Of a stretch of 64,000 bases of DNA, positions 1-64,000 are shown one piece after another; the stretch's first letter is position 1; the number at the start of each line of letters is the position of its first letter. Location of the stretch: assembly GCF_022429625.1 (NCBI RefSeq), contig NZ_CP092483.1:3638501-3702500 (forward strand), given 5' to 3'. This stretch comes from Devosia lacusdianchii. Its GTDB lineage: Bacteria > Pseudomonadota > Alphaproteobacteria > Rhizobiales > Devosiaceae. The position numbers and the translations under genes were made by a program. Below the pieces are notes generated by a model, which saw only the letters and a program-made list of their open reading frames with translations, did no database searches and had not been told where the DNA came from.

Positions 1-98
1 GCAGCCAGGGCGAAGGCGGCCGGATAGCCGATCACCATGAACAGGATCAGCCCACCGAACATCAACGGCGCCATATTGGCGCGAATGAAATCAATCAT
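1..98 (-). CDS. dctM: TRAP transporter large permease (DctM), N-terminal fragment
   Basis: Only the first 32 codons are in the window; the gene runs off the left edge. The translation begins MIDFIRANMAPLMFGG and continues into a hydrophobic segment ending in YPAAFALA, which is typical of the first membrane helix of DctM/SiaM large subunits. The start codon overlaps the stop of the small subunit by four bases (ATGA), so the pair is translationally coupled. DctM forms the ion-coupled translocation channel for an organic acid delivered by a periplasmic DctP protein, which would lie outside the window. The identification relies on the hydrophobic start and the dctQ neighbour. Confidence 0.85.
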   Translation of the reverse strand, partial: MIDFIRANMAPLMFGGLILFMVIGYPAAFALA

Positions 99-733
99 TG
101 CAGCGGTTTCTCATAGGCGAATTCACGCACGTAATTGGTAGTGAGTGCCAGGATGCATTTGACGATCTCGGCAATGCCCTGGAGCCCGAGAATCGCGAAG
201 CCGATGGGGATCATGAAACGCATCGGCCAAAGGGGCAAACCGCCCGCATTCAGCGAACCCTCATTGCGCACGAAGGCCTGTAGCGCCCAGCCCCAGGTAA
301 AATAGATCATCAGGATGCAGAGCGGCATCAGGAAGAATAGGCCGCCGAGCAGGTCGATCCAGGTCCGCGCCTTCTCGCTGATGGCGCCATAGATCAGATC
401 GACCCGAACATGCTCGTTGATCTTGAGCGCCCAGGCGCCGCCGAACATCACCATCGCGGCAAACATGTACTGCACCGCCTCGACCAGCGAGTTGGAATTG
501 CGCCCGAAGGCGCTGACCGCCCAGCCGAAGATCGCAACATTATTCGTGCGGTCGAACCAGAGCATGGCACTGCTGGAATAGCGGAACGCCGCATAGAACG
601 CGGTCAGTAGTGCAGAAAACAGCACCATCCAGATGGCAATGAGGCCAAAGATGCGGCTGATCTCATCGATGGCGCGTATGACGCGCAACACTATCGACAC
701 GTCCGACCCTCCCTTGTCGTTTGCGTCGCGCAA
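95..733 (-). CDS. dctQ: TRAP transporter small permease (DctQ)
   Basis: This 212-residue protein has four hydrophobic segments (about residues 30-50, 85-105, 125-150 and 170-195) and the DctQ family's length. The helix I/II region contains the W-A-L-K-I-N-E-H-V-R-V-D motif that marks the family. DctQ is the small membrane subunit that partners DctM in sodium-driven uptake of carboxylates or sugar acids. It lies immediately upstream of dctM and overlaps it by four bases. The start at 733 gives a charged cytoplasmic N terminus; a GTG a few codons later is possible. Its place beside lactonase and dehydratase genes suggests a sugar acid or 6-deoxy-sugar acid as substrate, but that is inference. 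Confidence 0.9.
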   Translation of the reverse strand: MRDANDKGGSDVSIVLRVIRAIDEISRIFGLIAIWMVLFSALLTAFYAAFRYSSSAMLWFDRTNNVAIFGWAVSAFGRNSNSLVEAVQYMFAAMVMFGGAWALKINEHVRVDLIYGAISEKARTWIDLLGGLFFLMPLCILMIYFTWGWALQAFVRNEGSLNAGGLPLWPMRFMIPIGFAILGLQGIAEIVKCILALTTNYVREFAYEKPLQ

Positions 734-886
734 TCAATGGCATGCTCAAACTCATTTGCAAATCAACGATTGGCTCTCGCTCGAAAGTTTAGGCGTATTT
801 CGTCCGCGGAGGATTAAAGGCGAGGGGCCGGTGTTGACGCCTGTGAGGGCTGCGACGACGGCCCCGTAACATGGAGGGAAAATCCC

Positions 887-1285
887 ATGAAGTTCCGTTC
901 GATCCTCGCCGGCGCCGCCGCGCTTGCTCTGCTTGCCATGCCTGCCTTCGCTGCCGACTATCTGGGCGGCGCTGTGAAATCGACCGACATCGGCGGCAAA
1001 ATGCTGCTGACCGATGCCAACGGCATGGTGCTCTATACCTTCGACAAGGACACCAATGGCGACGGCAAGAGCGTCTGCAACGGTGACTGCGCCGTCAAAT
1101 GGCCCCCGCTGATGGCCGAAGCCGGTGCAGCTCCCGAAGGCGACTTCACCGTTGTGACCCGCGACGATGGCTCGACCATGTGGGCCTATAAGGGCTGGCC
1201 GCTGTACTACTGGTACGAGGACATGGCGGCCGGCGAGACCAAAGGTGACGGCGTCGGTGGCGTCTGGCATGTTGCCGTCGAATAA
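887..1285 (+). CDS. Secreted COG4315-type protein with two YxxxxD repeats
   Basis: This 132-residue protein starts with a clear signal peptide (MKFRSILAGAAALALLAMPAFA, cleavage after AFA). The mature part matches the Lipoprotein_15/COG4315 pattern of two copies of a Y-x-[FWY]-x-x-D element: LYTFDKD near residue 48 and LYYWYED near residue 105. It also has a paired-cysteine segment (CNGDCAVKWPP). There is no lipobox cysteine, so it is probably periplasmic and soluble. The family function is unknown. GGAGG-like bases at 873-878 precede the ATG. It lies 14 bases before an ECF sigma factor and anti-sigma gene and is probably co-transcribed with them. Confidence 0.88.
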   Translation: MKFRSILAGAAALALLAMPAFAADYLGGAVKSTDIGGKMLLTDANGMVLYTFDKDTNGDGKSVCNGDCAVKWPPLMAEAGAAPEGDFTVVTRDDGSTMWAYKGWPLYYWYEDMAAGETKGDGVGGVWHVAVE

Positions 1286-1299
1286 GCTCTAGGCTGTCT

Positions 1300-1806
1300 G
1301 TGGATCAGTTTCTCGATCAGGTCGAAGCCTGCGTACCGGCCCTGCGGCGCTATGCCCGGGCGCTGACGCGCAATGCCGACCTGGCCGACGATCTGGTTCA
1401 GGACTGCCTCGAACGCGCCATCTCCAGGCGCGGCCTGTTCCGTCCGTCAGGGCCGGTCCGCGCCTGGCTGTTTACGATCCTGCTGAACCTTTATCGCAAT
1501 GCGCTTCGTTCCTCCCATAGAAGGGGCGAGACCGTCGACATCGATGCGGTTCCCGAGCCATCGACCCCGGCCCCGCAGCCGGGCCATATCGCGCTGGCCG
1601 AAATGGCCCGTGCCATCGACACATTGCCACTGGAGCAAAAGGAAGCCTTGCTGCTCGTTGCCCTCGAAGGCCTGCCCTATGCCGAAGCCGCCGGCATTCT
1701 GAAGGTGCCGATGGGCACGCTGATGAGCCGCCTGGGGCGGGCCCGCGCCACCTTGCGCGTAATCACCGGCTCTCCGGTCGAGCCCCATCTGAGGACGGTC
1801 AAATGA
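1300..1806 (+). CDS. ECF-type RNA polymerase sigma factor
   Basis: This 168-residue sigma-70 family protein contains only regions 2 and 4, as in ECF sigma factors. Region 2 holds the DLADDLVQDCLERA motif (about residues 29-42). Region 4 holds the helix-turn-helix with LPYAEAAGILKVPMGTLMSR (about residues 124-143). The start is a GTG 14 bases after the COG4315 gene. The stop overlaps the anti-sigma start by four bases (ATGA). ECF factors of this layout are held inactive by the membrane anti-sigma encoded next to them and usually activate their own operon. The inducing signal is not evident. Confidence 0.93.
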   Translation: MDQFLDQVEACVPALRRYARALTRNADLADDLVQDCLERAISRRGLFRPSGPVRAWLFTILLNLYRNALRSSHRRGETVDIDAVPEPSTPAPQPGHIALAEMARAIDTLPLEQKEALLLVALEGLPYAEAAGILKVPMGTLMSRLGRARATLRVITGSPVEPHLRTVK

Positions 1807-2606
1807 GCGAGGTCACCCGCGACATGTTGATGGCCTATGCCGATGGGCAACTCGACGCTGACGAGCGCGCCACCGTCGAGACCGCGTTGACGACCAATCC
1901 GGACGCAGCGGCGGAAGTGGCGCTGCTGCAGCGCCAGACCGACGCCATCAAGACCCTCTTCGCCCCAGCTGGCGCTGAAGCCGTTCCGGCCCGCCTCAAG
2001 CCACGCCGCCTGGCGGCCGAACTGAGCCGCCGCCGCGCCAATTCCTGGGGCTGGGCGGCCGCCGCCATCGTGCTGGTCGGCCTCGGCCTGGGCGCAGGCT
2101 GGTTCGCGCGGCCGCTCTTCGACGCCCGCCCCGCCAGCGCCTCCCTGATCGCCGACGCGGTCAACGCCCACACAGTCTATGTCGCCGAAAACCGGCATGC
2201 CGTGGAAGTCGCCAGCAATGACAGCGAACATCTGTCCACCTGGCTGTCCAACCGCCTGGCCACGCCGCTCGGCATGCCGGACCTCAATGCCCAGGGCTTT
2301 ACCCTGGTCGGCGGACGCCTGCTGCCCGGTGAGCCGGACAAGGGCGGCCGGGCTGCACAACTGATGTATGAGAATGCCGCCAAGGATCGGATCACCATCT
2401 ACGTCACCGCCGCCCTGCCCGACCGCCAACCGGCCTATCAGTTCACCCAATACGAAGGCGCCGAGGCCTTTTACTGGGCCAATGCTCGCATCACCTGCAC
2501 GGTGGTCGGCACCTTGCCGGAAGCGCAGATGAAGGCAGTGGCCGGCGCAGTCTATGACCAGCTCACCGAGGGCGATGTTAGCGCCGACCGGATGTATCGG
2601 GGATAA
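1803..2606 (+). CDS. Membrane-anchored anti-sigma factor (RsiW/COG5662-like)
   Basis: This 267-residue protein has a cytoplasmic N-terminal helical domain with the MAYADGQLDADERATVE pattern seen in alphaproteobacterial anti-sigma factors. A single membrane helix follows (WGWAAAAIVLVGLGLGAGW, about residues 80-100), then a periplasmic domain of about 160 residues. The zinc-anti-sigma HxxxCxxC motif is absent, so it is the non-zinc type. The ATGA overlap with the sigma gene means both are made in step. The last 29 bases overlap the 3' end of lldD on the opposite strand. Confidence 0.9.
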   Translation: MSEVTRDMLMAYADGQLDADERATVETALTTNPDAAAEVALLQRQTDAIKTLFAPAGAEAVPARLKPRRLAAELSRRRANSWGWAAAAIVLVGLGLGAGWFARPLFDARPASASLIADAVNAHTVYVAENRHAVEVASNDSEHLSTWLSNRLATPLGMPDLNAQGFTLVGGRLLPGEPDKGGRAAQLMYENAAKDRITIYVTAALPDRQPAYQFTQYEGAEAFYWANARITCTVVGTLPEAQMKAVAGAVYDQLTEGDVSADRMYRG

Positions 2607-3780
2607 CCACCGGCGCGTTCCGTTTGGGAATGTCGTTGGAGTAGATATTGTGCAGGCCGACATTGAGAATGTCGCGTTCGCCGCACAGGGCCATGGTCGT
2701 GTCGAGTTCCTTGCGGATGATGTCGAGCACGCGGGTGACGCCGGCTTCGCCGCCCGCACCCAGGCCATAGAGCATGGGGCGGCCGATGAACGTCCCCTTG
2801 GCGCCATAGGCCATGGCCTTGAGGACGTCCTGACCGGAGCGGATACCGCTATCGAGATAAACCTCGGTCCGCTTGCCGATGGCATCGACAATCTCGGGCA
2901 GCACCCGGATGGTCGACGGCGCGCCGTCGAGTTGCCGCCCGCCGTGGTTGGAAACGATCACCGCGTCGGCACCATTGTCGACCGCTGCGATGGCGTCATC
3001 CGGGTCTAGAACGCCCTTGACGATGACGGGACCGCCAAAGCGCTTCTTGACCCAGGCGATGTCGGCCCAATTCAGCGTCGGGTCGAATTGCGATGCGGTC
3101 CACGCCGAGAGCGAGGCCAGGTCGTGGTCGCCGCCAACATGCCCAACGATATTGCGGAAGGTGTGCCGCTTCGTTCCCAGCATGCCCAGGCACCACAGCG
3201 GGTGCTGCATCATCTGCCAGACCGAATAGGCATTGAACTTGGGCGGTGTCGACAGCCCGTTATGGATGTCCTTGTGCCGCTGCCCCAGGATCTGCAGGTC
3301 CATGGTCAGCACCAGCGCCGAGCACTTGGCCGCCTTGGCGCGGTCAATCAACCGCTCGATGAAGGCCCGATCCCGCATGACGTAGAGCTGGAACCAGAAC
3401 GGCGCGCTGGTATTCTCGGCAATGTCCTCGATCGAGCACACGCTCATGGTCGAGAGCGCGAAGGGAATGCCGTATTTCTCGGCCGCCTTGGCCGCCTTGA
3501 TCTCGCCATCGGCCACCTGCATGCCGCCGGTCGCCGCCGGCGCGATGGCCACCGGCATGGTGATCTCTTTGCCCAGCATCGTGGTCTTGAGGTTGCGGCC
3601 CTCGAGATTGACCGCGACCTTCTGCTTGAGCTTGATCTTGTTGAAGTCGCTCTCGTTGTCGCGATAGGTGCCTTCGGTATAGCTGCCGCTATCGGCATAC
3701 TCGAAGAACATCTTGGGCACCCGGCGGCGCGCAGCCGTCTTCATCTCGTCAACGGTGAGGATCTTATCGAGCGCGGGCAT
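2578..3780 (-). CDS. lldD: FMN-dependent L-lactate dehydrogenase / alpha-hydroxy-acid oxidase
   Basis: This 400-residue protein spans the whole FMN-dependent alpha-hydroxy-acid dehydrogenase family. It has the N-terminal FFEYADSGSYTE motif, the FMN-contacting PVAIAPAATGG segment, the catalytic SNHGGRQLDG motif (active-site His and Arg) and the phosphate-binding DSGIRSGQDVLKA motif. These enzymes oxidise L-lactate or related 2-hydroxy acids and pass electrons to the quinone pool or to oxygen. A perfect 14-bp palindrome lies 31 bases upstream and is shared with the gntR and hydrolase genes. That suggests this enzyme disposes of L-lactate made by the neighbouring pathway. The exact substrate is not proven. 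Confidence 0.9.
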   Translation of the reverse strand: MPALDKILTVDEMKTAARRRVPKMFFEYADSGSYTEGTYRDNESDFNKIKLKQKVAVNLEGRNLKTTMLGKEITMPVAIAPAATGGMQVADGEIKAAKAAEKYGIPFALSTMSVCSIEDIAENTSAPFWFQLYVMRDRAFIERLIDRAKAAKCSALVLTMDLQILGQRHKDIHNGLSTPPKFNAYSVWQMMQHPLWCLGMLGTKRHTFRNIVGHVGGDHDLASLSAWTASQFDPTLNWADIAWVKKRFGGPVIVKGVLDPDDAIAAVDNGADAVIVSNHGGRQLDGAPSTIRVLPEIVDAIGKRTEVYLDSGIRSGQDVLKAMAYGAKGTFIGRPMLYGLGAGGEAGVTRVLDIIRKELDTTMALCGERDILNVGLHNIYSNDIPKRNAPVVIPDTSGRR

Positions 3781-3810
3781 GCGGAAACTCCGGTTTGACT
3801 TGCCGTAGCA

Positions 3811-3824
3811 ACTAACATGTTAGT
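3811..3824. promoter_or_regulatory. Candidate GntR operator ACTAACATGTTAGT (site 1, upstream of lldD)
   Basis: This is a perfect 14-bp palindrome 31 bases upstream of the lldD start. The same 12-bp core CTAACATGTTAG recurs at 9035-9046 and 10363-10378, each time in front of a gene of the same putative pathway. The length and symmetry suit a dimeric FadR-type GntR repressor, and one is encoded at 9048. That this regulator binds here is inference. Confidence 0.7.
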
Positions 3825-4322
3825 CGTCAATCGGTGGAGTGGCGCAGCCAAGTTTGCCGCCTGGATCGCGGTTATCGTCAACGAGCGGGCCCCGAGGCGG
3901 CCACCGCCCCGTGTATGAATTTGTATGAGACGTTAGCCGCCTCGGGGTTGCCGGTTTTTGGAACAGTACTCGGGGATCGCGGACTGCGGACGCTCGCCGC
4001 AGCCGGCCAGTACTCGAACCTGCACGCGCAGCGACGCACGGCCCGGCACCACCCCGGCCGCAGTTCGCTGCAGCGCCACCCGTCAATCCGGGGTGATGGG
4101 GAGAGGATGGCACAGTTTCTGGGGGCGGGGATAAGCGGGATAGCTCGCAGGTGCTACCCTCGTCCCCGATCGTCGCCCTCGGGCTTGACCCGAGGGGTCT
4201 ATACTTGGTGAAGCCGCCGCAAGTGCAGAACCCTCAGGTCAAGCCCGAGGGTGACGGCCGGTGGGTAGCCCTTGCATGATTCCCGGCTTACCCATCAAAT
4301 GCCGGCAAAATGGAGGACGACA
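3825..4322. other. Gene-poor spacer with inverted repeats
   Basis: This is a roughly 500-base gap between lldD and the SMP-30 gene. No reading frame here has the codon pattern of a gene. It holds a 12-bp inverted repeat, CCCCGAGGCGGC at 3890-3901 and GCCGCCTCGGGG at 3936-3947. The 34-base loop between them contains a near-tandem TGTATGA. A REP-like inverted pair lies at 4171-4256. The lldD promoter must be at the left end. The rest may be spacer or may encode a structured transcript. Confidence 0.5.
4171..4256. repeat. REP-like inverted repeat pair (CCCTCGGGCTTGACC type)
   Basis: The left arm at 4171-4196 and the right arm at 4231-4256 are reverse complements with two mismatches in 26 bases. 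Each arm is itself partly self-complementary (CCCTCGGG...CCCGAGGG). Units of this CCCTCGGGCTTGACC kind are common intergenic palindromes in alphaproteobacterial genomes. A folded transcript would form a long hairpin 67 bases before the lactonase start. Confidence 0.75.
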
Positions 4323-5237
4323 ATGGCAGAAGGCGGCGCGGCGCTCGAGGTCATCGATAGAAAGTTCGGGGCCATGACGCATGGCAGCGCAGCGCTTGAG
4401 GTGCTGTATGACCAATGCCGCTGGGCCGAGGGCCCGGTCTGGTTCGGCGATGGCAATTACCTGGTCTGGAGCGACATTCCGAACGACCGCTTGCTGCGCT
4501 GGATACCCGATGTCGGCGTCGCGCCCTTCCGCGCGCCGTCCAATTACATCAACGGCAATACCCGCGACCGCGAGGGCCGGCTGATATCGTGCTCGCATGG
4601 CGCGCGGGCGGTTTTGCGCACCGAGCTGGACGGAACCGTCACCACGCTGGTCGACCGCTACCAGGGCAAGCGCCTCAATTCGCCCAATGACGTCGTGGTC
4701 AAATCCGACGGCACCATCTGGTTCACCGATCCCACTTACGGCATCCTGACCGATTACGAAGGTTACAAGTCGGACCAGGAGCAGGACGGCTGCTATGTCT
4801 ATCGCTTCGATCCCGCCAATGGCGCGTTGACCGTCGTCGCCGACGACTTCGCCAAGCCGAACGGCCTGGCCTTTTCGGCCGACGAGAGCATCCTCTACGT
4901 TTCCGATACCGGTCGCAGCCACAACCCCGACGTGCCGGCCTATATCCGCAAGTTCGCCGTCAATGGCGACCGGCTGACCAATCCGGATATCTTTGCCCAT
5001 ATCGACAGCGGCCTGCCCGATGGCTTCCGGCTCGATACCGATGGCAATATCTGGACCAGTGCCGGCCCCAATGTGAATGTCTACGACCCGGCCGGTGGTC
5101 TGCTCGGCCGTATCCGCACCGGCCAGTCGACCTCCAACGTCACCTTTGGCGGACCGCGACGCAACCGGCTGTTCATCACCTCCAGCCAGTACCTGATGTC
5201 GATCTATGTCGGCGCGACGGGCCTGCAGCGCCCTTGA
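4323..5237 (+). CDS. SMP-30/gluconolactonase-family sugar lactonase
   Basis: This 304-residue six-bladed beta-propeller belongs to the SMP-30/gluconolactonase/LRE family. The metal-binding positions are recognisable: Glu in RWAEGPVWF near the start, Asn in LNSPNDVVVKSDG, and Asp in ADESILYVSDTG. The family hydrolyses sugar-1,4- or 1,5-lactones to aldonic acids. I chose ATG 4323 because GGAGG at 4312-4316 is well spaced before it; an ATG at 4272 has no such site. It sits between lldD and the other sugar-acid genes, so a role on the lactone formed by a sugar dehydrogenase (for example L-fuconolactone) is likely but inferred. Confidence 0.88.
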   Translation: MAEGGAALEVIDRKFGAMTHGSAALEVLYDQCRWAEGPVWFGDGNYLVWSDIPNDRLLRWIPDVGVAPFRAPSNYINGNTRDREGRLISCSHGARAVLRTELDGTVTTLVDRYQGKRLNSPNDVVVKSDGTIWFTDPTYGILTDYEGYKSDQEQDGCYVYRFDPANGALTVVADDFAKPNGLAFSADESILYVSDTGRSHNPDVPAYIRKFAVNGDRLTNPDIFAHIDSGLPDGFRLDTDGNIWTSAGPNVNVYDPAGGLLGRIRTGQSTSNVTFGGPRRNRLFITSSQYLMSIYVGATGLQRP

Positions 5238-5869
5238 GGTTCGATCGGGCGGCGTTCATCACGCAAAACCTGCGGCTCGAACCCGTGCCGTCGCTGCCGG
5301 AGATCAGGCTCTATACCGCCCATCCCGGTAGTCGGCTGTCTCGTTTAGCCGATCGCGACGACCCCGATCCGCCACCACCCTACTGGGCCTATCAATGGGC
5401 GGGCGGATTGGCCCTGGCGCATCATTTTCGGGCGTACCCGGAAGCGGTGACGGACAAACGCGTGCTCGACCTCGGAGCCGGTTCGGGCCTTGTCGGGATT
5501 GCGGCGGCCAGGACCGGGGCAAGGGCGTTCGCCGCGGAAATTGATCCGAACGGCCAGGCGGCGATTGCTCTCAACGCAGAAGCTAATGGGGTTGTGATCT
5601 CATTGACCGATGTCGATCTGGCCGAAGCGCCTGAAGGCTTCGACCTGATTGCAGCAGGGGACGTGTTCTACAATGCCGAGGTTGGCCGGCTGATGCTGCC
5701 GTTTTTGCAGCTTTGCCGGGCGGCCGGAATGGCCGTGCTGATCGGTGATCCCGATCGGCGGGATTTGCCGCTCGACCGGTTGGAGCGCGTGGCTTCGTAC
5801 GCCGTTGGCGACGTTGGTGACGCAAGGGCAAGCGCCGATCGATCGGGATCGGTTTACCGACTCGCCTGA
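5234..5869 (+). CDS. METTL20-like class I methyltransferase (possible ETF-beta lysine methyltransferase)
   Basis: This 211-residue S-adenosylmethionine-dependent methyltransferase has motif I at LDLGAGSGLVGIAAA (about residues 77-91), an acidic AAEIDPN motif and a post-II motif AAGDVFYN. The N-terminal FITQNLRLEPVPSLPEIRLY segment and the YWAYQWAGG stretch resemble METTL20 enzymes. Those methylate lysines of the electron-transfer flavoprotein beta subunit and have characterised alphaproteobacterial members. The start is a TTG overlapping the TGA of the lactonase gene, so it depends on translational coupling. The pathway link to its neighbours is unclear; it may simply share their transcript. 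Confidence 0.75.
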   Translation: MRFDRAAFITQNLRLEPVPSLPEIRLYTAHPGSRLSRLADRDDPDPPPPYWAYQWAGGLALAHHFRAYPEAVTDKRVLDLGAGSGLVGIAAARTGARAFAAEIDPNGQAAIALNAEANGVVISLTDVDLAEAPEGFDLIAAGDVFYNAEVGRLMLPFLQLCRAAGMAVLIGDPDRRDLPLDRLERVASYAVGDVGDARASADRSGSVYRLA

Positions 5870-5956
5870 AGGCCGCTCGAATGCGGTAATCCCTGCCCAG
5901 ACGCCGATCGATCATGCTATGATTGGCGAGGGGCAGCGTAGAGGCGGAATTTTGTA

Positions 5957-7051
5957 TTGACCGACAAAGATCATGAGACGGCTCCAGTCGAAGAGCTGCT
6001 CGACACGCCAAACCTGGCCGACGCGCTGGAAAGCGACCGGTTCAAGCAGTTTCTCGACCACGTGCCCTTCGGTGTTGCGGTGGCCGATCTGCACCCCCAG
6101 GAACGACTTTCCTACGCCAATATCGAGTTCGAGCGGCTGATCGGGACGCCTGCGGGGCGCCTGGAAGGCAAGCCTTGGGCAGCCTTGCCACCCGACGCCG
6201 TCGCCAGCACTGACGGCGAACCGCTCAGTCAGGCCGTGGCCCTGCGCGACGACTATATCGGCACTTTCATCATCGAGCGCGGCGAAGGATCAATCACCGT
6301 CGACGCCTGGTCCAACGTCATAGAGGACGATGTAGGCAAGCCGGCATTCCGGCTGGTCGCCCTGGCGGAAACGAGCGCGCGGACACCGGAGGGCGAGGCC
6401 GACCTCAAGACCCAGATCCAGGAAAAGGACACGCTGCTGCGCGAACTGCAGCACCGCGTCAAAAACAACCTGCAGATGATCACCGCGCTGATCCGGCTGG
6501 AAGCGCGCAACATGCCCGACGATACCGGCAGCCAGGCCTTTCAGCGCCTTGCGGGGCGCATCAGTTCGCTGGCGCTACTCTACCAATCGCTGTCCGAGGA
6601 CGGGCACGCCGAAAGCGTCGACCTCGGTGTCTATCTTAGCCAGGTGGCATCCGCGGTGATGGCGGCACATGCCGTGGAGGGCATCCGGCTCAACCTGCAG
6701 GTCGACACCTGGCCCGTATCGGTCAATGTGGCGATGCCGACAGGGCTCGTGGTCAACGAGCTAATGATCAATGCGCTGAAGTATGCCTTTGTCGGCCGCG
6801 ACGGCGGCACCATCACGCTGCATTCGCTGGTCGACGAAACCGGCTGCCGCGTCACCATCTCCGATGATGGCGTCGGCTTGGCGGAAGGCGTGAACTGGCC
6901 CAAGCCGGGCAAGCTCAGCGCGTTGATCGTTCACTCGCTGGGCCAGAACGCCAAGGCCAAGGTAACCGTGGACTCAGTACCCGGCGCTGGCGTCAAGGTT
7001 TCGATCTTTTTCGCTCGCGCCAATGCGGAGCCCGAAGAGGTCACAGGCTAG
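5957..7051 (+). CDS. PAS-containing HisKA_2 family sensor histidine kinase
   Basis: This is a 364-residue soluble kinase. An N-terminal PAS-like sensor (about residues 25-145) is followed by a HisKA_2 dimerisation domain with LLRELQHRVKNNLQMI, where His166 is the expected phosphorylation site. A HATPase domain follows, with an N box (VVNELMINALKYAF) and a G1 box (SDDGVGL). There are no membrane segments. The start is TTG with GAGG upstream. HisKA_2/HWE kinases in alphaproteobacteria often feed the general stress PhyR system or act with unlinked response regulators, and no regulator gene is adjacent. Its 3' end overlaps tfoX tail to tail. Confidence 0.88.
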   Translation: MTDKDHETAPVEELLDTPNLADALESDRFKQFLDHVPFGVAVADLHPQERLSYANIEFERLIGTPAGRLEGKPWAALPPDAVASTDGEPLSQAVALRDDYIGTFIIERGEGSITVDAWSNVIEDDVGKPAFRLVALAETSARTPEGEADLKTQIQEKDTLLRELQHRVKNNLQMITALIRLEARNMPDDTGSQAFQRLAGRISSLALLYQSLSEDGHAESVDLGVYLSQVASAVMAAHAVEGIRLNLQVDTWPVSVNVAMPTGLVVNELMINALKYAFVGRDGGTITLHSLVDETGCRVTISDDGVGLAEGVNWPKPGKLSALIVHSLGQNAKAKVTVDSVPGAGVKVSIFFARANAEPEEVTG

Positions 7052-7377
7052 GCCTTCGGCCTTTTGGGCTTAGGCATCGGTAGCGCGGCAGCCGTCACCC
7101 GGACCAGACCAGCGAGCCAATCGGCATCATCCCAGCGGTCACCGTCGATGAGGAAATACATCTTCGAACCCGGATAGGCTTCGGCCTCGGTGACCTCGCC
7201 GAGATGGGCGCGGCCAGCTTCAGTCGGTTTGATGAACAGCTGGTCGTCGCAGATGAAGGCCATGACCTTGCCGTCGCAATACATGCCGTATTCGCCGAAC
7301 ATTTTCTTGGCCGTCATGCCGCCGGCACCAGCGCTCTGTTCGAGGATATAGTCGACCGTTTTCTGCTGCGTGCTCAC
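7048..7377 (-). CDS. TfoX N-terminal domain protein
   Basis: This 109-residue protein matches the TfoX N-terminal domain, with the AKKMFGEYGMYCDGKVMAFI signature and the LFIKP strand. TfoX/Sxy regulates competence in gammaproteobacteria, but stand-alone TfoX_N proteins in alphaproteobacteria have no established role. I prefer GTG 7377 as the start because it overlaps the uxaA-like stop (GTGA, four bases), which suggests coupling. An in-frame ATG at 7398 would add seven residues. Basic residues are concentrated at the C terminus (KPKRPKA). Confidence 0.8.
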   Translation of the reverse strand: MSTQQKTVDYILEQSAGAGGMTAKKMFGEYGMYCDGKVMAFICDDQLFIKPTEAGRAHLGEVTEAEAYPGSKMYFLIDGDRWDDADWLAGLVRVTAAALPMPKPKRPKA

Positions 7378-8924
7378 ATCGTTGCCCCGACCTGCCACGG
7401 CACGAATTCGTTGTCGCCATAGCCCAGGGCTTCCGACTTGGTCTTCTCGCCCGAGGCGACCCGCAGCATCAAGTCGAAAATCTCCTGGCCCTTCTGCTCA
7501 ATGGAAACGCCCTCGACGATATCGCCGCAATTGATGTCCATGTCCTCGGTCATCCTTGCATACATGTCCGAATTGGTAGCGAGCTTGATCGATGGCACCG
7601 GCTTGCAGCCATAGGCCGAGCCGCGCCCGGTGGTGAAGGCCAGGATATTGGCGCCGCCAGCCACCTGCCCCGTTGCCGACACCGGATCGAAGCCCGGCGT
7701 GTCCATGAAGACGAAGCCCTTCTCGGTGACCTTTTCGGCATATTCATAGACGGCGGTGAGCGGCGTCGTGCCGCCCTTGGCCGCTGCGCCCAGCGACTTT
7801 TCGAGAATGGTCGTCAACCCGCCCAGCTTATTGCCGGGGGATGGATTGTTGTTCATCTCGCCATGGTTGCGCTGGGTGTAGTCTTCCCACCAGTGGATGC
7901 GGCTGATCAGCTTTTCGCCGACCTCGCGCGACACGGCGCGACGCGTCAGCAGGTGTTCGGCGCCGTAGATTTCCGGGGTTTCGCTGAGGATGGCGGTGCC
8001 GCCATTGCGCACCAGGATATCGGCGGCATAGCCGAGCGCCGGATTGGCCGTGATGCCCGAATACCCGTCAGAGCCGCCGCACTGCAGGGCCAGCGTCAGC
8101 TCGGACGCATCGATGGTCTCGCGTTTGGCGCGTGCGGCCACCGGCAGCATTTCCTTCATGCGCTCGATGCCCCATTCGATGATCTTCTTGGTGCCGCCGC
8201 TCTCCTGGATAGTCATGGTCTGGAACGTGTCGCTCTCGATAATGCCATACATCTCCTTCATGCGGCCGATCTGGAACACTTCGCAGCCCAGGCCGACCAG
8301 CATGGCGGCGCCCAGATTGGGATTGGAGGTGTAGCCCCATTGCGTGCGCTTGAGGATGTCGAACCCCTCGCCCCGGCTTTCCATGCCGCAGCCGGTGCCG
8401 TGCACGAAGGGCACCACGCCGTCAATTTCGGGATAGTCGTCGAGAATGCCGGAGCGGTTGATGCCCTCGGCGATGAACTTGGCCACCGTCGCCGAACAGT
8501 TCACCGAGGTGAGGATACCGACATAATTGCGCGTGCCCACCTGGCCATTGGCCCGGCGATAGCCCTCGAAAGTGGAGCGCTGCGCCAGCGGGATCATGTC
8601 AGGGGCCACCGCGCCTTCGGCAAAGGCATAGTCGTGCTTGAGCGAGCCATCTTCGCCGCCCATGCCGCAATTGTGCTCATGCACCCAGTCGCCCGGCGGA
8701 ATCGCTTCCTTGGCAAAGCCGATGATCTGCCCGAATTTGACGACCGCCTCGCCGGCGCGAATGCCACGCGTGGCGAACTTGTGTCCGCGCGGCACGCGAC
8801 GGACAATGTTGACGCACTGCGGCGTTTCGGAACCAGGTTCGAGATTGGCCAGAGCCACCGCGATATTGTCTGATGCATTGAGCACCAGCGTACGGGCCTG
8901 GGGGCGGATCATCGTTTCAGACAT
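7374..8924 (-). CDS. UxaA-family (altronate/galactarate-type) sugar-acid dehydratase
   Basis: This 516-residue protein is the fused UxaA form. An N-terminal SAF domain (about residues 5-95, with GDWVHEHNCGMG) is joined to the large catalytic domain. The catalytic domain has conserved NYVGILTSVNCSATV, HGTGCGME, LQCGGSDGYSGITANPALG and FMDTPGFDP motifs, with cysteines and histidines that can bind iron. The family dehydrates D-altronate, galactarate and related aldonic acids. Here L-fuconate or another 6-deoxy aldonate is the likely substrate, given fucU and the diketo-acid hydrolase nearby. The reading frame stays open far upstream, but the family start is at MSETMIRPQ (8924). It is divergent from gntR across the operator at 9035. 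Confidence 0.88.
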   Translation of the reverse strand: MSETMIRPQARTLVLNASDNIAVALANLEPGSETPQCVNIVRRVPRGHKFATRGIRAGEAVVKFGQIIGFAKEAIPPGDWVHEHNCGMGGEDGSLKHDYAFAEGAVAPDMIPLAQRSTFEGYRRANGQVGTRNYVGILTSVNCSATVAKFIAEGINRSGILDDYPEIDGVVPFVHGTGCGMESRGEGFDILKRTQWGYTSNPNLGAAMLVGLGCEVFQIGRMKEMYGIIESDTFQTMTIQESGGTKKIIEWGIERMKEMLPVAARAKRETIDASELTLALQCGGSDGYSGITANPALGYAADILVRNGGTAILSETPEIYGAEHLLTRRAVSREVGEKLISRIHWWEDYTQRNHGEMNNNPSPGNKLGGLTTILEKSLGAAAKGGTTPLTAVYEYAEKVTEKGFVFMDTPGFDPVSATGQVAGGANILAFTTGRGSAYGCKPVPSIKLATNSDMYARMTEDMDINCGDIVEGVSIEQKGQEIFDLMLRVASGEKTKSEALGYGDNEFVPWQVGATM

Positions 8925-9034
8925 GACAAGCTTTCGGGGGACGGGTCTCAACTTCGCTTTACGCCGTCCCCATTTGCCGCCAGATTGCGCTCGCAATTGG
9001 CAGCGATGGGCGTTGTAAAGCACCACGGCACTAA

Positions 9035-9046
9035 CTAACATGTTAG
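9035..9046. promoter_or_regulatory. Candidate GntR operator CTAACATGTTAG (site 2, gntR/uxaA divergent region)
   Basis: This perfect 12-bp palindrome ends one base before the gntR start codon and lies 110 bases upstream of the divergent dehydratase gene. It shares its core with the sites at 3811 and 10363. This position suits autoregulation of gntR and control of the dehydratase promoter. Confidence 0.75.
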
Positions 9047-9047
9047 C

Positions 9048-9797
9048 ATGAGAACGGAAGCAAGTCCCTATTCTTTTCTGGTCCGGCCGACGACACTTGC
9101 CCGCGGCAGCGTCACGGCGGATGTGACCAATGCCATCCGCCAGGCCATTGTCACCCTGGCCCTGCCGCCGGGCAGTGTCATCGACAAATCGCTGATCTGC
9201 GCCGAACTCGGCGTCTCGCGGTTTCCGGTCAGTGAGGCGCTGGCGCGACTGCAGATCGAAGGGCTGGTCGATATCGCGCCGCAGCGCGGCTCGACCGTTT
9301 CGCTGGTGCGCATTGCTGATGTCCGCGAATACATGCTGATCCGCAAAGCGCTGGAGTCGGAGGCCCTGCGTGTGCTGATCGGCGCGCACGAGCCCGAGCT
9401 GGTCGAGGCGCTGCACGCCAATATGGCGGCTCAGCGCGAGGCGGCCGACCGCGACGATGCTGAAGCATTCCACCAGATTGATATCGACTTCCACGACATC
9501 ATCTTCCGCTCGATGCGCTTCACCAAGATCAAGACGATCATCGATAGCGCGCGGGCCAATCTCGATCGCGCCCGCCGGCTGATCATCACCCCGCGCCGCC
9601 TGGCGCTGACCATTGCCGAACACCAGGCCATCTTCGATGGCATCCTGGCCGGCAATCAGGATCAGGCGACCAAAGCCATCCGCGCCCATATCGACGCGGT
9701 CATGGTCGAACTCTTCGCCTTTGCCCGCGAGCGCCCGTCTTTGTTCGCCGACGGTGAAACACTGGGCACCGACAAGGACAGCTTCCCGTTTGGGTAG
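9048..9797 (+). CDS. GntR-family (FadR/FCD subfamily) transcriptional regulator
   Basis: This 249-residue regulator has an N-terminal winged helix (about residues 20-85; ELGVSRFPVSEALARLQIEGLV is the recognition region). The C-terminal all-helical FCD ligand-binding domain (about 95-230) has the metal-binding pattern Asp/His in DIDFHDIIF, His in AEHQAI and His in RAHID. FCD regulators sense small organic acids or sugar acids, and most are repressors released by a pathway intermediate. The ATG at 9048 directly follows the palindrome and has no Shine-Dalgarno sequence. The mRNA may be leaderless, or the true start may lie slightly downstream. Confidence 0.9.
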   Translation: MRTEASPYSFLVRPTTLARGSVTADVTNAIRQAIVTLALPPGSVIDKSLICAELGVSRFPVSEALARLQIEGLVDIAPQRGSTVSLVRIADVREYMLIRKALESEALRVLIGAHEPELVEALHANMAAQREAADRDDAEAFHQIDIDFHDIIFRSMRFTKIKTIIDSARANLDRARRLIITPRRLALTIAEHQAIFDGILAGNQDQATKAIRAHIDAVMVELFAFARERPSLFADGETLGTDKDSFPFG

Positions 9798-9813
9798 GAG
9801 ATCCCCCAGGCGT

Positions 9814-9837
9814 CATTCCCGTCTGCGCGGGAATGAT
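9814..9837. repeat. Short REP-like hairpin (TCATTCCCG...CGGGAATGA)
   Basis: The arms 9814-9822 and 9829-9837 are nine-base perfect complements around a six-base loop. The CATTCCCG...CGGGAATG type is a widespread bacterial intergenic palindrome. It sits between gntR and fucU and may stabilise or pause the transcript. There is no T tract, so it is not an obvious terminator. Confidence 0.7.
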
Positions 9838-9884
9838 GTGGCAGGATGATACAACGGCGGCGCGACACCGCCCAAGGAGACAAC

Positions 9885-10319
9885 ATGCTCAAGAACATAC
9901 CGCCGATCCTCGGCCCTGATCTGCTCGGCATCCTTCGGGCCATGGGTCATGGCGATGAGATCGCCATCGTCGACGCCAACTATCCGGCCGATGCGGCGGG
10001 CCCCGCTTTGGTGCGGCTCGACGGCATTTCGGCCACCGACGTGCTCGACGCCATCCTGACGCTGATGCCGCTCGACGATTTCGTCGATGAAGCCGCCATC
10101 TGCATGCAGGTGGTTGGCGATGCCGGCAAGCGTGAACCGGTGATGGATGCGTTTGAGGCGATCGTGCGCCAGCACGAACCCAAGATGGGCCTCGGCTCGC
10201 TTGAGCGGTTCGCCTTCTATGACCGGGTCAAGCAAGGCTATGCCATCGTCCAGACTGGCGAGAGCCGCCTCTACGGCAACATCATCCTCAAGAAGGGTAT
10301 TATCCGACCCAAAGCGTAA
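9885..10319 (+). CDS. fucU: L-fucose mutarotase (FucU/RbsD family)
   Basis: This 144-residue protein matches FucU along its length. It has the MGHGDEIAIVDANYP motif near residues 15-30 (catalytic His and Asp), a FYDRVKQGYAIVQTGE segment near residue 113 and the terminal YGNIILKKGI. FucU interconverts the alpha and beta anomers of L-fucose before a dehydrogenase or isomerase acts. AAGGAGA at 9874-9880 fixes the ATG at 9885. RbsD (ribose) is the sister family, but the FYDR and TGE residues favour FucU. This gene is the best clue to the substrate of the locus. Confidence 0.88.
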   Translation: MLKNIPPILGPDLLGILRAMGHGDEIAIVDANYPADAAGPALVRLDGISATDVLDAILTLMPLDDFVDEAAICMQVVGDAGKREPVMDAFEAIVRQHEPKMGLGSLERFAFYDRVKQGYAIVQTGESRLYGNIILKKGIIRPKA

Positions 10320-10362
10320 ATGCCGCGCGATCGAACGGATTGAACCAAGGTCGCCCTCGACA

Positions 10363-10378
10363 GGCTAACATGTTAGCC
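10363..10378. promoter_or_regulatory. Candidate GntR operator GGCTAACATGTTAGCC (site 3, upstream of FAH gene)
   Basis: This perfect 16-bp palindrome is the longest of the three copies and lies 37 bases upstream of the FAH-family hydrolase start, between it and fucU. It implies that the hydrolase has its own regulated promoter. Confidence 0.75.
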
Positions 10379-10415
10379 GCTAAAGCGATGTCAAACGGCA
10401 AAGGGACTTACCGAT

Positions 10416-11267
10416 ATGAAATTGCTCCGCGTTGGCGCCAAGGGCGCTGAAAAGCCCGCCATCCTGGCAGACGACGGCACCATCCGCGACCTGTCCAGCA
10501 TCGTGCAGGACATTGGCGGCGAGGCGCTGACACCGGAAGGCCTGGCCAAGATCCGCGCCGTCGATATCGGCGTGCTGCCCAAGCTCGATGCCGGCGATCG
10601 CATCGGCCCCTGCGTGGCCAATGTCGGCAAGTTCATCTGCATCGGCCTCAACTATGCCGACCACGCCGCCGAAACGGGCGCGCCGATACCGGCCGAGCCG
10701 ATCATCTTCTTCAAGGCCACCAGCGCCATTATCGGCCCCAATGACGATGTGATCATCCCCAAGAACGCCATCAAGCCGGATTGGGAAGTCGAGCTCGGCG
10801 TCATCATCGGCAAGGAAGCCCGCTATGTCGACGAGGCCGACGCCATGGACCATGTGGCCGGCTATTGCGTCGTCAACGACGTCTCCGAGCGCCACTTCCA
10901 GACCGAGCGCGGCGGCCAGTGGGACAAGGGCAAGGGTTGCGACACCTTCGGCCCCATCGGCCCCTGGATGGTGACCAAGGACGAAGTTGCTGACCCGCAG
11001 CAGCTGGGCATGTGGCTCGACGTCGACGGCCATCGCTACCAGAATGGCTCCACCAAGACGATGATCTTCGGCGTCGCCAATGTCGTCTCCTATGTCAGCC
11101 AGTTCATGAGCCTGCAGCCCGGCGATATCATCACCACCGGCACCCCGCCGGGCGTCGGCATGGGCATCAAGCCAAACCCGGTCTGGCTCAAGCCCGGTAA
11201 CGTCATGCATCTGGGCATCGACGGCCTCGGCGAGCAGCGCCAGAACGTCAAGGCCTACTCGGCCTGA
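10416..11267 (+). CDS. FAH-family hydrolase, probably 2,4-diketo-3-deoxy-L-fuconate/rhamnonate hydrolase
   Basis: This 283-residue member of the fumarylacetoacetate hydrolase family has the ICIGLNYADHAAETG segment and metal-binding acidic residues in DWEVELGVIIGKEAR (Glu) and VVNDVSERHFQ (Asp). It also has the C-terminal GDIITTGTPPGVGMG motif. Close relatives cleave 2,4-diketo-3-deoxy-L-rhamnonate or L-fuconate into pyruvate and L-lactate; others are annotated as ureidoglycolate lyase. With fucU and lldD in the same presumed regulon, the diketo-fuconate reading is the most economical. A strong terminator follows directly, so this ends the unit. Confidence 0.87.
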   Translation: MKLLRVGAKGAEKPAILADDGTIRDLSSIVQDIGGEALTPEGLAKIRAVDIGVLPKLDAGDRIGPCVANVGKFICIGLNYADHAAETGAPIPAEPIIFFKATSAIIGPNDDVIIPKNAIKPDWEVELGVIIGKEARYVDEADAMDHVAGYCVVNDVSERHFQTERGGQWDKGKGCDTFGPIGPWMVTKDEVADPQQLGMWLDVDGHRYQNGSTKTMIFGVANVVSYVSQFMSLQPGDIITTGTPPGVGMGIKPNPVWLKPGNVMHLGIDGLGEQRQNVKAYSA

Positions 11268-11278
11268 GAAGAACATTG

Positions 11279-11309
11279 GCACCGGCGCTATTAGCGCCGG
11301 TGCATTTTT
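11279..11309 (+). terminator. Rho-independent terminator after the FAH gene
   Basis: The arms GCACCGGCGC at 11279-11288 and GCGCCGGTGC at 11294-11303 are perfect ten-base complements around a TATTA loop. ATTTTTA follows, 12 bases after the stop codon. Confidence 0.92.
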
Positions 11310-11409
11310 AGGCAGCGATTGGCGCGTTCGGCTTGACGTTTTCTCAAGGCGAAAATGCTATCGACACCGAACGCCAGAAGATCGTGTTCCGTGTAAAAGG
11401 CTGCCTGCC

Positions 11410-12837
11410 ATGACAAAATTGATCGTTCCCGTCATCCTGGCCGGCGGCCAGGGCACGCGGCTCTGGCCCATGTCGCGCGCCGCCCGCCCCAAGCAGTTCC
11501 TGGCGCTGACCGGCTCCACCAGCCTGTTCCAGCAGACGCTGCACCGCGTGGCCGACCCGGCGATCTATGCACCGGCCATTGTTATCACCAATTCCGAATA
11601 TCGATTTATCGTGGCCGAGCAGGCCGCCGAACTTGCGGCGCCGCTCGCCGGTGTGCTGCTGGAACCGGTCGCGCGCAATACCGCCGTGGCGATCGCCGCC
11701 GCTGCGGCCTTTGCCAGCAAGCGGTTTGGGCCCGATGCTGTGCTGCACATCCTGCCGTCCGATCATGACGTGGTAATCGATGCCGGTTATCGCGACGCGG
11801 TCCAACAGGCCGCCAGTGCCGCCGCCAAGGGTTCGCTGGTCACTTTCGGCATCGTTCCGACCCATCCCGAGACCGGTTACGGCTACATCAAGTCCCGCGC
11901 GCAGATCGGCGCCGGCGCCAGCCCGGTCGAGCGCTTCGTTGAAAAGCCTGATCTGCCCAAGGCCGAACAAATGCTGGCCGAAGGTGGCTATCTGTGGAAC
12001 TCCGGCATGTTCATGATCGGTGCTGGCGCCTTCCTCGACGAATGCGCGACGCTGGCGCCGGAGACGCTGGCAGCCGCGCGTGCATCGGTCGATGCCGCCA
12101 AGGTCGACCTCGACTTCATTCGCCTCGATCAGGCCGCCTTCGAGACGGCCCCCAACATCTCGGTCGATTACGCCATCTTCGAGAAAACCACGAAGGCCGC
12201 CGTCATCGCCGTCAACTTTGCCTGGTCCGATCTCGGCAGCTGGGACGCCGTCTGGAAGAACGCCGCCAAGGATGCCGCCAACAATGTCACCCAGGGCGCT
12301 GTGACGCTCGACAACGTGAATGGCTCATTGATCGTCAGCGATCACGCCCACATTGCTGTCAGCGGCCTCGAGGACGTCGCCGTCATCGCCACCAGCGACG
12401 CCATCTATGTCGGCAAGCTGTCCGAGGCGCAGAAGGTCGGCGCCATGGTCAAGACCCTGCGCGCCGCCAAGGCGACCGCGCCACTCACAGAGATACACAA
12501 GACCGCCTATCGGCCCTGGGGCGGCTATTCGTCCGTGCTGAGCGGCGAGCGCTTCCAAGTGAAGCGGCTGTTCGTGAAGCCGGGCAAAAAGCTCAGCCTG
12601 CAAAAGCATCACCACCGCGCCGAACACTGGATCGTGGTGCGCGGCACCGCTGAAGTGACCATTGACGGCACCATCACCACGCTGAGCGAAAACCAGTCGA
12701 TCTACCTGCCGCTCGGCTGCACCCATCGTCTGACCAATCCGGGCAAGATCGAACTGGAGCTCATCGAGGTCCAGACCGGCTCCTATCTGGGCGAGGACGA
12801 CATCATCCGCATCGAGGACGAGTTCGGCCGGACTTAG
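11410..12837 (+). CDS. manC: Mannose-1-phosphate guanylyltransferase / mannose-6-phosphate isomerase
   Basis: This 475-residue bifunctional enzyme makes GDP-mannose for polysaccharides. The N-terminal nucleotidyltransferase domain has the LAGGQGTRLWPMSR signature at residues 10-23, then RFVEKPDLP and the WNSGMFM motif. The C-terminal cupin isomerase domain (about 345-470) has KPGKKLSLQKHHHRAEHW with its metal-binding histidines. The length is standard for the type II enzyme. The gene stands alone between a terminator and a palindromic repeat. The O-antigen-ligase-like protein 9 kb away may use products of this pathway, which is inference. Confidence 0.95.
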   Translation: MTKLIVPVILAGGQGTRLWPMSRAARPKQFLALTGSTSLFQQTLHRVADPAIYAPAIVITNSEYRFIVAEQAAELAAPLAGVLLEPVARNTAVAIAAAAAFASKRFGPDAVLHILPSDHDVVIDAGYRDAVQQAASAAAKGSLVTFGIVPTHPETGYGYIKSRAQIGAGASPVERFVEKPDLPKAEQMLAEGGYLWNSGMFMIGAGAFLDECATLAPETLAAARASVDAAKVDLDFIRLDQAAFETAPNISVDYAIFEKTTKAAVIAVNFAWSDLGSWDAVWKNAAKDAANNVTQGAVTLDNVNGSLIVSDHAHIAVSGLEDVAVIATSDAIYVGKLSEAQKVGAMVKTLRAAKATAPLTEIHKTAYRPWGGYSSVLSGERFQVKRLFVKPGKKLSLQKHHHRAEHWIVVRGTAEVTIDGTITTLSENQSIYLPLGCTHRLTNPGKIELELIEVQTGSYLGEDDIIRIEDEFGRT

Positions 12838-12849
12838 GTCGGCACCCTT

Positions 12850-12974
12850 CACCTCTCCCTTAGGGGAGAGGTCGGCGCGTAGCGACGGGTGAGGGGGCCT
12901 TTACTGGGTGAGGTGCTTGGGGAAGGCCCCCTCACCCGACCCAAGAGGGTCGACCTCTCCCCCTAGGGAGAGGT
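12850..12974. repeat. Long palindromic intergenic repeat between manC and ridA
   Basis: The left arm (12850-12902) and right arm (12923-12974) are near reverse complements. Each contains an inner hairpin of the CACCTCTCCC...GGGAGAGGTG type. The element fills the gap between two convergent genes, so its transcript could act as a bidirectional terminator. It is built like the elements at 29754 and 38683 but its sequence differs. Confidence 0.85.
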
Positions 12975-12984
12975 GGGGTACGCA

Positions 12985-13380
12985 CTAGGGCCGCCGCGCC
13001 ACCAGATCGATCTCCACGAGCGCGCCGACGGCCAGCGCCGTGACGCCGATCGTGGTGCGAGCGGGCAGCTTGCCCGGCGCGAAGAATGTCGGCCAGAGCG
13101 TATTAAGCGCGGCATAGTCACGTTCGAACTGCGTCAGATAAATGCGCGCCATGGTGACGTGCTCGAGCCCCAGCCCGATGCCGCCAAGCACCACCTTGAG
13201 GTTGTCGATGACCCGGCGCGTCTGCGCTTCGATACCGGCTGGCAGCGGAGCATCCGGCGCAGCGGGGTCCGTGGGCATCTGCCCCGTCACAAACACCCAA
13301 CCATCGGCCTCAACGGCATGAGAAAACGGCGCCACCGGGCGGGGCCCTGTGGCGATCATGTGATATTCAAGCGCACTCAT
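12985..13380 (-). CDS. ridA: RidA/YjgF/YER057c family enamine/imine deaminase
   Basis: This 131-residue protein has the family pattern: SHAVEADGWVFVTGQMP (about residues 17-33), TRRVIDNLKVVLGG, and the LPARTTIGVTAL strand with the catalytic Arg. RidA proteins hydrolyse reactive enamine or imine intermediates released by PLP enzymes such as serine dehydratases. I placed the start at MSALEYHMI, with GGAG upstream, rather than at an earlier in-frame ATG with no ribosome site. It runs convergent with manC. Confidence 0.9.
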   Translation of the reverse strand: MSALEYHMIATGPRPVAPFSHAVEADGWVFVTGQMPTDPAAPDAPLPAGIEAQTRRVIDNLKVVLGGIGLGLEHVTMARIYLTQFERDYAALNTLWPTFFAPGKLPARTTIGVTALAVGALVEIDLVARRP

Positions 13381-13490
13381 CCGGGATACTCCGACATTAT
13401 TGCTCTTGAGCCTCGACGAGCCGACCGCCATAAGTCAACTGTCGGTGGGCGTTGCGCACCGTTCTTCCCGCGCAATGAGATCAACCGGCC

Positions 13491-14192
13491 ATGTTCGAGT
13501 TCTTCCACACCATCTCGACCTACCTCGAAACCTTTCTCGATGCCATATCGGGCAACTTCTGGCTGACCTTCTGGTTCATCTTCGCGGTCGCCATCGGCGA
13601 GGCGGTGTTCATTCTCGGGCTCTTCGTGCCGTCAACGCCCGTGCTGCTGATGGCCGGCGGCATCATCGCCGAAGGCCGCCTGCCCTTCTGGGAAGTCTAT
13701 TTCGCAGCCGTCATCGGCGCCATTATCGGCGACGCCATTTCCTACACGATCGGTCACTTCCTCAAGGATTCGATCAAGGAGGTCTGGCCCTTCCGCAATC
13801 ACCGCGATCTCATAGCGCGGGGTGAGATCTTCTTCGCCAAACACGGCGGCAAGGCGGTCTTCATCGGCCGCTTCATTCCGGGTGTCAAAGCCGTCATTCC
13901 AGGCGTCGCCGGCATCATGGGCATGAAGTATGGCCACTTCACCATCATCAACGTCACCTCCGCCTTCGCCTGGGCAGCGGCGCACATCCTGCCCGGCATG
14001 TTGCTGACAGCCTGGCTCAAATCGATCGGCCTGTCGCTCGAACTGGTGATCGTCTTCGGCACGCTCATCCTGGCGGGCCTGTTCATCCTGGTGCATTACC
14101 ACCGCCGCATCCTGCTGTTCTTCGCCCCATGGCTGGGCGGCTTCGGCCGCTCGCTGCAGGCGCGCTGGGGCAAACAGGACGCCGCGCACTAA
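13491..14192 (+). CDS. DedA/VTT-domain inner membrane protein
   Basis: This 233-residue membrane protein has the DedA (SNARE-associated/VTT) signature. Acidic residues sit in the first re-entrant region (VAIGEAVFILGLFVPS), followed by GDAISYTIGHFLKD and the conserved FIGRFIPGVKAVIPGVAG motif near residues 124-142. DedA proteins help recycle undecaprenyl phosphate or flip phospholipids and are linked to proton-motive-force maintenance. Four or five hydrophobic segments are visible. Confidence 0.92.
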   Translation: MFEFFHTISTYLETFLDAISGNFWLTFWFIFAVAIGEAVFILGLFVPSTPVLLMAGGIIAEGRLPFWEVYFAAVIGAIIGDAISYTIGHFLKDSIKEVWPFRNHRDLIARGEIFFAKHGGKAVFIGRFIPGVKAVIPGVAGIMGMKYGHFTIINVTSAFAWAAAHILPGMLLTAWLKSIGLSLELVIVFGTLILAGLFILVHYHRRILLFFAPWLGGFGRSLQARWGKQDAAH

Positions 14193-14240
14193 TCCGACGC
14201 CGGGCTTGCAGGCGGCGCGAAAGAGGATCACTCTCCTTGC

Positions 14241-14816
14241 ATGCGCCGCTGGATCGCCCGTTATCGGTTCGTTCTGCTGGCCCTTTTCGGGTCCGTAGGC
14301 GCTGTTGCCGCTTTCGCCCCCGCCATGGCGCAAACCGAGCGGGAGGCCGCGGCCCTCGACGCTCTTTTTGCACAGTTGAAATCGGCCCCCGACGAGACGG
14401 TTGCCCGCCAGATTGCCCAGCAAATCTGGATCTACTGGACCACACCGGCCGATCCGGTGTTGGCATCGAAGATGCAGGATGTGCTGATGCTGCGTCAGCG
14501 CGCCGCCTTCCCCGATGCCATCACGCTGCTTGACGACATTGTCGTGGACTACCCAACCTATGCCGAGGGCTGGAACCAGCGGGCGACGCTCTATTACCTG
14601 CTGGGCAATAACGAGGCGTCGCTGGCCGATATCGAGAAGGTGCTGGAATTCGAGCCGCGTCACTTCGGGGCTTTGGTGGGTCGGGCGGTGATCTACAAAA
14701 GCCGGGGCGAACAATCGCTTGCCATCGAGGCCATGACCCGCGCTTTGGCCATTCACCCGTTCCTGGTCGAGCGCTCGCTGTTCCCCGAGCTCCAGGAAGA
14801 GATCACGCGCGCTTGA
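14241..14816 (+). CDS. Secreted tetratricopeptide-repeat protein
   Basis: This 191-residue protein has a signal peptide (hydrophobic LLALFGSVGAVAAF, cleavage after AMA near residue 30). Several TPR helices follow (about residues 85-175; AFPDAITLLDDIVVDYPTYA and ASLADIEKVLEFEPRHFGAL are typical). Proteins of this kind act as periplasmic scaffolds. No enzymatic domain is visible and the partner is unknown. It follows the DedA gene by 48 bases on the same strand. Confidence 0.82.
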   Translation: MRRWIARYRFVLLALFGSVGAVAAFAPAMAQTEREAAALDALFAQLKSAPDETVARQIAQQIWIYWTTPADPVLASKMQDVLMLRQRAAFPDAITLLDDIVVDYPTYAEGWNQRATLYYLLGNNEASLADIEKVLEFEPRHFGALVGRAVIYKSRGEQSLAIEAMTRALAIHPFLVERSLFPELQEEITRA

Positions 14817-14890
14817 GGTGATGAACCGCGCCTTGCCACGGGGCCCGGCCTCGCCCATATGTCCATGATTGCACCAGCGGGACGAAATTG

Positions 14891-15187
14891 ATGAACGACA
14901 ATGAACTGACGGTCGAACGCGAGGACGGCCCCACCCGCGGCCGCTACGTCATCAAACTCTCGCCCACCGCCGAAGCCGAGATGACCTTCCGCAAGGGCGA
15001 GAACGACAGCATCATCATCGATCACACCGGCGTACCGCCCGCCTTCGAGGGGCGCGGCATTGCCGCCAAGCTGGTCAACCACGCCATCACCGATGCGCGG
15101 CAGAACGGCTTCAAGATCAAGCCGGTCTGCTCCTATGTGGTGGCGCAGTTCCGCCGGCATCCGGAATGGGCCGACCTGCTTGCCTAA
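14891..15187 (+). CDS. YjdJ-type GNAT N-acetyltransferase
   Basis: This 98-residue protein matches the small GCN5-related acetyltransferase family of E. coli YjdJ. It has the MTFRKGENDSIIIDHTGVP strand pair, the acetyl-CoA loop GRGIAAKLVNHAITDA (about residues 53-68) and the C-terminal CSYVVAQFRRHPEW motif. The natural substrate of this family is unknown. The start is ATG 14891; a TTG immediately before it is less likely. Confidence 0.88.
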   Translation: MNDNELTVEREDGPTRGRYVIKLSPTAEAEMTFRKGENDSIIIDHTGVPPAFEGRGIAAKLVNHAITDARQNGFKIKPVCSYVVAQFRRHPEWADLLA

Positions 15188-15190
15188 GCC

Positions 15191-16219
15191 TTAGTAGCCG
15201 AAACGAACGCTTTCCTGCGTCTCGGCCTTGATGGCGTCGAGCTTCTCCCAAGGTATGGTGACCGTCGGCGCGCCATAGGCATAGGCCGCGATCTCGTAGG
15301 GCTGGAACTGGATCACCAGACCATAATCGTCTGAAAAGCTCCAGCGCGTGGGGTCGGCGACGATCTCGGCGATGTCGCCGGCGGAATCCACGTCGAGCCA
15401 TTCCTTGTGCTGCGCCTGCAACTGCTCCCAGGCAGCGTCGGTCAGCACGCTGGCCCAATCGTCGCCGTTGAAGATATCGCCGGCGATCACTTCCCGCGCC
15501 TCGGGAATGTAGTAGTGGCGATAGCTCACACCCCAATTGCCGTGCGCCGCGCCGTGGCCGTACCAATAACTGCTGACCTCAAGAGTTATGCGACTGGTCC
15601 CGGCAACCTCCTTGACCACCATGCTGACCTCGGAGTCAGCAGATGCATCGAATTCACCCTCATCACCGTCGGACAGACCCTCGCCCAAACCAAGGGTATA
15701 GGCATTGAAGCCCTCGGCAAGCGGGTCATCGGCATCGAGCAGTGGCAGAACCGTTTCGTGGCTCGCGACCTTCCAATAGGAATCCGGATTGTCGGCCTCG
15801 TTGGGGTCAGGGAGCGCGCCATAATTGCTTTGCAGGTAGAACCGATGTCCGCCTAGCATTCGGCTCTGTTCCAAGGTCGTGCTGCGCGAGCGGAACTGCT
15901 CGGCAATACACGCGCTGGCCGTCTCGTCATAGCTGCCCGATGTCAGCGGCTTGGCGTCGTCGGTGCAGACGGCCTGCGCGTAATCGAGCCAGTTGCGCTG
16001 GTCGGCGCGCATCGCCACGACGGATTCCTTGGTCAGCCCACCCGTCGCCGTCGCGAATGCCTTGGCCAGCAGCTCGTCGGCGGCCGAAAGCGCGGGCGTG
16101 TCGCAAATGGCGCGCTCGAAAGGCGTTGCCGCCTTGCTGCAATCGAAGCTGGCGGCGAAGGCCGGCGAGGCCGGCAGCCCCAATAGCACCGCAGCCGCGG
16201 CGAATGGACGAACGATCAT
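15191..16219 (-). CDS. Secreted LprI-like plus DUF3298 domain protein
   Basis: This 342-residue exported protein has a signal peptide (cleavage after AFA, residue 22). An LprI-type cysteine-rich segment follows, with FDCSKAATPFERAICDTP and a later Cys pair (about residues 25-110). The C-terminal domain resembles DUF3298/RsiV (YWYGHGAAHGNWGVSYRHYY and AGDIFNGDDW). LprI and RsiV domains are both associated with lysozyme binding, so a role in lysozyme sensing or inhibition in the periplasm is plausible. That function is inferred from the families. It is convergent with the acetyltransferase gene. Confidence 0.82.
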   Translation of the reverse strand: MIVRPFAAAAVLLGLPASPAFAASFDCSKAATPFERAICDTPALSAADELLAKAFATATGGLTKESVVAMRADQRNWLDYAQAVCTDDAKPLTSGSYDETASACIAEQFRSRSTTLEQSRMLGGHRFYLQSNYGALPDPNEADNPDSYWKVASHETVLPLLDADDPLAEGFNAYTLGLGEGLSDGDEGEFDASADSEVSMVVKEVAGTSRITLEVSSYWYGHGAAHGNWGVSYRHYYIPEAREVIAGDIFNGDDWASVLTDAAWEQLQAQHKEWLDVDSAGDIAEIVADPTRWSFSDDYGLVIQFQPYEIAAYAYGAPTVTIPWEKLDAIKAETQESVRFGY

Positions 16220-16286
16220 GGGACACTCCTTTGGCGAACGCCGCGCACGCTGGCAGGTGGAGGACGAGGCGTCAACCGCCTGGAAC

Positions 16287-18059
16287 CTACTGGTGCAGCG
16301 CGGTTTTGGGGGCCAGGTTCCAAGCGCTTTCGCGATCCAGGATGGACACCTTGTTGCGCCCCTCGCCTTTGGCGATGTAGAGCGCCGCGTCGGCCATTTC
16401 AGTCGCCGTCTCGATCGAGTCTCCTGGCTCGACCAGGCAGGCGCCGAGGCTGGCCGTGACGATCACCGCCCGCCCTTCCGGCAGCTCGACGGCGCGCTCG
16501 CTGATGCCGGCAATCACCGCGAAGGCGGAGGCCCGCAACAAATGCGGCGCGCTATCGCGCAGCAGGATGATGAACTCGTCACCGCCCCAGCGCGCACAGA
16601 CATTCTCGCTGCCAATGGCCGTTGCGATGCGTCGGGCGATCTCGATCACCACCGCATCGCCCGCAGCATGGCCGAAATTGTCGTTGATGGCCTTGAAGTG
16701 GTCGATATCGACCATGATCAGGCCATGCCGCTGCGCAGCGCCGGCGGCGCCAAAGGCGGCCATGAAACCGCGCCGGTTGGCGATGCCCGTCTGTCCATCG
16801 CGGAAGACCAGCTGCTCGAGCTCCAGCGTACGCTCCTGCACACGGGCCTCCAGCGCCCTTGTATTGTCGCTGACTGCAACAGCCATTTCGGTGAAGGCCG
16901 CCGAAAGCCGCCCGACTTCATCCTGATGCTGCTCGCCCATCCTCAGCGCCGGAGCATAATCACCGGCGCGCGCGCTGCGAACCACGTTCTCCAGGCGACG
17001 CAGCCGGTCCAGCACCTGCCGCTTGAACACCAGCGCCATTAGGGCGGCCACCAGGCCCGCCACCGCCGCCAGCAGCAGCCCGATAGGCGCGAACAGGCGT
17101 TTGTCGATAATGGTGTCGATGTCCATTACCGTGATGTTGAACCAGCCGAGCTTGTCGAGATAACCGACGCCAACCAGCATCTGCTTGCCGCCCATCTGCA
17201 TGAAACGCGACCCGACCAGCTCGCCGCCAGCCGCAACCTCGTCCATCAGGCTCCGCAGGGCCTGCTGATCGCCTGGCCGGTCCAGCAGGTTGAACACCGT
17301 GCTTTGGCCCGCCATTTCCTGCGTCACACTGGGCAGATCGATCAGGCTCTGGTCGCGATGCGCCCGGACCACGCCCTGCCGATCGACGAACATCGAGGTG
17401 ACGCCCACCTGCGGGACATTGACCACCTCCTGGACGAAGGCGGTGAGGTCTATGCCGGTGCCCAAAATACCCAGCACGTCGCCGCCCTCGAGGATGACGC
17501 AGTTCATCCAGACCTTGGTCTCGCCCAGATTGGCGTTGCTGTCGGCATTGAGATGGCAGCCCGGACCAGCCTTGAGGGTGGCGTAATACCAGGCATCGGT
17601 CGGATTACTGGGGTCGAGCGTGTAGCGGAACTGGTCACCCGCGTAGGAATTGCCGGCATCGTTGAAATAGTAATTGCCCGAAGCGCCGATGACGAAGAAG
17701 TAGCTCTTGTCCACGAAGGACTGCCGGAAATGTTCGAGCTCCGCTATCCCTCGGCGCTTGAGGATAGGGTCCGTCTCGTTACGGGCCCAGTCGCGGATCG
17801 ATTGCGAACCCGCCAGCGCTTCGGCCAGCGACACTTCGCGCGTCAGAGCTTCCTGTCCGCGATAGCGGTCGTAGAGCACCTGCTTTTCCGCGAACAGCGT
17901 GCCAAGCTGAACGACCGTCGTCCCGACGATCCACTGAAACGCAACATAGGCCGGCACCGCCACCACGGCGAAGCCGAGCAGCACGAATATCAGCACGCGC
18001 ACCCGCAAGCTGCTGGCGATCTGGTGTCGAAGGCCGTGGATTTGGCGCCTCGCTGGCAA
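16287..18059 (-). CDS. Membrane diguanylate cyclase with Cache-type sensor and HAMP
   Basis: This 590-residue protein has a membrane helix near residues 20-42 and a periplasmic Cache-like sensor (about 45-310, with FVIGASGNYYFN and GILGTGIDL). A second helix lies near 318-340, then a HAMP domain, a short coiled coil and a GGDEF domain with RWGGDEF (motif near residues 491-495). The catalytic motif is intact, so it should make cyclic di-GMP. The RxxD inhibitory site five residues before GGDEF is absent, so product inhibition is unlikely. The start is a TTG at 18059 and is uncertain by several codons. Confidence 0.9.
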   Translation of the reverse strand: MPARRQIHGLRHQIASSLRVRVLIFVLLGFAVVAVPAYVAFQWIVGTTVVQLGTLFAEKQVLYDRYRGQEALTREVSLAEALAGSQSIRDWARNETDPILKRRGIAELEHFRQSFVDKSYFFVIGASGNYYFNDAGNSYAGDQFRYTLDPSNPTDAWYYATLKAGPGCHLNADSNANLGETKVWMNCVILEGGDVLGILGTGIDLTAFVQEVVNVPQVGVTSMFVDRQGVVRAHRDQSLIDLPSVTQEMAGQSTVFNLLDRPGDQQALRSLMDEVAAGGELVGSRFMQMGGKQMLVGVGYLDKLGWFNITVMDIDTIIDKRLFAPIGLLLAAVAGLVAALMALVFKRQVLDRLRRLENVVRSARAGDYAPALRMGEQHQDEVGRLSAAFTEMAVAVSDNTRALEARVQERTLELEQLVFRDGQTGIANRRGFMAAFGAAGAAQRHGLIMVDIDHFKAINDNFGHAAGDAVVIEIARRIATAIGSENVCARWGGDEFIILLRDSAPHLLRASAFAVIAGISERAVELPEGRAVIVTASLGACLVEPGDSIETATEMADAALYIAKGEGRNKVSILDRESAWNLAPKTALHQ

Positions 18060-18197
18060 CAGGTCCCGACCTTCGCTCGGTCGGCCTTTCAGACATAGCG
18101 TTTGTGCCTGTAAAAGCCGTTAACACATTGCTCCTTATTGCGATGTGAACCCTGCTGCCATTGCCGCGTTCTACTCCACAACCAGAGGAGACCGCCC

Positions 18198-18644
18198 ATG
18201 AGCCCGCTCGAAACCAAGGTTCGCGCGCTGTTTGATGCCTATGGTCAACGCGCCGACAACGCCTTGCAGAACCCGCCGAGAGAAGATCTCGACGGCATCG
18301 TCAGGTCCTTTGCTGCCTACTTCGTCGGCTCCAGCCCCAAAGGCGTGATGGGCGGCGCCAACGACGCAAAGTTCCGGGAAGTGGTCCCGACCGGCTATGC
18401 CCGCTACCGCGAGGTCGGCGGCAAGCACATGACCATCAAAGGCCTGAAGGTGACCGAACTTGATGGGCTACACGCCATCGCCGATGTCGACTGGGATTTT
18501 GCCTACACCAACAAAGCCGGCAAAAGCGGGCATGTGACCTTCACCAATTTCTACTTCGTCACGACAGCCGACGGCAGCGCCAAGATCTTCGCTTATGTCA
18601 CGCCGGACGAAGACCGGGCCATGCAGGAACATGGCCTCGTTTAG
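18198..18644 (+). CDS. SnoaL/NTF2-like fold protein
   Basis: This 148-residue cytoplasmic protein has the cone-shaped NTF2-like pattern. An N-terminal helix with VRALFDAYGQRADN is followed by beta strands including HAIADVDWDFAYT and GHVTFTNFYFVTT. The family includes SnoaL-like cyclases, ketosteroid isomerases and many proteins of unknown function, and no catalytic Asp/His pair can be assigned. AGAGGAG at 18184-18190 sets the start. It is divergent from the diguanylate cyclase gene. Confidence 0.8.
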   Translation: MSPLETKVRALFDAYGQRADNALQNPPREDLDGIVRSFAAYFVGSSPKGVMGGANDAKFREVVPTGYARYREVGGKHMTIKGLKVTELDGLHAIADVDWDFAYTNKAGKSGHVTFTNFYFVTTADGSAKIFAYVTPDEDRAMQEHGLV

Positions 18645-19285
18645 TTATCGGGTATGGGCATGCGATAGACGAACCGGCAATGATTGGTCTTGAAATCGAG
18701 GGCATTCTCGGTCTCGGCAACGCCACCGACAACCAGAAACTGCTGTTCCTGCTCCTCGGCAATCAACGACTGCAATAGGGCATGGCTGGGTTGATTGCCG
18801 ATATCCATGTCGGGGACGATCACCATGGCTGGGCCGCCGCCCGTTTGCACCGCCAGGCCCATATGCTTCTTGTCGGCGCTGGCATGGACCAGCGTACCCT
18901 GAACTTCAAACTCCGGCGCGGCAAAGTCATCGGCTGGCTCTGCGGTCTCGGCCTCCGGCGCGACGATTGCAACGAGTTGCGGCGTGGTGACGAAGTCCAA
19001 CCCTTCGACTGGCTCGGCCTCGGGCAGAAAGACCAGCAAGCTCGAAAGTCGATCGGCGTAAGCGGCGTTGAAACAGGCGTCGCTTCGGCAGGTCGTGAAC
19101 AGCGCAGTATTCCAGCGCGCACTATCGGCGGAGAGGCACCGCGCCGCCTCTTGGCCCAGCGCTTGGCCTACGACCTGCTCGTACTCCCAGAGCGTGGCCT
19201 CCACTATGTTACGCTGAACCTGCGCCGATGCCCCGCTCGAAACTGCCAATACCAGGATCAGCGCCAATCCGACTGCCCGTATCAT
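18641..19285 (-). CDS. Secreted protein of unknown function
   Basis: I do not recognise this 214-residue protein. It has a signal peptide (MIRAVGLALILVLAVSSGASA, cleavage before QVQRN). A soluble region of about 190 residues follows, with two cysteine-containing segments (TTCRSDACFNAAYADR near residue 65 and KTNHCRFVYRMP at the C terminus) that could form disulfides. I chose ATG 19285 because GGAGG lies six bases upstream; the ATG at 19291 abuts the same site. It overlaps the SnoaL-like gene tail to tail. Confidence 0.7.
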   Translation of the reverse strand: MIRAVGLALILVLAVSSGASAQVQRNIVEATLWEYEQVVGQALGQEAARCLSADSARWNTALFTTCRSDACFNAAYADRLSSLLVFLPEAEPVEGLDFVTTPQLVAIVAPEAETAEPADDFAAPEFEVQGTLVHASADKKHMGLAVQTGGGPAMVIVPDMDIGNQPSHALLQSLIAEEQEQQFLVVGGVAETENALDFKTNHCRFVYRMPIPDN

Positions 19286-19338
19286 ATCCATCCTCCGGTT
19301 CGGCGCCATATTGCCGGACCTTACGATGGGAGCAAGCG

Positions 19339-19947
19339 TCAGCCACGAAACGGCGTCAGAAATCGCTGCGTTTCCAGCAGTTCTTCCTGCCGCAGTTCGT
19401 GCCCGCCCGCATGCCAGAAAAGCGATGCCTCGGCCCCGCTGGCGGTGAAGTAATCCGCCAGTTGCTGGGTGGTCGAGGCAGGCGCCATGGGATCGCGCTG
19501 CCCCGCGGTGATCAACACCCGCCTCCCCACAAAATCGGCTTTCGGCGGCGCAAACGGGATCAACGGGTGCATCAGGACGGTGGCATCGAACAGATCCGGG
19601 GCGCCAAACTGCACCGTCGCCAGGATATTGGCGCCGTTCGAATAACCGAGGCCGATCAACTTGGCCCCTTCATATCGTGCTTTGGTGGTCGCCACGAAAT
19701 CAACCATGGCCGCCGCGCGGCGGGCCAGATCGTCCATGTCGAACACTCCCTCGCCGGTACGACGGAAATAGCGCAGGGCGCCGCCCTCGCTGACATCGCC
19801 GCGCGGCGCGATCACGCGCGCACCGGGCACCAATTCCCCGGCGAGATCAAAGAACTGGTTTTCGTCGCCACCCGTGCCGTGAAATACGAAAAACAGGGGC
19901 GCGTCGGCAGTGGCGCCTTGCCCTTCGCGATACTGATACCCGGCCAT
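19339..19947 (-). CDS. Phospholipase/carboxylesterase-family alpha/beta hydrolase
   Basis: This 202-residue hydrolase has the oxyanion loop FHGTGGDENQFFD near residue 20, the nucleophile elbow GLGYSNGAN (Ser near residue 97), an Asp in AGQRDPMAP and a C-terminal His in HAGGHEL. This is the esterase/YpfH-type fold acting on short acyl or aryl esters, and similar proteins occur with glyoxalases. AAAGGAGA precedes ATG 19947. The substrate is unknown. Confidence 0.88.
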   Translation of the reverse strand: MAGYQYREGQGATADAPLFFVFHGTGGDENQFFDLAGELVPGARVIAPRGDVSEGGALRYFRRTGEGVFDMDDLARRAAAMVDFVATTKARYEGAKLIGLGYSNGANILATVQFGAPDLFDATVLMHPLIPFAPPKADFVGRRVLITAGQRDPMAPASTTQQLADYFTASGAEASLFWHAGGHELRQEELLETQRFLTPFRG

Positions 19948-20094
19948 AACCTGTCTCCTTTGCTGTTGGCCCACATATCGGCCACGTCGCCACGTGGCGC
20001 AATCACGGCGCGCGCCACGCACTGTTGCCGTTTCGAGAACAATATCGACCTTATGTTGATTGCCGACCGAAGCCTTTCATGCACTATGCCGGCC

Positions 20095-21489
20095 ATGTTC
20101 CTTTCGATTTTCGACGTCTTCAAGATCGGCATCGGCCCATCGAGCTCCCACACGATGGGGCCGATGACCGCTGCCCGGCGTTTCCTTGATGAATTGCGGA
20201 CCAATGACTGGCCCCGCGCTGCCAATGCACGACCGGCGGCATTGACCGCCAGCCTGCACGGCTCGCTCGCCTTTACCGGCATCGGCCACGGCAGTGGCCG
20301 CGCAGTGATCCTGGGCCTCTGCGGGCAGGACCCCAAGACGGTCGATCCGGACACGATGGACACGATTATCGCCGGCGTCGAGGCCACCGGGTCGGTGCAA
20401 CCACCCGACCACCCCGCCTACCGGTTCCGCCCGCAGATCGATCTCGTCTTCGACAAGAAGACGCCCCTGCCCGGCCACCCCAACGGCCTGCAGTTTGCCG
20501 CCTACGACACCGACGGCCAGCTCCTGCTGCGCCGCGCCTACTATTCGATTGGCGGCGGCTTCGTTGTCAGTGCCGAGGAACTCGAGGCGCTCAAGGATGC
20601 CTCGCCGGCTCAAGCCGATGTGCCCTACCCCTTTGCCCATGCCAAGGACATGCTGGCCATGGCCGCGAGGTCGGGCCTCTCCATCGCCGGAATGAAGCGG
20701 GCCAACGAAGAGGCGACGCGCAATCGGCTATCGCTCGATCGCGGCATCGACGAAATCTGGTCCGTGATGAGCGGCTGCATCGATCGCGGCATCAGCCAGG
20801 AGGGCATTATGCCCGGCGGGCTCAACGTCAAGCGCCGGGCACGCGGCATTTTCCTGCAGCTCGATGCGCAGTGGCGGAGCAACGAACTCACCCCACTCAT
20901 GGCCAATGACTGGCTGAGTCTTTATGCCATGGCCGTGAACGAAGAAAATGCTGGCGGCGGGCGCGTGGTGACCGCCCCGACCAATGGCGCCGCCGGGGTC
21001 ATTCCCGCGGTGATGAAGTATTTCCTCAAGTTCAATGCCGCCGCCGGCCCGCAGGCTGTGCGCGACTATTTGCTGACCGCCGCCGCCATCGGCGGCATCA
21101 TCAAGCACAATGCCTCCATTTCCGGCGCTGAAGTAGGCTGCCAGGGCGAAGTCGGCTCCGCCTCCGCCATGGCCGCGGCGGGCCTTTGCGCCATTATGGG
21201 CGGCACACCGGAGCAGGTGGAGAACGCCGCCGAAATCGCGCTTGAGCACCATCTGGGCATGACCTGCGATCCCGTGGCGGGGCTGGTGCAGATCCCGTGC
21301 ATTGAGCGCAATGCCTTTGGCGCCGTCAAAGCTGTCACCGCCGCCTCGCTGGCCCTCAAGGGCGACGGCACCCACGCGGTACCGCTCGACGCCTGCATCG
21401 AGACCATGCGCCAGACCGGCCTCGACATGAGCGAGCGCTATAAGGAAACCAGCCTGGCCGGATTGGCCGTCAACGTCGTGGCGTGCTGA
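20095..21489 (+). CDS. sdaA: L-serine ammonia-lyase (single-chain, iron-sulfur type)
   Basis: This 464-residue enzyme deaminates L-serine to pyruvate and ammonia. It starts with the hallmark [19 protein letters not shown]. The C-terminal alpha domain has [14 protein letters not shown] and three cysteines (349 in [12 protein letters not shown], 391 in MTCDPVAG and 402 in IPCIERN) that ligate the oxygen-sensitive [4Fe-4S] cluster. The length is normal for the fused SdaA/SdaB type. An ATG three codons earlier (20086) is also possible; neither has a good Shine-Dalgarno sequence. It is convergent with the next gene with a four-base gap. Confidence 0.95.
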
Positions 21490-21493
21490 GGCA

Positions 21494-22672
21494 CTACGCC
21501 TCGGCCTGTGTGGCCATGGCTACGACGACGCAGATGGCCGTATAGACCACCGTCACGGTGAGGATGCCGAACATGGCGTTGGTCAGCCCCATCACGAAAT
21601 AGCCCGCGGTCAGCGTCGCCGCGACGACAATCACCCCGCGCTTGTGCGCTGAATCTGGGGCGGTGATCGCTTCGACGACAGGGGCGAGCAACAGCATCGC
21701 GTAGGCCAGCAGGCCCAGTATCCCGGCGCTGGCGGCAAAATCGGCGAGATCGTTATGCAGGTGCGGCGCAGCGCCGAACGGGACGGCGGCGAGGCTGTCG
21801 GCAACGGCGACAAAGTTAAGCGGGCCGTGACCAAAGATCGGCGACGCGAGGAATGCCCTGAAACCACTTTCGTACATGTTGAGGCGGATGGAGGTAGATA
21901 AGTCGGTTGGTAGACTGAAACGGGCCAGATCACCCAGATCAACGAGAACGCGCTGAACGGCCGAGGTCTGTCCAAGCCCGGCAAGCAGAGCGACCGCGAT
22001 AACGCCGACGCCGGCCAAGGCACCGACAATCATTGTCCGGCGCTGAACCAGGCCAAGCGAAGCCACCAGGATGACGGCGACGGCAGCCATGGCGACCTCG
22101 GCGACCACGGCGCCGCGCGTGCCCGAAAGGGCGATGGCTAAGCCTGCAAACATGGGGCCAAGCAGGAACGCATAGCGCCAGGCGCCTTTGTTCGAAGTCA
22201 GCCCGAGCAAGGACAGGAAGCCCAGCGCCAGCGCCACATCGGCGAAATGGATAGGATTGGCGACGCTTTCGCCCGCCCGCTCTACGCCGGTCAGCAGAAA
22301 TTCGTTCGTCGCCATCGCCGCCGCTCCGGCGCTGCCGGCAAGGCTTAGCGTCGGAACGAACGGCAGATGTACTGCGCCATCCGTTCTGGCAAGCGCAACG
22401 AGTGGAATCACCGCCAGGAACGGCGCGACAAATACCACGCCGATCAGGCCAGAGGTCGATCCCGCGCCAATGGGATAGGCCACTGCCAGCAGGGCAATAC
22501 CCAACAGAGGCATCCAGACGATCGGCCGCCTGATCACAGCGCCATCGGCTGGGCGCAGCAGCAATAGGCCAATACCTCCCGCAGCAAGATAGAGGATGTT
22601 GCCCGCTTCCGGCGCGACGGCTGTCATCGCCAGCGCCGCAACAAGAGCAAAAAGGAGAACTGCGGAGCGCAT
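21494..22672 (-). CDS. O-antigen ligase/polymerase-like membrane protein (Wzy_C)
   Basis: This 392-residue protein has about ten hydrophobic segments. A large periplasmic loop contains STSIRLNMYESGFRAFLASPIFGHGPLNF and then HLHNDLADFAASAGILGLL. The arginine-rich stretch followed by GHGPLN and a His-Asn pair is the Wzy_C pattern of WaaL ligases and O-antigen polymerases, which join or extend polysaccharide on lipid carriers in the periplasm. I used the ATG at 22672, which begins directly with the first membrane helix. An upstream in-frame start would overlap the divergent acetyltransferase gene. Confidence 0.82.
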   Translation of the reverse strand: MRSAVLLFALVAALAMTAVAPEAGNILYLAAGGIGLLLLRPADGAVIRRPIVWMPLLGIALLAVAYPIGAGSTSGLIGVVFVAPFLAVIPLVALARTDGAVHLPFVPTLSLAGSAGAAAMATNEFLLTGVERAGESVANPIHFADVALALGFLSLLGLTSNKGAWRYAFLLGPMFAGLAIALSGTRGAVVAEVAMAAVAVILVASLGLVQRRTMIVGALAGVGVIAVALLAGLGQTSAVQRVLVDLGDLARFSLPTDLSTSIRLNMYESGFRAFLASPIFGHGPLNFVAVADSLAAVPFGAAPHLHNDLADFAASAGILGLLAYAMLLLAPVVEAITAPDSAHKRGVIVVAATLTAGYFVMGLTNAMFGILTVTVVYTAICVVVAMATQAEA

Positions 22673-22780
22673 GCCATACCCTGGAAGCGTTGAGATCGAG
22701 CGGTGCTTGCCACGGATGGGCGGACGCTTCAAGGCGAAGCCGGCTTGCCCGCTCTGGGCAAACACTTTATCGCCAAAGCT

Positions 22781-23200
22781 ATGCCCCTCGATCTCATCAT
22801 CACAGAAACGCCCGATCCAGCCGATCTTGAGACGATTGGGAAAGGGCTGACGGGGTTCAATGAACACGACGTCGGACCAGCCAATCGGCGGGCATTGGCG
22901 GTGATCCTACGCGATGGCGAGACAGTGCATGGAGGCCTCTCTGGTTACACCGCCTGGGGCTGGCTTTACGTGCAGTGGCTCTGGCTGGCCGAGGGGCAGC
23001 GCGGGCAAGGTTACGCGGCCCAAATGCTAGCTCTAGCCGAGACCGAAGCGCGGATACGCGGCTGCCACGGCGCCTATATCGACACCTTCAATCCGACCGC
23101 GCTTAGGGTCTACCGGCAGGCGGGCTATGAGGTCTTCGGCGAGTTGCCCGACTTCCCGGAAGGTCGGACGCGCAGCTTTCTAGCCAAGAGATTCCCATGA
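22781..23200 (+). CDS. GNAT-family N-acetyltransferase
   Basis: This 139-residue acetyltransferase has the acetyl-CoA binding motif EGQRGQGYAAQMLALAE (about residues 70-86) and the late strand TFNPTALRVYRQAGYEVFGEL typical of RimI-like GNATs. The N-terminal PADLETIGKGLTGFNEHDVGP pattern matches a common small alphaproteobacterial GNAT group without a known substrate. The last bases overlap the next gene (ATGA). Confidence 0.87.
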   Translation: MPLDLIITETPDPADLETIGKGLTGFNEHDVGPANRRALAVILRDGETVHGGLSGYTAWGWLYVQWLWLAEGQRGQGYAAQMLALAETEARIRGCHGAYIDTFNPTALRVYRQAGYEVFGELPDFPEGRTRSFLAKRFP

Positions 23201-24069
23201 AATCGACGGACGGTGCTATTGCATTGGGGGCGGCGGGCATCGTGCTGCTCTGCGCCATGGACGCCGTCGCCAAGGCGCTTGGCGCAAACTTGACGACCTT
23301 CCAGGTCGTGTTCGTTCGTTGCCTGGGCGCCGCCATCTGGCTGGCTTTGTGGATCGTGCTCACGCGCGGCGACTGGCCCAGGCGTGAGAACCTGCGCCGC
23401 CATTTGCTACGCGCCATCATGCTGGTGGTTACCGCAACGCTGTTTTTCTATGCCATCGCCCGGCTGCCGCTGGCCGTCGTCGCGGCGCTGGGCATGACGG
23501 CGCCGGTCTATGTGACCGTGCTCGGCGCGATAATCTTCAAAGAGCATGTCGGCGCCGGCCCGTGGATCGCGCTCGGGCTTGGCGCAGCCGGGTCGGCGGT
23601 GATCATCTTCGCCGGCTCGCCTGTGGACCTCGCCGGCGCCACCGACACACTCGCCTGGATCGCGGCCGTACTCGCGCCGCTGAGCTACGCGATCACACTG
23701 GTCATCCTCAAACACCATTCCAGCAATGAAGGCGCGGCGGCGATGACCCTGGCGCAAACGCTGTTCGCGGCGATCATCATCTCGCCCCTAGCCTTCGGCC
23801 CGGTCTCGATACCGGATGCGATGGTCTGGGGTCAGATCGCCTTGATCGGCTTCTTCGGCGCCGTCGGCTTCCTGGTGCTGATCAACGGCCTCAAGCGCAT
23901 GCCGGTGTCAGTCTTTGCCGTGCTCGACTATACCGGCCTGATCTGGGCCGGCTTGTTCGGCTTTTTGTTCTTCGGCGAAATCCCCGGCCCGCAGCTTTGG
24001 GTGGGCGGCGCGCTAATCGTGGCTGCCTGTATCATCACCGCCCGGTCGCCACGGGCGCGGCCAGCCTAG
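23197..24069 (+). CDS. EamA-type drug/metabolite exporter (DMT superfamily)
   Basis: This 290-residue membrane protein has ten predicted helices in two EamA repeats (about residues 10-135 and 150-285). It has the family features [10 protein letters not shown] in the first repeat, [17 protein letters not shown] at its end, and the matching [19 protein letters not shown] in the second. Such carriers export amino acids, nucleosides or other metabolites, and the substrate cannot be read from sequence. It is coupled to the GNAT gene by ATGA, and its 3' end overlaps anmK tail to tail by 57 bases. Confidence 0.9.
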
Positions 24070-25182
24070 GCCGGCCAATCGGCCACCCGTCATCGGCTCG
24101 GGAACCCCAGTGGTAGTGGGAAAGCTGATGGGCAGACCGCGCAAGGCGCGCACCGCCAGCAGCGCGAAGCACTCGGCCTCGATCGCATCACCGCGCCAGC
24201 CCACTGCTTCGGCCGGCAGCACCTCGACCCGCGCCCGTTCCGGCAGCATGGCCATGATTGCCGGGTTGTGACGTCCACCCCCGCAGACGATCAGCCGCTC
24301 CGGCCGGCGCGGCAGCATGTCGAGCGCCTTGCCTACAGCGGAGGTGGTGAACGCCGTCAACAGAGCTGCACCATCGGCGGCATTGCATCCCTTGGCCATA
24401 TCGGCGGTGAAGTCGAAGCGATCGAGCGACTTGGGATAGGCGGCGGTCAGGTAGGGGTGCTTGAGCAGTTCAACCAGGCGCGCTTCATCGACCGTGCCCG
24501 ACAAAGCCAGCGCCCCGTCGCGGTCCATATCGCCCAGGCCCAGCCCGCTGACGAAATCGTTGATCGGCGCATTGGCCGGGCCGGTATCGAAGGCGATGAG
24601 ATGATCGGCGCCGTCCCACCAGGTGATGTTGGCGACGCCACCCAGATTGAGCACCGCTGTCTCGCCCTTGGCATCCAGGCCGCGCAGCAGGGCCTGATGA
24701 TAGATGGCCGAGAGCGGTGCGCCCTGTCCGCCGGCCGCCACATCGGCGCTGCGGAAGTCGTAGGCCACCGGCTTACCGAAGGCATCGGCCATCAGCTGGC
24801 CGTCGCCCAATTGCCGCGTCGCGCCGATGCGGCCCGGCTGGGGCGCCCTGTGCAGCACGCTTTGCCCATGAAAGCCGACTATGGTGACATCGGAAAAATA
24901 GACGGATTGCCCTGCCATGAATTGAAGGACGGCGTCAGCTTGCGCAATCGTCAGAGCCCGCTCGGCTTCGGCGAAAATCGCCGGATCGGGACCTTCGAAA
25001 TTCCACTGCCGCGCCGCAGCCAGCGTCTCGACCAGCATGGCGCGCAGCTCGCCACCGTAGGGCATGAGCTTGTAGTCGCCGAATTCGAAGATGCGCTCGC
25101 CATCGGTGCGGATCAGCGCGACGTCGACATTGCCGTCGAGCACCGTGCCGGTCATCAGCCCAATCGCCCAGATCGGCTCCAT
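24013..25182 (-). CDS. anmK: Anhydro-N-acetylmuramic acid kinase
   Basis: This 389-residue kinase opens and phosphorylates 1,6-anhydro-MurNAc, giving MurNAc-6-phosphate during peptidoglycan recycling. It has the N-terminal phosphate loop [28 protein letters not shown], the [16 protein letters not shown] motif, [10 protein letters not shown] and the adenine-region [10 protein letters not shown]. The MTGTV variant of the usual MSGTS is noted. The start at 25182 has GGAG at proper spacing and lies one base after the hydrolase stop. The product would be used by MurQ, encoded 17 kb away in a separate operon. Confidence 0.94.
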
Positions 25183-25183
25183 G

Positions 25184-26185
25184 TCAGGCTCCGTTGATGG
25201 CATCGCCCACGGCGCGACGAAGCAGGCCGATGCCGCTGTCGAAGTGCCGGGTCGGATGCACGCGATTGGTCAGCAACGTCCAGGCATGGCCAGCCTCGAA
25301 ATCGATCCACAGCCCCGTGCCGGTAAACCCGGTATGGCCGATGACCTCTGTGCCGCAATGGTCGCCGCCCGACCAGCCGTCATGGGGATGCTCCCAGCCA
25401 TGGGTGCGGCGCGAAGACAAAGGGGTCCGCATCAGCCTGATGGCCTCCGCGGAAGCACCGGTGCCGTCGAGCAGGCCCTTGGCGAAGTCGAGCACCGAGG
25501 TCACTGGGCCGAAAAGCCCGGCATGGCCGGAGCCTTGGAGAGCAGCACAGTTATCGTCATGCACTTCGCCGACCAGCACACGATGGCGCCAATAGCAGTC
25601 TTCGGTGGCGGCGGCTTCGATCGGCTCGGCCTCCCAGTCAAAGCCCTCGCCAGCGTCGAGTTCGCGGATTTTCTTCTTGGCCAGCCGTTCGATGACGAAG
25701 CCGAGGAGAATGAAATTGATGTCGGAATAGACCGAGGGTCCGGCCTGCCATTCGCGCTGCAGCACGAAGGTCCGCAGCAGGTCCGGATCGCGGCCATATG
25801 TATAGATCGGCTCGACCGCCGGAAACGGCGTCTGGTGACCAAGGCATTGGCGGAACGTGACTTTCCGCTCCCAGGCGTCGAGATTGTAGTGCCTGAGATC
25901 GGGCAGCACCGTGGTGATCGGCGCATCGAGGTCGATCGTGCCCGCTTCCGCCAGCTTCAGAATGGCCGGCGTCGTGTAGATGACCTTGGTCAGCGAGGCC
26001 AAGTCGAACCAGGTATATTCGCGCATCGGGCGCGGCTTGGGAACGAGCTGGGCTTGCCCGGCATGGCGGGTCTTGACCGTTCCGTCGGCGCTGACAAGGC
26101 CGAGCACGGCGCCCGGTATGCGGCCGGCATCAATGCGTTCGGCAACCGGCGCCCAGGCGCGGTCGAGCAGTTTACTGAGGGTCAT
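25184..26185 (-). CDS. Serine beta-lactamase-fold hydrolase (class C-like)
   Basis: This 333-residue protein has the SxxK motif in DLASLTKV (about residue 63), the YSD variant of the YxN motif in [12 protein letters not shown], and a late HTGFTGTG in place of KTG. There is no signal peptide, so it is probably cytoplasmic. This class includes D-aminopeptidases, esterases and muropeptide hydrolases. The gene lies between anmK and a peptide ABC transporter with one-base and ATGA junctions. A muropeptide- or D-amino-acid-directed role is therefore likely, but inferred. Confidence 0.85.
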
Positions 26186-27129
26186 TCGCTATAGAGGTGA
26201 CAGGCGACGTCACCCTCCTCCTGTTCGATGTCTCGCCGCACTTTGCCCAGAACCGGCAGCACCTGGTGGCACACCTCCATGACCTTTGGACAACGGGTGT
26301 GAAAGGCGCAGCCCGAGGGCGGATTGGCCGGGTCCGGCAGCTCCCCTTTGAGCACGATTCTGTCTGATCGGGTGAGGCCAGGGCGCGGAATCGCCGACAG
26401 CAAAGCCTGCGTATAGGGGTGGCGCGGCCGGGTCATGATCTGCTCGGTCGGCCCGATCTCGACAATGCGGCCCAGATACATGACAGCGATGCGATCGCTA
26501 ACGTGACGGATCACCGACAGGTCGTGACTGATGAACATGATCGCCAGCCCCAGCCGCTTTTGCAGCTCGGCAATCAGGTTGATGATCTGGCTCTGGATCG
26601 ACACGTCGAGCGCCGACACCGCCTCATCGGCCACCAGCAGTTTTGGATCGAGCGCGAGAGCCCGCGCAATCGCGATGCGCTGGCGCTGGCCGCCGGAAAA
26701 TTCGTGCGGATAGCGCTTCTCGGAGCCCGGCGGCAGGCCGACCAGTGCCAGCAGCGCGGCGACGCGTTGGCGGCGCGAGGCGCGGTCGCCTATACCATGC
26801 ACCACCAGCGGCTCGCCAATGATGTAGCCAGCGGTATGGCGCGGATTGAGCGAGCCGAACGGGTCCTGGAAAATGATCTGCATCTGCCGGCGGATCGCCT
26901 TCATCCGACCGCGGCTGAGCTTGGGCAGGTCTTCGCCCTCGAAGCGGATGGTGCCGCTGCTCGGTTCGATCAGCCGTAGCAGGGTGCGACCGAGCGTTGA
27001 CTTGCCGCAACCGGACTCGCCAACCACCCCGAGGACTTCGCCAGCTTCAATGGCAAGCGACACATCGGTCACTGCCCGAACGCCGCCGGGATAGACTTTG
27101 CTGAGATGGTCGAGTTCGAGCAGGCTCAT
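26182..27129 (-). CDS. Dipeptide/oligopeptide ABC transporter ATP-binding protein (DppF-like)
   Basis: This 315-residue ATPase has the Walker A motif GESGCGKST (about residues 37-45), signature FSGGQRQRIAIARAL, Walker B LLVADEAVSALD and an H-loop in FISHDLSV. The C-terminal oligopeptide-transporter extension has SGCAFHTRCPKV with paired cysteines. The Walker B region reads DEAVSALD, as is usual for DppF. ATGA overlaps join it to the hydrolase gene downstream and to the DppD-like gene upstream. The reading frame is open upstream, but the start at 27129 agrees with the family. Confidence 0.94.
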   Translation of the reverse strand: MSLLELDHLSKVYPGGVRAVTDVSLAIEAGEVLGVVGESGCGKSTLGRTLLRLIEPSSGTIRFEGEDLPKLSRGRMKAIRRQMQIIFQDPFGSLNPRHTAGYIIGEPLVVHGIGDRASRRQRVAALLALVGLPPGSEKRYPHEFSGGQRQRIAIARALALDPKLLVADEAVSALDVSIQSQIINLIAELQKRLGLAIMFISHDLSVIRHVSDRIAVMYLGRIVEIGPTEQIMTRPRHPYTQALLSAIPRPGLTRSDRIVLKGELPDPANPPSGCAFHTRCPKVMEVCHQVLPVLGKVRRDIEQEEGDVACHLYSE

Positions 27130-28091
27130 GCGGCTGGATTCCAGCACCGGGCAAGGTGGCTGTGGCCGACCAGTTCCGGCATCTGTTTTGGGCAAGCTTC
27201 GACCACGGCATGGCAGCGCGGGTGGAAGGTGCAGCCATCGGGCCGATTGCCGGGCGGGGGCACGGTGCCAGGGATAGCCGGGAGAAGCGTGCCGGGTGGA
27301 TTGGAGGCAGGAATGGTCGCCAGCAGCGCCTCGGTATAGCGATGCCGCGGATGGGCGAAGAGCTCGGCAGCCGGCGCTTCCTCGACCACGCGCCCGCCAT
27401 ACATGACCGCGACCCGGTCGCAATATTGCGACACCACACCCAGGTCGTGGGTGATGAGCAGCACGGCCATACCGGTCTCGCGCCGCAGGTCATCGATGAG
27501 ATCGAGAATTTGCGCCTGCACGGTCACGTCAAGCGCCGTTGTCGGCTCGTCGGCAACCAGCAGTTTGGGATCGCAAGCCAGCGCCATGGCGATCATGACG
27601 CGCTGGCGCTGGCCACCGGAAAGCTGGTGCGGATAACGCCCCATGGCGTTGGCCGGGGCCGGAATGCCGACGCGGGTGAGCAGGTCCACGGCCCGCTGGT
27701 CGGCCTCGGCCCGCGACACCTTGCGATGCAGCAGCACCACCTCGGCGATCTGGTTGCCGATAGTGAAGACCGGATTGAGGCTGGTCATCGGCTCCTGGAA
27801 AATCATGGCGATATCATCGCCCCGCAGGCGCTGCAGTGCGGCCTCGTCCAGCGCCAGGATATCCTTGCCCTCGAAGCGGATGGCGCCGCTTTCGATGCGC
27901 ATCGGCGGCTCGGCCAGGAGCCGCATAATCGACAGCGCCGTGACCGACTTTCCGCAGCCCGACTCGCCGACCAGCCCCAGCATTTCGCCGGCACGGATGG
28001 TCAGCGACACGCCCTCGATCACCGCCCGTTTGCCCACGGCAATGTTGAGATTTTCGATGGAGAGCAGGGCAATTTCGGGCATCAAATCCAT
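27126..28091 (-). CDS. Dipeptide/oligopeptide ABC transporter ATP-binding protein (DppD-like)
   Basis: This 321-residue ATPase has Walker [10 protein letters not shown], a Q-loop in [14 protein letters not shown], the signature [15 protein letters not shown] and Walker [13 protein letters not shown]. The C-terminal DppD extension includes [12 protein letters not shown]. It pairs with the DppF-like protein to energise the permeases encoded divergently. The start is ATG 28091, with another in-frame ATG three codons later. It is the first gene of a leftward operon dppD-dppF-hydrolase-anmK. Confidence 0.94.
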
Positions 28092-28228
28092 CGACTAAGC
28101 GCATTGCGCAACCGCTTGCACACCCTGAGTTAGTACCATAGCGTGGCATAAGTCCAGACTGGTCTGAGATTGGTCTTTCGTTGCGAAGGATAAGCCGCAG
28201 CAAGCGGCACGACACATTTGGAGGCATC

Positions 28229-29728
28229 ATGACGTTCAAGAAAATTGGTATCGCGCTGCTCGCTTCGACCGTGCTGACCGGCGCCGCTTTGGCTGCGACG
28301 CTGGACGTCGCCATCGACTCTTCGCCAGCCGGCCTCGACCCGCATCTGATCACCGCCTTCAACTCGGTGGTGATCGTGCAGAGCAACATTTACGAAGGCC
28401 TGACCGCCATCGACAAGAACCTGGCCGTGGTGCCGGCGCTGGCCGAAAGCTGGGAAATTTCCGAGGACGGCGTCAGCTACACCTTCAAGCTGCATGACGG
28501 CGTCAAGTTCCATGACGGCTCGACCTTCGACGCCGAAGACGTCGCCGCCTCGATCCGCCGCGTGCAGGCCGAAGCCATCGCATCGCCGCTGGCCAGCCGC
28601 GTCACCCCCATTACCGGTATCGAAGTGGTCGACCCCACGACGATCAAGCTGACGCTCGACGCGCCCTTCGCGCCGATCCTGTCGTCGCTGGCCGGCATCG
28701 CCATCGTTCCGGCTGAGGTCGAGACCAATGCCGAGGGCCTGCAACAGACCCCCATTGGCACCGGCCCGTTCAAGTTCGACGAATGGCAGCCCAACGGCTT
28801 CATCGGTCTCGCCAAAAACCCCGATTACTACATCGAGGGTCAGCCCAAACTCGACGAGGTCCGGTTCAACTTCGTGCCGGAAGCGGCAACCCGACAGGTC
28901 GGCATCACCACCGGCGAGTATGACCTGCTTCCGGCCATCGACCCCGCTACAGCGCTGCAATTGCAGGGCCAGCCCGGCGTCACCATGCAGGAAACGCGCG
29001 ACATCGCCTATACTCTGCTCGGCGTGAACGCGAGCCGCGAGCCCTTCGGCAATGCCAAGGTGCGCGAGGCCATCAACTACCTGATCAATCGCCAGGAAAT
29101 CATCGACGGCGCCCTGTTCGGCGCCGGTGTGCCGGCCGGCCCGCTCTCGCCGGCTTTGGTCAACTGGGCCGTCGATCCCTCGACCTTCGCCTGCTACACG
29201 CCGGACGTCGAAAAGGCCAAGGCGCTGCTCGCCGAAGCCGGTGTCACCACGCCACTGAAGGTCACCATGAACGTGCTGCCGCGGCAGGATACCCGCGACA
29301 TCGCCCAGGTGGTGCAGCAGCAGCTGGCGGCCGGCGGTATCGAGGTCGAACTCATCACCCAGGAAATCGGCGACTTCGTGCAATCCTGGCGCAATTCGGA
29401 GTTCGACATGTTCGTCTCCGCCAATGGCGGCAGCCCCGATCCGGACGAATATTTCTACCGCACCTTCCGTGGCGGCGGCTCGACCAACGTCTTCAAGTAT
29501 GAGGATGCCGAGCTCGACGCCTGGCTCGACGAAGGCCGCTCTACCATCGACCCGGCGGCGCGCAAGGCCATCTACGACCAGGTCCAGGCCAAGCTGGCCT
29601 GCGACGGTCCGGCCGCGCATATCGCCTATGGCACGCTATATACGGCAGTGGCCGACGGCGTCAGCGGGTTCGAGATTTACCCGAACGGCCGGCTGACGAG
29701 CCTCGTGAATGTGACCGTGGCTGAGTAG
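28229..29728 (+). CDS. Peptide/muropeptide ABC transporter substrate-binding protein (family 5)
   Basis: This 499-residue periplasmic protein has a signal peptide (MTFKKIGIALLASTVLTGAALA). The family-5 binding domain has GLDPHLITAFNSVVIVQSNIYEGL near the start and FKLHDGVKFHDGSTFDAEDV near residue 90, both hallmarks of DppA/OppA proteins. GGAGG at 28220-28224 fixes the start. The gene heads a rightward operon with two permeases and is divergent from the ATPase-hydrolase-anmK operon. A peptide or anhydro-muropeptide ligand is therefore suggested by context, not shown. Confidence 0.93.
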   Translation: MTFKKIGIALLASTVLTGAALAATLDVAIDSSPAGLDPHLITAFNSVVIVQSNIYEGLTAIDKNLAVVPALAESWEISEDGVSYTFKLHDGVKFHDGSTFDAEDVAASIRRVQAEAIASPLASRVTPITGIEVVDPTTIKLTLDAPFAPILSSLAGIAIVPAEVETNAEGLQQTPIGTGPFKFDEWQPNGFIGLAKNPDYYIEGQPKLDEVRFNFVPEAATRQVGITTGEYDLLPAIDPATALQLQGQPGVTMQETRDIAYTLLGVNASREPFGNAKVREAINYLINRQEIIDGALFGAGVPAGPLSPALVNWAVDPSTFACYTPDVEKAKALLAEAGVTTPLKVTMNVLPRQDTRDIAQVVQQQLAAGGIEVELITQEIGDFVQSWRNSEFDMFVSANGGSPDPDEYFYRTFRGGGSTNVFKYEDAELDAWLDEGRSTIDPAARKAIYDQVQAKLACDGPAAHIAYGTLYTAVADGVSGFEIYPNGRLTSLVNVTVAE

Positions 29729-29753
29729 TTGGAGCCGTGGGCTTCGATGCATA

Positions 29754-29875
29754 GCCCACCCCCTCCCGGCCTCCCCCATCATGGGGAGGTGTTCGCTCCA
29801 CTCTTGGGGCACGATGCAGTTCAACCCACTGACTTGTACCTCCCCCTTGATGGGGGAGGCCAGGAGGGGGTGGGC
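29754..29875. repeat. Long palindromic repeat between binding-protein and permease genes
   Basis: The left arm 29754-29790 and right arm 29838-29875 are near-perfect reverse complements of the GCCCACCCCCTCC / GGAGGGGGTGGGC kind. Each has an inner CTCCCCCATCATGGGGAG-like hairpin. Within the transcript this would form a large stem-loop between the highly needed binding protein and the permeases, where it may protect the upstream mRNA or lower downstream expression. Confidence 0.85.
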
Positions 29876-29906
29876 CTCGCGCACCAGCCTCATTGAGTAT
29901 CTGCCC

Positions 29907-30856
29907 ATGCCCCACCGCTTCCTCACCAACCGCCTGATCGACCTCGTCGTCGTGCTGTTTGGCGTGTCGCTGGTGGTGTTCATGATGATCCGCCTCATCC
30001 CCGGCGATGCCGTCGCCATCATGCTGGGCGCCAATACCGAAATTACCCCGGAGCGCATGGCCGAATTGCGCGCCCGGGTCGGGCTCGATCAACCGCTGCT
30101 GGTGCAATATTGGAACTGGATCACCGGCGCTCTGCGCGGCGACTTGGGCACCTCGATCTGGACCGGCCGGCCGGTCATGAGCGAGATCGCCGCCAATATC
30201 TGGCCGACCTTCGAATTGACCCTGCTCTCCGTGCTGGTCGGTGCGGGCTTGTCCATTCCCATCGGCGCCTTCATGGCCACGGCACGTGGCAAGGGCGCCG
30301 AAGTGGCGGTGCGCATCGGCGCCATTGCCGGGCTGACCATCCCCTCGTTCTGGCTCGGCATCGTCTCGATCTTTCTCGTCGCCAAGCTCCTGCCCGGCGT
30401 GCAGGCGCTGGGCTATGTGCCGTTCACCGAGGACCCGCTCGGCAATCTGCAACGCATGATCCTGCCTGTTATCGCCCTGTCGCTGCCCATGCTGGCCAAT
30501 CTTTCCCGCCTAGTGCGCTCGGCCATGCTCGATGCGTTGAGCCAGGACTATATCCGCACCGCCAAGGCCAAGGGCGCCAGCAAGCGGCGTATCGTTTATC
30601 GCCACGCTCTGCGCAATGCGCTGATCCCCTTCATCACCAGCGTCGGCGTTTCGGCCGGTTATCTGCTCGGCGGCGCCATCGTCATCGAACAGGTCTTCGC
30701 CATACCCGGGCTGGGGCGACTGGTGCTGGGCGCCATTGCCGAACGCAATTACCCACTGGTGCAGGCCACCATCCTGGTCATGACCTTTGCCTTCGTCATC
30801 GTGAATTTCATCGTCGACCTGCTCTATGCCGTCATCGATCCGCGGGTGTCACGCCG

Positions 30857-30860
<4 letters not shown>
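29907..30860 (+). CDS. Peptide ABC transporter permease (DppB-like)
   Basis: This 317-residue protein has six membrane helices. It has the DppB N-terminal pattern (LIDLVVVLFGVSLVVFMMIRLIPGDAV) and the EAA loop LSQDYIRTAKAKGASKRRIVYRHALRNAL near residue 215, which contacts the ATPase. It starts at ATG 29907 after the palindromic repeat and is joined to the second permease by an ATGA overlap. Confidence 0.94.
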
Positions 30861-31681
<821 letters not shown>

Positions 31682-31699
31682 CCACAGCCGCCGATTTGA

Positions 31700-32524
31700 T
31701 CAGTACAGATCGAGCGTGAAGCGCCGCGAGAGGCCGATGCCGACGACAAACTGATTGACCGCATCCTTCTCGACAATGGGGGAGTCGGCTGCGCTGCCCA
31801 TCAACCGGGTATAGGACGCATTGGCGCTGATGAACGTGTCGGGCATGAATTCGTAGCGCGCCGACAGATTGAGCCCGGCCGATTTGATGCCGCCGGTCGG
31901 ATCGTAGGCGGCCAGGCGCCCGCCGGTTGCAGCCGAGCCGGCCGCCGTCACACCGAAATAGGTGTCCATGTAGTTCTCGGACGCGAAGCTGACCACCGGA
32001 CCACCGACGATCTCAAGTTCGGGCGTCAGCTGCGCCGTGAGATTGACGCCGACATCGCCCAGCAGTCCCTGCGCCCCGCCAAAGGCATAGCGCAGCTCGC
32101 CATAGATTTCCGCCGCGCCCCATTCATAGCCGACGCGCAGACCCGGGGCGTAAGTGGCGTCGATATTGGGCAGCCCAAGCAGATGCACATTGTCCTCGCT
32201 CTTGCGTTCGCCGGCAATGCTGAGCGCCGGTGCGAAGGAGAAGCCGCCTTGCCGCTCGTCGCCGCCGATCTCGATGATGCCGGGAATGACCAGCAGTTCG
32301 AGGCCGATGATCGGGCTGAAGGTTGGGCCATATTTGGACGAGCCGTCGTAAAGCGGCGCGTAGCCAGTGCCCAGACCCAGTTCGATGATCAGGTCGGGCT
32401 GAAACGTGGCTTCAGGGAATTCCGCAGGTGCGGCGCCATAGCTGTCGAACTCCGCGGCCACGGCAGGCAGGGCGGCGATCAGCACGGACAATGACGCGGC
32501 GATTTTCACGCGGGCAGGACGCAT
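31700..32524 (-). CDS. MipA/OmpV-family outer-membrane protein
   Basis: This 274-residue protein has a signal peptide (cleavage after AVAA, about residue 24). Amphipathic beta strands follow and the protein ends in an aromatic residue (FTLDLY), as outer-membrane barrels do. The GLGTGYAPLYDGSSKYGPTFSPIIGLELL and NYMDTYFGVT segments match MipA/OmpV. MipA scaffolds murein synthase and lytic transglycosylase in E. coli, and OmpV proteins are regulated porins. CTGGAG upstream supports ATG 32524. Confidence 0.88.
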   Translation of the reverse strand: MRPARVKIAASLSVLIAALPAVAAEFDSYGAAPAEFPEATFQPDLIIELGLGTGYAPLYDGSSKYGPTFSPIIGLELLVIPGIIEIGGDERQGGFSFAPALSIAGERKSEDNVHLLGLPNIDATYAPGLRVGYEWGAAEIYGELRYAFGGAQGLLGDVGVNLTAQLTPELEIVGGPVVSFASENYMDTYFGVTAAGSAATGGRLAAYDPTGGIKSAGLNLSARYEFMPDTFISANASYTRLMGSAADSPIVEKDAVNQFVVGIGLSRRFTLDLY

Positions 32525-32674
32525 CGGCAACTCCAGGTTCGATGACGGACGCAAACGCTGCACGCGATCGCCCATCGAGGCCCCCCAACGGCGCCCCGCT
32601 CGCAGCGAGGCGGACCATGGGTGGGCCAAATTGCACGGACATTGCACGGCGCGGGTTAACGATCCGAACCCGGA

Positions 32675-34036
32675 TCAGGCGGGCTGCGGGAAGCGCAGAC
32701 TGAAGCAGGCGCCGCCGCTATCGCTGGCCCTTACCGACACCGAGCCGCCATGCCGGTGCATGATTTCCCGCACCAGGCTGAGGCCCAGGCCCGACCCGCG
32801 ATCTTGCGGCTTCAGCCGATGAAACGGCTGGAAAATGAGGTCGCGCTGCTCGCTGGGAATGCCGGGACCATCATCGCACACGTCCACGCGGTGGTCACTG
32901 CGCACGCGGATGGCGATGTTGCCGCGATTGGCGCCATGGGCAATGGCGTTCTGCACCAGATTGGTCAAGGCGCGCTCGATCGCATTGGCGTCGCCATTGA
33001 CCACCGCATGCCTGACCTCGCTTTCGAACGACAGCTCATAGCCGGCGCTGATCGCCAGCGGCGCCAGATCGGCGGCCACCTGGGCGAAGACGCTCACGAT
33101 ATCGGCGCTCTGCCCGCTGAGGCCGCGATGTTTGAGACGCTGCATATCGAGCAGCGTCTCGGCCATATTGGACAGCCGCCCGACATCGAGCAGCAGCCGT
33201 GCCCGGGCCCGGTCATCGGGCGCCAGTTCGATCCGGCTTTGCAGGATGGCGATCGGCGTCTTGAGCTCATGGGCGGCATCGGCCAGGAACATCTGCTGAC
33301 GCTCGTACCCCTCGTCGAGCCGCTCCAGGGCCGCATTGATGGCAACGACCAGAGCCGCGACTTCTGCCGGCACCTGCGCCGTCGGCAGGCGGGTGCCGCG
33401 CTGTTCGATATCGATGCCCTCCGCACTCTGCACCGCAGCGACGATGCCCTTGGTGGCGCTGCGCACGATCAATGGCGTGGTGATCAGCATCACTACCGCC
33501 AGGCCCATCAGGACCAGCAGAAGCACCGGACCGACAAACGTGCTGAAGAAATCGACGAAGGCCAGCCCGATCCCCAAAAGCGGGGCGTTGCCATAGAGCA
33601 CATGCAGCCGGCCCGCATCGGCATTCTCGACCCGCAGGCTGGCTGCGCCGGGGGAACCGGGACGCTTGTCGCGGATATCGGCGAAATCGACGCTATCAAG
33701 ATGCTGGCTCAGCGCGGCGTGAACCTCGGGCACCACGCCCGCGGCCAGCCACCTGCCATCCTCGCCCTGCACCACAAACCAGAGATCGGGAGCCTCGGCC
33801 CGAAGCTCGGCCAGCTTGTCTTCGGCGACCAGCAGGCCGCCGTCCGGCCCGCGCGACACCGCCGCGGCGATGGCGCGCGAATAGGTCGGATCGAGCAGTT
33901 CGGCGCTGCGATCGCCGTTGCCGACAAAGTCGGCAAACTGTGAGGCAACGGCAAGGATGATCAAGGTCAGGCTCTGCAGGACAATGAGCTTTACCGTCAG
34001 CTCCCGCCGCAGCGACTTGCGCCGAACCCGGGTCAT
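32675..34036 (-). CDS. Two-component sensor histidine kinase
   Basis: This 453-residue kinase has a membrane helix near residues 14-34, a periplasmic sensor of about 120 residues, a second helix near 157-180 and a HAMP-like linker. HisKA follows with DAAHELKTPIAIL (His256). The HATPase has NLVQNAIAHG (N box), DDGPGIP (G1) and GSGLGLSLV (G2). It is of the QseC/TctE type, and the ligand is unknown. Its start overlaps the response-regulator stop (ATGA), so the two form an operon, regulator first. Confidence 0.93.
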   Translation of the reverse strand: MTRVRRKSLRRELTVKLIVLQSLTLIILAVASQFADFVGNGDRSAELLDPTYSRAIAAAVSRGPDGGLLVAEDKLAELRAEAPDLWFVVQGEDGRWLAAGVVPEVHAALSQHLDSVDFADIRDKRPGSPGAASLRVENADAGRLHVLYGNAPLLGIGLAFVDFFSTFVGPVLLLVLMGLAVVMLITTPLIVRSATKGIVAAVQSAEGIDIEQRGTRLPTAQVPAEVAALVVAINAALERLDEGYERQQMFLADAAHELKTPIAILQSRIELAPDDRARARLLLDVGRLSNMAETLLDMQRLKHRGLSGQSADIVSVFAQVAADLAPLAISAGYELSFESEVRHAVVNGDANAIERALTNLVQNAIAHGANRGNIAIRVRSDHRVDVCDDGPGIPSEQRDLIFQPFHRLKPQDRGSGLGLSLVREIMHRHGGSVSVRASDSGGACFSLRFPQPA

Positions 34037-34707
34037 TGCCGCTCCTTGATCAGATAGCCGATACCGCGAATGGCGTGAATCTCGGCGCTGCTCTGCCCAT
34101 CCGCCAGTTTTTTGCGCAGACGCGACACATGGGCGTCGAGCGAGTTGGACTGGATCTCGTCGTTGAACCCGAAAACCGCTTCCTCGAGCACAGTACGGAC
34201 CACCGTGCGGCCCGACCGGCGCATCAACGCCTCGAGCACCAGGAGCTCGCGCCGCCGCAAGGCGAGCGATGCGCCCGCGACCCTCGCCTCGCGGCTGACA
34301 AGGTCGAACACCAGATTGCCGACCTTGGCCTCGCCCTGCGCCATGTCCGGGCCACGCCGCAACACAGCCCGCAGCCGCGCCATCAATTCGTCAACCGAAA
34401 ACGGCTTACCCAGATAGTCGTCGGCCCCGACGTCGAGACCGGCGACGCGGTCTGTACTGCTGTCGAGTGCCGACAGCACGATGACCGGAACGCCGGGCCG
34501 CTTGCGTCGCAAATAGGTGATGAAGGACAGCCCGTCGCCATCAGGCAGCTTGCGATCGAGCAAGACCGCATCATGCAATCGCTCGGCCACGGCTTCTTCG
34601 GCCACTTGCAGCGTCGAGACCCAATCGACCACGATCCCATGGTTGACCAGCGCTGCATTCAGATTGGCGGCCATTTCAGGCTCGTCCTCGACCAACAGCA
34701 AACGCAT
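34033..34707 (-). CDS. OmpR/PhoB-family response regulator
   Basis: This 224-residue regulator has a receiver domain with the acidic pair in VEDEPE, phospho-acceptor Asp51 (LLDRKLPDGDG) and the Lys in YLGKPFSVDEL. A C-terminal winged helix (about residues 128-222) has LRRRELLVLEALMRR and SLDAHVSRLRKKL. It is paired with the adjacent kinase. Targets may include the OmpV-like gene downstream, which is inference. Confidence 0.94.
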   Translation of the reverse strand: MRLLLVEDEPEMAANLNAALVNHGIVVDWVSTLQVAEEAVAERLHDAVLLDRKLPDGDGLSFITYLRRKRPGVPVIVLSALDSSTDRVAGLDVGADDYLGKPFSVDELMARLRAVLRRGPDMAQGEAKVGNLVFDLVSREARVAGASLALRRRELLVLEALMRRSGRTVVRTVLEEAVFGFNDEIQSNSLDAHVSRLRKKLADGQSSAEIHAIRGIGYLIKERQ

Positions 34708-34861
34708 GCGCACGCTTCCCCCGCCGGGCCTGTGGCATTTCCAGATTGCACCAGCATTGCACAGTGCCAGCGCGCCAACCCTGGCAAGAGATTGGCGGCA
34801 ATGATCCTGCAATCAAGGTTCCCGACCATGAAGCAAGTCGCCGCTACTTCAGGGATCAGCC

Positions 34862-35077
34862 ATGTATCCGTTTCCAACCACAGTGTACCAGCCCGAACCC
34901 GCCGGGGATGCCGGGCCCGACGAAATCCATCTGCGCCTCGCTATCGCCCTCGCCAAGCTGGCGATCGACAATCTCCGCCACCAAGAGAATGTTGGCCGAT
35001 CGGCGCCCGAGCTGACCGCGAGTATCGTTTATCTCGCCACCGATGGCGTGTGCGAGGCGCGCTACGTCCTCGTCTGA
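34862..35077 (+). CDS. Small hypothetical protein (71 aa)
   Basis: This short frame starts with ATG after AGGGAT and uses codons rich in G or C at the third position, like the known genes. It has an amphipathic helix (HLRLAIALAKLAIDNLRHQE, residues about 23-42) and ends ARYVLV. I recognise no family. It lies divergent from the response-regulator gene in a gap otherwise empty of genes. Coding status is plausible but unproven. Confidence 0.5.
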   Translation: MYPFPTTVYQPEPAGDAGPDEIHLRLAIALAKLAIDNLRHQENVGRSAPELTASIVYLATDGVCEARYVLV

Positions 35078-35170
35078 CCGCCCCGTTTCGCCACGCTCTC
35101 TGCCATCGTGTCCTCGCGCAAAAATCCGCCGCGACATTGGGAGGAACAATTCTGCATATGAACACAAGAC

Positions 35171-35185
35171 GGAATATTATATTCC
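35171..35185. promoter_or_regulatory. Candidate RpiR operator GGAAT-N5-ATTCC (upstream of rpiR)
   Basis: The sequence GGAATATTATATTCC is a 7+1+7 perfect dyad and stands out in its AT content from the surrounding DNA. A second GGAAT-N5-ATTCC lies at 36226-36240 before the transporter operon. The paired positions suggest autoregulation and operon control by the RpiR protein. Confidence 0.6.
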
Positions 35186-35301
35186 AAACGAAGCCAGTGT
35201 GGTGCAGGATGACCGTCCGAGAGCCCCGAGTGCAGAGCACCGATTGCATTTAGCCGGCCATTGGCTAGTGCTTACGCGCCGTCCGGCCCGCGAGGGAAAG
35301 C

Positions 35302-36150
35302 ATGTCGATACTCAAGTCTCTGAGCGCCCAACTTGATTCCCTGACGACTGCCGACCGGCAGATCGCCGAGTTCATCATCGAGCATCCCGAACAGATGCTG
35401 ACCATGTCTTCTGCTGCCCTGGCTGAGGCGAGCGGCCGCAGTCAATCAAGCGTGGTCAAGTTCAGCCAGAAGCTCGGTTACGGCGGTTACCAGCAGCTCA
35501 AGCTGGCCGTAAACAAGGCCAAGGCGCTGGAATGGCATGCGCCGGGTGGCGTAATCCACGGCACGATCGATGGCAGCGATAGTTACATGACCATCCTGCA
35601 GAAGCTGATCGGCAGCAAGCTGTTGTCCATGCGCGAAACCTCGGCCGCCAATTCCGAACAGACCATCGATGCGGCCCTCGACGCGCTGGCCAATGCGCGC
35701 AAGGTCCAGCTTGCGGGGGTAGGAGCTTCGGCGCTCGTGGCCCGCGATTTCTCCTACAAGCTGCTCAAGCTCGGACGCTCGGTGCTGATGGATAGCGACA
35801 GCCATATCCAGATCGCCAATGCGTCGGCCCTCAATGGGCAGGACGTGCTGCTCGCCCTCTCGCATTCGGGGCGAAGCCTTGAAATCGTGCGCATCGCCGA
35901 GGTTGCCAGGCAACGCGGCGCCAAGGTCATTTCGGTGACGGGCATGCAGCCCAATCCACTGTTAGATATTGCCGACATCCACCTGTTCACCGTCGCCGAC
36001 GAAGAACGCGTCCGATCCTCGGCGATCACTTCGCGCGATGCACAGCTGATGATCATGGACATGCTGTTCATTCTGCTCGTGCGCCAACAGGCCGATGCGC
36101 AGGATTATGTCCACAAGAGCGAGCTGGCCGTTACCGTGCTCAAGGCCTGA
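35302..36150 (+). CDS. RpiR/MurR-family transcriptional regulator
   Basis: This 282-residue regulator has an N-terminal helix-turn-helix (about residues 1-75; SSAALAEASGRSQSSVVKFSQKLGY) and a C-terminal SIS domain (about 120-255; VGASALVARDFSYKLLKLG and ALSHSGRSLEIVRIAE). The SIS domain binds phosphosugars. E. coli MurR, which senses MurNAc-6-phosphate, belongs to this family. The gene precedes a transporter-murQ operon on the same strand, so MurNAc-6-P or another amino-sugar phosphate is the likely effector. GAGGGAAAG precedes the ATG. Confidence 0.92.
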   Translation: MSILKSLSAQLDSLTTADRQIAEFIIEHPEQMLTMSSAALAEASGRSQSSVVKFSQKLGYGGYQQLKLAVNKAKALEWHAPGGVIHGTIDGSDSYMTILQKLIGSKLLSMRETSAANSEQTIDAALDALANARKVQLAGVGASALVARDFSYKLLKLGRSVLMDSDSHIQIANASALNGQDVLLALSHSGRSLEIVRIAEVARQRGAKVISVTGMQPNPLLDIADIHLFTVADEERVRSSAITSRDAQLMIMDMLFILLVRQQADAQDYVHKSELAVTVLKA

Positions 36151-36207
36151 CCCGGTTTCTACTGTTGGTCATTTGTGTCGACATCAGTGCGATGTAATAT
36201 TTTATTC

Positions 36208-36240
36208 TTGACAGTCGTCATTTTTGGAATTCAGTATTCC
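36208..36240 (+). promoter_or_regulatory. Candidate promoter with overlapping RpiR operator for the transporter operon
   Basis: A -35-like TTGACA at 36208-36213 is followed by the dyad GGAATTCAGTATTCC (36226-36240). The dyad would cover a -10 such as CAGTAT at 36232-36237 (18-base spacer). The dyad repeats the GGAAT-N5-ATTCC layout of the site before rpiR. A repressor bound here would block polymerase. Confidence 0.55.
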
Positions 36241-36306
36241 CACGGCCGATGAGGAAGGCCTCAGGGAGGCGGGTATCGCCCTTTCGGCGTCACCCAAGGA
36301 GGAAGC

Positions 36307-37371
36307 TTGGCCAAACTTTCGCTGCGCGGCGTCAAGAAGCGCTTCAAGAATACCGCAGTCCTGCACGGCATCGACCTGGAGATCGGCGACCGCGAATTCG
36401 TGGTGTTTGTCGGCCCCTCCGGCTGTGGCAAATCCACGCTACTGCGACTGATCGCAGGCCTGGATCCGATTTCGGACGGCGAGTTCGTGCTCAATGGCAA
36501 GCGCATGAATGAAGTGCACCCCTCCCAGCGCGGCATCGCCATGGTGTTCCAGAGCTATGCGCTCTATCCGCACATGGACGTTTACGAGAACATGGCCTTC
36601 GGCGCCCGGCTCATGGGCCTGAGCAAGCAGGAGGTCGAGGACCGGATTGCCGAGGCCGCCCGCATGCTGCGGCTCGAGCCGCTGCTGCAGCGCAAGCCGC
36701 GCGAACTCAGCGGCGGCCAGCGCCAGCGCGTCGCCATCGGCCGGGCTTTGGTGCGCAAGCCCGACGTGTTCCTGCTCGATGAACCGCTCAGCAATCTCGA
36801 TGCCGCCTTACGCTCCGACGTCCGCCTCGAAATCGCGCGCCTCCACCGCCAGATCGGCGGCACCATGATCTATGTCACCCACGACCAGGTCGAAGCCATG
36901 ACACTGGCCGACCGCATCGTGGTGATGAACCAGGGGCGCATCGAGCAGGTTGGCAGCCCGCGCGAGCTCTACGAGACCCCGGCCAATACCTTCGTCGCCA
37001 GCTTTATCGGCTCGCCCAAAATGGCGCTGATCGATGTCGTGCGCAAAGCCGGCCATGTGGGCATTGGCGGCGCCGATATCGCGCTACCCGGCTTGCCGAC
37101 GGGCGATGGGCCGATGAAGCTCGGCGTCCGGCCGGATGGGCTGTCGCTGACGCGCGAACCCACCGCCAACGCCATTCCGGCAACCGTCATCTACACCGAA
37201 TATCTGGGCGAGAACGCCTTCGTCTATGCACGCCTGGCCGACGGGACGCTGGTGGGCATCCGCACCTTGCCCAACGACCTCTATGAGCCTGACGAGCATG
37301 TAGGCCTCCTGGTCGATGCCGGGGCACTGCATTTCTTTTCCGCCGAGGATGGCCGACGGTTATCCGCGTAA
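36307..37371 (+). CDS. Carbohydrate ABC transporter ATP-binding protein (MalK/UgpC type)
   Basis: This 354-residue ATPase has Walker A GPSGCGKST (about residues 38-46), signature [15 protein letters not shown], Walker B VFLLDEPLSNLD and an H-loop in YVTHDQVEAMTLADR. The C-terminal TOBE/OB regulatory domain (about 235-350) is present, as in MalK and UgpC. The start is a TTG with an excellent AAGGAGG site, which may tune its level. It is the first gene of the operon, which is unusual since the binding protein often comes first. Confidence 0.94.
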   Translation: MAKLSLRGVKKRFKNTAVLHGIDLEIGDREFVVFVGPSGCGKSTLLRLIAGLDPISDGEFVLNGKRMNEVHPSQRGIAMVFQSYALYPHMDVYENMAFGARLMGLSKQEVEDRIAEAARMLRLEPLLQRKPRELSGGQRQRVAIGRALVRKPDVFLLDEPLSNLDAALRSDVRLEIARLHRQIGGTMIYVTHDQVEAMTLADRIVVMNQGRIEQVGSPRELYETPANTFVASFIGSPKMALIDVVRKAGHVGIGGADIALPGLPTGDGPMKLGVRPDGLSLTREPTANAIPATVIYTEYLGENAFVYARLADGTLVGIRTLPNDLYEPDEHVGLLVDAGALHFFSAEDGRRLSA

Positions 37372-37429
37372 ATCCGTGGATCATGTCCATCCAAAAACAA
37401 AAAACGTTTCGAACAGAGAGGGAAGAAAA

Positions 37430-38668
37430 GTGACAAGCAATTTCATTCGTATCGGCGTTGGCCTGATGGCCGTCATGGTTGCCGCGCCGGCACTGGCGCA
37501 GGACCTGACCTTCTGGAGCTGGCGGCAGGAAGACCGCGCCCAGTATGAGCAGTTCATCGACACGTTCGAGGCCGCCAATCCCGGCATCACCGTGAAGTTC
37601 GAGACATTCGAAGCCGCCAATTACAACACCATCCTGTCGACGGCCCTGGCCGGCGGCACCGGCCCGGACCTGATGATGGTGCGCGCCTATGGTGGCCTGG
37701 AGAACGTGGCGACGGCCGGCTATCTCGAGCCGCTGACGGTGGAAGCCATTCCGGCCCTGGCCGACTTCGCACCGGCGGCCCTCGCCGCCGAAACCGTGCG
37801 CGCCGACCAGAAGCTCTATGCGGTGCCGTTCGCCAGCCAGACCCAGCTGGTGATCTACAACAAGAAGATCTTCGACGATAATGGCCTCAGCGAACCCCAG
37901 ACCTGGGACGAGTTCCTGGCCCTGAGCCAGAAGCTCAAGGACGCCGGCATCATGCCGTTCGCCAACGGCACGGCTACCGCCTGGCAGAACGAGACGGTGA
38001 CCTTCGACTTCACCTCCTCGCTGATGGGCAAGGCCTTTGTCGACGAGATCGTCGCCGGCACGACCGACTTCACCGACGACCGCTTCACCGGCGCCCTGAC
38101 CGGCCTCAAGGAGCTCAGCCAGTACTTCCCGGACGGCTTCATCGGCCTGGATTATCCCAGCGCCCAGCAGCTGTTCTCCTCGGGCATGGCGGCCATGTTC
38201 GGCGGCGGTTCGTATGAACTGACCACCTTCAAGACGCAGAACCCCGAGATCGAACTGGGCGTGTTCGCCGCCCCGGGCCGTACCGCCGAGGACGAAAAGC
38301 TCGTTGGCCTCTACTTCGACGGTGGCTATGCCGCCAACGCTGCCGGCGCCAACAAGGAAGCGGCGATGAAGTTCCTGAACTTCGTCGCCAGCCAGGAATT
38401 CGGTCAGGCCTTCGCCAACCAGCTCAACAACATCTCGACCGTGCCGGGCGTCACCTTCGACAACCCGCTGCTGGCCGAAGTCGCCGAGCTGAACAAGAGC
38501 GCCATCCCCTACCTGTTCCTGGTGCATTTCCGCTTTGGCGAGCCCTCGGGCTCGGTGCTGGTGCAGCAGGAAGTCCAAAAGCTGTTCGCCGGCGAAACCA
38601 CGCCGGAAGAAGCCGGCAAGGTGATCACCGACGGTCTCAAGGCCTGGTACGCTCCGTTCCAGGACTAA
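37430..38668 (+). CDS. Sugar ABC transporter substrate-binding protein (family 1)
   Basis: This 412-residue periplasmic protein has a signal peptide ending MVAAPALAQ. The family-1 binding fold has FWSWRQEDRAQYEQFIDTFE near the N terminus, LAGGTGPDLMMVRAYGG near residue 70 and AAMFGGGSYELT near residue 255. The start is a GTG with GAGAGGGA upstream. MurQ, kinase and NanE genes downstream suggest an amino sugar such as MurNAc as ligand. The binding residues cannot be read from sequence alone. Confidence 0.92.
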   Translation: MTSNFIRIGVGLMAVMVAAPALAQDLTFWSWRQEDRAQYEQFIDTFEAANPGITVKFETFEAANYNTILSTALAGGTGPDLMMVRAYGGLENVATAGYLEPLTVEAIPALADFAPAALAAETVRADQKLYAVPFASQTQLVIYNKKIFDDNGLSEPQTWDEFLALSQKLKDAGIMPFANGTATAWQNETVTFDFTSSLMGKAFVDEIVAGTTDFTDDRFTGALTGLKELSQYFPDGFIGLDYPSAQQLFSSGMAAMFGGGSYELTTFKTQNPEIELGVFAAPGRTAEDEKLVGLYFDGGYAANAAGANKEAAMKFLNFVASQEFGQAFANQLNNISTVPGVTFDNPLLAEVAELNKSAIPYLFLVHFRFGEPSGSVLVQQEVQKLFAGETTPEEAGKVITDGLKAWYAPFQD

Positions 38669-38682
38669 TCACGCCACTACAG

Positions 38683-38820
38683 CCCTCCCCTTGTGGGGAG
38701 GGATGCGAGATAGGACTTAGCTTGCTAAGTCCGTACATCGAGCAGGGTGGGGGTATCGCTCCGAGAGTGCAGTGCTCGCGGCTCACCCCCACCCTTGATC
38801 CCTCCCCACAAGGGGGAGGG
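38683..38820. repeat. Long palindromic repeat between binding-protein and permease genes
   Basis: The left part 38683-38754 and right part 38785-38820 share inverted CCCTCCCC/GGGGAGGG and GGGTGGGGGT/ACCCCCACCC arms. A separate internal perfect hairpin, GGACTTAG-CTTG-CTAAGTCC, lies at 38713-38732. It sits in the same place as the repeat of the peptide transporter operon at 29754. Confidence 0.82.
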
Positions 38821-38864
38821 TGTCGACTGCCGTACCGGGTGATTATCCAGGATAGACGCAAGCA

Positions 38865-39785
38865 ATGCCCAACCTTCGCCCGACCGGCCGTGGCCTGTGG
38901 ATTACCGCGCTGATCGTGCCGCCGCTGGCCTTTGTGGCGCTGTTCATCGTCTATCCGATCGTTTCGGCCTTCGCCTATGCCTTCTTCGACTGGCAAGGAC
39001 TGCTGCGCGGCGAGTTCGTGTGGTTCGAAAATTTCCGCATCGTGCTGTTCGAAGAGCCCTATGCGAGCTGGACGCGCAATGCCTTCAGCCACAACATCAT
39101 CGTGTTCTTCGCCCTGATGGTACTGCAGAACGGCCTCGGCTTCTTCCTCGCCTATGCACTGTGGCGCGAGCTGCCCGGCGCCAAATTCCACCGCGTGGCG
39201 GTGTTCCTGCCGGTGGTGCTGTCGACCATCATCGTGGGTTACCTGTTCAAGCTGTTCCTGCACCCGCTGTTCGGCGTGGTGAATATCAGCCTCAAGGGCA
39301 TGGGCCTGGCCGAACTGGCGCAGCCCTGGCTGGGCCAGAGCTCGACGGCGCTGTGGGCGCTGATCATCGCCAATGCCTGGCACATGGTGGGCTTCCCCAC
39401 CCTGGTCTTCCTGGCCGGCATGCAGCGTATTCCCACCGAAATCCTCGACGCCGTGCGCATGGAAACGCGCAGCGAATGGGTCAAGATCGTCAAGATCGTC
39501 TGGCCGCTGGTGGCGCCGAGCACGACAGTGGTCTTCGTCCTGCTCTTCGTCGGCGCCTTCAACTGGTTCGAACTGCCCTATATCATGGCTGGACTCGATG
39601 GCTCGCCCTTTGGCTCGACTGACGTATTGGGCCTCTATTTCTATCGCACAGCCTTCGGCAACGTCTCGTCCGGTCAGCAGGATTTCGGCCTCGGCAGCGC
39701 CCTCGCCGTGATGATTTTCCTGTTCATCGCCGTCATCGCCGGCGTCGTCACCGTCCGCCTGCGGGCCAGGGAGATCCAGCTATGA
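38865..39785 (+). CDS. Sugar ABC transporter permease (MalF/UgpA type)
   Basis: This 306-residue protein has six membrane helices. It has the EAA loop IPTEILDAVRMETRSEWVKIVKIVWPLV near residues 188-215, where the ATPase docks. The N terminus (LWITALIVPPLAFVALFIVYPIVSAFAYAFFDW) is typical of UgpA-type permeases. Its stop overlaps the second permease start (ATGA). Confidence 0.94.
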   Translation: MPNLRPTGRGLWITALIVPPLAFVALFIVYPIVSAFAYAFFDWQGLLRGEFVWFENFRIVLFEEPYASWTRNAFSHNIIVFFALMVLQNGLGFFLAYALWRELPGAKFHRVAVFLPVVLSTIIVGYLFKLFLHPLFGVVNISLKGMGLAELAQPWLGQSSTALWALIIANAWHMVGFPTLVFLAGMQRIPTEILDAVRMETRSEWVKIVKIVWPLVAPSTTVVFVLLFVGAFNWFELPYIMAGLDGSPFGSTDVLGLYFYRTAFGNVSSGQQDFGLGSALAVMIFLFIAVIAGVVTVRLRAREIQL

Positions 39786-40645
39786 GCGCAGCGGAGACGA
39801 CCTATTACGATCGCAAGGGCATTATCGGTACGCTGGGCCGCGACGGGCTGATCCAGATCATCCTCATCGCCAACACCTTCATCATGCTGGTGCCGATCCT
39901 GATCATGGTGTTTTCGGCGTTCAAGTCGACGCAGCAGATCTTCACCGCGCCGTTCAGCATCCCCGATTTTGCCAACCTCATCAATTTCGCCAAGATCTGG
40001 ACCGAAACCAACTTCCTGCAATACCTGCTCAATTCGTTCGTCATCACCGGGGCCTCCATGGCGCTGATCCTGACGCTGGGGACGATGGCGGCCTATGCGC
40101 TGGCGCGCTACGAATTCTTCGGCGCCGGCTTCATCCTGATGTTCTTCATCGCCGGGCTGACCCTGCCGCTCAAGCTCGCCATCATTCCGCTGTTCATGCT
40201 GATGCGCGACCTCGGCATTCTCAACAATCAGCTCAGCCTGATCTTCGTCTATACGGCCATGGGCCTGCCCTCGACCGTTTTCATCATGACCGGCTTCATC
40301 CGCACCCTGCCCAACGAGCTGGAGGATGCCGCCCGCATGGACGGCGCCAGCGAGCCACGCATCATGTGGGCCATCATGCTGCCGCTGGTGCGCCCGGCCA
40401 TGGTCATTGCCGGCATCCAGAACGTGGTGCCGATCTGGAACGACTTCTTCTTTCCGTTGGTCTTCATCCAGAACGACGCCCTTAAGACTCTGCCGCAGGG
40501 GCTCACCACCTTCATGGGTGAATATGCCACCGACTATGGCGTGCTGTTCGCCGGGCTCACGCTCTCGGCCGCGCCGATCATCCTCATCTACATCGTGCTG
40601 TCGCGCCAGTTCATCTCGGGCATGACCTCGGGAGCCATCAAGTGA
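39782..40645 (+). CDS. Sugar ABC transporter permease (MalG/UgpE type)
   Basis: This 287-residue permease has six helices and the EAA loop LPNELEDAARMDGASEPRIMWAIMLPLVRP near residues 178-207. It pairs with the preceding permease. Its TGA overlaps the GTG of nanE (GTGA), tying uptake to metabolism. Confidence 0.94.
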   Translation: MSAAETTYYDRKGIIGTLGRDGLIQIILIANTFIMLVPILIMVFSAFKSTQQIFTAPFSIPDFANLINFAKIWTETNFLQYLLNSFVITGASMALILTLGTMAAYALARYEFFGAGFILMFFIAGLTLPLKLAIIPLFMLMRDLGILNNQLSLIFVYTAMGLPSTVFIMTGFIRTLPNELEDAARMDGASEPRIMWAIMLPLVRPAMVIAGIQNVVPIWNDFFFPLVFIQNDALKTLPQGLTTFMGEYATDYGVLFAGLTLSAAPIILIYIVLSRQFISGMTSGAIK

Positions 40646-41307
40646 AGCTGGAGCGGGGAAGCCTCATCGTCTCGTGCCAGGCACGGGCCGATAATCCATT
40701 GCATGGATCTGTTTTCATGGGCGCCATGGCCCTGGCCGCTCGCGACGGCGGCGCCCGGGCCATTCGCGCCAACGGCCCCGATGATGTGCGCGCCGTCAAG
40801 GCGGCCGGCCTGCCGGTCATCGGCATCCACAAGGTGTTTTCCGCCGACGTGCCGGTTTACATCACGCCCACATTCGCTGCGGCGAAAGAGCTGGCCGAGG
40901 CCGGCGCCGATATCATCGCGCTCGACTGCACGCCCCGCCCCCGGCATGGCGATGCGCCGGCCGAGCTCATCGCCCGCATCCACGGCGAGCTGGGCCTCGA
41001 AACCTTCGCCGATATATCCACGCTCGAAGAGGGTATGCTGGCCGCCGAACTCGGCGCGACCTACGTCTCGACGACGCTGTCCGGTTACACCGAATATACT
41101 GAGCCCAAGCCCGAAACGCCCGATCTGGACTTGATCCGCAACCTGGCCGCCCACATCCCAGTGCCTGTTATCGCCGAGGGTCGCTTCAACACACCCGAAC
41201 TGGCCCGGGCCGCGATCGACGCAGGCGCCTATGCCGTGGTGGTGGGGACGATGATCACCAACCCGCGTGAGATTACGCGGGGGTTTGCGCGGGCCGTGGC
41301 GGGATGA
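40642..41307 (+). CDS. nanE: N-acetylmannosamine-6-phosphate 2-epimerase
   Basis: This 221-residue TIM barrel converts ManNAc-6-P to GlcNAc-6-P. The family features are present: the N-terminal LIVSCQARADNPLHG, GIHKV with the catalytic Lys region, IIALDCTPRPRHGD, FADISTLEEG, YVSTTLSGYTEYT and the C-terminal VIAEGRFNTPELA plus VVVGTMITNP. The start is GTG, overlapping the permease stop. Its presence beside murQ means the operon can handle both ManNAc and MurNAc derivatives. Confidence 0.93.
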   Translation: MKLERGSLIVSCQARADNPLHGSVFMGAMALAARDGGARAIRANGPDDVRAVKAAGLPVIGIHKVFSADVPVYITPTFAAAKELAEAGADIIALDCTPRPRHGDAPAELIARIHGELGLETFADISTLEEGMLAAELGATYVSTTLSGYTEYTEPKPETPDLDLIRNLAAHIPVPVIAEGRFNTPELARAAIDAGAYAVVVGTMITNPREITRGFARAVAG

Positions 41308-41350
41308 TCGAGACAAGCGCCTTCTTCGCTCCCATCGGGCGGGGTAAGAA

Positions 41351-42259
41351 ATGAGTACCTTCCTCGGCATAGACACCGGCGGGACGGCGTCGCGCTGGGT
41401 GATTGTTGATGACACCGGCATCGTAATCGATCGCGGATCGGCGGCGGGCGCCACCGGGCACCTGTTCAACCCCGTCGAGCGCGAACGGCTGACCGCCACG
41501 CTGGCCGGCATTGCCGACCGCGCACGCCAGCATGCGCCCATCGCCGCATGCCTGGGCATTACCGGCCTGGGCGAGGCTGTGCATGCCGAAGCGCGCAACC
41601 TGGTCGGCGCGCTGTTTGCCATCGAGCCGGCCATGGTGTTGCTGGGCGACGACATGGACCTGGCCTTCCGCGCCACCTTCGCGCCCGGCACGGGGCATCT
41701 CGTATCGGCCGGCACCGGCTCAATCGGTCTGCATCTGCGTGCCGACGGCAGCCTGATCCGCGTCGGTGGCCGGGGATTGCTGATCGATGACGGCGGCTCG
41801 GGCACCTGGATTGCGCTCACCGCCCTCGATCAACTCTATCGCCGCATCGACGAAACTGGCGGCCCGGCCGAGGCCGAGCGGCTCGCCGCCGAGCTTTTCG
41901 CGGAAGTGGGCGGCACCGGCTGGAGCGAAACCCGCAGCTTCGTCTATGGCAGCGATCGTGGCCGCATCGGCACGCTGGCCCCCGCCGTGGCGCGCGCCGC
42001 AACCGCCGGCGACCCGCTCGCCACCGACATTATCAGGCGCGCCGCCGCGGAATTGGCGCGGCTGGCCAAGGCGCTGATCGCGCGCGTCGGCCCGCTGCCT
42101 ATCGCCTTTATCGGCGGCATCGTCACGCTGCATCCAGCGATCAAATCAGGCATAGAAGCCGAATTGCCGGGCGCCGTTGTCAGCTTTCCCCAGATCGACG
42201 CCGCCGCCCACGCTGCCCAATGGGCACGGCAAAACTATCAGACCGAGGCCAGACCATGA
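41351..42259 (+). CDS. BadF/NagK-type amino-sugar kinase
   Basis: This 302-residue ASKHA kinase has the phosphate-1 motif FLGIDTGGTASRWVIVD at the N terminus. LGDDMDLAFRATFAPGTGHLVSAGTGS (phosphate 2) and GGRGLLIDDGGSGTWIAL follow in the middle, then FIGGIVTLHP late. This is the BadF/BadG family, which contains N-acetylglucosamine kinases and the MurNAc/GlcNAc kinase MurK of Clostridium. It would phosphorylate the imported sugar before MurQ or NanE acts. It is coupled to murQ by ATGA. Confidence 0.9.
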   Translation: MSTFLGIDTGGTASRWVIVDDTGIVIDRGSAAGATGHLFNPVERERLTATLAGIADRARQHAPIAACLGITGLGEAVHAEARNLVGALFAIEPAMVLLGDDMDLAFRATFAPGTGHLVSAGTGSIGLHLRADGSLIRVGGRGLLIDDGGSGTWIALTALDQLYRRIDETGGPAEAERLAAELFAEVGGTGWSETRSFVYGSDRGRIGTLAPAVARAATAGDPLATDIIRRAAAELARLAKALIARVGPLPIAFIGGIVTLHPAIKSGIEAELPGAVVSFPQIDAAAHAAQWARQNYQTEARP

Positions 42260-43137
42260 GCACCACCGAATCCGCCTCCTCGCGCTATGCCACGCTGGAG
42301 GACTGGTCGAGCACCGACCTGGTCGCCGCCATCGTCGAGGGTCAGTTCGCCGCCATTGCCGCAGTGCAAGCGGCCAGTGCGCCCATTGCCACGGCCATCG
42401 ACCAGGGTAGCGAACGACTGGCCCGGGGTGGAAGGCTGATCTATCTCGGCGCCGGCACGTCTGGCCGTATTTCGGGTCAGGACGCTGCCGAGTTGCCGCC
42501 CACCTTCAACTGGCCTTATGAGCGCGCCATCAACCTGATGGCCGGCGGCCAGGGCGCCATCTTCCGAGCCGTCGAAGGCGCCGAGGATCGTGAAGAACTG
42601 GCCATCGCCGCGCTCGACGAAGTCGATGTCGGCCCCGACGACGTGGTCATCGGCCTCGCCGCCAGCGGTCGCACGCCCTATGCCATTGCCGGGCTGATCC
42701 ATGCCCGCAGCAAGGGGGCGCTGACCATCGGCATCTACAACAATCGCGGCGGCCGCATCGGCGAGGTCTGCGACATACCCATCCTGATCGAAACCGGCAT
42801 CGAGGTACTGTCCGGCTCGACCCGCATGAAGGCCGGCACGGCGCAGAAGGCAGCGCTCAACGCTATTTCCACCGGCGTCATGATCAAGCTGGGTTTCGTC
42901 TATCGCGGCCTGATGGTCGAGATGCGCCCCACCAATGTCAAACTGCGCGACCGGGCGGCAAAGATGATCGCGACACTCACCGGCACCGACTATGACACCG
43001 CGCTGGCAACGCTCGACGCCGCCGATGGCAGCATCAAGCTGGCGACGGTGATGCTCAGCCAATCCGCTGATCGCCGCGCGGCCGAACAGATGCTGGATGC
43101 CGCCAGCGGCAATTTGCGCCGGGCCATCGGACCGTAG
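42256..43137 (+). CDS. murQ: N-acetylmuramic acid 6-phosphate etherase
   Basis: This 293-residue SIS-domain lyase cleaves the D-lactyl ether of MurNAc-6-P, giving GlcNAc-6-P and D-lactate. The motifs include RLIYLGAGTSGRISGQDAAELPPTF near residue 60, AVEGAEDRE with the catalytic Glu, IGLAASGRTPYAIAG, EVLSGSTRMKAGTAQK and MVEMRPTNVKLRDRA. The length is normal. It is the last gene of the operon and would also serve the AnmK product. Confidence 0.96.
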   Translation: MSTTESASSRYATLEDWSSTDLVAAIVEGQFAAIAAVQAASAPIATAIDQGSERLARGGRLIYLGAGTSGRISGQDAAELPPTFNWPYERAINLMAGGQGAIFRAVEGAEDREELAIAALDEVDVGPDDVVIGLAASGRTPYAIAGLIHARSKGALTIGIYNNRGGRIGEVCDIPILIETGIEVLSGSTRMKAGTAQKAALNAISTGVMIKLGFVYRGLMVEMRPTNVKLRDRAAKMIATLTGTDYDTALATLDAADGSIKLATVMLSQSADRRAAEQMLDAASGNLRRAIGP

Positions 43138-43189
43138 CACCAAAATCAACCGCTTGCGGCGCAGCGCGCGCTGTGATTGATTGCGCCCA

Positions 43190-43285
43190 TCCACAGGGGT
43201 GCTCCGTATAGCCGGGGCTGAGACGCGGACGCCAAGCCCGTAAACCCTATTAGCTGATCTGGGTAATACCAGCGGAGCGAGGCGG
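43190..43285 (+). ncRNA. TPP riboswitch (THI element)
   Basis: The conserved thiamine-pyrophosphate aptamer is readable: GGGGTGCTCCG at the 5' stem, GGCTGAGA (43216-43223), then ACCC and CTGATCTGGGTAATACCAGCGGAG to the closing stem. The aptamer ends within ten bases of the ykoF start, so it probably controls translation initiation by hiding the ribosome site (GGCGGGG region) when TPP is bound. Confidence 0.96.
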
Positions 43286-43289
43286 GGCT

Positions 43290-43898
43290 ATGTATTCTGG
43301 CGCACAGATTTCTCTCTACCCTATGGCCGACGATTTTGTCGGTGTCATTCTCGGGGCCCTGAGCGCCCTCGATCCCTATCGTGACCGCCTGCAGGTCCAG
43401 ACTGACGACATCTCGACCTTGCTGGTCGGTGCACCCGAAGTGCTGTTTCCGGCCATGCGCGACCTGTTCGTCGCGGCGGCGAAAAGCGGTACGCATTGCG
43501 TACTGCATGCCACCATTTCGCGCGGCTGCCCCGGCGAGCCAGACGACGCGGTTTGCTACACCACCGAATATGGCGGCCCCGTTCTGCCACTCGATCAGCG
43601 CAAGCAACTGGCGCTGCAGGCCGTGGCGGGCGCGCCGGTGACCGATATGTCCAGCGCCGCGCAATTCTCGCTCTATGTGATGGATACCGACGACCACATG
43701 GACGAAATCTACGGCTGCATCGACTTTCTCAAGCAGTCCGGCACCTTCGATCGCGCCAAGAATTTCTGCACCAAGCTGGGTGGCGATGCCGGCGCGGTTT
43801 TCGCCACGGTGCAGGCCGCCCTCTGCCGGTTTGGACCGCCTGAAGGCCATGTGACAATCGACCTGACGGTCTCTGCGAACAGCCCCTCGCTGCGCTGA
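43290..43898 (+). CDS. ykoF: YkoF-family thiamine/hydroxymethylpyrimidine-binding protein
   Basis: This 202-residue protein consists of two similar ferredoxin-like halves: residues about 5-90 (AQISLYPMADDFVGVILGAL) and 120-200 (AQFSLYVMDTDDHMDEIYGCI). This is the arrangement of Bacillus YkoF, which binds two thiamine or HMP molecules. It is the first gene under the TPP riboswitch and precedes a ThiXYZ-type transporter. A role as a cytoplasmic carrier or sensor of the imported precursor is inferred. Confidence 0.9.
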   Translation: MYSGAQISLYPMADDFVGVILGALSALDPYRDRLQVQTDDISTLLVGAPEVLFPAMRDLFVAAAKSGTHCVLHATISRGCPGEPDDAVCYTTEYGGPVLPLDQRKQLALQAVAGAPVTDMSSAAQFSLYVMDTDDHMDEIYGCIDFLKQSGTFDRAKNFCTKLGGDAGAVFATVQAALCRFGPPEGHVTIDLTVSANSPSLR

Positions 43899-43934
43899 GC
43901 GGCGCGTCCGCATTCGCCCCGACCAAGGTCAGCC

Positions 43935-44735
43935 ATGTCCAAGCTATCGTCGCTCCCGCGCGCCCTCGCGTCCATTTTTGCCAGAACCGCCCCGGCTTTT
44001 CTGTCGGTCGGCGCCGTGCTGCTGGCCTGGGAGATCTATGCCAACACATCAGGCATCTCCCCCACCACCCTGCCCGCCCCCTCGCGCGTGCTGGCCCAGA
44101 CCATCCAGCATAGCGACGCCCTATTCCAGAACACGCTGCCGACGCTGACCGCGACACTGTTGGGCTTCGGCTGCTCGCTGCTCGCTGCCTTTGTACTGTC
44201 GGTGCTGATCGATTTCTGGCAACCGCTGCGCCGGGCGCTGTTCCCCGTCTTCATCATCAGCCAGACCCTGCCACTGGTCGCCATCGCACCGCTGGTAGTG
44301 CTGTGGTTCGGCTTTGGCCTCCTGCCCAAGATCATGCTGGTGGCGCTGGTCACCTTCTTTCCCATGCTCGTGGCCTTGGTACAGGGCTATGAGGCGACCG
44401 ATGACGATATCGAGGCGCTGTTGGCCTCGATGGGCGCTTCGCGGCTGCGTATCTTCCGCCTGGCACGTCTGCCGTCCGCGCTGCCCTATTTCTTCGCCGG
44501 GCTGAGGATTTCCATCACCTATGCAGTGGTGGGCGCGATTTTCGCCGAGTATGCCGGCGCGGCCAAGGGCCTGGGCATCTACATCCTCAACGCCAAGAAC
44601 AATTTCCGGCCCGATCTCGTGCTGGCCGCCGTGCTGGTCAGCGCTTGCCTGACGCTGGTGCTGTTTGGCAGCACCGTGCTCATCCAGCGCCTCGTCACAC
44701 CATGGACGCGGCTCGAGGAGCGCCGCAAGCCATGA
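43935..44735 (+). CDS. thiX: Thiamine-precursor ABC transporter permease (ThiX-like)
   Basis: This 266-residue permease of the SsuC/TauC/ThiX family has about six helices, a long N-terminal region and the EAA loop YEATDDDIEALLASMGASRLRIFRLARLPSALP near residues 153-185. It is downstream of ykoF and joined to the ATPase by an ATGA overlap. The riboswitch assigns it to thiamine or pyrimidine uptake. Confidence 0.9.
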   Translation: MSKLSSLPRALASIFARTAPAFLSVGAVLLAWEIYANTSGISPTTLPAPSRVLAQTIQHSDALFQNTLPTLTATLLGFGCSLLAAFVLSVLIDFWQPLRRALFPVFIISQTLPLVAIAPLVVLWFGFGLLPKIMLVALVTFFPMLVALVQGYEATDDDIEALLASMGASRLRIFRLARLPSALPYFFAGLRISITYAVVGAIFAEYAGAAKGLGIYILNAKNNFRPDLVLAAVLVSACLTLVLFGSTVLIQRLVTPWTRLEERRKP

Positions 44736-45481
44736 CCCCGCCCCGCCTCGACCTGCTCCATCTCCGCAAGAGCTTCGGCGACGCCGACGTGCTCGCCGAC
44801 ATTTCGCTGCATGTTCAGCCGGGTGAATTCGTGTCGATCCTCGGTCCATCCGGCGCTGGCAAATCGACGCTGTTCCGGCTGCTGACGGGCGGGCTGACGC
44901 CCAGTGGCGGCGATATCGTCTTCGACGGCGCGCCGCTGTCCCGGACGAGCCGCCCCTTCGCCTTCATGCCGCAGCACGACGCGCTCATGCCCTGGCGCAG
45001 CATCATCGACAATACCGCCTTGGGCCTCGAGGTGCAGGGGCTGTCGCGGAAGGCGGCGCGCCAAGCCGTCGCGCCACTCTTCGCCGAATTCGGCCTCGAC
45101 GGTTTCGAGCACCACTACCCGGCCCAACTCTCCGGTGGCATGCGCCAGCGTGCGGCGCTGCTGCGCACCGTGGTGCAGGATCGGCCCATGCTGCTGCTCG
45201 ACGAACCCTTCGGCGCCCTCGACGCGCTGACCCGCACCGGCATGCAGCATTGGCTCGAAACCATGTGGCAACACCACAACTGGACGGCGTTGCTCATCAC
45301 CCACGATGTGCGCGAGGCCGTGTTTCTGTCCGACCGTATCTATGTGCTGACCCACCGCCCGGCCCGCATCCTGCGCGAAATCGTCGTGCCCCTGCCCCGC
45401 CCGCGCCGCGACCTGGCCGCCTCCGAGGCCAGCGCCATCGAGGCCGACATCCTCAAGACCCTGCTCAAACCTGCCCACTGA
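44732..45481 (+). CDS. thiZ: Thiamine-precursor ABC transporter ATP-binding protein (ThiZ-like)
   Basis: This 249-residue ATPase has Walker A GPSGAGKST (about residues 40-48), signature LSGGMRQRAALLRTV, Walker B MLLLDEPFGALD and an H-loop in LITHDVREAVFLSDR. It is of the nitrate/sulfonate/taurine subfamily, which includes ThiZ. The start overlaps the permease stop. Confidence 0.92.
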   Translation: MTPPRLDLLHLRKSFGDADVLADISLHVQPGEFVSILGPSGAGKSTLFRLLTGGLTPSGGDIVFDGAPLSRTSRPFAFMPQHDALMPWRSIIDNTALGLEVQGLSRKAARQAVAPLFAEFGLDGFEHHYPAQLSGGMRQRAALLRTVVQDRPMLLLDEPFGALDALTRTGMQHWLETMWQHHNWTALLITHDVREAVFLSDRIYVLTHRPARILREIVVPLPRPRRDLAASEASAIEADILKTLLKPAH

Positions 45482-45491
45482 AGGACCAGCC

Positions 45492-46499
45492 ATGCCCAAT
45501 CGCCGCCAGATCATCATTTCCGCGATCGCCAGCCTGTTGCTCGGGGGTCCAGCCGCCGCGCAATCGACGCCGGTCACCGTCGCTCTCGACTGGACGCCCA
45601 ATACCAATCACATCGGTCTCTATGTCGCCGAGGCCAAGGGCTTCTATGCCGACGCCGGGCTCGACGTTGAAATCCTGCCCTATAGCGACACGTCAGCCGG
45701 GACGCTGATTGCCAATGGCGTGGCCGATTTCGGCATTGTCGGCACCATCAGCCTCTACGCCAAGCGCAGCGCCGGCGCCGATCTCGTCGCGGCTTACGCC
45801 GTGGTGCAGACAGAAACCGGCAGATTGGTGTTCAACGACGAGCGCACCGATATCCAGCGCCCCAAGGACCTCGACGGCCTGACCTATGGCGGCTTCGGCA
45901 GCGAGTGGGAAAATGCGCTGATCGCCAGCATGATCCGTTTCGACGGCGGCGAGGGCAATTTCGAGACCGTCACCCTGGGCACCTCGGCCTATGAGGCCCT
46001 CGCCAATGGCGCTGTCGACTTCACCCTCGAAGTCTATACCTGGGAGGGCGTCAAGGCCGAGCTGGATGGCGATCCGCAACGCGCCTTCCGCTACGCCGAT
46101 TTCGGCGTGCCCGACCAGCACACGACCTTCATCGGCTCGAGCCAGGCCTATCTCGATGCCAATACCGATACCGCCGCCGCCTTCATCGCGACGACCAAAG
46201 CCGGCTATGCCTATACCATCGAGCATCCCGAGGAAGCCGCGGACATCATCATCGCCGCCAATCGGGACGCCCTGACCGACCGCGCCTTCATCCTGGCGTC
46301 ACTGAAGACCCTGATCGACGGCCACTACCTGGCAACGGCCGACGGCGTCATCGGCACCATCGACAGCGCCAAGATGGAAGCTCTCGGCGACTACATGCTC
46401 AGCGCCGGCATCCTCAAGGACGTCAACGGCAACGTGCTCACCACCCGCCCGGATTTCTCGGCCTACTACACCAATGCCTTTGTGACCCAGGGGCAATAG
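45492..46499 (+). CDS. thiY: Thiamine-precursor substrate-binding protein (ThiY/NMT1 family)
   Basis: This 335-residue protein has an N-terminal signal peptide ending AAAQ. The NMT1/THI5-like fold has VALDWTPNTNHIGLYVAEAKGFYADAGLDVEILPY near the N terminus, as in ThiY proteins that bind formylaminopyrimidine or HMP. Downstream motifs FGIVGTISLYAKRSAG and the YGGFGSEWEN segment also fit. It completes the ykoF-thiXZY operon. Confidence 0.93.
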   Translation: MPNRRQIIISAIASLLLGGPAAAQSTPVTVALDWTPNTNHIGLYVAEAKGFYADAGLDVEILPYSDTSAGTLIANGVADFGIVGTISLYAKRSAGADLVAAYAVVQTETGRLVFNDERTDIQRPKDLDGLTYGGFGSEWENALIASMIRFDGGEGNFETVTLGTSAYEALANGAVDFTLEVYTWEGVKAELDGDPQRAFRYADFGVPDQHTTFIGSSQAYLDANTDTAAAFIATTKAGYAYTIEHPEEAADIIIAANRDALTDRAFILASLKTLIDGHYLATADGVIGTIDSAKMEALGDYMLSAGILKDVNGNVLTTRPDFSAYYTNAFVTQGQ

Positions 46500-46574
46500 C
46501 GGCAGCACCGAGCCACATTGCCGCCGACATCGCGCGGCCTCTGGTGAGCGACGAGTTCGCCTGAGGCCAATAGC

Positions 46575-47468
46575 GTGAAACCTGCCAAGCTGCATCCCCG
46601 GCAAAAGAACATTATCCGCAGGTCAGCCGAGTGGCTGGCCTATCCCGACCGCCCCGGCAAACTGCAGGGTGACCTGGACTACCTCGCCGGAAAGCTGGCC
46701 GAGGCGGCGCCGGCGGGCAAGATCGGCACCGCGCTGATGTTCCTGGCCAACCATTACAGCATCGCCGCCTGTGACGCCTTCGGACGCGGTGATGCCACCG
46801 ATCTGGCCACCTTCATCGGCTGGACCATTGATCTCAATGCCCTGCTGGTCCGACTTCAGGGCGCCTATGTCGTGACCAATCCGGACGAGGACACCAATAC
46901 GCCGCAAGAGTTCTGGTGCGGCCTGCACGCTGCCGGCCCGCTGCTGTTATCGGACTGGCATGGGGCTCGCGTCTGTGCCGAATTCTATGTCGCCATGGCC
47001 GAGAAGGACCATCGCCTGCGCCATGCCGATCGCCGGCTGCTTCGGCATGGTACGGTCGACCCATTCCTGATCCGGCTGTTCGCCGAAAGCTTCGGGATTG
47101 AAACGTCCTTCCAACCGACGCAGCCGCTCATACCTCAATACGAGGACCTGCTGCGGACCTGGCGACGCGAGGACATGGGCGCGTTTCAGCTGGCAATGCA
47201 GGCTGCGGCCGAGTTTCACGTCACCCGCAGCAAGTTCGGTACCGACCGGACCTCCTACGAGTTCGAACACTATTTCGACCAGGTATTTCCTGTAGAACTG
47301 CTGGCGGTTCAGGCGCTGCGGCGTCGCGACGGCCTGCCCGACTGGCAGACCGGACACCCGCTGGTCGATACAACCTGGCCGGTCATCCGCGACCTGCCGC
47401 TGGCCCAGCGCCACCCTCTGGCGGTCGCCGCTGAGCAGCAGTTCCTCCCGCAACCGAACTTTCGCTGA
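46575..47468 (+). CDS. Uncharacterised helical protein (297 aa)
   Basis: I do not recognise this protein. It is predicted to be soluble and mostly helical, with no signal peptide or membrane helix. Notable segments are AEWLAYPDRPGKLQGDLDYLAGKLAEA near the N terminus, a Trp/Cys-rich centre (FWCGLHAAGPLLLSDWHGARVC) and a C-terminal FPVELLAVQALRRRDGLP. The two-domain helical layout faintly recalls immunity-type proteins (Imm49 or PoNi-like), which is only a guess to test. The start is GTG. It follows thiY by 75 bases and ends at a strong terminator. Confidence 0.75.
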   Translation: MKPAKLHPRQKNIIRRSAEWLAYPDRPGKLQGDLDYLAGKLAEAAPAGKIGTALMFLANHYSIAACDAFGRGDATDLATFIGWTIDLNALLVRLQGAYVVTNPDEDTNTPQEFWCGLHAAGPLLLSDWHGARVCAEFYVAMAEKDHRLRHADRRLLRHGTVDPFLIRLFAESFGIETSFQPTQPLIPQYEDLLRTWRREDMGAFQLAMQAAAEFHVTRSKFGTDRTSYEFEHYFDQVFPVELLAVQALRRRDGLPDWQTGHPLVDTTWPVIRDLPLAQRHPLAVAAEQQFLPQPNFR

Positions 47469-47478
47469 CCGCAAAAGG

Positions 47479-47516
47479 AAAGGCCCAGCGAACTCGTTGA
47501 GTTCACTGGGCCTTTT
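47479..47516. terminator. Bidirectional rho-independent terminator between the 297-aa gene and tRNA-fMet
   Basis: The 17-base arms 47479-47495 and 47499-47515 pair with one mismatch around a GTT loop. TTTTT follows on the plus strand. On the minus strand TTTCCTTTTG follows, so it can also end the tRNA transcript, whose CCA end abuts the stem. Confidence 0.9.
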
Positions 47517-47593
<77 letters not shown>

Positions 47594-47807
47594 TCAAAGT
47601 CGATAACAATGCCGGTTGGGCGCGTCATCTGTGCGACCGTGGTCGCGACGTGAGGCGTATATAGGGGCTCAGGACGGATAGCTCAACCCCAAAACGGCGT
47701 CGCGTGACGCTTTTTTGACGGTCTGATTTTCTGCGCCCAACGCCTACCAATTCCGCTCCCATCGGCTAGTGTGGCACCACCCTCCGTCACGATCGGGACT
47801 TTCCTCC
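47594..47807. other. Intergenic region between tRNA-fMet and aldo-keto reductase
   Basis: These 214 bases separate divergent transcripts: the tRNA on the minus strand and the reductase on the plus strand. Both promoters must lie here. I see no coding frame or repeat. AT-richer bases at 47650-47740 are the likely promoter zone. Confidence 0.5.
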
Positions 47808-48848
47808 ATGAAATTGAAGCCGCTTGGCCGCACCGACCTGCGGGTCACCGAGATTTGCCTGGGCACCATGACCTGGGGCAGCCAGAATACCGAGGCCGAA
47901 GGCCATGCCCAGATGGACATGGCGCTCGACGCCGGTGTCAATTTCATGGATACGGCCGAGCTCTATGCGGTGCCCGGCAGCCCCCAGACCTCGGGCCGCA
48001 CTGAGGAAATCATTGGGAGTTGGCTGCAGCGGACCGGCAAGCGCGACCAGTGGATCATCGCGAGCAAGATCGGCGGTGGCGGCAGCTCATTCCTGCGCGA
48101 GGGGCGTCGCGCCGACGGCGCCTCGATCCGCATCGCCTTTGAGCAGAGCCTCCAGCGGCTCAAGACCGACTATCTCGATCTCTACCAGATCCATTGGGCC
48201 AGCCGCGGCAGCTACAATTTCGACGGCGCCTGGACCTATGCGCCGCATGAGCAGGATACGGCCGACGTTCTCGACAATATCGAGGACATGCTGGAAACGC
48301 TTGGCGCCCTAATCAAGGAAGGCAAGCTGCGCCATGCCGGCGTTTCCAACGAGACCACCTGGGGCATCAGCCAATGGCTGCGCATTGCCGAAGCCAAGGG
48401 CCTGCCACGGCTGGTTTCGGTGCAGAACGAGTACAACCTGCTGCGCCGGCATTTCGATCTCGACCTTGCCGAACTCAGCCACCACGAGAATGTGGGCCTC
48501 CTCGCCTATTCGCCGCTGGCCGCCGGCCTGCTCACCGGCAAATATTTCGACGGCCAGGTGCCCAAGGGTAGCCGCGCCGACTACCAGAAGAGTTTTTGGC
48601 GCCTCAACGAATATTCCGAAACCGCCGCCAAGGCTTATTACGCCCTGGCCACCCGCCACGGCCTTGATCCGGCGCAGATGGCCATAGCCTTCGCGCTGAC
48701 CAGGCCCTTCGTCACCTCGGTGATTGTCGGCGCCACCAGCACGGCCCAGCTCGCCAATTCGCTGGGTGCGTTGCAGGTGACGCTAGCGCCGGAACTGTTG
48801 GCCGAGATCGACGCCATCCACCGCCGCTATCCCCGTACCCTTGGATAG
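47808..48848 (+). CDS. NADP-dependent aldo/keto reductase (Tas type)
   Basis: This 346-residue TIM-barrel oxidoreductase has the catalytic tetrad: Asp and Tyr in NFMDTAELY (about residue 50), Lys in IIASKIGG and His in LYQIHW. The N-terminal LGRTDLRVTEICLGTMTWGSQN and the insertion after the first helix match the E. coli Tas subfamily. The NADP-binding IVGATSTAQL motif is near the C terminus. The substrate is unknown; typical substrates are aldehydes and ketones. The start at 47808 follows CCTCC-rich sequence without a clear Shine-Dalgarno, but fits the family. Confidence 0.92.
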   Translation: MKLKPLGRTDLRVTEICLGTMTWGSQNTEAEGHAQMDMALDAGVNFMDTAELYAVPGSPQTSGRTEEIIGSWLQRTGKRDQWIIASKIGGGGSSFLREGRRADGASIRIAFEQSLQRLKTDYLDLYQIHWASRGSYNFDGAWTYAPHEQDTADVLDNIEDMLETLGALIKEGKLRHAGVSNETTWGISQWLRIAEAKGLPRLVSVQNEYNLLRRHFDLDLAELSHHENVGLLAYSPLAAGLLTGKYFDGQVPKGSRADYQKSFWRLNEYSETAAKAYYALATRHGLDPAQMAIAFALTRPFVTSVIVGATSTAQLANSLGALQVTLAPELLAEIDAIHRRYPRTLG

Positions 48849-48924
48849 CGGAGCGCGACCCGTCGCCTTTTGCAGCCGCCGCGCTATAAAGGGCGAACAC
48901 GATTTGCGGGGCTGCACCTTGTCG

Positions 48925-49614
48925 ATGACGCTCATCTCCACGCTGTTCCCGCTGATCTGTTACTTCGCCTACAACATCATCGTGCCGCAGGTGGAAAAGC
49001 TGCGGCCGTCGCTATCGACGATCATGAACATGCAGCGCCGCCGCTGGGTGGCCAATGCGACGCTGCGGGAATCGCCGTTCGACGCGATCCTCTCGGGCAA
49101 CATCATGGGCTCTGTGAGCTTCCTCGCCTCCACCGCCGTGCTGCTGATCCTGGCGATCTTCGCCGTATTTGGCCAGCTTTCCTCGCTGATGGAAGCGCTC
49201 GATTCCCTGTCGATCGGCCGGGTCTACACCACGCTCGACGTGCAATTGCACCTGGTTGTGATGCTGACCATGTTCGTGCTGGCCTTCTTCGCCTTCACGC
49301 TGTCGTTGCGCCAGTTCAATCACTTCTGCATCATGCTGGGCGCCATCGACCATTCTACCCCGACCAGCGAGGAAGAAATCGAGGCCATTACCCGCATGAA
49401 TGCGCTCGGCGCCCGCAACTTCAACAGCGGTATCCGCGCCTACTATTTCTCGGTCGCGACCGTGGCCTGGTTCGTGTCCGAATGGCTGCCCATCGTGGCC
49501 TGTATCGCCACCATCCTCATCCTGGCCCATCGCGAGTTCTTCTCGTCCTCGCACCGCACCGCCGCATCGGCCGCGGTGATCGCCGCGCGCCGCCAGCAGG
49601 GCAAGGCCGAATAG
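48925..49614 (+). CDS. DUF599 integral membrane protein
   Basis: This 229-residue membrane protein has four hydrophobic segments (about residues 1-18, 60-85, 100-125 and 180-205). The DUF599 pattern includes MQRRRWVANATLRESPFDAILSGNIMGSVSFLAST and the later GARNFNSGIRAYYFSVATVAWF. The function of the family is unknown. It lies 76 bases after the aldo-keto reductase on the same strand. Confidence 0.85.
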   Translation: MTLISTLFPLICYFAYNIIVPQVEKLRPSLSTIMNMQRRRWVANATLRESPFDAILSGNIMGSVSFLASTAVLLILAIFAVFGQLSSLMEALDSLSIGRVYTTLDVQLHLVVMLTMFVLAFFAFTLSLRQFNHFCIMLGAIDHSTPTSEEEIEAITRMNALGARNFNSGIRAYYFSVATVAWFVSEWLPIVACIATILILAHREFFSSSHRTAASAAVIAARRQQGKAE

Positions 49615-49615
49615 G

Positions 49616-50905
49616 CTATTTCGTCTTGGTCTTGCCGCCACCCGGCACGGCCGCGGGCTCAGCATCGGCTTCGGTCAGCCGCGCCAGATTGTCGGCCGCC
49701 AGCTCGTAGCCCTGATCGGCCGACCGCTGGTAATAGTCGATCGCCGCTTGCCGGTCCGCCTCGACGCCCAGGCCGTTCTCATAGATATGGCCCAGATTGT
49801 TGAGCGCGATCGGCTGGCCGTCATCGGCAGCCAATTGCGTCCATTTGAGCGCCTGCGCGTAGTCGACCTTGGTGCCCAGGCCATCGAGATAGAGCAAGCC
49901 CAGGTTGACCGCTGCCCGCATCTCGCCACCTTCGGCGGCTTCGCGGTAAAGTTCCAGCGCGCGGCCATAATCCTGCTCCACACCGTCGCCGTCCTCGTAG
50001 AGCAGCGCCAGATTGTGCTTGGCCAGCGTCAGCCCTTGGTCGGCCGCCTTCTGGTAGAGGACGGCTGCGGCTTTGGCGTCCGCTTCCATGCCAATGCCAT
50101 TTTCGGTGAGGAAGCCCAGATTGTTCTGGGCATACATATCGTCCTGGTCGGCCGCGAGCCGATAGAGGTCGGCCGCCCGTACGGGGTCGGCGGGCTGGCC
50201 TAGCCCATCTTGCAGCAGCTTGCCGAGGTTGACCTGACCGGACGGATCGCCCTGCGCCACCGAGAGCTCGAACCAGGCCGCCGCCGCCACATAATCGCGG
50301 TCCACGCCCAGCCCATCCTGGTACATGAGGCCGAGATTGGACTGGGCCTTGCTCATGCCCTGCTCGGCCGCGGCGCGATACCAACGCGCAGCCTGCGTGT
50401 AATCCTGGGCCAGGCCCTCACCGAAATCATAGGAGAGGCCGAGACTGTTCTGTGCCAGCGCGAAACCGGCCTCGGCGCCCTGCGTCAGCAGCCGCGCGCC
50501 GCGCTCCATATCCTGCTCGACACCGTCGCCGGTGGTCAGCATGTCGCCAAGAATGGCCAAGGCCACGACATGTCCCTCGGCCGCTGCCTCTTCGAACAGC
50601 GGTACGGCGCTATCGGTATCGCCGGCGGCAAAATAGGCCCGCGCCAACCAACCCTTGAGCTGGGCCGAATTGGGCTCGGCTTCGAGCGCCTTGCGGCAGG
50701 CGGCTATGGCTGCGTCCGCGTCGATCTCCCAGGTCTCGCGGCCAATATCGGCAAAGCCGGTTTCAAACTGGCTCGATGCTTCGGCGGCGCAGGCGTCGAA
50801 TTCTGGCCCGGCAAGGGCCGGTCCTACCATCAGCGTAAGGGGGACCGACAGCATCAGTCCGGCGCGCGCTATGCCACGTCCCAGAAGGCGTGCAAATTCG
50901 GTCAT
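49616..50905 (-). CDS. Secreted Sel1-like repeat protein
   Basis: This 429-residue protein has a signal peptide (cleavage after ALA, about residue 33). About nine Sel1-type TPR repeats follow, with the recurrent pattern A-x(2)-N-L-G-x-L-Y-x(2)-G-x-G-V-x(2)-D-Y-x(2)-A (for example AQSNLGLMYQDGLGVDRDYVAA). Sel1 proteins act as scaffolds in signalling and envelope processes. The C terminus is basic (GGGKTKTK). It is convergent with the DUF599 gene at a one-base gap. Confidence 0.9.
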   Translation of the reverse strand: MTEFARLLGRGIARAGLMLSVPLTLMVGPALAGPEFDACAAEASSQFETGFADIGRETWEIDADAAIAACRKALEAEPNSAQLKGWLARAYFAAGDTDSAVPLFEEAAAEGHVVALAILGDMLTTGDGVEQDMERGARLLTQGAEAGFALAQNSLGLSYDFGEGLAQDYTQAARWYRAAAEQGMSKAQSNLGLMYQDGLGVDRDYVAAAAWFELSVAQGDPSGQVNLGKLLQDGLGQPADPVRAADLYRLAADQDDMYAQNNLGFLTENGIGMEADAKAAAVLYQKAADQGLTLAKHNLALLYEDGDGVEQDYGRALELYREAAEGGEMRAAVNLGLLYLDGLGTKVDYAQALKWTQLAADDGQPIALNNLGHIYENGLGVEADRQAAIDYYQRSADQGYELAADNLARLTEADAEPAAVPGGGKTKTK

Positions 50906-50987
50906 GGCTTGTCTCCCGCCGGTCGTCCGGCCGCGGCCACACTCTAGCGAACCCCTTTTGGTGGGCAAGTCCGCTTGTGGGGTAAGG

Positions 50988-51797
50988 TTAGCCGAGGTGG
51001 CGCCGCAGATAGGCGGTGACGTCGGCCAGCACCGGCGCGATGCGGCGCAAGGGCCGACCCAGCGCCATCAACGTGCCCGGGTGACCGAGCCCCGGATAAT
51101 GCACCTCTTCCGCCGCAACGCCGGCGTGACGCAGCCTCGCGGCAAGCGCCACCGTGTTGCGGGGATAGACCAGCGCATCCTTGTCGCCGCTCGCCAGCAG
51201 CATCGGCGGCGCGGATGCAGTCACGTGATTGATCGGCTGCGTCTGCTCCGGCTGCGTCACCGCCCCGAACGTGCGGAGGCTGATCGGGCCATCGAAGGGG
51301 AAGAAGTCGTAGGGGCCTGACAATCCGACGGCGCAGCGCACATGGGCCAGCAATCCTTTCGCCGCCAGATAGGCCGGATCGAGCACCAGCATCAGCGCAT
51401 TGTAGGCGCCGGCGGAATGGCCCATCACCGCCACCCGTTGGGCATCCCCGCCATAGTGCGCAATATTGTCGATGACCCAGTCAAATGCCTGCGCGCAATC
51501 GGCGAGGAAGCCTGGATATTCGATCTCCGGCACCAGGCGGTAATCGGCGACCACGGTGACGAAACCCTGCGCCGCGAGCGCCCTGCCGACAAAGCCGTAA
51601 TTGCGGCGATCGCCATCGCTCCACGAGCCGCCATAGACGAAGAACACCACAGGCAACGGTGCATCGGCCTTGCCGGGCGCATAGATATCGAGCTTCTGCC
51701 GCCTCGCCTGCCCGTAGGGAACATCGCGCGCCAGCCGGCGCGAGGCGCGGTCCTTGGGGCTGAGGAAGTTGATGATGCCGAGAATGGAAATGGCCAT
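50988..51797 (-). CDS. Alpha/beta hydrolase (esterase/lipase type), cytoplasmic paralog
   Basis: This 269-residue hydrolase has the oxyanion segment VFFVYGGSWSDGDRRNYGFVG, the nucleophile elbow GHSAGAYNAL (Ser near residue 128), Asp in SGDKDAL and His in YPGLGHPGT. It has the pattern of the BD-FAE/arylformamidase-like group. The N terminus lacks a signal peptide. Its core motifs (ADYRLVPE, GHSAGAYNA, LSGPYDF and QPIN) recur almost unchanged in the secreted hydrolase at 56090, so the two are recent paralogs. Confidence 0.9.
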   Translation of the reverse strand: MAISILGIINFLSPKDRASRRLARDVPYGQARRQKLDIYAPGKADAPLPVVFFVYGGSWSDGDRRNYGFVGRALAAQGFVTVVADYRLVPEIEYPGFLADCAQAFDWVIDNIAHYGGDAQRVAVMGHSAGAYNALMLVLDPAYLAAKGLLAHVRCAVGLSGPYDFFPFDGPISLRTFGAVTQPEQTQPINHVTASAPPMLLASGDKDALVYPRNTVALAARLRHAGVAAEEVHYPGLGHPGTLMALGRPLRRIAPVLADVTAYLRRHLG

Positions 51798-51948
51798 GTG
51801 CGCCCCGCTGTGTGCACCAAGATACGAGGCAAGCGCTAAGATTGTTTCCGATTGCTACCATGGAGATACAGGGATTCACCGAGGCTTAAGAGCCTTGCGG
51901 CAAATTGTCTGACATTAGCCCCAGAACGGGGTCAGGGGGGGCAGTCGC

Positions 51949-53313
51949 GTGAACGAGCCGGCGCGGCAAGCAGACGACACGACCAGTCATGGGGCAGCGT
52001 TCTCCCATTTCGAGGCGGCATTCCTCAGTCAACTTGGTCGCTACGACCACGTGACCCGGTTACCCAACAGACTGCAATTCATCGATCATTTCAGCGATTT
52101 TGCCCGACCCGGCCAATCCGCCGTGCTGATGCTGGTCACGCTGGCCGACGCCAAGCACTATAACGAGATCCTGCGCGCACTCGGCATGGCCTTTGCCGAA
52201 GATTTCGTCCGCGCCGGCGCCGACTTGTTGGCCTCGCTCCTGCCGTCGGGCACCACTCTCTACCATGTGAGCGTCCTCAGCTTCATTGCCGCAGTTCCGG
52301 TCGATGACCCCGAGCGCCATCCAGAGATCGCCCAGGTGATCGCGGGCGCATTCGCAGGTGCCATCACCGTCAATGCCATCCCGATCAAGTCGCAGGTCGG
52401 CGTGGGTCTCGTGCCCTTCGACCTGGAGCGCGGCGCTGCGGAATCCCTGCGTGCCGCCCTCGTGGCGGCGCAGGACAGCCGCCGCTCCGACAATGGCGTG
52501 GCCTTCTACAACCACCAATCCGACGCAGCGCACCTGCGCGCCTTCCGCATCCTCGCCGACTTGCCGCAGGCCATGGCGGCGCCCGACCAATTGATGCTGC
52601 ATTACCAGCCCCGCATCGAACTGCAGACCGGCCGCTGCCATGGGGCCGAAGCGCTGCTGCGCTGGAACCACCCCGAGCTGGGCCCTATTCCGCCAGCCGA
52701 ATTCATTCCCCTCGCCGAGCAGACAGCGCTGATCGGCCCGCTGACCGATTGGGTCATGCTGCGCGCCATGGCCCAGAACCGGCGTTTTCTGGACGCCGGG
52801 CACGATCTGCGCATGTCGATCAACGCCTCGCCAGTCAACCTGTCGGAAGCCGGCTTCGACGACGTACTGCTGTACCGCTGCGATGCGGCCGGGCTCGAGC
52901 CGCACCATATCGAGCTGGAATTCACCGAAGGCACCCTGGCCACCAACTCGGCGCGTGCCGTGCTGCAGCTTGGCCATCTGCGCGACGCCGGCATCGACGT
53001 CGCGCTCGACGATTTCGGCTCGGGTTACTCCAACCTCTCCTATCTGGCGCGCATCCCCGCCGACGTGCTCAAGATCGACCAGTCCTTCGTGCGGCCATTG
53101 CAGGAACCGGGCGATGACGACTTCCTGCTCCGCCACGTGATCTCGATCGCCACGGGGCTGGGCTTCCGCGTCTGCGCCGAAGGCATCGAGACCGCCCACG
53201 CCTATGCCCACCTGCGCGAATTGGGCTGCGCCGAGGGCCAGGGCTATTACATGGCCCGCCCCATGCCGGCCGAGATGCTGTCGCAATGGTTGGACGCTCG
53301 CCCGAAAGCTTAG
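51949..53313 (+). CDS. EAL-domain cyclic-di-GMP phosphodiesterase with degenerate GGDEF
   Basis: This 454-residue protein has an N-terminal degenerate GGDEF-like domain (about residues 20-195; YDHVTRLPNRLQFIDHF but no GGDEF motif). A full EAL domain follows (about 205-450). Catalytic elements are intact: the EAL motif variant in GAEALLRWNHPELG, NASPVNL, a Glu in LEFTEG, LDDFGSGYSNLSYL, the Lys in VLKID and AEGIET. It should hydrolyse cyclic di-GMP, with the degenerate domain possibly binding GTP. There is no membrane segment. The start is a GTG after a G-rich stretch. Confidence 0.9.
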   Translation: MNEPARQADDTTSHGAAFSHFEAAFLSQLGRYDHVTRLPNRLQFIDHFSDFARPGQSAVLMLVTLADAKHYNEILRALGMAFAEDFVRAGADLLASLLPSGTTLYHVSVLSFIAAVPVDDPERHPEIAQVIAGAFAGAITVNAIPIKSQVGVGLVPFDLERGAAESLRAALVAAQDSRRSDNGVAFYNHQSDAAHLRAFRILADLPQAMAAPDQLMLHYQPRIELQTGRCHGAEALLRWNHPELGPIPPAEFIPLAEQTALIGPLTDWVMLRAMAQNRRFLDAGHDLRMSINASPVNLSEAGFDDVLLYRCDAAGLEPHHIELEFTEGTLATNSARAVLQLGHLRDAGIDVALDDFGSGYSNLSYLARIPADVLKIDQSFVRPLQEPGDDDFLLRHVISIATGLGFRVCAEGIETAHAYAHLRELGCAEGQGYYMARPMPAEMLSQWLDARPKA

Positions 53314-53369
53314 CCCACCGAACTTATGACCACAGGCGCGGCGCAGCCGCAGCGTGGCCCGAGTACGGC

Positions 53370-53387
53370 GCATTCCGGTAGGAATGC
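53370..53387. promoter_or_regulatory. Inverted repeat GCATTCC-GGTA-GGAATGC upstream of bfd-bfr
   Basis: Perfect seven-base arms flank a four-base spacer, 15 bases before a TTGACA -35-like element. Bfd and bfr genes are usually controlled by iron regulators (Irr, RirA or Fur) in rhizobia. This dyad is a candidate site, although it does not match a published box that I can verify by eye. Confidence 0.45.
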
Positions 53388-53401
53388 GACATAATCGGAC
53401 A

Positions 53402-53430
53402 TTGACATTCAGCTAATGGAGTCGCTTTAT
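53402..53430 (+). promoter_or_regulatory. Possible sigma-70 promoter of bfd-bfr
   Basis: TTGACA at 53402-53407 is followed after 17 bases by CTTTAT at 53425-53430. Transcription would start near 53437, which makes ATG 53467 and not 53416 the bfd start. Confidence 0.4.
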
Positions 53431-53466
53431 GCGCCCAGCAAGCTCCACTCGTTCATTTCGGCACCC

Positions 53467-53778
53467 ATGCTCGTCTGCCAATGCAACATGATCACGTCCA
53501 AGGAGATCGAGGATATCGTCCTCGACCTTCTGAAAGCTGATCCGTGGCAATTGGTGGTTCCGGCCAAGGTCTATAACGAGCTTGACCGTCGCGCCAAATG
53601 CGGCGGTTGCGTGCCGAATGTGGTGGACATTATCGTCCGCGTCACCGAAAACTACCACTCGCAGCAAGCCCACCCGGCGGCGGATCTGGTTCACATCCAG
53701 ACCGGCCTGGAGAAGCTCAAGAAACAGCAGAGTGGAGTACGTCGTGAAAGGCGAAGCACAAGTCATCGAGCGGCTTAA
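53467..53778 (+). CDS. bfd: Bacterioferritin-associated ferredoxin-like [2Fe-2S] protein
   Basis: This 103-residue protein starts [18 protein letters not shown] and has a second cysteine pair in [16 protein letters not shown]. It thus has the CxC...CxxC arrangement of Bfd-type BFD_2Fe2S domains. Bfd reduces ferric iron stored in bacterioferritin so that it can be released. The C-terminal extension (about 35 residues, basic) is unusual and its coding region overlaps the start of bfr by 35 bases. An upstream ATG (53416) is possible but would lie before the predicted transcription start. Confidence 0.85.
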
Positions 53779-54229
53779 CGAGGCCCTCTTCCTCGAACTT
53801 GGCGCAGTCAACCAGTACTGGGTCCATTATCGTCTTCTCGACGATTGGGGCTACAAGAAGCTGGCCACCAAGGAACGTGCTGAATCCATTGAAGAAATGC
53901 ACCACGCCGATCGTTTGATCGAGCGCATTATTTTCCTGGAAGGTCATCCGAACCTGCAGCGCGTGGCGCCGTTGCGAATCGGCCAGACGATCAAGGAAGT
54001 GCTCGAGGCCGACCTGGCCGGCGAGTACGACGCCCGCGCCGCCTACAAGGCGAGCCGCGAGCTGTGCGAACAGCTTGGCGACTATGTTTCCAAGAACCTG
54101 TTCGAAGAATTGCTGACCGACGAGGAAGGCCATATCGACTTCCTCGAAACCCAGCTCGAACTGCTCGACAAGATCGGCGTCGAGAAGTACGGCCAGCTCA
54201 ATTCAGCTTCGGCCGACGAAGCAGAATAG
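53744..54229 (+). CDS. bfr: Bacterioferritin
   Basis: This 161-residue protein aligns with E. coli Bfr from the first residue. The ferroxidase ligands Glu18, Glu51, His54, Glu94, Glu127 and His130 are all present, as is the haem ligand Met52 (EEMHHAD). It forms a 24-subunit haem-containing shell that oxidises and stores iron. The start is a GTG with GGAG upstream, inside the end of bfd in another frame, so the two genes are translationally linked. A strong terminator follows. Confidence 0.96.
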
Positions 54230-54249
54230 GCATCAGGCCACGAATTTGG

Positions 54250-54284
54250 AACCGCCCGATCCATCGATCGGGCGGTTTGTTTTG
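54250..54284 (+). terminator. Rho-independent terminator after bfr
   Basis: The arms AACCGCCCGATC (54250-54261) and GATCGGGCGGTT (54266-54277) pair perfectly around CATC and run into TTTGTTTT. The next gene is convergent and ends at 54287, so it may use the same hairpin. Confidence 0.92.
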
Positions 54285-54286
54285 CG

Positions 54287-54655
54287 CTAGAGGTTGGCGG
54301 CGACCTCGATGAGGAAGGCGCCGGGGGTCATGCAATAGAAGCCGACGCTGCCAGTGGGGCCGCGCTTGTAGAACTGCACCTCGCCCGCTTCAACACCGGC
54401 AGCCAGCAATTCGACATGCTTGCTGCGCACCGCGGCCTCATCGGCGACGAAGAAGCCGATGTGGAAATTGCGCGAATAGCTGACGGTCTCGCCCTTGGCC
54501 GCGACCATCAGATTGAAGGTGAAGCCATGACCGTCGTCGAGGACGGCGAAGGCATTGTTGCGATTGGCCAAGAGCGAAAGGCCGAGAAAACGTTCGAAGA
54601 AGGCGACCGTGGCGCCGACATCGGCAACGGCCAGATTGGCGTGATTGAGTTTCAT
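54287..54655 (-). CDS. VOC-family (glyoxalase/dioxygenase fold) protein
   Basis: This 122-residue protein has the vicinal-oxygen-chelate pattern. It starts KLNHANLAVADVGATVAFFERFLGL and has a second half with FHIGFFVADEAAVRSKHVELLAAGV and a terminal Glu in GAFLIEVAANL. A His near the start (residue 5) and the C-terminal Glu could be metal ligands. The substrate is unknown. The start at 54655 is the first residue of the domain. Confidence 0.87.
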   Translation of the reverse strand: MKLNHANLAVADVGATVAFFERFLGLSLLANRNNAFAVLDDGHGFTFNLMVAAKGETVSYSRNFHIGFFVADEAAVRSKHVELLAAGVEAGEVQFYKRGPTGSVGFYCMTPGAFLIEVAANL

Positions 54656-54937
54656 TTTTTGTCTTTCAAGAAATTGGGAAGAATGGGCGCGCGGAGCGGC
54701 GCCAGGCGGCGCGCGCGCATGCGGATCATCAAGGGGAAAGCGGTACACCGGGACCTCGACAAGCAAGACCATCCCGGAAACATTCCGAGACGAACTTGCC
54801 GTGGGTCACTTGCGCCTCCGGCGCAGGACAGATCCGCGAGGGGATCGGTAGACGCCGGACTTACCATACCGGCTTAGCTTTTCGGCTAGCAACGGCGTCT
54901 TACACCGCGCATTAATGCCGGGCAAGGAGAGACAACC

Positions 54938-55369
54938 ATGACCTGGCACGCCGGCCGCCTGATCGACCACGTTCACCTGCGCGCGCAGAACTTCGTCAAC
55001 ACGCGCTATTTCTATGAGGCGGTGTTCGCCGTGCTTGGCATCAAGATCGAGCAATCCGGCAGCAACTGGTTTCAGGTCGATGAGCTGTTTGTCGATGCCG
55101 CCGACGCCAAGACCGTGCCCACCCATGTGCATCTGGCCTTCCAGGCCAAGGATCGGCAGATGGTCGACGCCTTTCACCGGGCCGCATTGGCGGCGGGTGG
55201 CACCGACAATGGCGCGCCCGGCGAGCGCCATTACCACCCCGGTTATTACGGCGCCTTCGTACTCGATCCCGATGGCAACAATATCGAGGCCGTATTCCAT
55301 GGCCCGGTCCGCCGCTCGGCCGCTTCGGTGCGGATGGACCCTATCGTCGCTACTCCGGCCAAGGAATGA
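54938..55369 (+). CDS. VOC-family protein (glyoxalase-like)
   Basis: This 143-residue VOC protein has LIDHVHLRAQNFVNTRYFYEAVFAVLG at the N terminus, THVHLAFQAKDRQMVDAFHRAALAAGG in the middle and the terminal GNNIEAVFHGP with a metal-ligand Glu. AAGGAGAGAC precedes the ATG. A possible stem (AGACGCCG at 54850, CGGCGTCT at 54893) lies in the leader. It overlaps the nucleotidyltransferase gene tail to tail by 20 bases. Confidence 0.88.
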   Translation: MTWHAGRLIDHVHLRAQNFVNTRYFYEAVFAVLGIKIEQSGSNWFQVDELFVDAADAKTVPTHVHLAFQAKDRQMVDAFHRAALAAGGTDNGAPGERHYHPGYYGAFVLDPDGNNIEAVFHGPVRRSAASVRMDPIVATPAKE

Positions 55370-55967
55370 GCGTCAGCTCCGGCCAGATGGTCTTGGCACG
55401 CAGGCCCTTGGCAGTGTGCGACACCCTGTTGTCGAGTACCGGATTGGGCACCATGCGGAATGAGAACAAGTCATCGAGCCCGAAAGGCGCGACGATCGCC
55501 ATTCTGCCATCGTCGTCAAGCCGGGCACCAACGGCATGCGTCTTGGATGCATAGCGCCCCAGCATCTCGGCCGACGATGTCAATGGACTGAACGGGCTGC
55601 CGAATTTCTGTTCGAACCACAAATGCACCCGCGCCTGATTGCGCACTTGCACCGGCACTGGCAGGCCGGCAAAGCGCTGGTCCAGCGCTTTGATCACCCG
55701 ATCTTCGGCGTCCCAGCCCGTATCGCTGGCATCGAAGTAGAACACATCGATATCGTTGACCCCGGTCAGCGCCGGCCGGCTGGTCAGATAGTTCCAGACT
55801 TCGTTGTAGATAGCCCCGGCCACCAGCAGATGATCAGGCAGCGCCAGGGAGCGCAGCCCTTCAAGCACATCCATCAGCACCGGCTGGGCACGGATGATGG
55901 CTTCGAGCGCGCCGCGCTGCGTCTCAGCGGCTGCACCGGAAAATCGGAGATGGTCGGCGGCAGACAT
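55350..55967 (-). CDS. Nucleotidyltransferase-family protein (DUF925/NTP_transf_6)
   Basis: This 205-residue protein has the NTP_transf_6 signature: LPDHLLVAGAIYNEVWNYLTSRPALTGVNDIDVFYFD (about residues 42-78), with a GA/N pair and the acidic DIDVFYFD that stands in for the hG[GS]...DxD motif. WDAEDRVIKAL and VQVRNQARVHLWFEQKFG follow. The fold predicts nucleotide transfer, but substrates are unknown. Confidence 0.87.
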   Translation of the reverse strand: MSAADHLRFSGAAAETQRGALEAIIRAQPVLMDVLEGLRSLALPDHLLVAGAIYNEVWNYLTSRPALTGVNDIDVFYFDASDTGWDAEDRVIKALDQRFAGLPVPVQVRNQARVHLWFEQKFGSPFSPLTSSAEMLGRYASKTHAVGARLDDDGRMAIVAPFGLDDLFSFRMVPNPVLDNRVSHTAKGLRAKTIWPELTLIPWPE

Positions 55968-55978
55968 GCAATAGCCTC

Positions 55979-56051
55979 ATGGTGAGCCCGTCGAACCACG
56001 AGGCGTGACACCATCTTGCCACGCCCTCGTCCTTCGACAAGCTCAGGATGA
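55979..56051. repeat. Alphaproteobacterial CTCGTCCTTCGACAAGCTC intergenic repeat
   Basis: The segment TCATGGTGAGCCCGTCGAACCACGAGG (left) and CCTCGTCCTTCGACAAGCTCAGGATGA (right) form an imperfect inverted pair in the gap between two minus-strand genes. The CCTTCGACAAGCTCAGGATGAG unit is a common intergenic element in alphaproteobacteria. Confidence 0.7.
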
Positions 56052-56089
56052 GAGCTATCAGCGGATTTCCACGCTTGAAGGGAGATCCA

Positions 56090-57103
56090 TCACTTCTCGA
56101 TCGGCTGGAACATCGCGTTCAGCTGGTCGACGATCTGGTCCATCGGCGCGATTGATTCAGGCAGCTGCTCCGGCGGGTCGGGGGCCACTGCCACATAGGG
56201 CACGCCGCTGGGAAAGGCGCCGAACATCTGGAAGAAGGCCACCATGTCGTCAAGGACAGGCATGCGCCAGCGCCATAGCGAGCCCATGGCGATCACCGGC
56301 TCCATATGTCCGAAGCCTTCGTAATAGCGGGTGGTGACCCAGACGCCGCTCTCCTGGAGCTTCTGGGCGAAACGCTCGGTATTCTGCATCCGCACGATGG
56401 GATCAGTCGTGCCGGTCGCCAGATACATGGGTGGCGTCTGGTTGGTGACGAGATTGATCGGCTGGGTGCCCTGCGGATTGGGCGCGGCGCCAAAAGCGTT
56501 CTGCACCTCGCCATATTCGAACGGATAGAAATCGTATGGCCCCGACAGCGCCGCAACCCCCAGGATCGGCATGGTCACGCCATACTCCCGCAGGAAGGAC
56601 GGATCGAGCGACAGCATCACCGCATTATAGGCCCCCGCCGAGTGGCCGGCGAGGAACAGCCGGTTGGGATCGCCGCCATACTGGGCGATATTGTCCTGCA
56701 CCCATTTGAGCGCGCTGGCGCTGTCTTCGAGGAATTCCGGATACTGCACCTCGGGCACGAGGCGATAGTCGGCGATGACAACGACGAAGCCGCGCGAGGC
56801 CAGGGCCCGACCAACGAACTGGTAGTCGCTGCGCTCACCCCGGTTCCAGCCGCCGCCATAGATGAAGAACACCACCGGCGCCGCCGCGCCACGCGCCTCG
56901 GGTGCGTAAACGTCGAGCTTGTGGCGCTGGCCATCGGCATAGGCGATGCCATCACCCACCTTGACCGTCCCGGCATCCATTGCCGCCGGCAGGTTGAACG
57001 GGTCCATCACCGATAGCGCGAAGGCAGGCACGGGGAGGATGGCAAGCGCCAAAAGCAATATCAATGCGCGGCGGAACGGCGAGATCAGTCTGGACATGGG
57101 CAT
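56090..57103 (-). CDS. Secreted alpha/beta hydrolase (esterase/lipase type)
   Basis: This 337-residue hydrolase has a signal peptide (about residues 1-29, LILLLALAILPVPAFA). The oxyanion segment is VFFIYGGGWNRGERSDYQFVG, and the nucleophile elbow is GHSAGAYNAV (Ser near residue 157). Asp is in TGTTDPIV and His in YEGFGHME. It shares nearly all core motifs with the cytoplasmic hydrolase at 50988. A C-terminal extension of about 50 proline-rich residues is particular to this copy. An internal ATG at 57097 is an alternative start. Confidence 0.9.
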   Translation of the reverse strand: MPMSRLISPFRRALILLLALAILPVPAFALSVMDPFNLPAAMDAGTVKVGDGIAYADGQRHKLDVYAPEARGAAAPVVFFIYGGGWNRGERSDYQFVGRALASRGFVVVIADYRLVPEVQYPEFLEDSASALKWVQDNIAQYGGDPNRLFLAGHSAGAYNAVMLSLDPSFLREYGVTMPILGVAALSGPYDFYPFEYGEVQNAFGAAPNPQGTQPINLVTNQTPPMYLATGTTDPIVRMQNTERFAQKLQESGVWVTTRYYEGFGHMEPVIAMGSLWRWRMPVLDDMVAFFQMFGAFPSGVPYVAVAPDPPEQLPESIAPMDQIVDQLNAMFQPIEK

Positions 57104-57255
57104 ATGGTTCTAATGGGGAGGCTGTTGCCTAGCGACCAAAACCGGGGATTTTGTGGCGCCCCGGAATGGGCGAGGGCAGGCGCCTCGAACGTGTGGAGAC
57201 TGGCCTGCCCTCTACTTAAGCGGTAACAGGGTGCCCCCAACTGGTTAACGACAGG

Positions 57256-58473
57256 TTAACGCTTGAGCGTATCGAGCAGCCGTCCGGAAATGTAGCCGTC
57301 GGCGGGCAGGCCCATGCGGGTCTGGTAGGCCAGCACTGCCGCCCTGGTCTTGGGACCGATGACGCCGTCCGGCGAACCAACATCAAAACCGGCCCGGCCC
57401 AGCAGGGTCTGCAGTTCCGCCTTCTGCGCTTTGGTCAGCGCATAGTCGCCAGCCGGCCAAGGCGTCGCAAAGCCACCGCCGCCGATAATCCTGTCAGCCA
57501 GATGGCCGACGGCCAAGGCGTAGCTGTCGGAATTATTGTAGCGCTTGATCACATCAAAGTTAGGTAGCAACAGGAAGGTCGGGCCAGCGGCGCCGGCCGG
57601 CATGTAAAGCCGGCCCACATCGCTGGCGCGGGGGAAGGGTTTGCCGGAGACGCGCTGGATGCCCATGGCCTGCCACTGGCTCAGCGGCGCGCGCTCCATC
57701 TGCCGGGCGCGGGCGAAGTCGAAACCGTTGGGCAGCTTGACCTCATAGCCCCAGGTTTCGCCGGGGCGCCACTTGAAATTGTTGAGATAATTGGCGGTGG
57801 AGCCCAGCGCATCCTGCACTGAGTTCCAGATATCCTTGCGCCCGTCGCCATTGTAATCGACGGCATAAGCCATGAAGCTCGACGGCATGAACTGCGTATG
57901 CCCCATGGCACCGGCCCAGGAGCCAACCATGTTACCGGGGCTTACATGCCCATCGGACACAATGCGCAGGGCCGTCAGCAGCTCGCCACGGAAAAAGTCG
58001 GCGCGATAGCCGCCTTCGGTCAGCGTCGCCAGCGCATGGATGGTGTTCTCGCCGCCCATGAAGCCGCCGAAATTGGTTTCCATGCCCCAGATGGCGAGGA
58101 CGATTTCGGGCTGCACGCCCCAGCGCTGCTGTGCCCCGCCAAGCGTCTGCGCCCATTCCCCGCGCATGGCTTGGCCCTTCGCCGCCTGCGCATTGGTGAC
58201 GCGGCGGTCGACATACTGCTGCACCGTCTGGCTGAATTCCGGCTGCTTGCGCGTCAGCTCCATGATCTTGGGCATGTAATTGTAGCCGGCAAAGGCCGCC
58301 TCGAACGCCGATCGGCTGACGCCGCGCGCCTCGGCCAGTGGCCAGAGGCCGCGCACGAAATCGGCGCTATTGGCCAAAGCCGGTGCTACCGCGCCAAGGC
58401 TCAGTGCGCCGGCGATCGCCAGCGCCGCCAGGCGACGGAATAGGGAAGAGTTCTTGCCGACGACAAGGGTCAT
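57256..58473 (-). CDS. Lytic murein transglycosylase (MltB type) with peptidoglycan-binding domain
   Basis: This 405-residue periplasmic enzyme has a signal peptide (cleavage after ALA, about residue 35). An MltB/Slt35-type catalytic domain follows (about 40-330) with AIWGMETNFGGFMG, whose Glu is catalytic, then GAMGHTQFMPSSFM and DYNGDGRKDIWNS. A C-terminal PG_binding_1 domain (about 340-405) ends DVGSPDGVIGPKTRAAVLAYQ. It cleaves glycan strands to 1,6-anhydro-MurNAc products, the substrates of AnmK after uptake. No lipobox is visible, so it is soluble. GAGG precedes ATG 58473. Confidence 0.93.
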   Translation of the reverse strand: MTLVVGKNSSLFRRLAALAIAGALSLGAVAPALANSADFVRGLWPLAEARGVSRSAFEAAFAGYNYMPKIMELTRKQPEFSQTVQQYVDRRVTNAQAAKGQAMRGEWAQTLGGAQQRWGVQPEIVLAIWGMETNFGGFMGGENTIHALATLTEGGYRADFFRGELLTALRIVSDGHVSPGNMVGSWAGAMGHTQFMPSSFMAYAVDYNGDGRKDIWNSVQDALGSTANYLNNFKWRPGETWGYEVKLPNGFDFARARQMERAPLSQWQAMGIQRVSGKPFPRASDVGRLYMPAGAAGPTFLLLPNFDVIKRYNNSDSYALAVGHLADRIIGGGGFATPWPAGDYALTKAQKAELQTLLGRAGFDVGSPDGVIGPKTRAAVLAYQTRMGLPADGYISGRLLDTLKR

Positions 58474-58636
58474 GACGGGCCTCGCGATACGCACTTACAA
58501 AGGTCACGAACGAACCTGCCGGCTCTGCCGGCCCTGCTCGCACGCGCAGCCTGTGCCGCAACAGGCGCGTATCACTATTTTAACCGATCAAATTAAGATC
58601 GCCTTAAGGCAACGGGCGCTGCCGATCACAAACGCT

Positions 58637-60796
58637 TCACTCGGCCAGCGCGGCCTCATCGAATGGCAGGGCCTTGTTGGAGCTGCGGACATAGGAGACG
58701 CGTTGCGTCGGCGTCGAGATGCCACGCTCGTCGAACAGGCGCATGACCAGCTCGGTATAGAGCCGGCCAGGGGCCCATTGCTTGCCCGCCAACGTTTTGA
58801 CGCGCGCCCGCAGGCTCATCGAGGCCGGCGTGATCGCGATCAGCCCTTGCAGATCCAGATCGTCGAGGATGACGCTGCTGTGCTCGCTTTCCATCACCTT
58901 GGCGAAGGCATCGCGCATTGCCTGCTTGACCTCCTCGATGTCGCTGTCGCGCGCCACCTCGAACTCGGCCACGTAGAAGGAGAAGCCGCGCACCATATTG
59001 CTCACCTGGTCGACCGATGAGAACGGGATCAGGTGCACGGTGCCGGTCATGTCGCGAATGGTGACCGAGCGAATGGTGAGCTTTTCCACCACACCCGATT
59101 TGCCGGCCGCCTCCACCACGTCGCCCTCGTTCATGACATTCTCGAACTGGATGAAGATGCCGGTGATGATGTCCTGCACCAGCTTCTGAGCGCCAAACCC
59201 GATGGCGAGGCCGATGACCCCGGCGCCGGCCAGCAGCGGCGCGATATTGACCCCGATCTGGCCCAGAGCCAGCATCAATCCGAACACGGCCAGCGCCACG
59301 GTAAAGGCGTTCTTGAACAGGTTCAGCAGCGTCTTCTCACGCGACGTCGGCACATTGATTGTGTTGTTGAGCCGATATTCGACCCAGGACGAAACCGCCA
59401 GGTAGAGCAGGAAACAGAAGATGATGATGAGCGCTGCGGAAATCGTAGCACCAGCAACCTGCTGACCGTCATTGCTGCTGATCCAGCCGACAAAGTTGAA
59501 CAGCGACCATGCCTGAGCAATTGCCAGCACCACCCCGGCGATCACGATCCAGCGGACAACCTGCATGACCGTCGGCACAAAAGCCTGGAGCCTCGTTTCA
59601 AGCAGCGGCAATCGCTGCTTGATATCCTCTGGCAGCCGCAAGCCGACACTCACAAAGCGGCGAATGAACCCGACGATGACGACACCCACCACGATCGCCA
59701 CGACCGACTGGATGGTAGCCGCCAGCATGAAGGGCAGCGCCTGGTCCGGGTTGGCAAACCACACCACCAGCAGCGCCAGGAGATAGGCGATGGCGACCAC
59801 ATGCCAATAGCGCCCCAGTAGCAGCAGCAACTGGCCATAGCCGTCATTGCCGCGCCGTTCAGCCAGGCCCACCAGCCAGGTCCGAACATCGTTCTTGTTC
59901 TGCATCACCACGATGATGCCGATGATGACCGCCGTTGCCATGACCAGCACCTGCACCGCCGCCGCAATGCCGGGCGCTAAATTGGCGGCCAGCAATGGCG
60001 ACACGAACAGGAAGGTGTAGCCGATGAGCGAAATGATCCGCGCCAGCCAGAACGACCAATAGGCCGCATTATCGTCGCTGACCGGAATGAGCCGCAGGGC
60101 CGCGAAGCGGGGCGACAGCGCCGTCCGCGCCACCAGCTTCACCATCTCGACCAGAAGGAATGCGTTGAGCAGCAACGATTGATTGATGCCCATGCGGCCC
60201 GGCGCGTCGCCCACAAAGGTCAGGGCCACGAAATAGCCGATGCCCCAGGCCAGCAGCACGCTACCGAGATCCACCAGCAATCCCCCGATGGCGCCGCCGA
60301 TCCGCGCGATCCACCCACGTCCGGCCACCCGGCCGGCAATCTGCCGCTGCAAGGCGATGACAACAATACGCAGGGCCAGAAAGCTGCCAAACAGCGCCGC
60401 GCCCACCAGCACGACGCCGGCCGTCACGGTCAGAAACGCGCTGAGATCGGCATCTTGGGTCCCGCTCAATCCCTCCTGCAGATCGATGAATACCTGGCCG
60501 ACAGAGCGCAAAGTCGCCGATGTGCCCTCTGCCGCCGCACGGGTATATTCGGCCAGCTGGCGGACGATGCTGAGATCGGCCGGCGCCTCTTCCGCAGGCG
60601 CCACGCTCGCGCTCCCCTGCTTCAGCCGCTCGATCAGCGCTGCCCGGGTTTCGTCATTCTCGATGATGCGAACCAACTCGTCGATGCTGGCATCGCTGCT
60701 CGTCGTCTCGGCGCTGGCGGCGGGTAGCAATGGCGATTGCGCCAGTACCGGTGCCGATGACAGCATGAGGGCGAAGAGCAGAATGAAGATTCGCAT
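58637..60796 (-). CDS. Large MscS-family mechanosensitive channel (YbiO-like)
   Basis: This 719-residue protein has a signal peptide (MRIFILLFALMLSSAPVLAQ) and a long periplasmic/membrane N-terminal part with about eight extra helices. The MscS core (about residues 470-700) has the pore helix GVIGLAIGFGAQKLVQDIITGIFI and the beta domain NVMNEGDVVEAAGKSGVVEKLTIRSVTIR. The architecture matches E. coli YbiO, a moderate-conductance osmotic release valve. The reading frame extends upstream, but the signal peptide sets the start at 60796. Confidence 0.92.
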   Translation of the reverse strand: MRIFILLFALMLSSAPVLAQSPLLPAASAETTSSDASIDELVRIIENDETRAALIERLKQGSASVAPAEEAPADLSIVRQLAEYTRAAAEGTSATLRSVGQVFIDLQEGLSGTQDADLSAFLTVTAGVVLVGAALFGSFLALRIVVIALQRQIAGRVAGRGWIARIGGAIGGLLVDLGSVLLAWGIGYFVALTFVGDAPGRMGINQSLLLNAFLLVEMVKLVARTALSPRFAALRLIPVSDDNAAYWSFWLARIISLIGYTFLFVSPLLAANLAPGIAAAVQVLVMATAVIIGIIVVMQNKNDVRTWLVGLAERRGNDGYGQLLLLLGRYWHVVAIAYLLALLVVWFANPDQALPFMLAATIQSVVAIVVGVVIVGFIRRFVSVGLRLPEDIKQRLPLLETRLQAFVPTVMQVVRWIVIAGVVLAIAQAWSLFNFVGWISSNDGQQVAGATISAALIIIFCFLLYLAVSSWVEYRLNNTINVPTSREKTLLNLFKNAFTVALAVFGLMLALGQIGVNIAPLLAGAGVIGLAIGFGAQKLVQDIITGIFIQFENVMNEGDVVEAAGKSGVVEKLTIRSVTIRDMTGTVHLIPFSSVDQVSNMVRGFSFYVAEFEVARDSDIEEVKQAMRDAFAKVMESEHSSVILDDLDLQGLIAITPASMSLRARVKTLAGKQWAPGRLYTELVMRLFDERGISTPTQRVSYVRSSNKALPFDEAALAE

Positions 60797-60927
60797 TGAA
60801 TATTCCGACAGCTTGAACTGGACAAAGGTCGAAAACCGCACGGGCAAGACGACCACCCATGTGGATACGCTGGGGCGGTGACAAGGTTCAACCGCAGCGG
60901 CGCACTTTCGATCGAAAGGAAGACCTA

Positions 60928-62232
60928 ATGGCCAATTATGATGGAATACAGGCTTGGGAGGCGCGGATCGCCGCTCTCTGGGCCGAGTTTGATGCGCTTT
61001 CGGGCGCCGATTTTCTGGCCCGTATGGTCGCACTGACCACGGAACGCCCACAGGGTGATGCACGCGCTGCGTTTGAACTGGCCTCCGCGGATGACTCGAT
61101 CGGCGAAGAGGCATCGGCCGCGCCGCTTTATGAAGCAGCCATGCGTCTGGGCCTCGAGCCATCCTTGCGTCGCCAGGCGTCCATTCAACTGGCGAGCACG
61201 CTGCGCAATCTCGGCCGTGCCGATGAGGGCTTGGCTCTGCTGCACGCCGAGCGGCTTCAGGCCAGCGATGACCTCGACGACGCACTGGCGGTGTTTGAGT
61301 CCCTGCTCCTGGCCGATCTCGGCCGCGAGCGCGAAGGTCTCTCGCGCGCGCTCGGCGCGATGGCTGGCCACCTGCCGCGCTATCGTCGCTCCGTCACCAA
61401 TTATGCCAAGGCCCTGCTGACCACAGCCGTCGGCTTCTCCGACGACGATCTCTTCCTTTTTGCCCGAGACGGTGCGCCGGAGCTGCCGGACACGACGGAC
61501 CGTGGCCACATCACGCATGATGGCGCGCGGATCTGGTACGCCAGCCACGGAACTGGCCCTGCCGTTGTCCTCCTGCATGGCGGCCTCGGCCACGCCGGCA
61601 ATTGGGGCTATCAGGTGCCGGCTTTGCTCGCCGCAGGGTACCGGACAGTTGCGATCGACAGCCGCGGCCACGGCCGCAGCACGCGTGACGATCGCCCCTA
61701 TAGCTATGAACTGATGGCCGGCGATGTTCTCGCCGTTCTCGATCATCTGTCGATCGACCGGGCCGCTTTTGTTGGTTGGAGCGACGGCGCCTGCATAGCC
61801 CTTGTCCTCGCGGACATGGCTCCGGAGCGCGCCACCGGCGTGATGTTCTTTGCCTGCAATGTGGATGACACCGGTACCCTGCCCTTTGTCGGCACCCCGG
61901 TCATTGACCGCTGCTTTTCGCGTCACGGCAAGGACTATGCCGCCTTGTCTGCAACGCCAGACGATTTCGGCCCCTTCGTGGAAGCGGTCGGCGCCATGCA
62001 GCGGAGCCAGCCGAACTATGGCGCCGCCGATCTGGCCACGCTGTCGCGTCCCTTCACCATCGTCCAAGCCGAATTCGAGGAGTTCATCCGCCCCGAGCAT
62101 GCGCGGTATCTCACCGCCACCATACCAAGCGCCAAGTTGGTCACCCTACCGGGCGTCAGCCACTTCGCTCCTCTGCAGCGCCCGGCGACCTTCAACGCTG
62201 CCGTGTTGGAGTTTTTGAAAGCGCAGAACTGA
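60928..62232 (+). CDS. TPR_5-alpha/beta hydrolase fusion protein
   Basis: This 434-residue protein has two parts. Residues about 5-165 are a TPR_5-type tetratricopeptide domain (AFELASADDSIGEEASAAPLYEAAMRLGL and IQLASTLRNLGRADEGLALL). Residues about 185-434 are an alpha/beta hydrolase with the oxyanion motif LLHGGLGHAGNW, nucleophile elbow VGWSDGACIAL (Ser in GWSDG), FACNVDD and the C-terminal His in GVSHFAPLQ. The two domains normally occur as separate proteins. AAAGGAAG precedes ATG 60928. It is divergent from the MscS channel gene. Confidence 0.9.
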   Translation: MANYDGIQAWEARIAALWAEFDALSGADFLARMVALTTERPQGDARAAFELASADDSIGEEASAAPLYEAAMRLGLEPSLRRQASIQLASTLRNLGRADEGLALLHAERLQASDDLDDALAVFESLLLADLGREREGLSRALGAMAGHLPRYRRSVTNYAKALLTTAVGFSDDDLFLFARDGAPELPDTTDRGHITHDGARIWYASHGTGPAVVLLHGGLGHAGNWGYQVPALLAAGYRTVAIDSRGHGRSTRDDRPYSYELMAGDVLAVLDHLSIDRAAFVGWSDGACIALVLADMAPERATGVMFFACNVDDTGTLPFVGTPVIDRCFSRHGKDYAALSATPDDFGPFVEAVGAMQRSQPNYGAADLATLSRPFTIVQAEFEEFIRPEHARYLTATIPSAKLVTLPGVSHFAPLQRPATFNAAVLEFLKAQN

Positions 62233-62336
62233 CGCGCCCCAAAATCGGGCGACTTGACGCACGGACATTCAATACTTGCCTGACGGCACAGCCCGTTTAG
62301 CGAGTGCTAACAGCTCCATACGTACTATCAGGGACT

Positions 62337-63191
62337 ATGGTCTCCTACGTACTGAACGTCCGTGCTGAGCAACTCGATGTCGAGCGCGGCGCGATCCGCC
62401 TGCGTCGGTTCAGCCTGCGAGCCGCCTTGGATGCTGCAGGACATGACGCATTGCTCTTCGCATCACGAGGCGAGAATGTGCGCGGCTACTATGGCACCGC
62501 CATGTTGGGGGAGGCCGTGCCTGATGCCTCGGACCGAGGCTCTTATTGGCTGCCATTGCACGATCAAAGGTTTCTAGACCGCGCAATCACCCTGCACGAG
62601 CTTCGCGCCTTAGGGGCAGGAGAGATGCCCTTCTACACCTATTCCCACCCGATCCGGCTCGTCGCCGAGGAGCACTACCGAGGGCTGGCGACCCTCGGCG
62701 CCATTGCAAATGGCTTCGGTGAACAGGAAGCCCAACGTTTCGAGCCATCGCCATTGCCTCGCGTGACCCTCAAGCCAGTCCGATACCGAGAGCTCCGTTT
62801 TGAGATGATCGATGTATACGGGCCGCGATGCGCCTTCATCCGCTGTAGTTTTCCGAGCTTGAACGGCTTGGCATTTGGAACCGACGTTGGGCATCTGTGG
62901 CCGCGTTCGGCGGGTGGGCCGGAGAGCATTCAGAACGTGCTGCCAATGAGCAAGGACGTAAACAATCAATGGGACCAGGGCCTGATCAGCCTTACCAACA
63001 GCGGCGATCTGCTCATTGCCAGACAAGCGGGGCGGGACACCCGAGCACTGTTTGCCAATTTCGAGCGCATCGAATTTCCCAGAAATGTTCAGTTCTGGCC
63101 CGACGCCAGATATCTCGAACGTCACCGCGATGAGATCTTCGAAAAGGGTCCGAAGTGGCTACCCCTCGCGGATAGCAGCTTCCGGTTGTGA
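62337..63191 (+). CDS. HNH_2-like protein, possibly degenerate nuclease
   Basis: This 284-residue protein has a C-terminal HNH-like core (about residues 160-240): CAFIRCSF, then GHLWPRSAGGPESIQNVLPMSKDVNNQWDQGLISL. In intact HNH_2 domains the layout is C-x2-C, [AG]H-x2-P and a later H-x2-[FW]DxG; here the last His is replaced by Asn. The N-terminal half has no assigned family. AGGGA precedes ATG 62337; an upstream GTG at 62304 is weaker. It has lower GC than its neighbours, lies beside the rRNA operon, and may be acquired DNA. Confidence 0.75.
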   Translation: MVSYVLNVRAEQLDVERGAIRLRRFSLRAALDAAGHDALLFASRGENVRGYYGTAMLGEAVPDASDRGSYWLPLHDQRFLDRAITLHELRALGAGEMPFYTYSHPIRLVAEEHYRGLATLGAIANGFGEQEAQRFEPSPLPRVTLKPVRYRELRFEMIDVYGPRCAFIRCSFPSLNGLAFGTDVGHLWPRSAGGPESIQNVLPMSKDVNNQWDQGLISLTNSGDLLIARQAGRDTRALFANFERIEFPRNVQFWPDARYLERHRDEIFEKGPKWLPLADSSFRL

Positions 63192-63286
63192 CCGCAGCTG
63201 TGCTTGCGGAAGCCAAATGGCGTTCCGGCTGCTCGCCCCCCCTGCCCTGAGGCAGAACACGTAGGGCCGCGGCAAGCCCAGAACGC

Positions 63287-63316
63287 AAAAACCCCTCACT
63301 GTTTCCAGTGAGGGGT
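63287..63316 (-). terminator. Rho-independent terminator of the rRNA operon
   Basis: The arms 63291-63301 and 63306-63316 (ACCCCTCACTG / CAGTGAGGGGT) pair perfectly around a TTTC loop. On the minus strand they are followed by TTTTT, about 47 bases after the 5S gene. It ends the rRNA transcript with no tRNA gene after 5S. Confidence 0.92.
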
Positions 63317-63362
63317 CTTCATATTTCGTTTCGACATCATAAAGAGATCATACGTTTTTGGC

Positions 63363-63483
63363 AGACCTTGCAGCGACCTACTCTCCCAAGCCTTGAGACT
63401 TAGTACCATTGGCGCGGAGGAATTTGACGGTCGAGTTCGGGATGGGATCGGGTCTTGGGCTCCTCGCAAAAACCACAAGGTCA
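63363..63483 (-). rRNA. rrf: 5S ribosomal RNA
   Basis: The minus-strand sequence runs from GACCTTG (63482) to the complementary CAAGGTC (63364) that forms the terminal helix. It includes CCCGATCCCATCCCGAACTC and the GGGAGAGTAGGTCGC element. The length (about 120 nt) and sequence are those of alphaproteobacterial 5S rRNA. Ends are placed to within a few bases. Confidence 0.96.
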
Positions 63484-63610
63484 GCGAAAAACGTATGAGT
63501 GAATTCTGGTTTTGTTATTCGGACATTGCTTTCCCATGCAAGAAGCAATGTCTGGTGTATTTCTGAACCGATCGTATTTCACAGTCTATGCGGACATAGA
63601 TTAATGAGAA

Positions 63611-64000
<390 letters not shown>

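Follow-up and report, generated by a model that had tools for sequence, protein, structure and literature searches.

The window analyzed here, a 64-kb stretch of the Devosia lacusdianchii genome, carries a set of genes whose products resemble enzymes of sugar-acid breakdown, gathered around the gene of a GntR/FCD regulator (Table 1). More specific family models give these enzymes scores below their cut-offs: the LldD exception model gives the lldD-like protein 371 of 550 bits, the galactarate dehydratase model gives the UxaA-like protein 407 of 731 and NF053535 gives the FAH-family hydrolase 444 of 500, while FucU just misses the L-fucose mutarotase equivalog (119.1 of 141 bits). Judged by its relatives, the UxaA/GarD protein is a candidate L-fuconate/D-arabinonate dehydratase and the FAH protein a candidate 2,4-diketo-3-deoxy-L-fuconate/-rhamnonate hydrolase. 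The fucU-like gene is probably co-transcribed with gntR. The evidence does not support counting the SGL lactonase as a firm member of the regulon described below: of 21 Devosia loci, only 7 have a site no more than 250 bp away.

Table 1. Features of the window and of one distal locus (L014), with the basis of each assignment
Feature	Position	Strand	Basis
lldD-like, FMN-dependent L-lactate dehydrogenase family	2578..3780	-	NCBIfam PRK11197, 420 bits (cut-off 376)
Putative -10 box of lldD, TACGGC	3802..3807	-	relatives' consensus TAGGGC; 17 bp from TTGACG
Predicted operator of lldD, ACTAACATGTTAGT	3811..3824	.	14-bp perfect palindrome; 21/21 Devosia loci
Putative -35 box of lldD, TTGACG	3825..3830	-	conserved in 22 loci
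SMP-30/gluconolactonase-type protein, possible pathway lactonase	4323..5237	+	Pfam SGL, 166 bits (on 4317-5237)
UxaA/GarD-family sugar-acid dehydratase	7374..8924	-	Pfam GD_AH_C, 350 bits; 6u7l, 357 bits
Putative -35 box of gntR, TTGTAA	9013..9018	+	17 bp from TAACAT; conserved in 51-locus alignment
Predicted operator common to divergent uxaA-like gene and gntR	9035..9046	.	12-bp palindrome; one base before gntR ATG
Putative -10 box of gntR, TAACAT	9036..9041	+	inside operator; sequence and conservation
gntR, encoding a 249-aa GntR/FCD regulator predicted to bind the palindrome	9048..9797	+	Pfam GntR and FCD
fucU-like mutarotase	9885..10319	+	Pfam RbsD_FucU, 137 bits
Predicted operator of FAH hydrolase gene, GGCTAACATGTTAGCC	10363..10378	.	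16-bp perfect palindrome; 32/49 Devosia loci
FAH-family hydrolase	10416..11267	+	8gsr, 336 bits
IclR-family protein beside fuconate/ABC cluster	L014 6166-6993

Palindromic sites in the window and the genome

Three perfect palindromes lie exactly where the original prediction had placed them, and CTAACATGTTAG matches at these three places and nowhere else in the window, as had been claimed. It is the sole word with three copies among the 29 perfect 12-bp palindromes of the window (26 distinct); CGCCGCGCGGCG, another, has two. With up to two mismatches allowed, CTAACATGTTAG occurs four times against 0.41 expected, a number that 0 of 100 shuffles got to. The whole genome (one contig of 4,355,240 bp) holds six exact copies, against 0.059 expected from base composition at the window's G+C of 63%, and five further places with one mismatch. 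Many copies in unrelated places would have spoken against the original prediction, but the word is not scattered: all six exact copies are promoter-proximal to catabolic-type genes, and their last bases lie 2, 10, 30, 32, 39 and 40 positions ahead of a start codon, counted as the difference between the two coordinates. The distance of 39, that of a kinase gene, depends on a start codon of our choice, the longest open frame starting inside the site.

Conservation and co-occurrence with the regulator

Conservation beside orthologous genes, on which the proposal of a regulon hung, held at gntR (50/50 Devosia loci) and at lldD (21/21) and was partial at the FAH gene, where 17 of 49 Devosia loci are without the site. 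Of 20 gntR loci from other genera of the family, 18 also carry the site. These are all the loci from seven genera, and the site keeps the same place before the gene in each; the two without it belong to an eighth genus, g39, which is more distant. Site columns in the alignment of loci carry 1.93-2.00 bits each against 0.23-1.30 for the flanking blocks.

Site and regulator also travel together. Twenty-four genomes of the family outside Devosia with an ortholog of the regulator hold 2-13 relaxed sites (mean 5.9), against a mean of 0.41 in 22 without it. This comparison set aside all 75 Devosia genomes and two genomes of genus g29, G118 (82% complete, four sites) and G120 (7% contaminated, three sites), which have their sites though no GntR match, and it treated g39 apart (13 genomes, mean 1.2 relaxed sites). 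Two genomes were scored as lacking the regulator despite a distant match, G086 (39% identity, one site, 128 bp beyond the match) and G130 (33% identity, no sites), and five g40 genomes were so scored by elimination, none being among the matches listed. The GntR search scored the best 20 or fewer candidates per genome, and site counts were transcribed by hand. Three incomplete Devosia assemblies without a GntR match, G017, G062 and G066, hold zero, three and four sites. The site, its position, its conservation and its co-occurrence with GntR, like the gene families, come from sequence comparison.

The regulator and its predicted operator

The regulator scores 47.1 with Pfam GntR (cut-off 27) and 76.7 with FCD (cut-off 24.3). 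It had been called FadR-type; the FCD part of that label stands, but the protein is nearer the VanR group, its predicted model (pLDDT 88.9) having six C-terminal helices (89-113, 116-134, 138-153, 159-178, 182-200 and 204-228) and no extra FadR-group helix. The nearest folds found by Foldseek are 7u5q, TM0439 and Atu1419. Asp145, His149, His192 and His214 are invariant in 69/69 regulator sequences and fit a putative metal site of the kind, Asn/Asp plus three His, described for FCD regulators (PMC7797058). The best NCBIfam family is phnR_burk (93.5 of 271.5 bits); LldR, at 29.7 of 311 bits, falls far below its cut-off, and with matches taken up to E 0.001 the seven NCBIfam families listed include no UxuR, ExuR or FadR equivalog. 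We reject membership of the LldR, UxuR or FadR groups, since neither the models nor the site fit.

The published consensus of GntR sites is NyGTNxACNy, with TKGT/ACMA in the FadR subfamily (PMC4494728). CTAACATGTTAG reads AC-AT-GT instead of GT-N-AC, so that, as predicted, it is unlike the textbook FadR, LldR and UxuR operators as that review gives them. Lys47, Phe59, Ser62 and Gln79 are invariant in the 69 sequences; in both g39 sequences that were compared, other residues take the place of Phe59 and Ser62, and the gntR loci of these two are without the site. The suggestion of a new specificity thus gains support from comparison, through a non-consensus site together with a recognition helix changed at corresponding positions. 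A near-invariant site, 69 regulators and the sister genus g39, with its altered helix and the examined gntR loci free of the site, make a ready comparative data set on how recognition helices determine DNA specificity in GntR/FCD proteins.

Putative promoter architecture

The gntR ATG comes six bases after the putative -10 box, and the transcript would be leaderless. The predicted operator of lldD sits in the spacer between the putative -35 and -10. Sequence and conservation suggest the promoter role of the boxes at both genes. A search for promoter boxes at the genes of the FAD oxidase, the reductase and the kinase gave no clear pattern. We lean, by a narrow margin, toward the view that a family-wide FCD regulator evolved an inverted operator order along with a changed helix, and that at gntR, with its leaderless transcript, the operator doubles as the -10 box, so that repressor and polymerase contend for one stretch of bases.

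Predicted targets and the proposed route III pathway

That three sites serve one pathway was the core of the original prediction; this is supported, but the regulon extends far beyond the window. We surveyed 12 Devosia genomes, the host and 11 others whose sites were among the matches listed, and in those 11 every CTRACATGTYAG site was examined. Of 84 relaxed sites, 70 precede genes of one pathway-like set and 14 have no target of the set. Five of these 14 read CTGACATGTCAG (G000, G009, G034 and, twice, G032), and because of this the variant may belong to something else. In G128, 9 of 13 sites stand before other genes, and the sites at L016 8212 and 8406 have no clear gene downstream.

Two distal targets point to the pathway. 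One encodes a putative L-fuconate dehydratase of the enolase type, which scores 570 bits against 2hne and whose best match (4ip4, 716 bits) carries a superfamily name only. The other encodes a putative L-KDF 4-dehydrogenase, with 284 bits to 8xwk/8y11/8y4j, which are L-KDFDH structures (PMC11199699). Both are enzymes expected of route III. For the lactonase, the L-fucono-lactonase equivalog gives 82.6 of 400 bits, below its cut-off, and assignment holds at the level of the Pfam family. The regulon is best read as serving the oxidation of L-fucose, and probably that of D-arabinose, by route III. Scattered Devosia genes are thereby brought together as one sugar-acid regulon, with predictions for genes of uncertain role: an FGGY kinase, a GlcD-like FAD/Fe-S oxidase and a zinc dehydrogenase.

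Comparison with known systems

The kind of regulon is already known; in the literature searched we found no report of this one or of its specificity. No paper searched has CTAACATGTTAG in its main text, or AACATGTTAG plus GntR, and among the matches listed for Devosia or L-fucose GntR regulons there was no such report; these searches covered main texts. Atu1419, a repressor from Agrobacterium fabrum that belongs to the VanR group of FCD/GntR proteins (PMC7797058), shares the FCD fold (Foldseek 6za3) and the metal-site residues. Its short palindrome likewise recurs in several copies, one of them across a -10 box and another in a -35/-10 spacer. Its operator ATGTATACAT, however, retains the GT-AT-AC order, its pathway is that of hydroxycinnamic acids (PMC7797058) and its identity to the Devosia protein is about 23% in a structural alignment. 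FadR/LldR/UxuR-type regulators are alike in their GntR wHTH and FCD domain, their carboxylic-acid pathways and their divergent operons around one common site; the Devosia site differs in having AC to the left and GT to the right of the centre (PMC4494728). BioR and NanR, given in the same review as exceptions to the consensus, are likewise GntR-family proteins with non-standard sites, but neither TTATMKATAA (BioR) nor the direct repeats TGGTATAW (NanR) resemble CTAACATGTTAG.

Also close are the predicted FucR regulons, oxidative L-fucose/L-fuconate loci with predicted FucR sites, although these belong to Halomonas, Algoriphagus and a Rhodobacteraceae bin (PMC5507952); the comparison covers their gene loci, FucR family and motif standing in the supplement of that paper. 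Route III for L-fucose and D-arabinose in Herbaspirillum and its relatives (PMC6336799, PMC11199699) likewise has a COG2721 (UxaA/GarD) dehydratase, an SDR L-KDF dehydrogenase and a FAH-type hydrolase yielding pyruvate and lactate or glycolate. Devosia differs in that its genes are scattered with one operator in common, that a putative enolase-type fuconate dehydratase is present as well, and that lactate and GlcD-like oxidases bear the same site.

Proposed mechanism and alternatives

The reading we prefer, with a probability of about 0.77, is that the GntR/FCD protein is a VanR-like autorepressor acting on CTAACATGTTAG and governing a dispersed route III regulon for L-fucose, probably also D-arabinose, with a sugar acid or later intermediate as the releasing signal. 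The protein would bind CTAACATGTTAG, with CTGACATGTTAG and CTAACATGTCAG as probable further variants of its site. In the absence of substrate, its dimer would cover the -10 box at gntR and the -35/-10 spacer at lldD, blocking RNA polymerase at both. It would be released when the inducing acid or intermediate binds, probably at the FCD metal site, and dehydrogenase, dehydratases, hydrolase and oxidases for L-lactate and probably glycolate would then be made together, joined by the transporter where it carries a site. The outcome would be oxidative, non-phosphorylating breakdown of L-fucose, probably of D-arabinose and related sugar acids. We infer direct binding, repression instead of activation, the sugar, the inducer and the leaderless gntR transcript. 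Points against this reading are the FAH loci without the site, the relaxed sites with no target of the set, the genomes that have sites though no GntR match, the enzymes that fall short of curated substrate models, and the fuconate/ABC cluster, which bears a site in 5 of 12 genomes only.

The regulon could be real and its signal general, a sugar-acid intermediate or the end products lactate and glycolate, with no specificity for L-fucose or D-arabinose. Such a signal would suit the sites at lldD and the GlcD-like FAD oxidase in 12/12 Devosia genomes against 5/12 for the fuconate/ABC cluster, the sites in G128 before genes that by eye resemble hexuronate genes, and the reduced genome G077, which keeps gntR and four sites with no fuconate dehydratase or L-KDF dehydrogenase match. 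We nevertheless hold it unlikely, though a rival to be reckoned with: fucU and FAH each adjoin gntR in 49/50 Devosia loci, and among 55 good Devosia genomes relatives of the L-KDF dehydrogenase are present in 51 and of the fuconate dehydratase in 45.

Autorepression has also to be weighed against the same GntR acting on these sites as an activator or dual regulator, and dual regulators do exist among FCD proteins. We judge this improbable, because at gntR and lldD the operator overlaps or separates the putative core promoter boxes, as would suit a repressor; the argument is limited to these two genes, as kinase, reductase and FAD oxidase show no readable boxes. It is more doubtful still that the palindrome is read by a different regulator, such as the IclR-family protein, and that gntR is just one target. 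In the host genome one relaxed site does lie at a distance of 24 bp from the start of the IclR gene, but 7 of the 12 Devosia genomes surveyed (G009, G013, G021, G027, G032, G034 and G084) hold 5-10 sites and have no IclR match at E<=1e-70 among the best 18 or fewer candidates per genome, three g39 genomes (G142, G143 and G147) have IclR but only 1-2 relaxed sites, and 68 of the 70 gntR loci compared overall carry the site. IclR was dropped as the main binder for this patchy occurrence. As for chance or a repeat element, chance can produce two- or three-copy words, but both are ruled out for practical purposes by the excess of exact copies in the host, the much weaker conservation of the flanks than of the site and the control counts: CTAACATGTTAG has 5-10 copies in 36 of 37 Devosia genomes, the reversed control word has 0-1 in each of the 37, and among 24 genomes of other families three have one copy.

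A probable family-wide regulon built on one palindrome

The regulon proposed around three palindromes beside gntR holds, and it extends to many loci across the family. Its predicted operator is a 12-bp palindrome, claimed to be confined within the window to three places. All three are real and correctly placed, and the 12-mer was not found at any further place in the 64 kb; it is the sole three-copy word among the window's 26 distinct perfect 12-bp palindromes. The host genome (one contig, 4,355,240 bp, 99.4% complete) holds six exact copies, against 0.059 expected from base composition, and five one-mismatch places. Of nine matches there to the relaxed word CTRACATGTYAG, eight precede genes of the regulon set.

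Predicted target genes of the host genome and further site-bearing genes (site distance, start codon minus last base of site)
Gene	Location	Gene coordinates	Palindrome or site	Site distance	Remark
lldD-like	window	2578..3780 (-)	3811..3824	32	
uxaA-like	window	7374..8924 (-)	9035..9046	111	site common with gntR
gntR	window	9048..9797 (+)	9035..9046	2	one base between site and ATG
FAH hydrolase	window	10416..11267 (+)	10363..10378	40	
GlcD-like FAD oxidase	outside window			10	974 aa, with Fe-S domains
Zinc dehydrogenase	outside window			30	
FGGY kinase	outside window			39	start codon our choice
Aldo-keto reductase	outside window			26	
Divergent cluster	outside window			24; 125	IclR regulator one side; sugar ABC transporter other side
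VOC/glyoxalase-like	other Devosia loci		L112 3016; L118 2999; L178 3046; L191 2960		

The ninth site, CTGACATGTCAG (locus L016, 8406), has no clear target. It lies with CTAACATGCTAG in an intergenic region (L016 8212-8890) that is also rich in CCTCCTCCCT repeats and has no clear downstream gene; another genome, G032, carries two CTGACATGTCAG sites in a comparable position. Two intergenic regions, window 4180-4270 and L012 7985-8070, share a stretch resembling an interspersed repeat, around CCCTCGGGCTTGACCCGAGGG and its complement.

Conservation within and beyond Devosia

The site is conserved beside orthologs. Among 50 Devosia loci (L020-L069; 48 bear Devosia-like or Rhizobiales/alphaproteobacterial MAG titles, GntR identity 74-88%), every one has it at gntR. 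A single base separates it from the start codon in 49; in L066 the two touch, the start there being an extrapolation from a match that begins only at residue 14. From uxaA this site is 93-191 bp away in all 50. At lldD the site is present in 21/21 loci, at FAH in 32/49, at SGL (an SMP-30/gluconolactonase-type gene) in 7/21 and at fucU, as a site of its own, in 0/49; no relaxed site without a gene of the set was found across the 50. Site columns carry 1.93-2.00 bits, versus 0.23-1.30 for flanking blocks.

Relaxed sites number 5-10 in 36 of 37 Devosia genomes, and 3 of 24 genomes from other families of the order have one copy; the word reversed, as a control, is present once in 4 of the 37. A wider sample of 75 Devosia genomes gives none in G017 (62% complete, no GntR hit), two in G098 and G065, and 3-10 in the rest. 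GntR itself is present in 58/61 Devosia genomes, including all 55 of good quality. The 2.0-Mb Candidatus Devosia symbiotica (L053 and G077, which we infer from identical match coordinates to be one genome) retains gntR, the uxaA/gntR site and four relaxed sites; G077 has no match for fuconate dehydratase or L-2-keto-3-deoxyfuconate (L-KDF) dehydrogenase.

In other genera of the family, genomes with a GntR ortholog (24) have 2-13 relaxed sites (mean 5.9), those without (22) 0-2 (mean 0.41), and those of g39, a divergent genus whose homolog is 43-50% identical (13 genomes), 0-3 (mean 1.2). The rank test (p=3e-9) takes related genomes as independent and is descriptive only. Conservation at gntR in eight other genera stood for 18/20 loci, with the exact word one base before the start and a divergent uxaA-like gene at all 18; it failed at two g39 loci, both without an adjacent uxaA-like gene, and the exact word was not found among five relaxed sites from four g39 genomes. 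The regulon may be expanded in one genome, G128 (L196-L204, L154), where 9 of 13 relaxed sites precede genes outside the Devosia set. By eye, these extra targets include uronate isomerase, uronate dehydrogenase-like, KduD-like, IlvD/Edd-type and enolase-family genes, among others, several being of hexuronate type.

Content of the regulon and its probable pathway

Across 12 Devosia genomes, 70 of 84 relaxed sites precede set genes and 14 lie elsewhere. All 12 have the site at gntR/uxaA, lldD and the FAD oxidase (counting G026, where the extrapolated start lands within the site), 10 at the FGGY kinase, 9 at the aldo-keto reductase, 8 at FAH, 5 at the fuconate/ABC cluster and 2 at the zinc dehydrogenase. 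In four, a relaxed site lies at a gene near enolase (eno) that looks by eye like VOC/glyoxalase, a possible further member. Near lldD lies a TRAP transporter DctQ-type gene (window 95-733, Pfam 76 bits), with no site upstream in a pattern scan of the window.

By family assignment, most steps of route III, the oxidative, non-phosphorylating breakdown of L-fucose and D-arabinose, have a counterpart in the regulon, together with an oxidase for L-lactate; a second oxidase could serve glycolate. As published, this route takes L-fucose to pyruvate and lactate and D-arabinose to pyruvate and glycolate, and a Herbaspirillum COG2721 (UxaA/GarD-family) dehydratase uses D-arabinonate and, weakly, L-fuconate as substrates (PMC6336799, PMC11199699). 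Farther along the divergent cluster are a fuconolactonase-type amidohydrolase, an SDR and an enolase-family dehydratase. The last matches L-fuconate dehydratase 2hne at 570 bits, its top match being 4ip4 (716 bits), which bears a superfamily name only; the SDR matches 8xwk/8y11/8y4j, L-KDF 4-dehydrogenase (PMC11199699), at about 284 bits. Relatives of the two enzymes occur, site-preceded or not, in 45/55 and 51/55 good Devosia genomes, respectively. Against L-2,4-diketo-3-deoxyrhamnonate hydrolase 8gsr the FAH protein scores 336 bits; the solved structures that best match the aldo-keto reductase are L-galactose dehydrogenases, with scores of up to 97 bits. Substrates are uncertified, since FucU (119 of 141 bits), the FAH hydrolase (444 of 500), the UxaA-like protein (407 of 731, galactarate dehydratase) and the fuconolactonase-type protein (83 of 400) fall below curated cut-offs.

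The regulator and its predicted operator

Repression of sugar-acid pathways by local GntR/FCD proteins is familiar; we found no report of the present regulon and operator in the literature searched. Predicted FucR sites are known from other bacteria, their motif being placed in a supplement outside the comparison here (PMC5507952). The gntR product has Pfam GntR and FCD domains, and its predicted model (30 sequences; pLDDT 88.9, pTM 0.82) folds into a winged helix plus six C-terminal helices. Closest among solved folds are a Brucella GntR protein (7u5q, TM 0.77, 30% identity), TM0439 and Atu1419. D145, H149, H192 and H214, unchanged across 69 regulator sequences, match the metal site reported in Atu1419, TM0439 and LldR (PMC7797058), and the inducer is likely a carboxylate near this predicted site.

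Many GntR-family sites read NyGTNxACNy, and the FadR subfamily TKGT/ACMA, with BioR and NanR as exceptions to the consensus (PMC4494728). The original prediction rightly set this operator apart from textbook FadR-type sites: its centre is flanked by AC on the left and GT on the right. With the numbering of PMC4494728 anchored on the recognition-helix Arg (R58 = position 38), FadR has Glu at position 27 and Arg at 28, whereas the Devosia regulator has Lys47 and a variable, mostly small residue; Thr, Arg and Gly at positions 39, 42 and 59 in that paper contrast with Phe59, Ser62 and Gln79. Lys47, Arg58, Phe59, Ser62 and Gln79 are unchanged in 69/69 sequences. Two sequences of g39 share Lys47 and Gln79 with them and differ at 59 and 62, where they have Ser and Ala. 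The link between the altered residues and the unusual operator order is one of correlation.

Putative promoters, from conservation and consensus only, are placed so that the operators at gntR and lldD would fit repression; before the FAD oxidase, kinase and reductase genes no clear boxes were seen. At lldD, TTGACG and TAGGGC (TACGGC in the window) lie 17 bp apart and the operator fills the spacer. At gntR, a conserved TTGTAA stands 17 bp from TAACAT, itself within the operator. Six bases separate the latter box from the ATG, an arrangement in which the transcript would begin with its reading frame. The FAD oxidase site (L011 9153-9174) ends about 10 bases from the ATG in most of the 12 Devosia genomes, which leaves little room for a ribosome-binding site; the leader may be short or absent there too.
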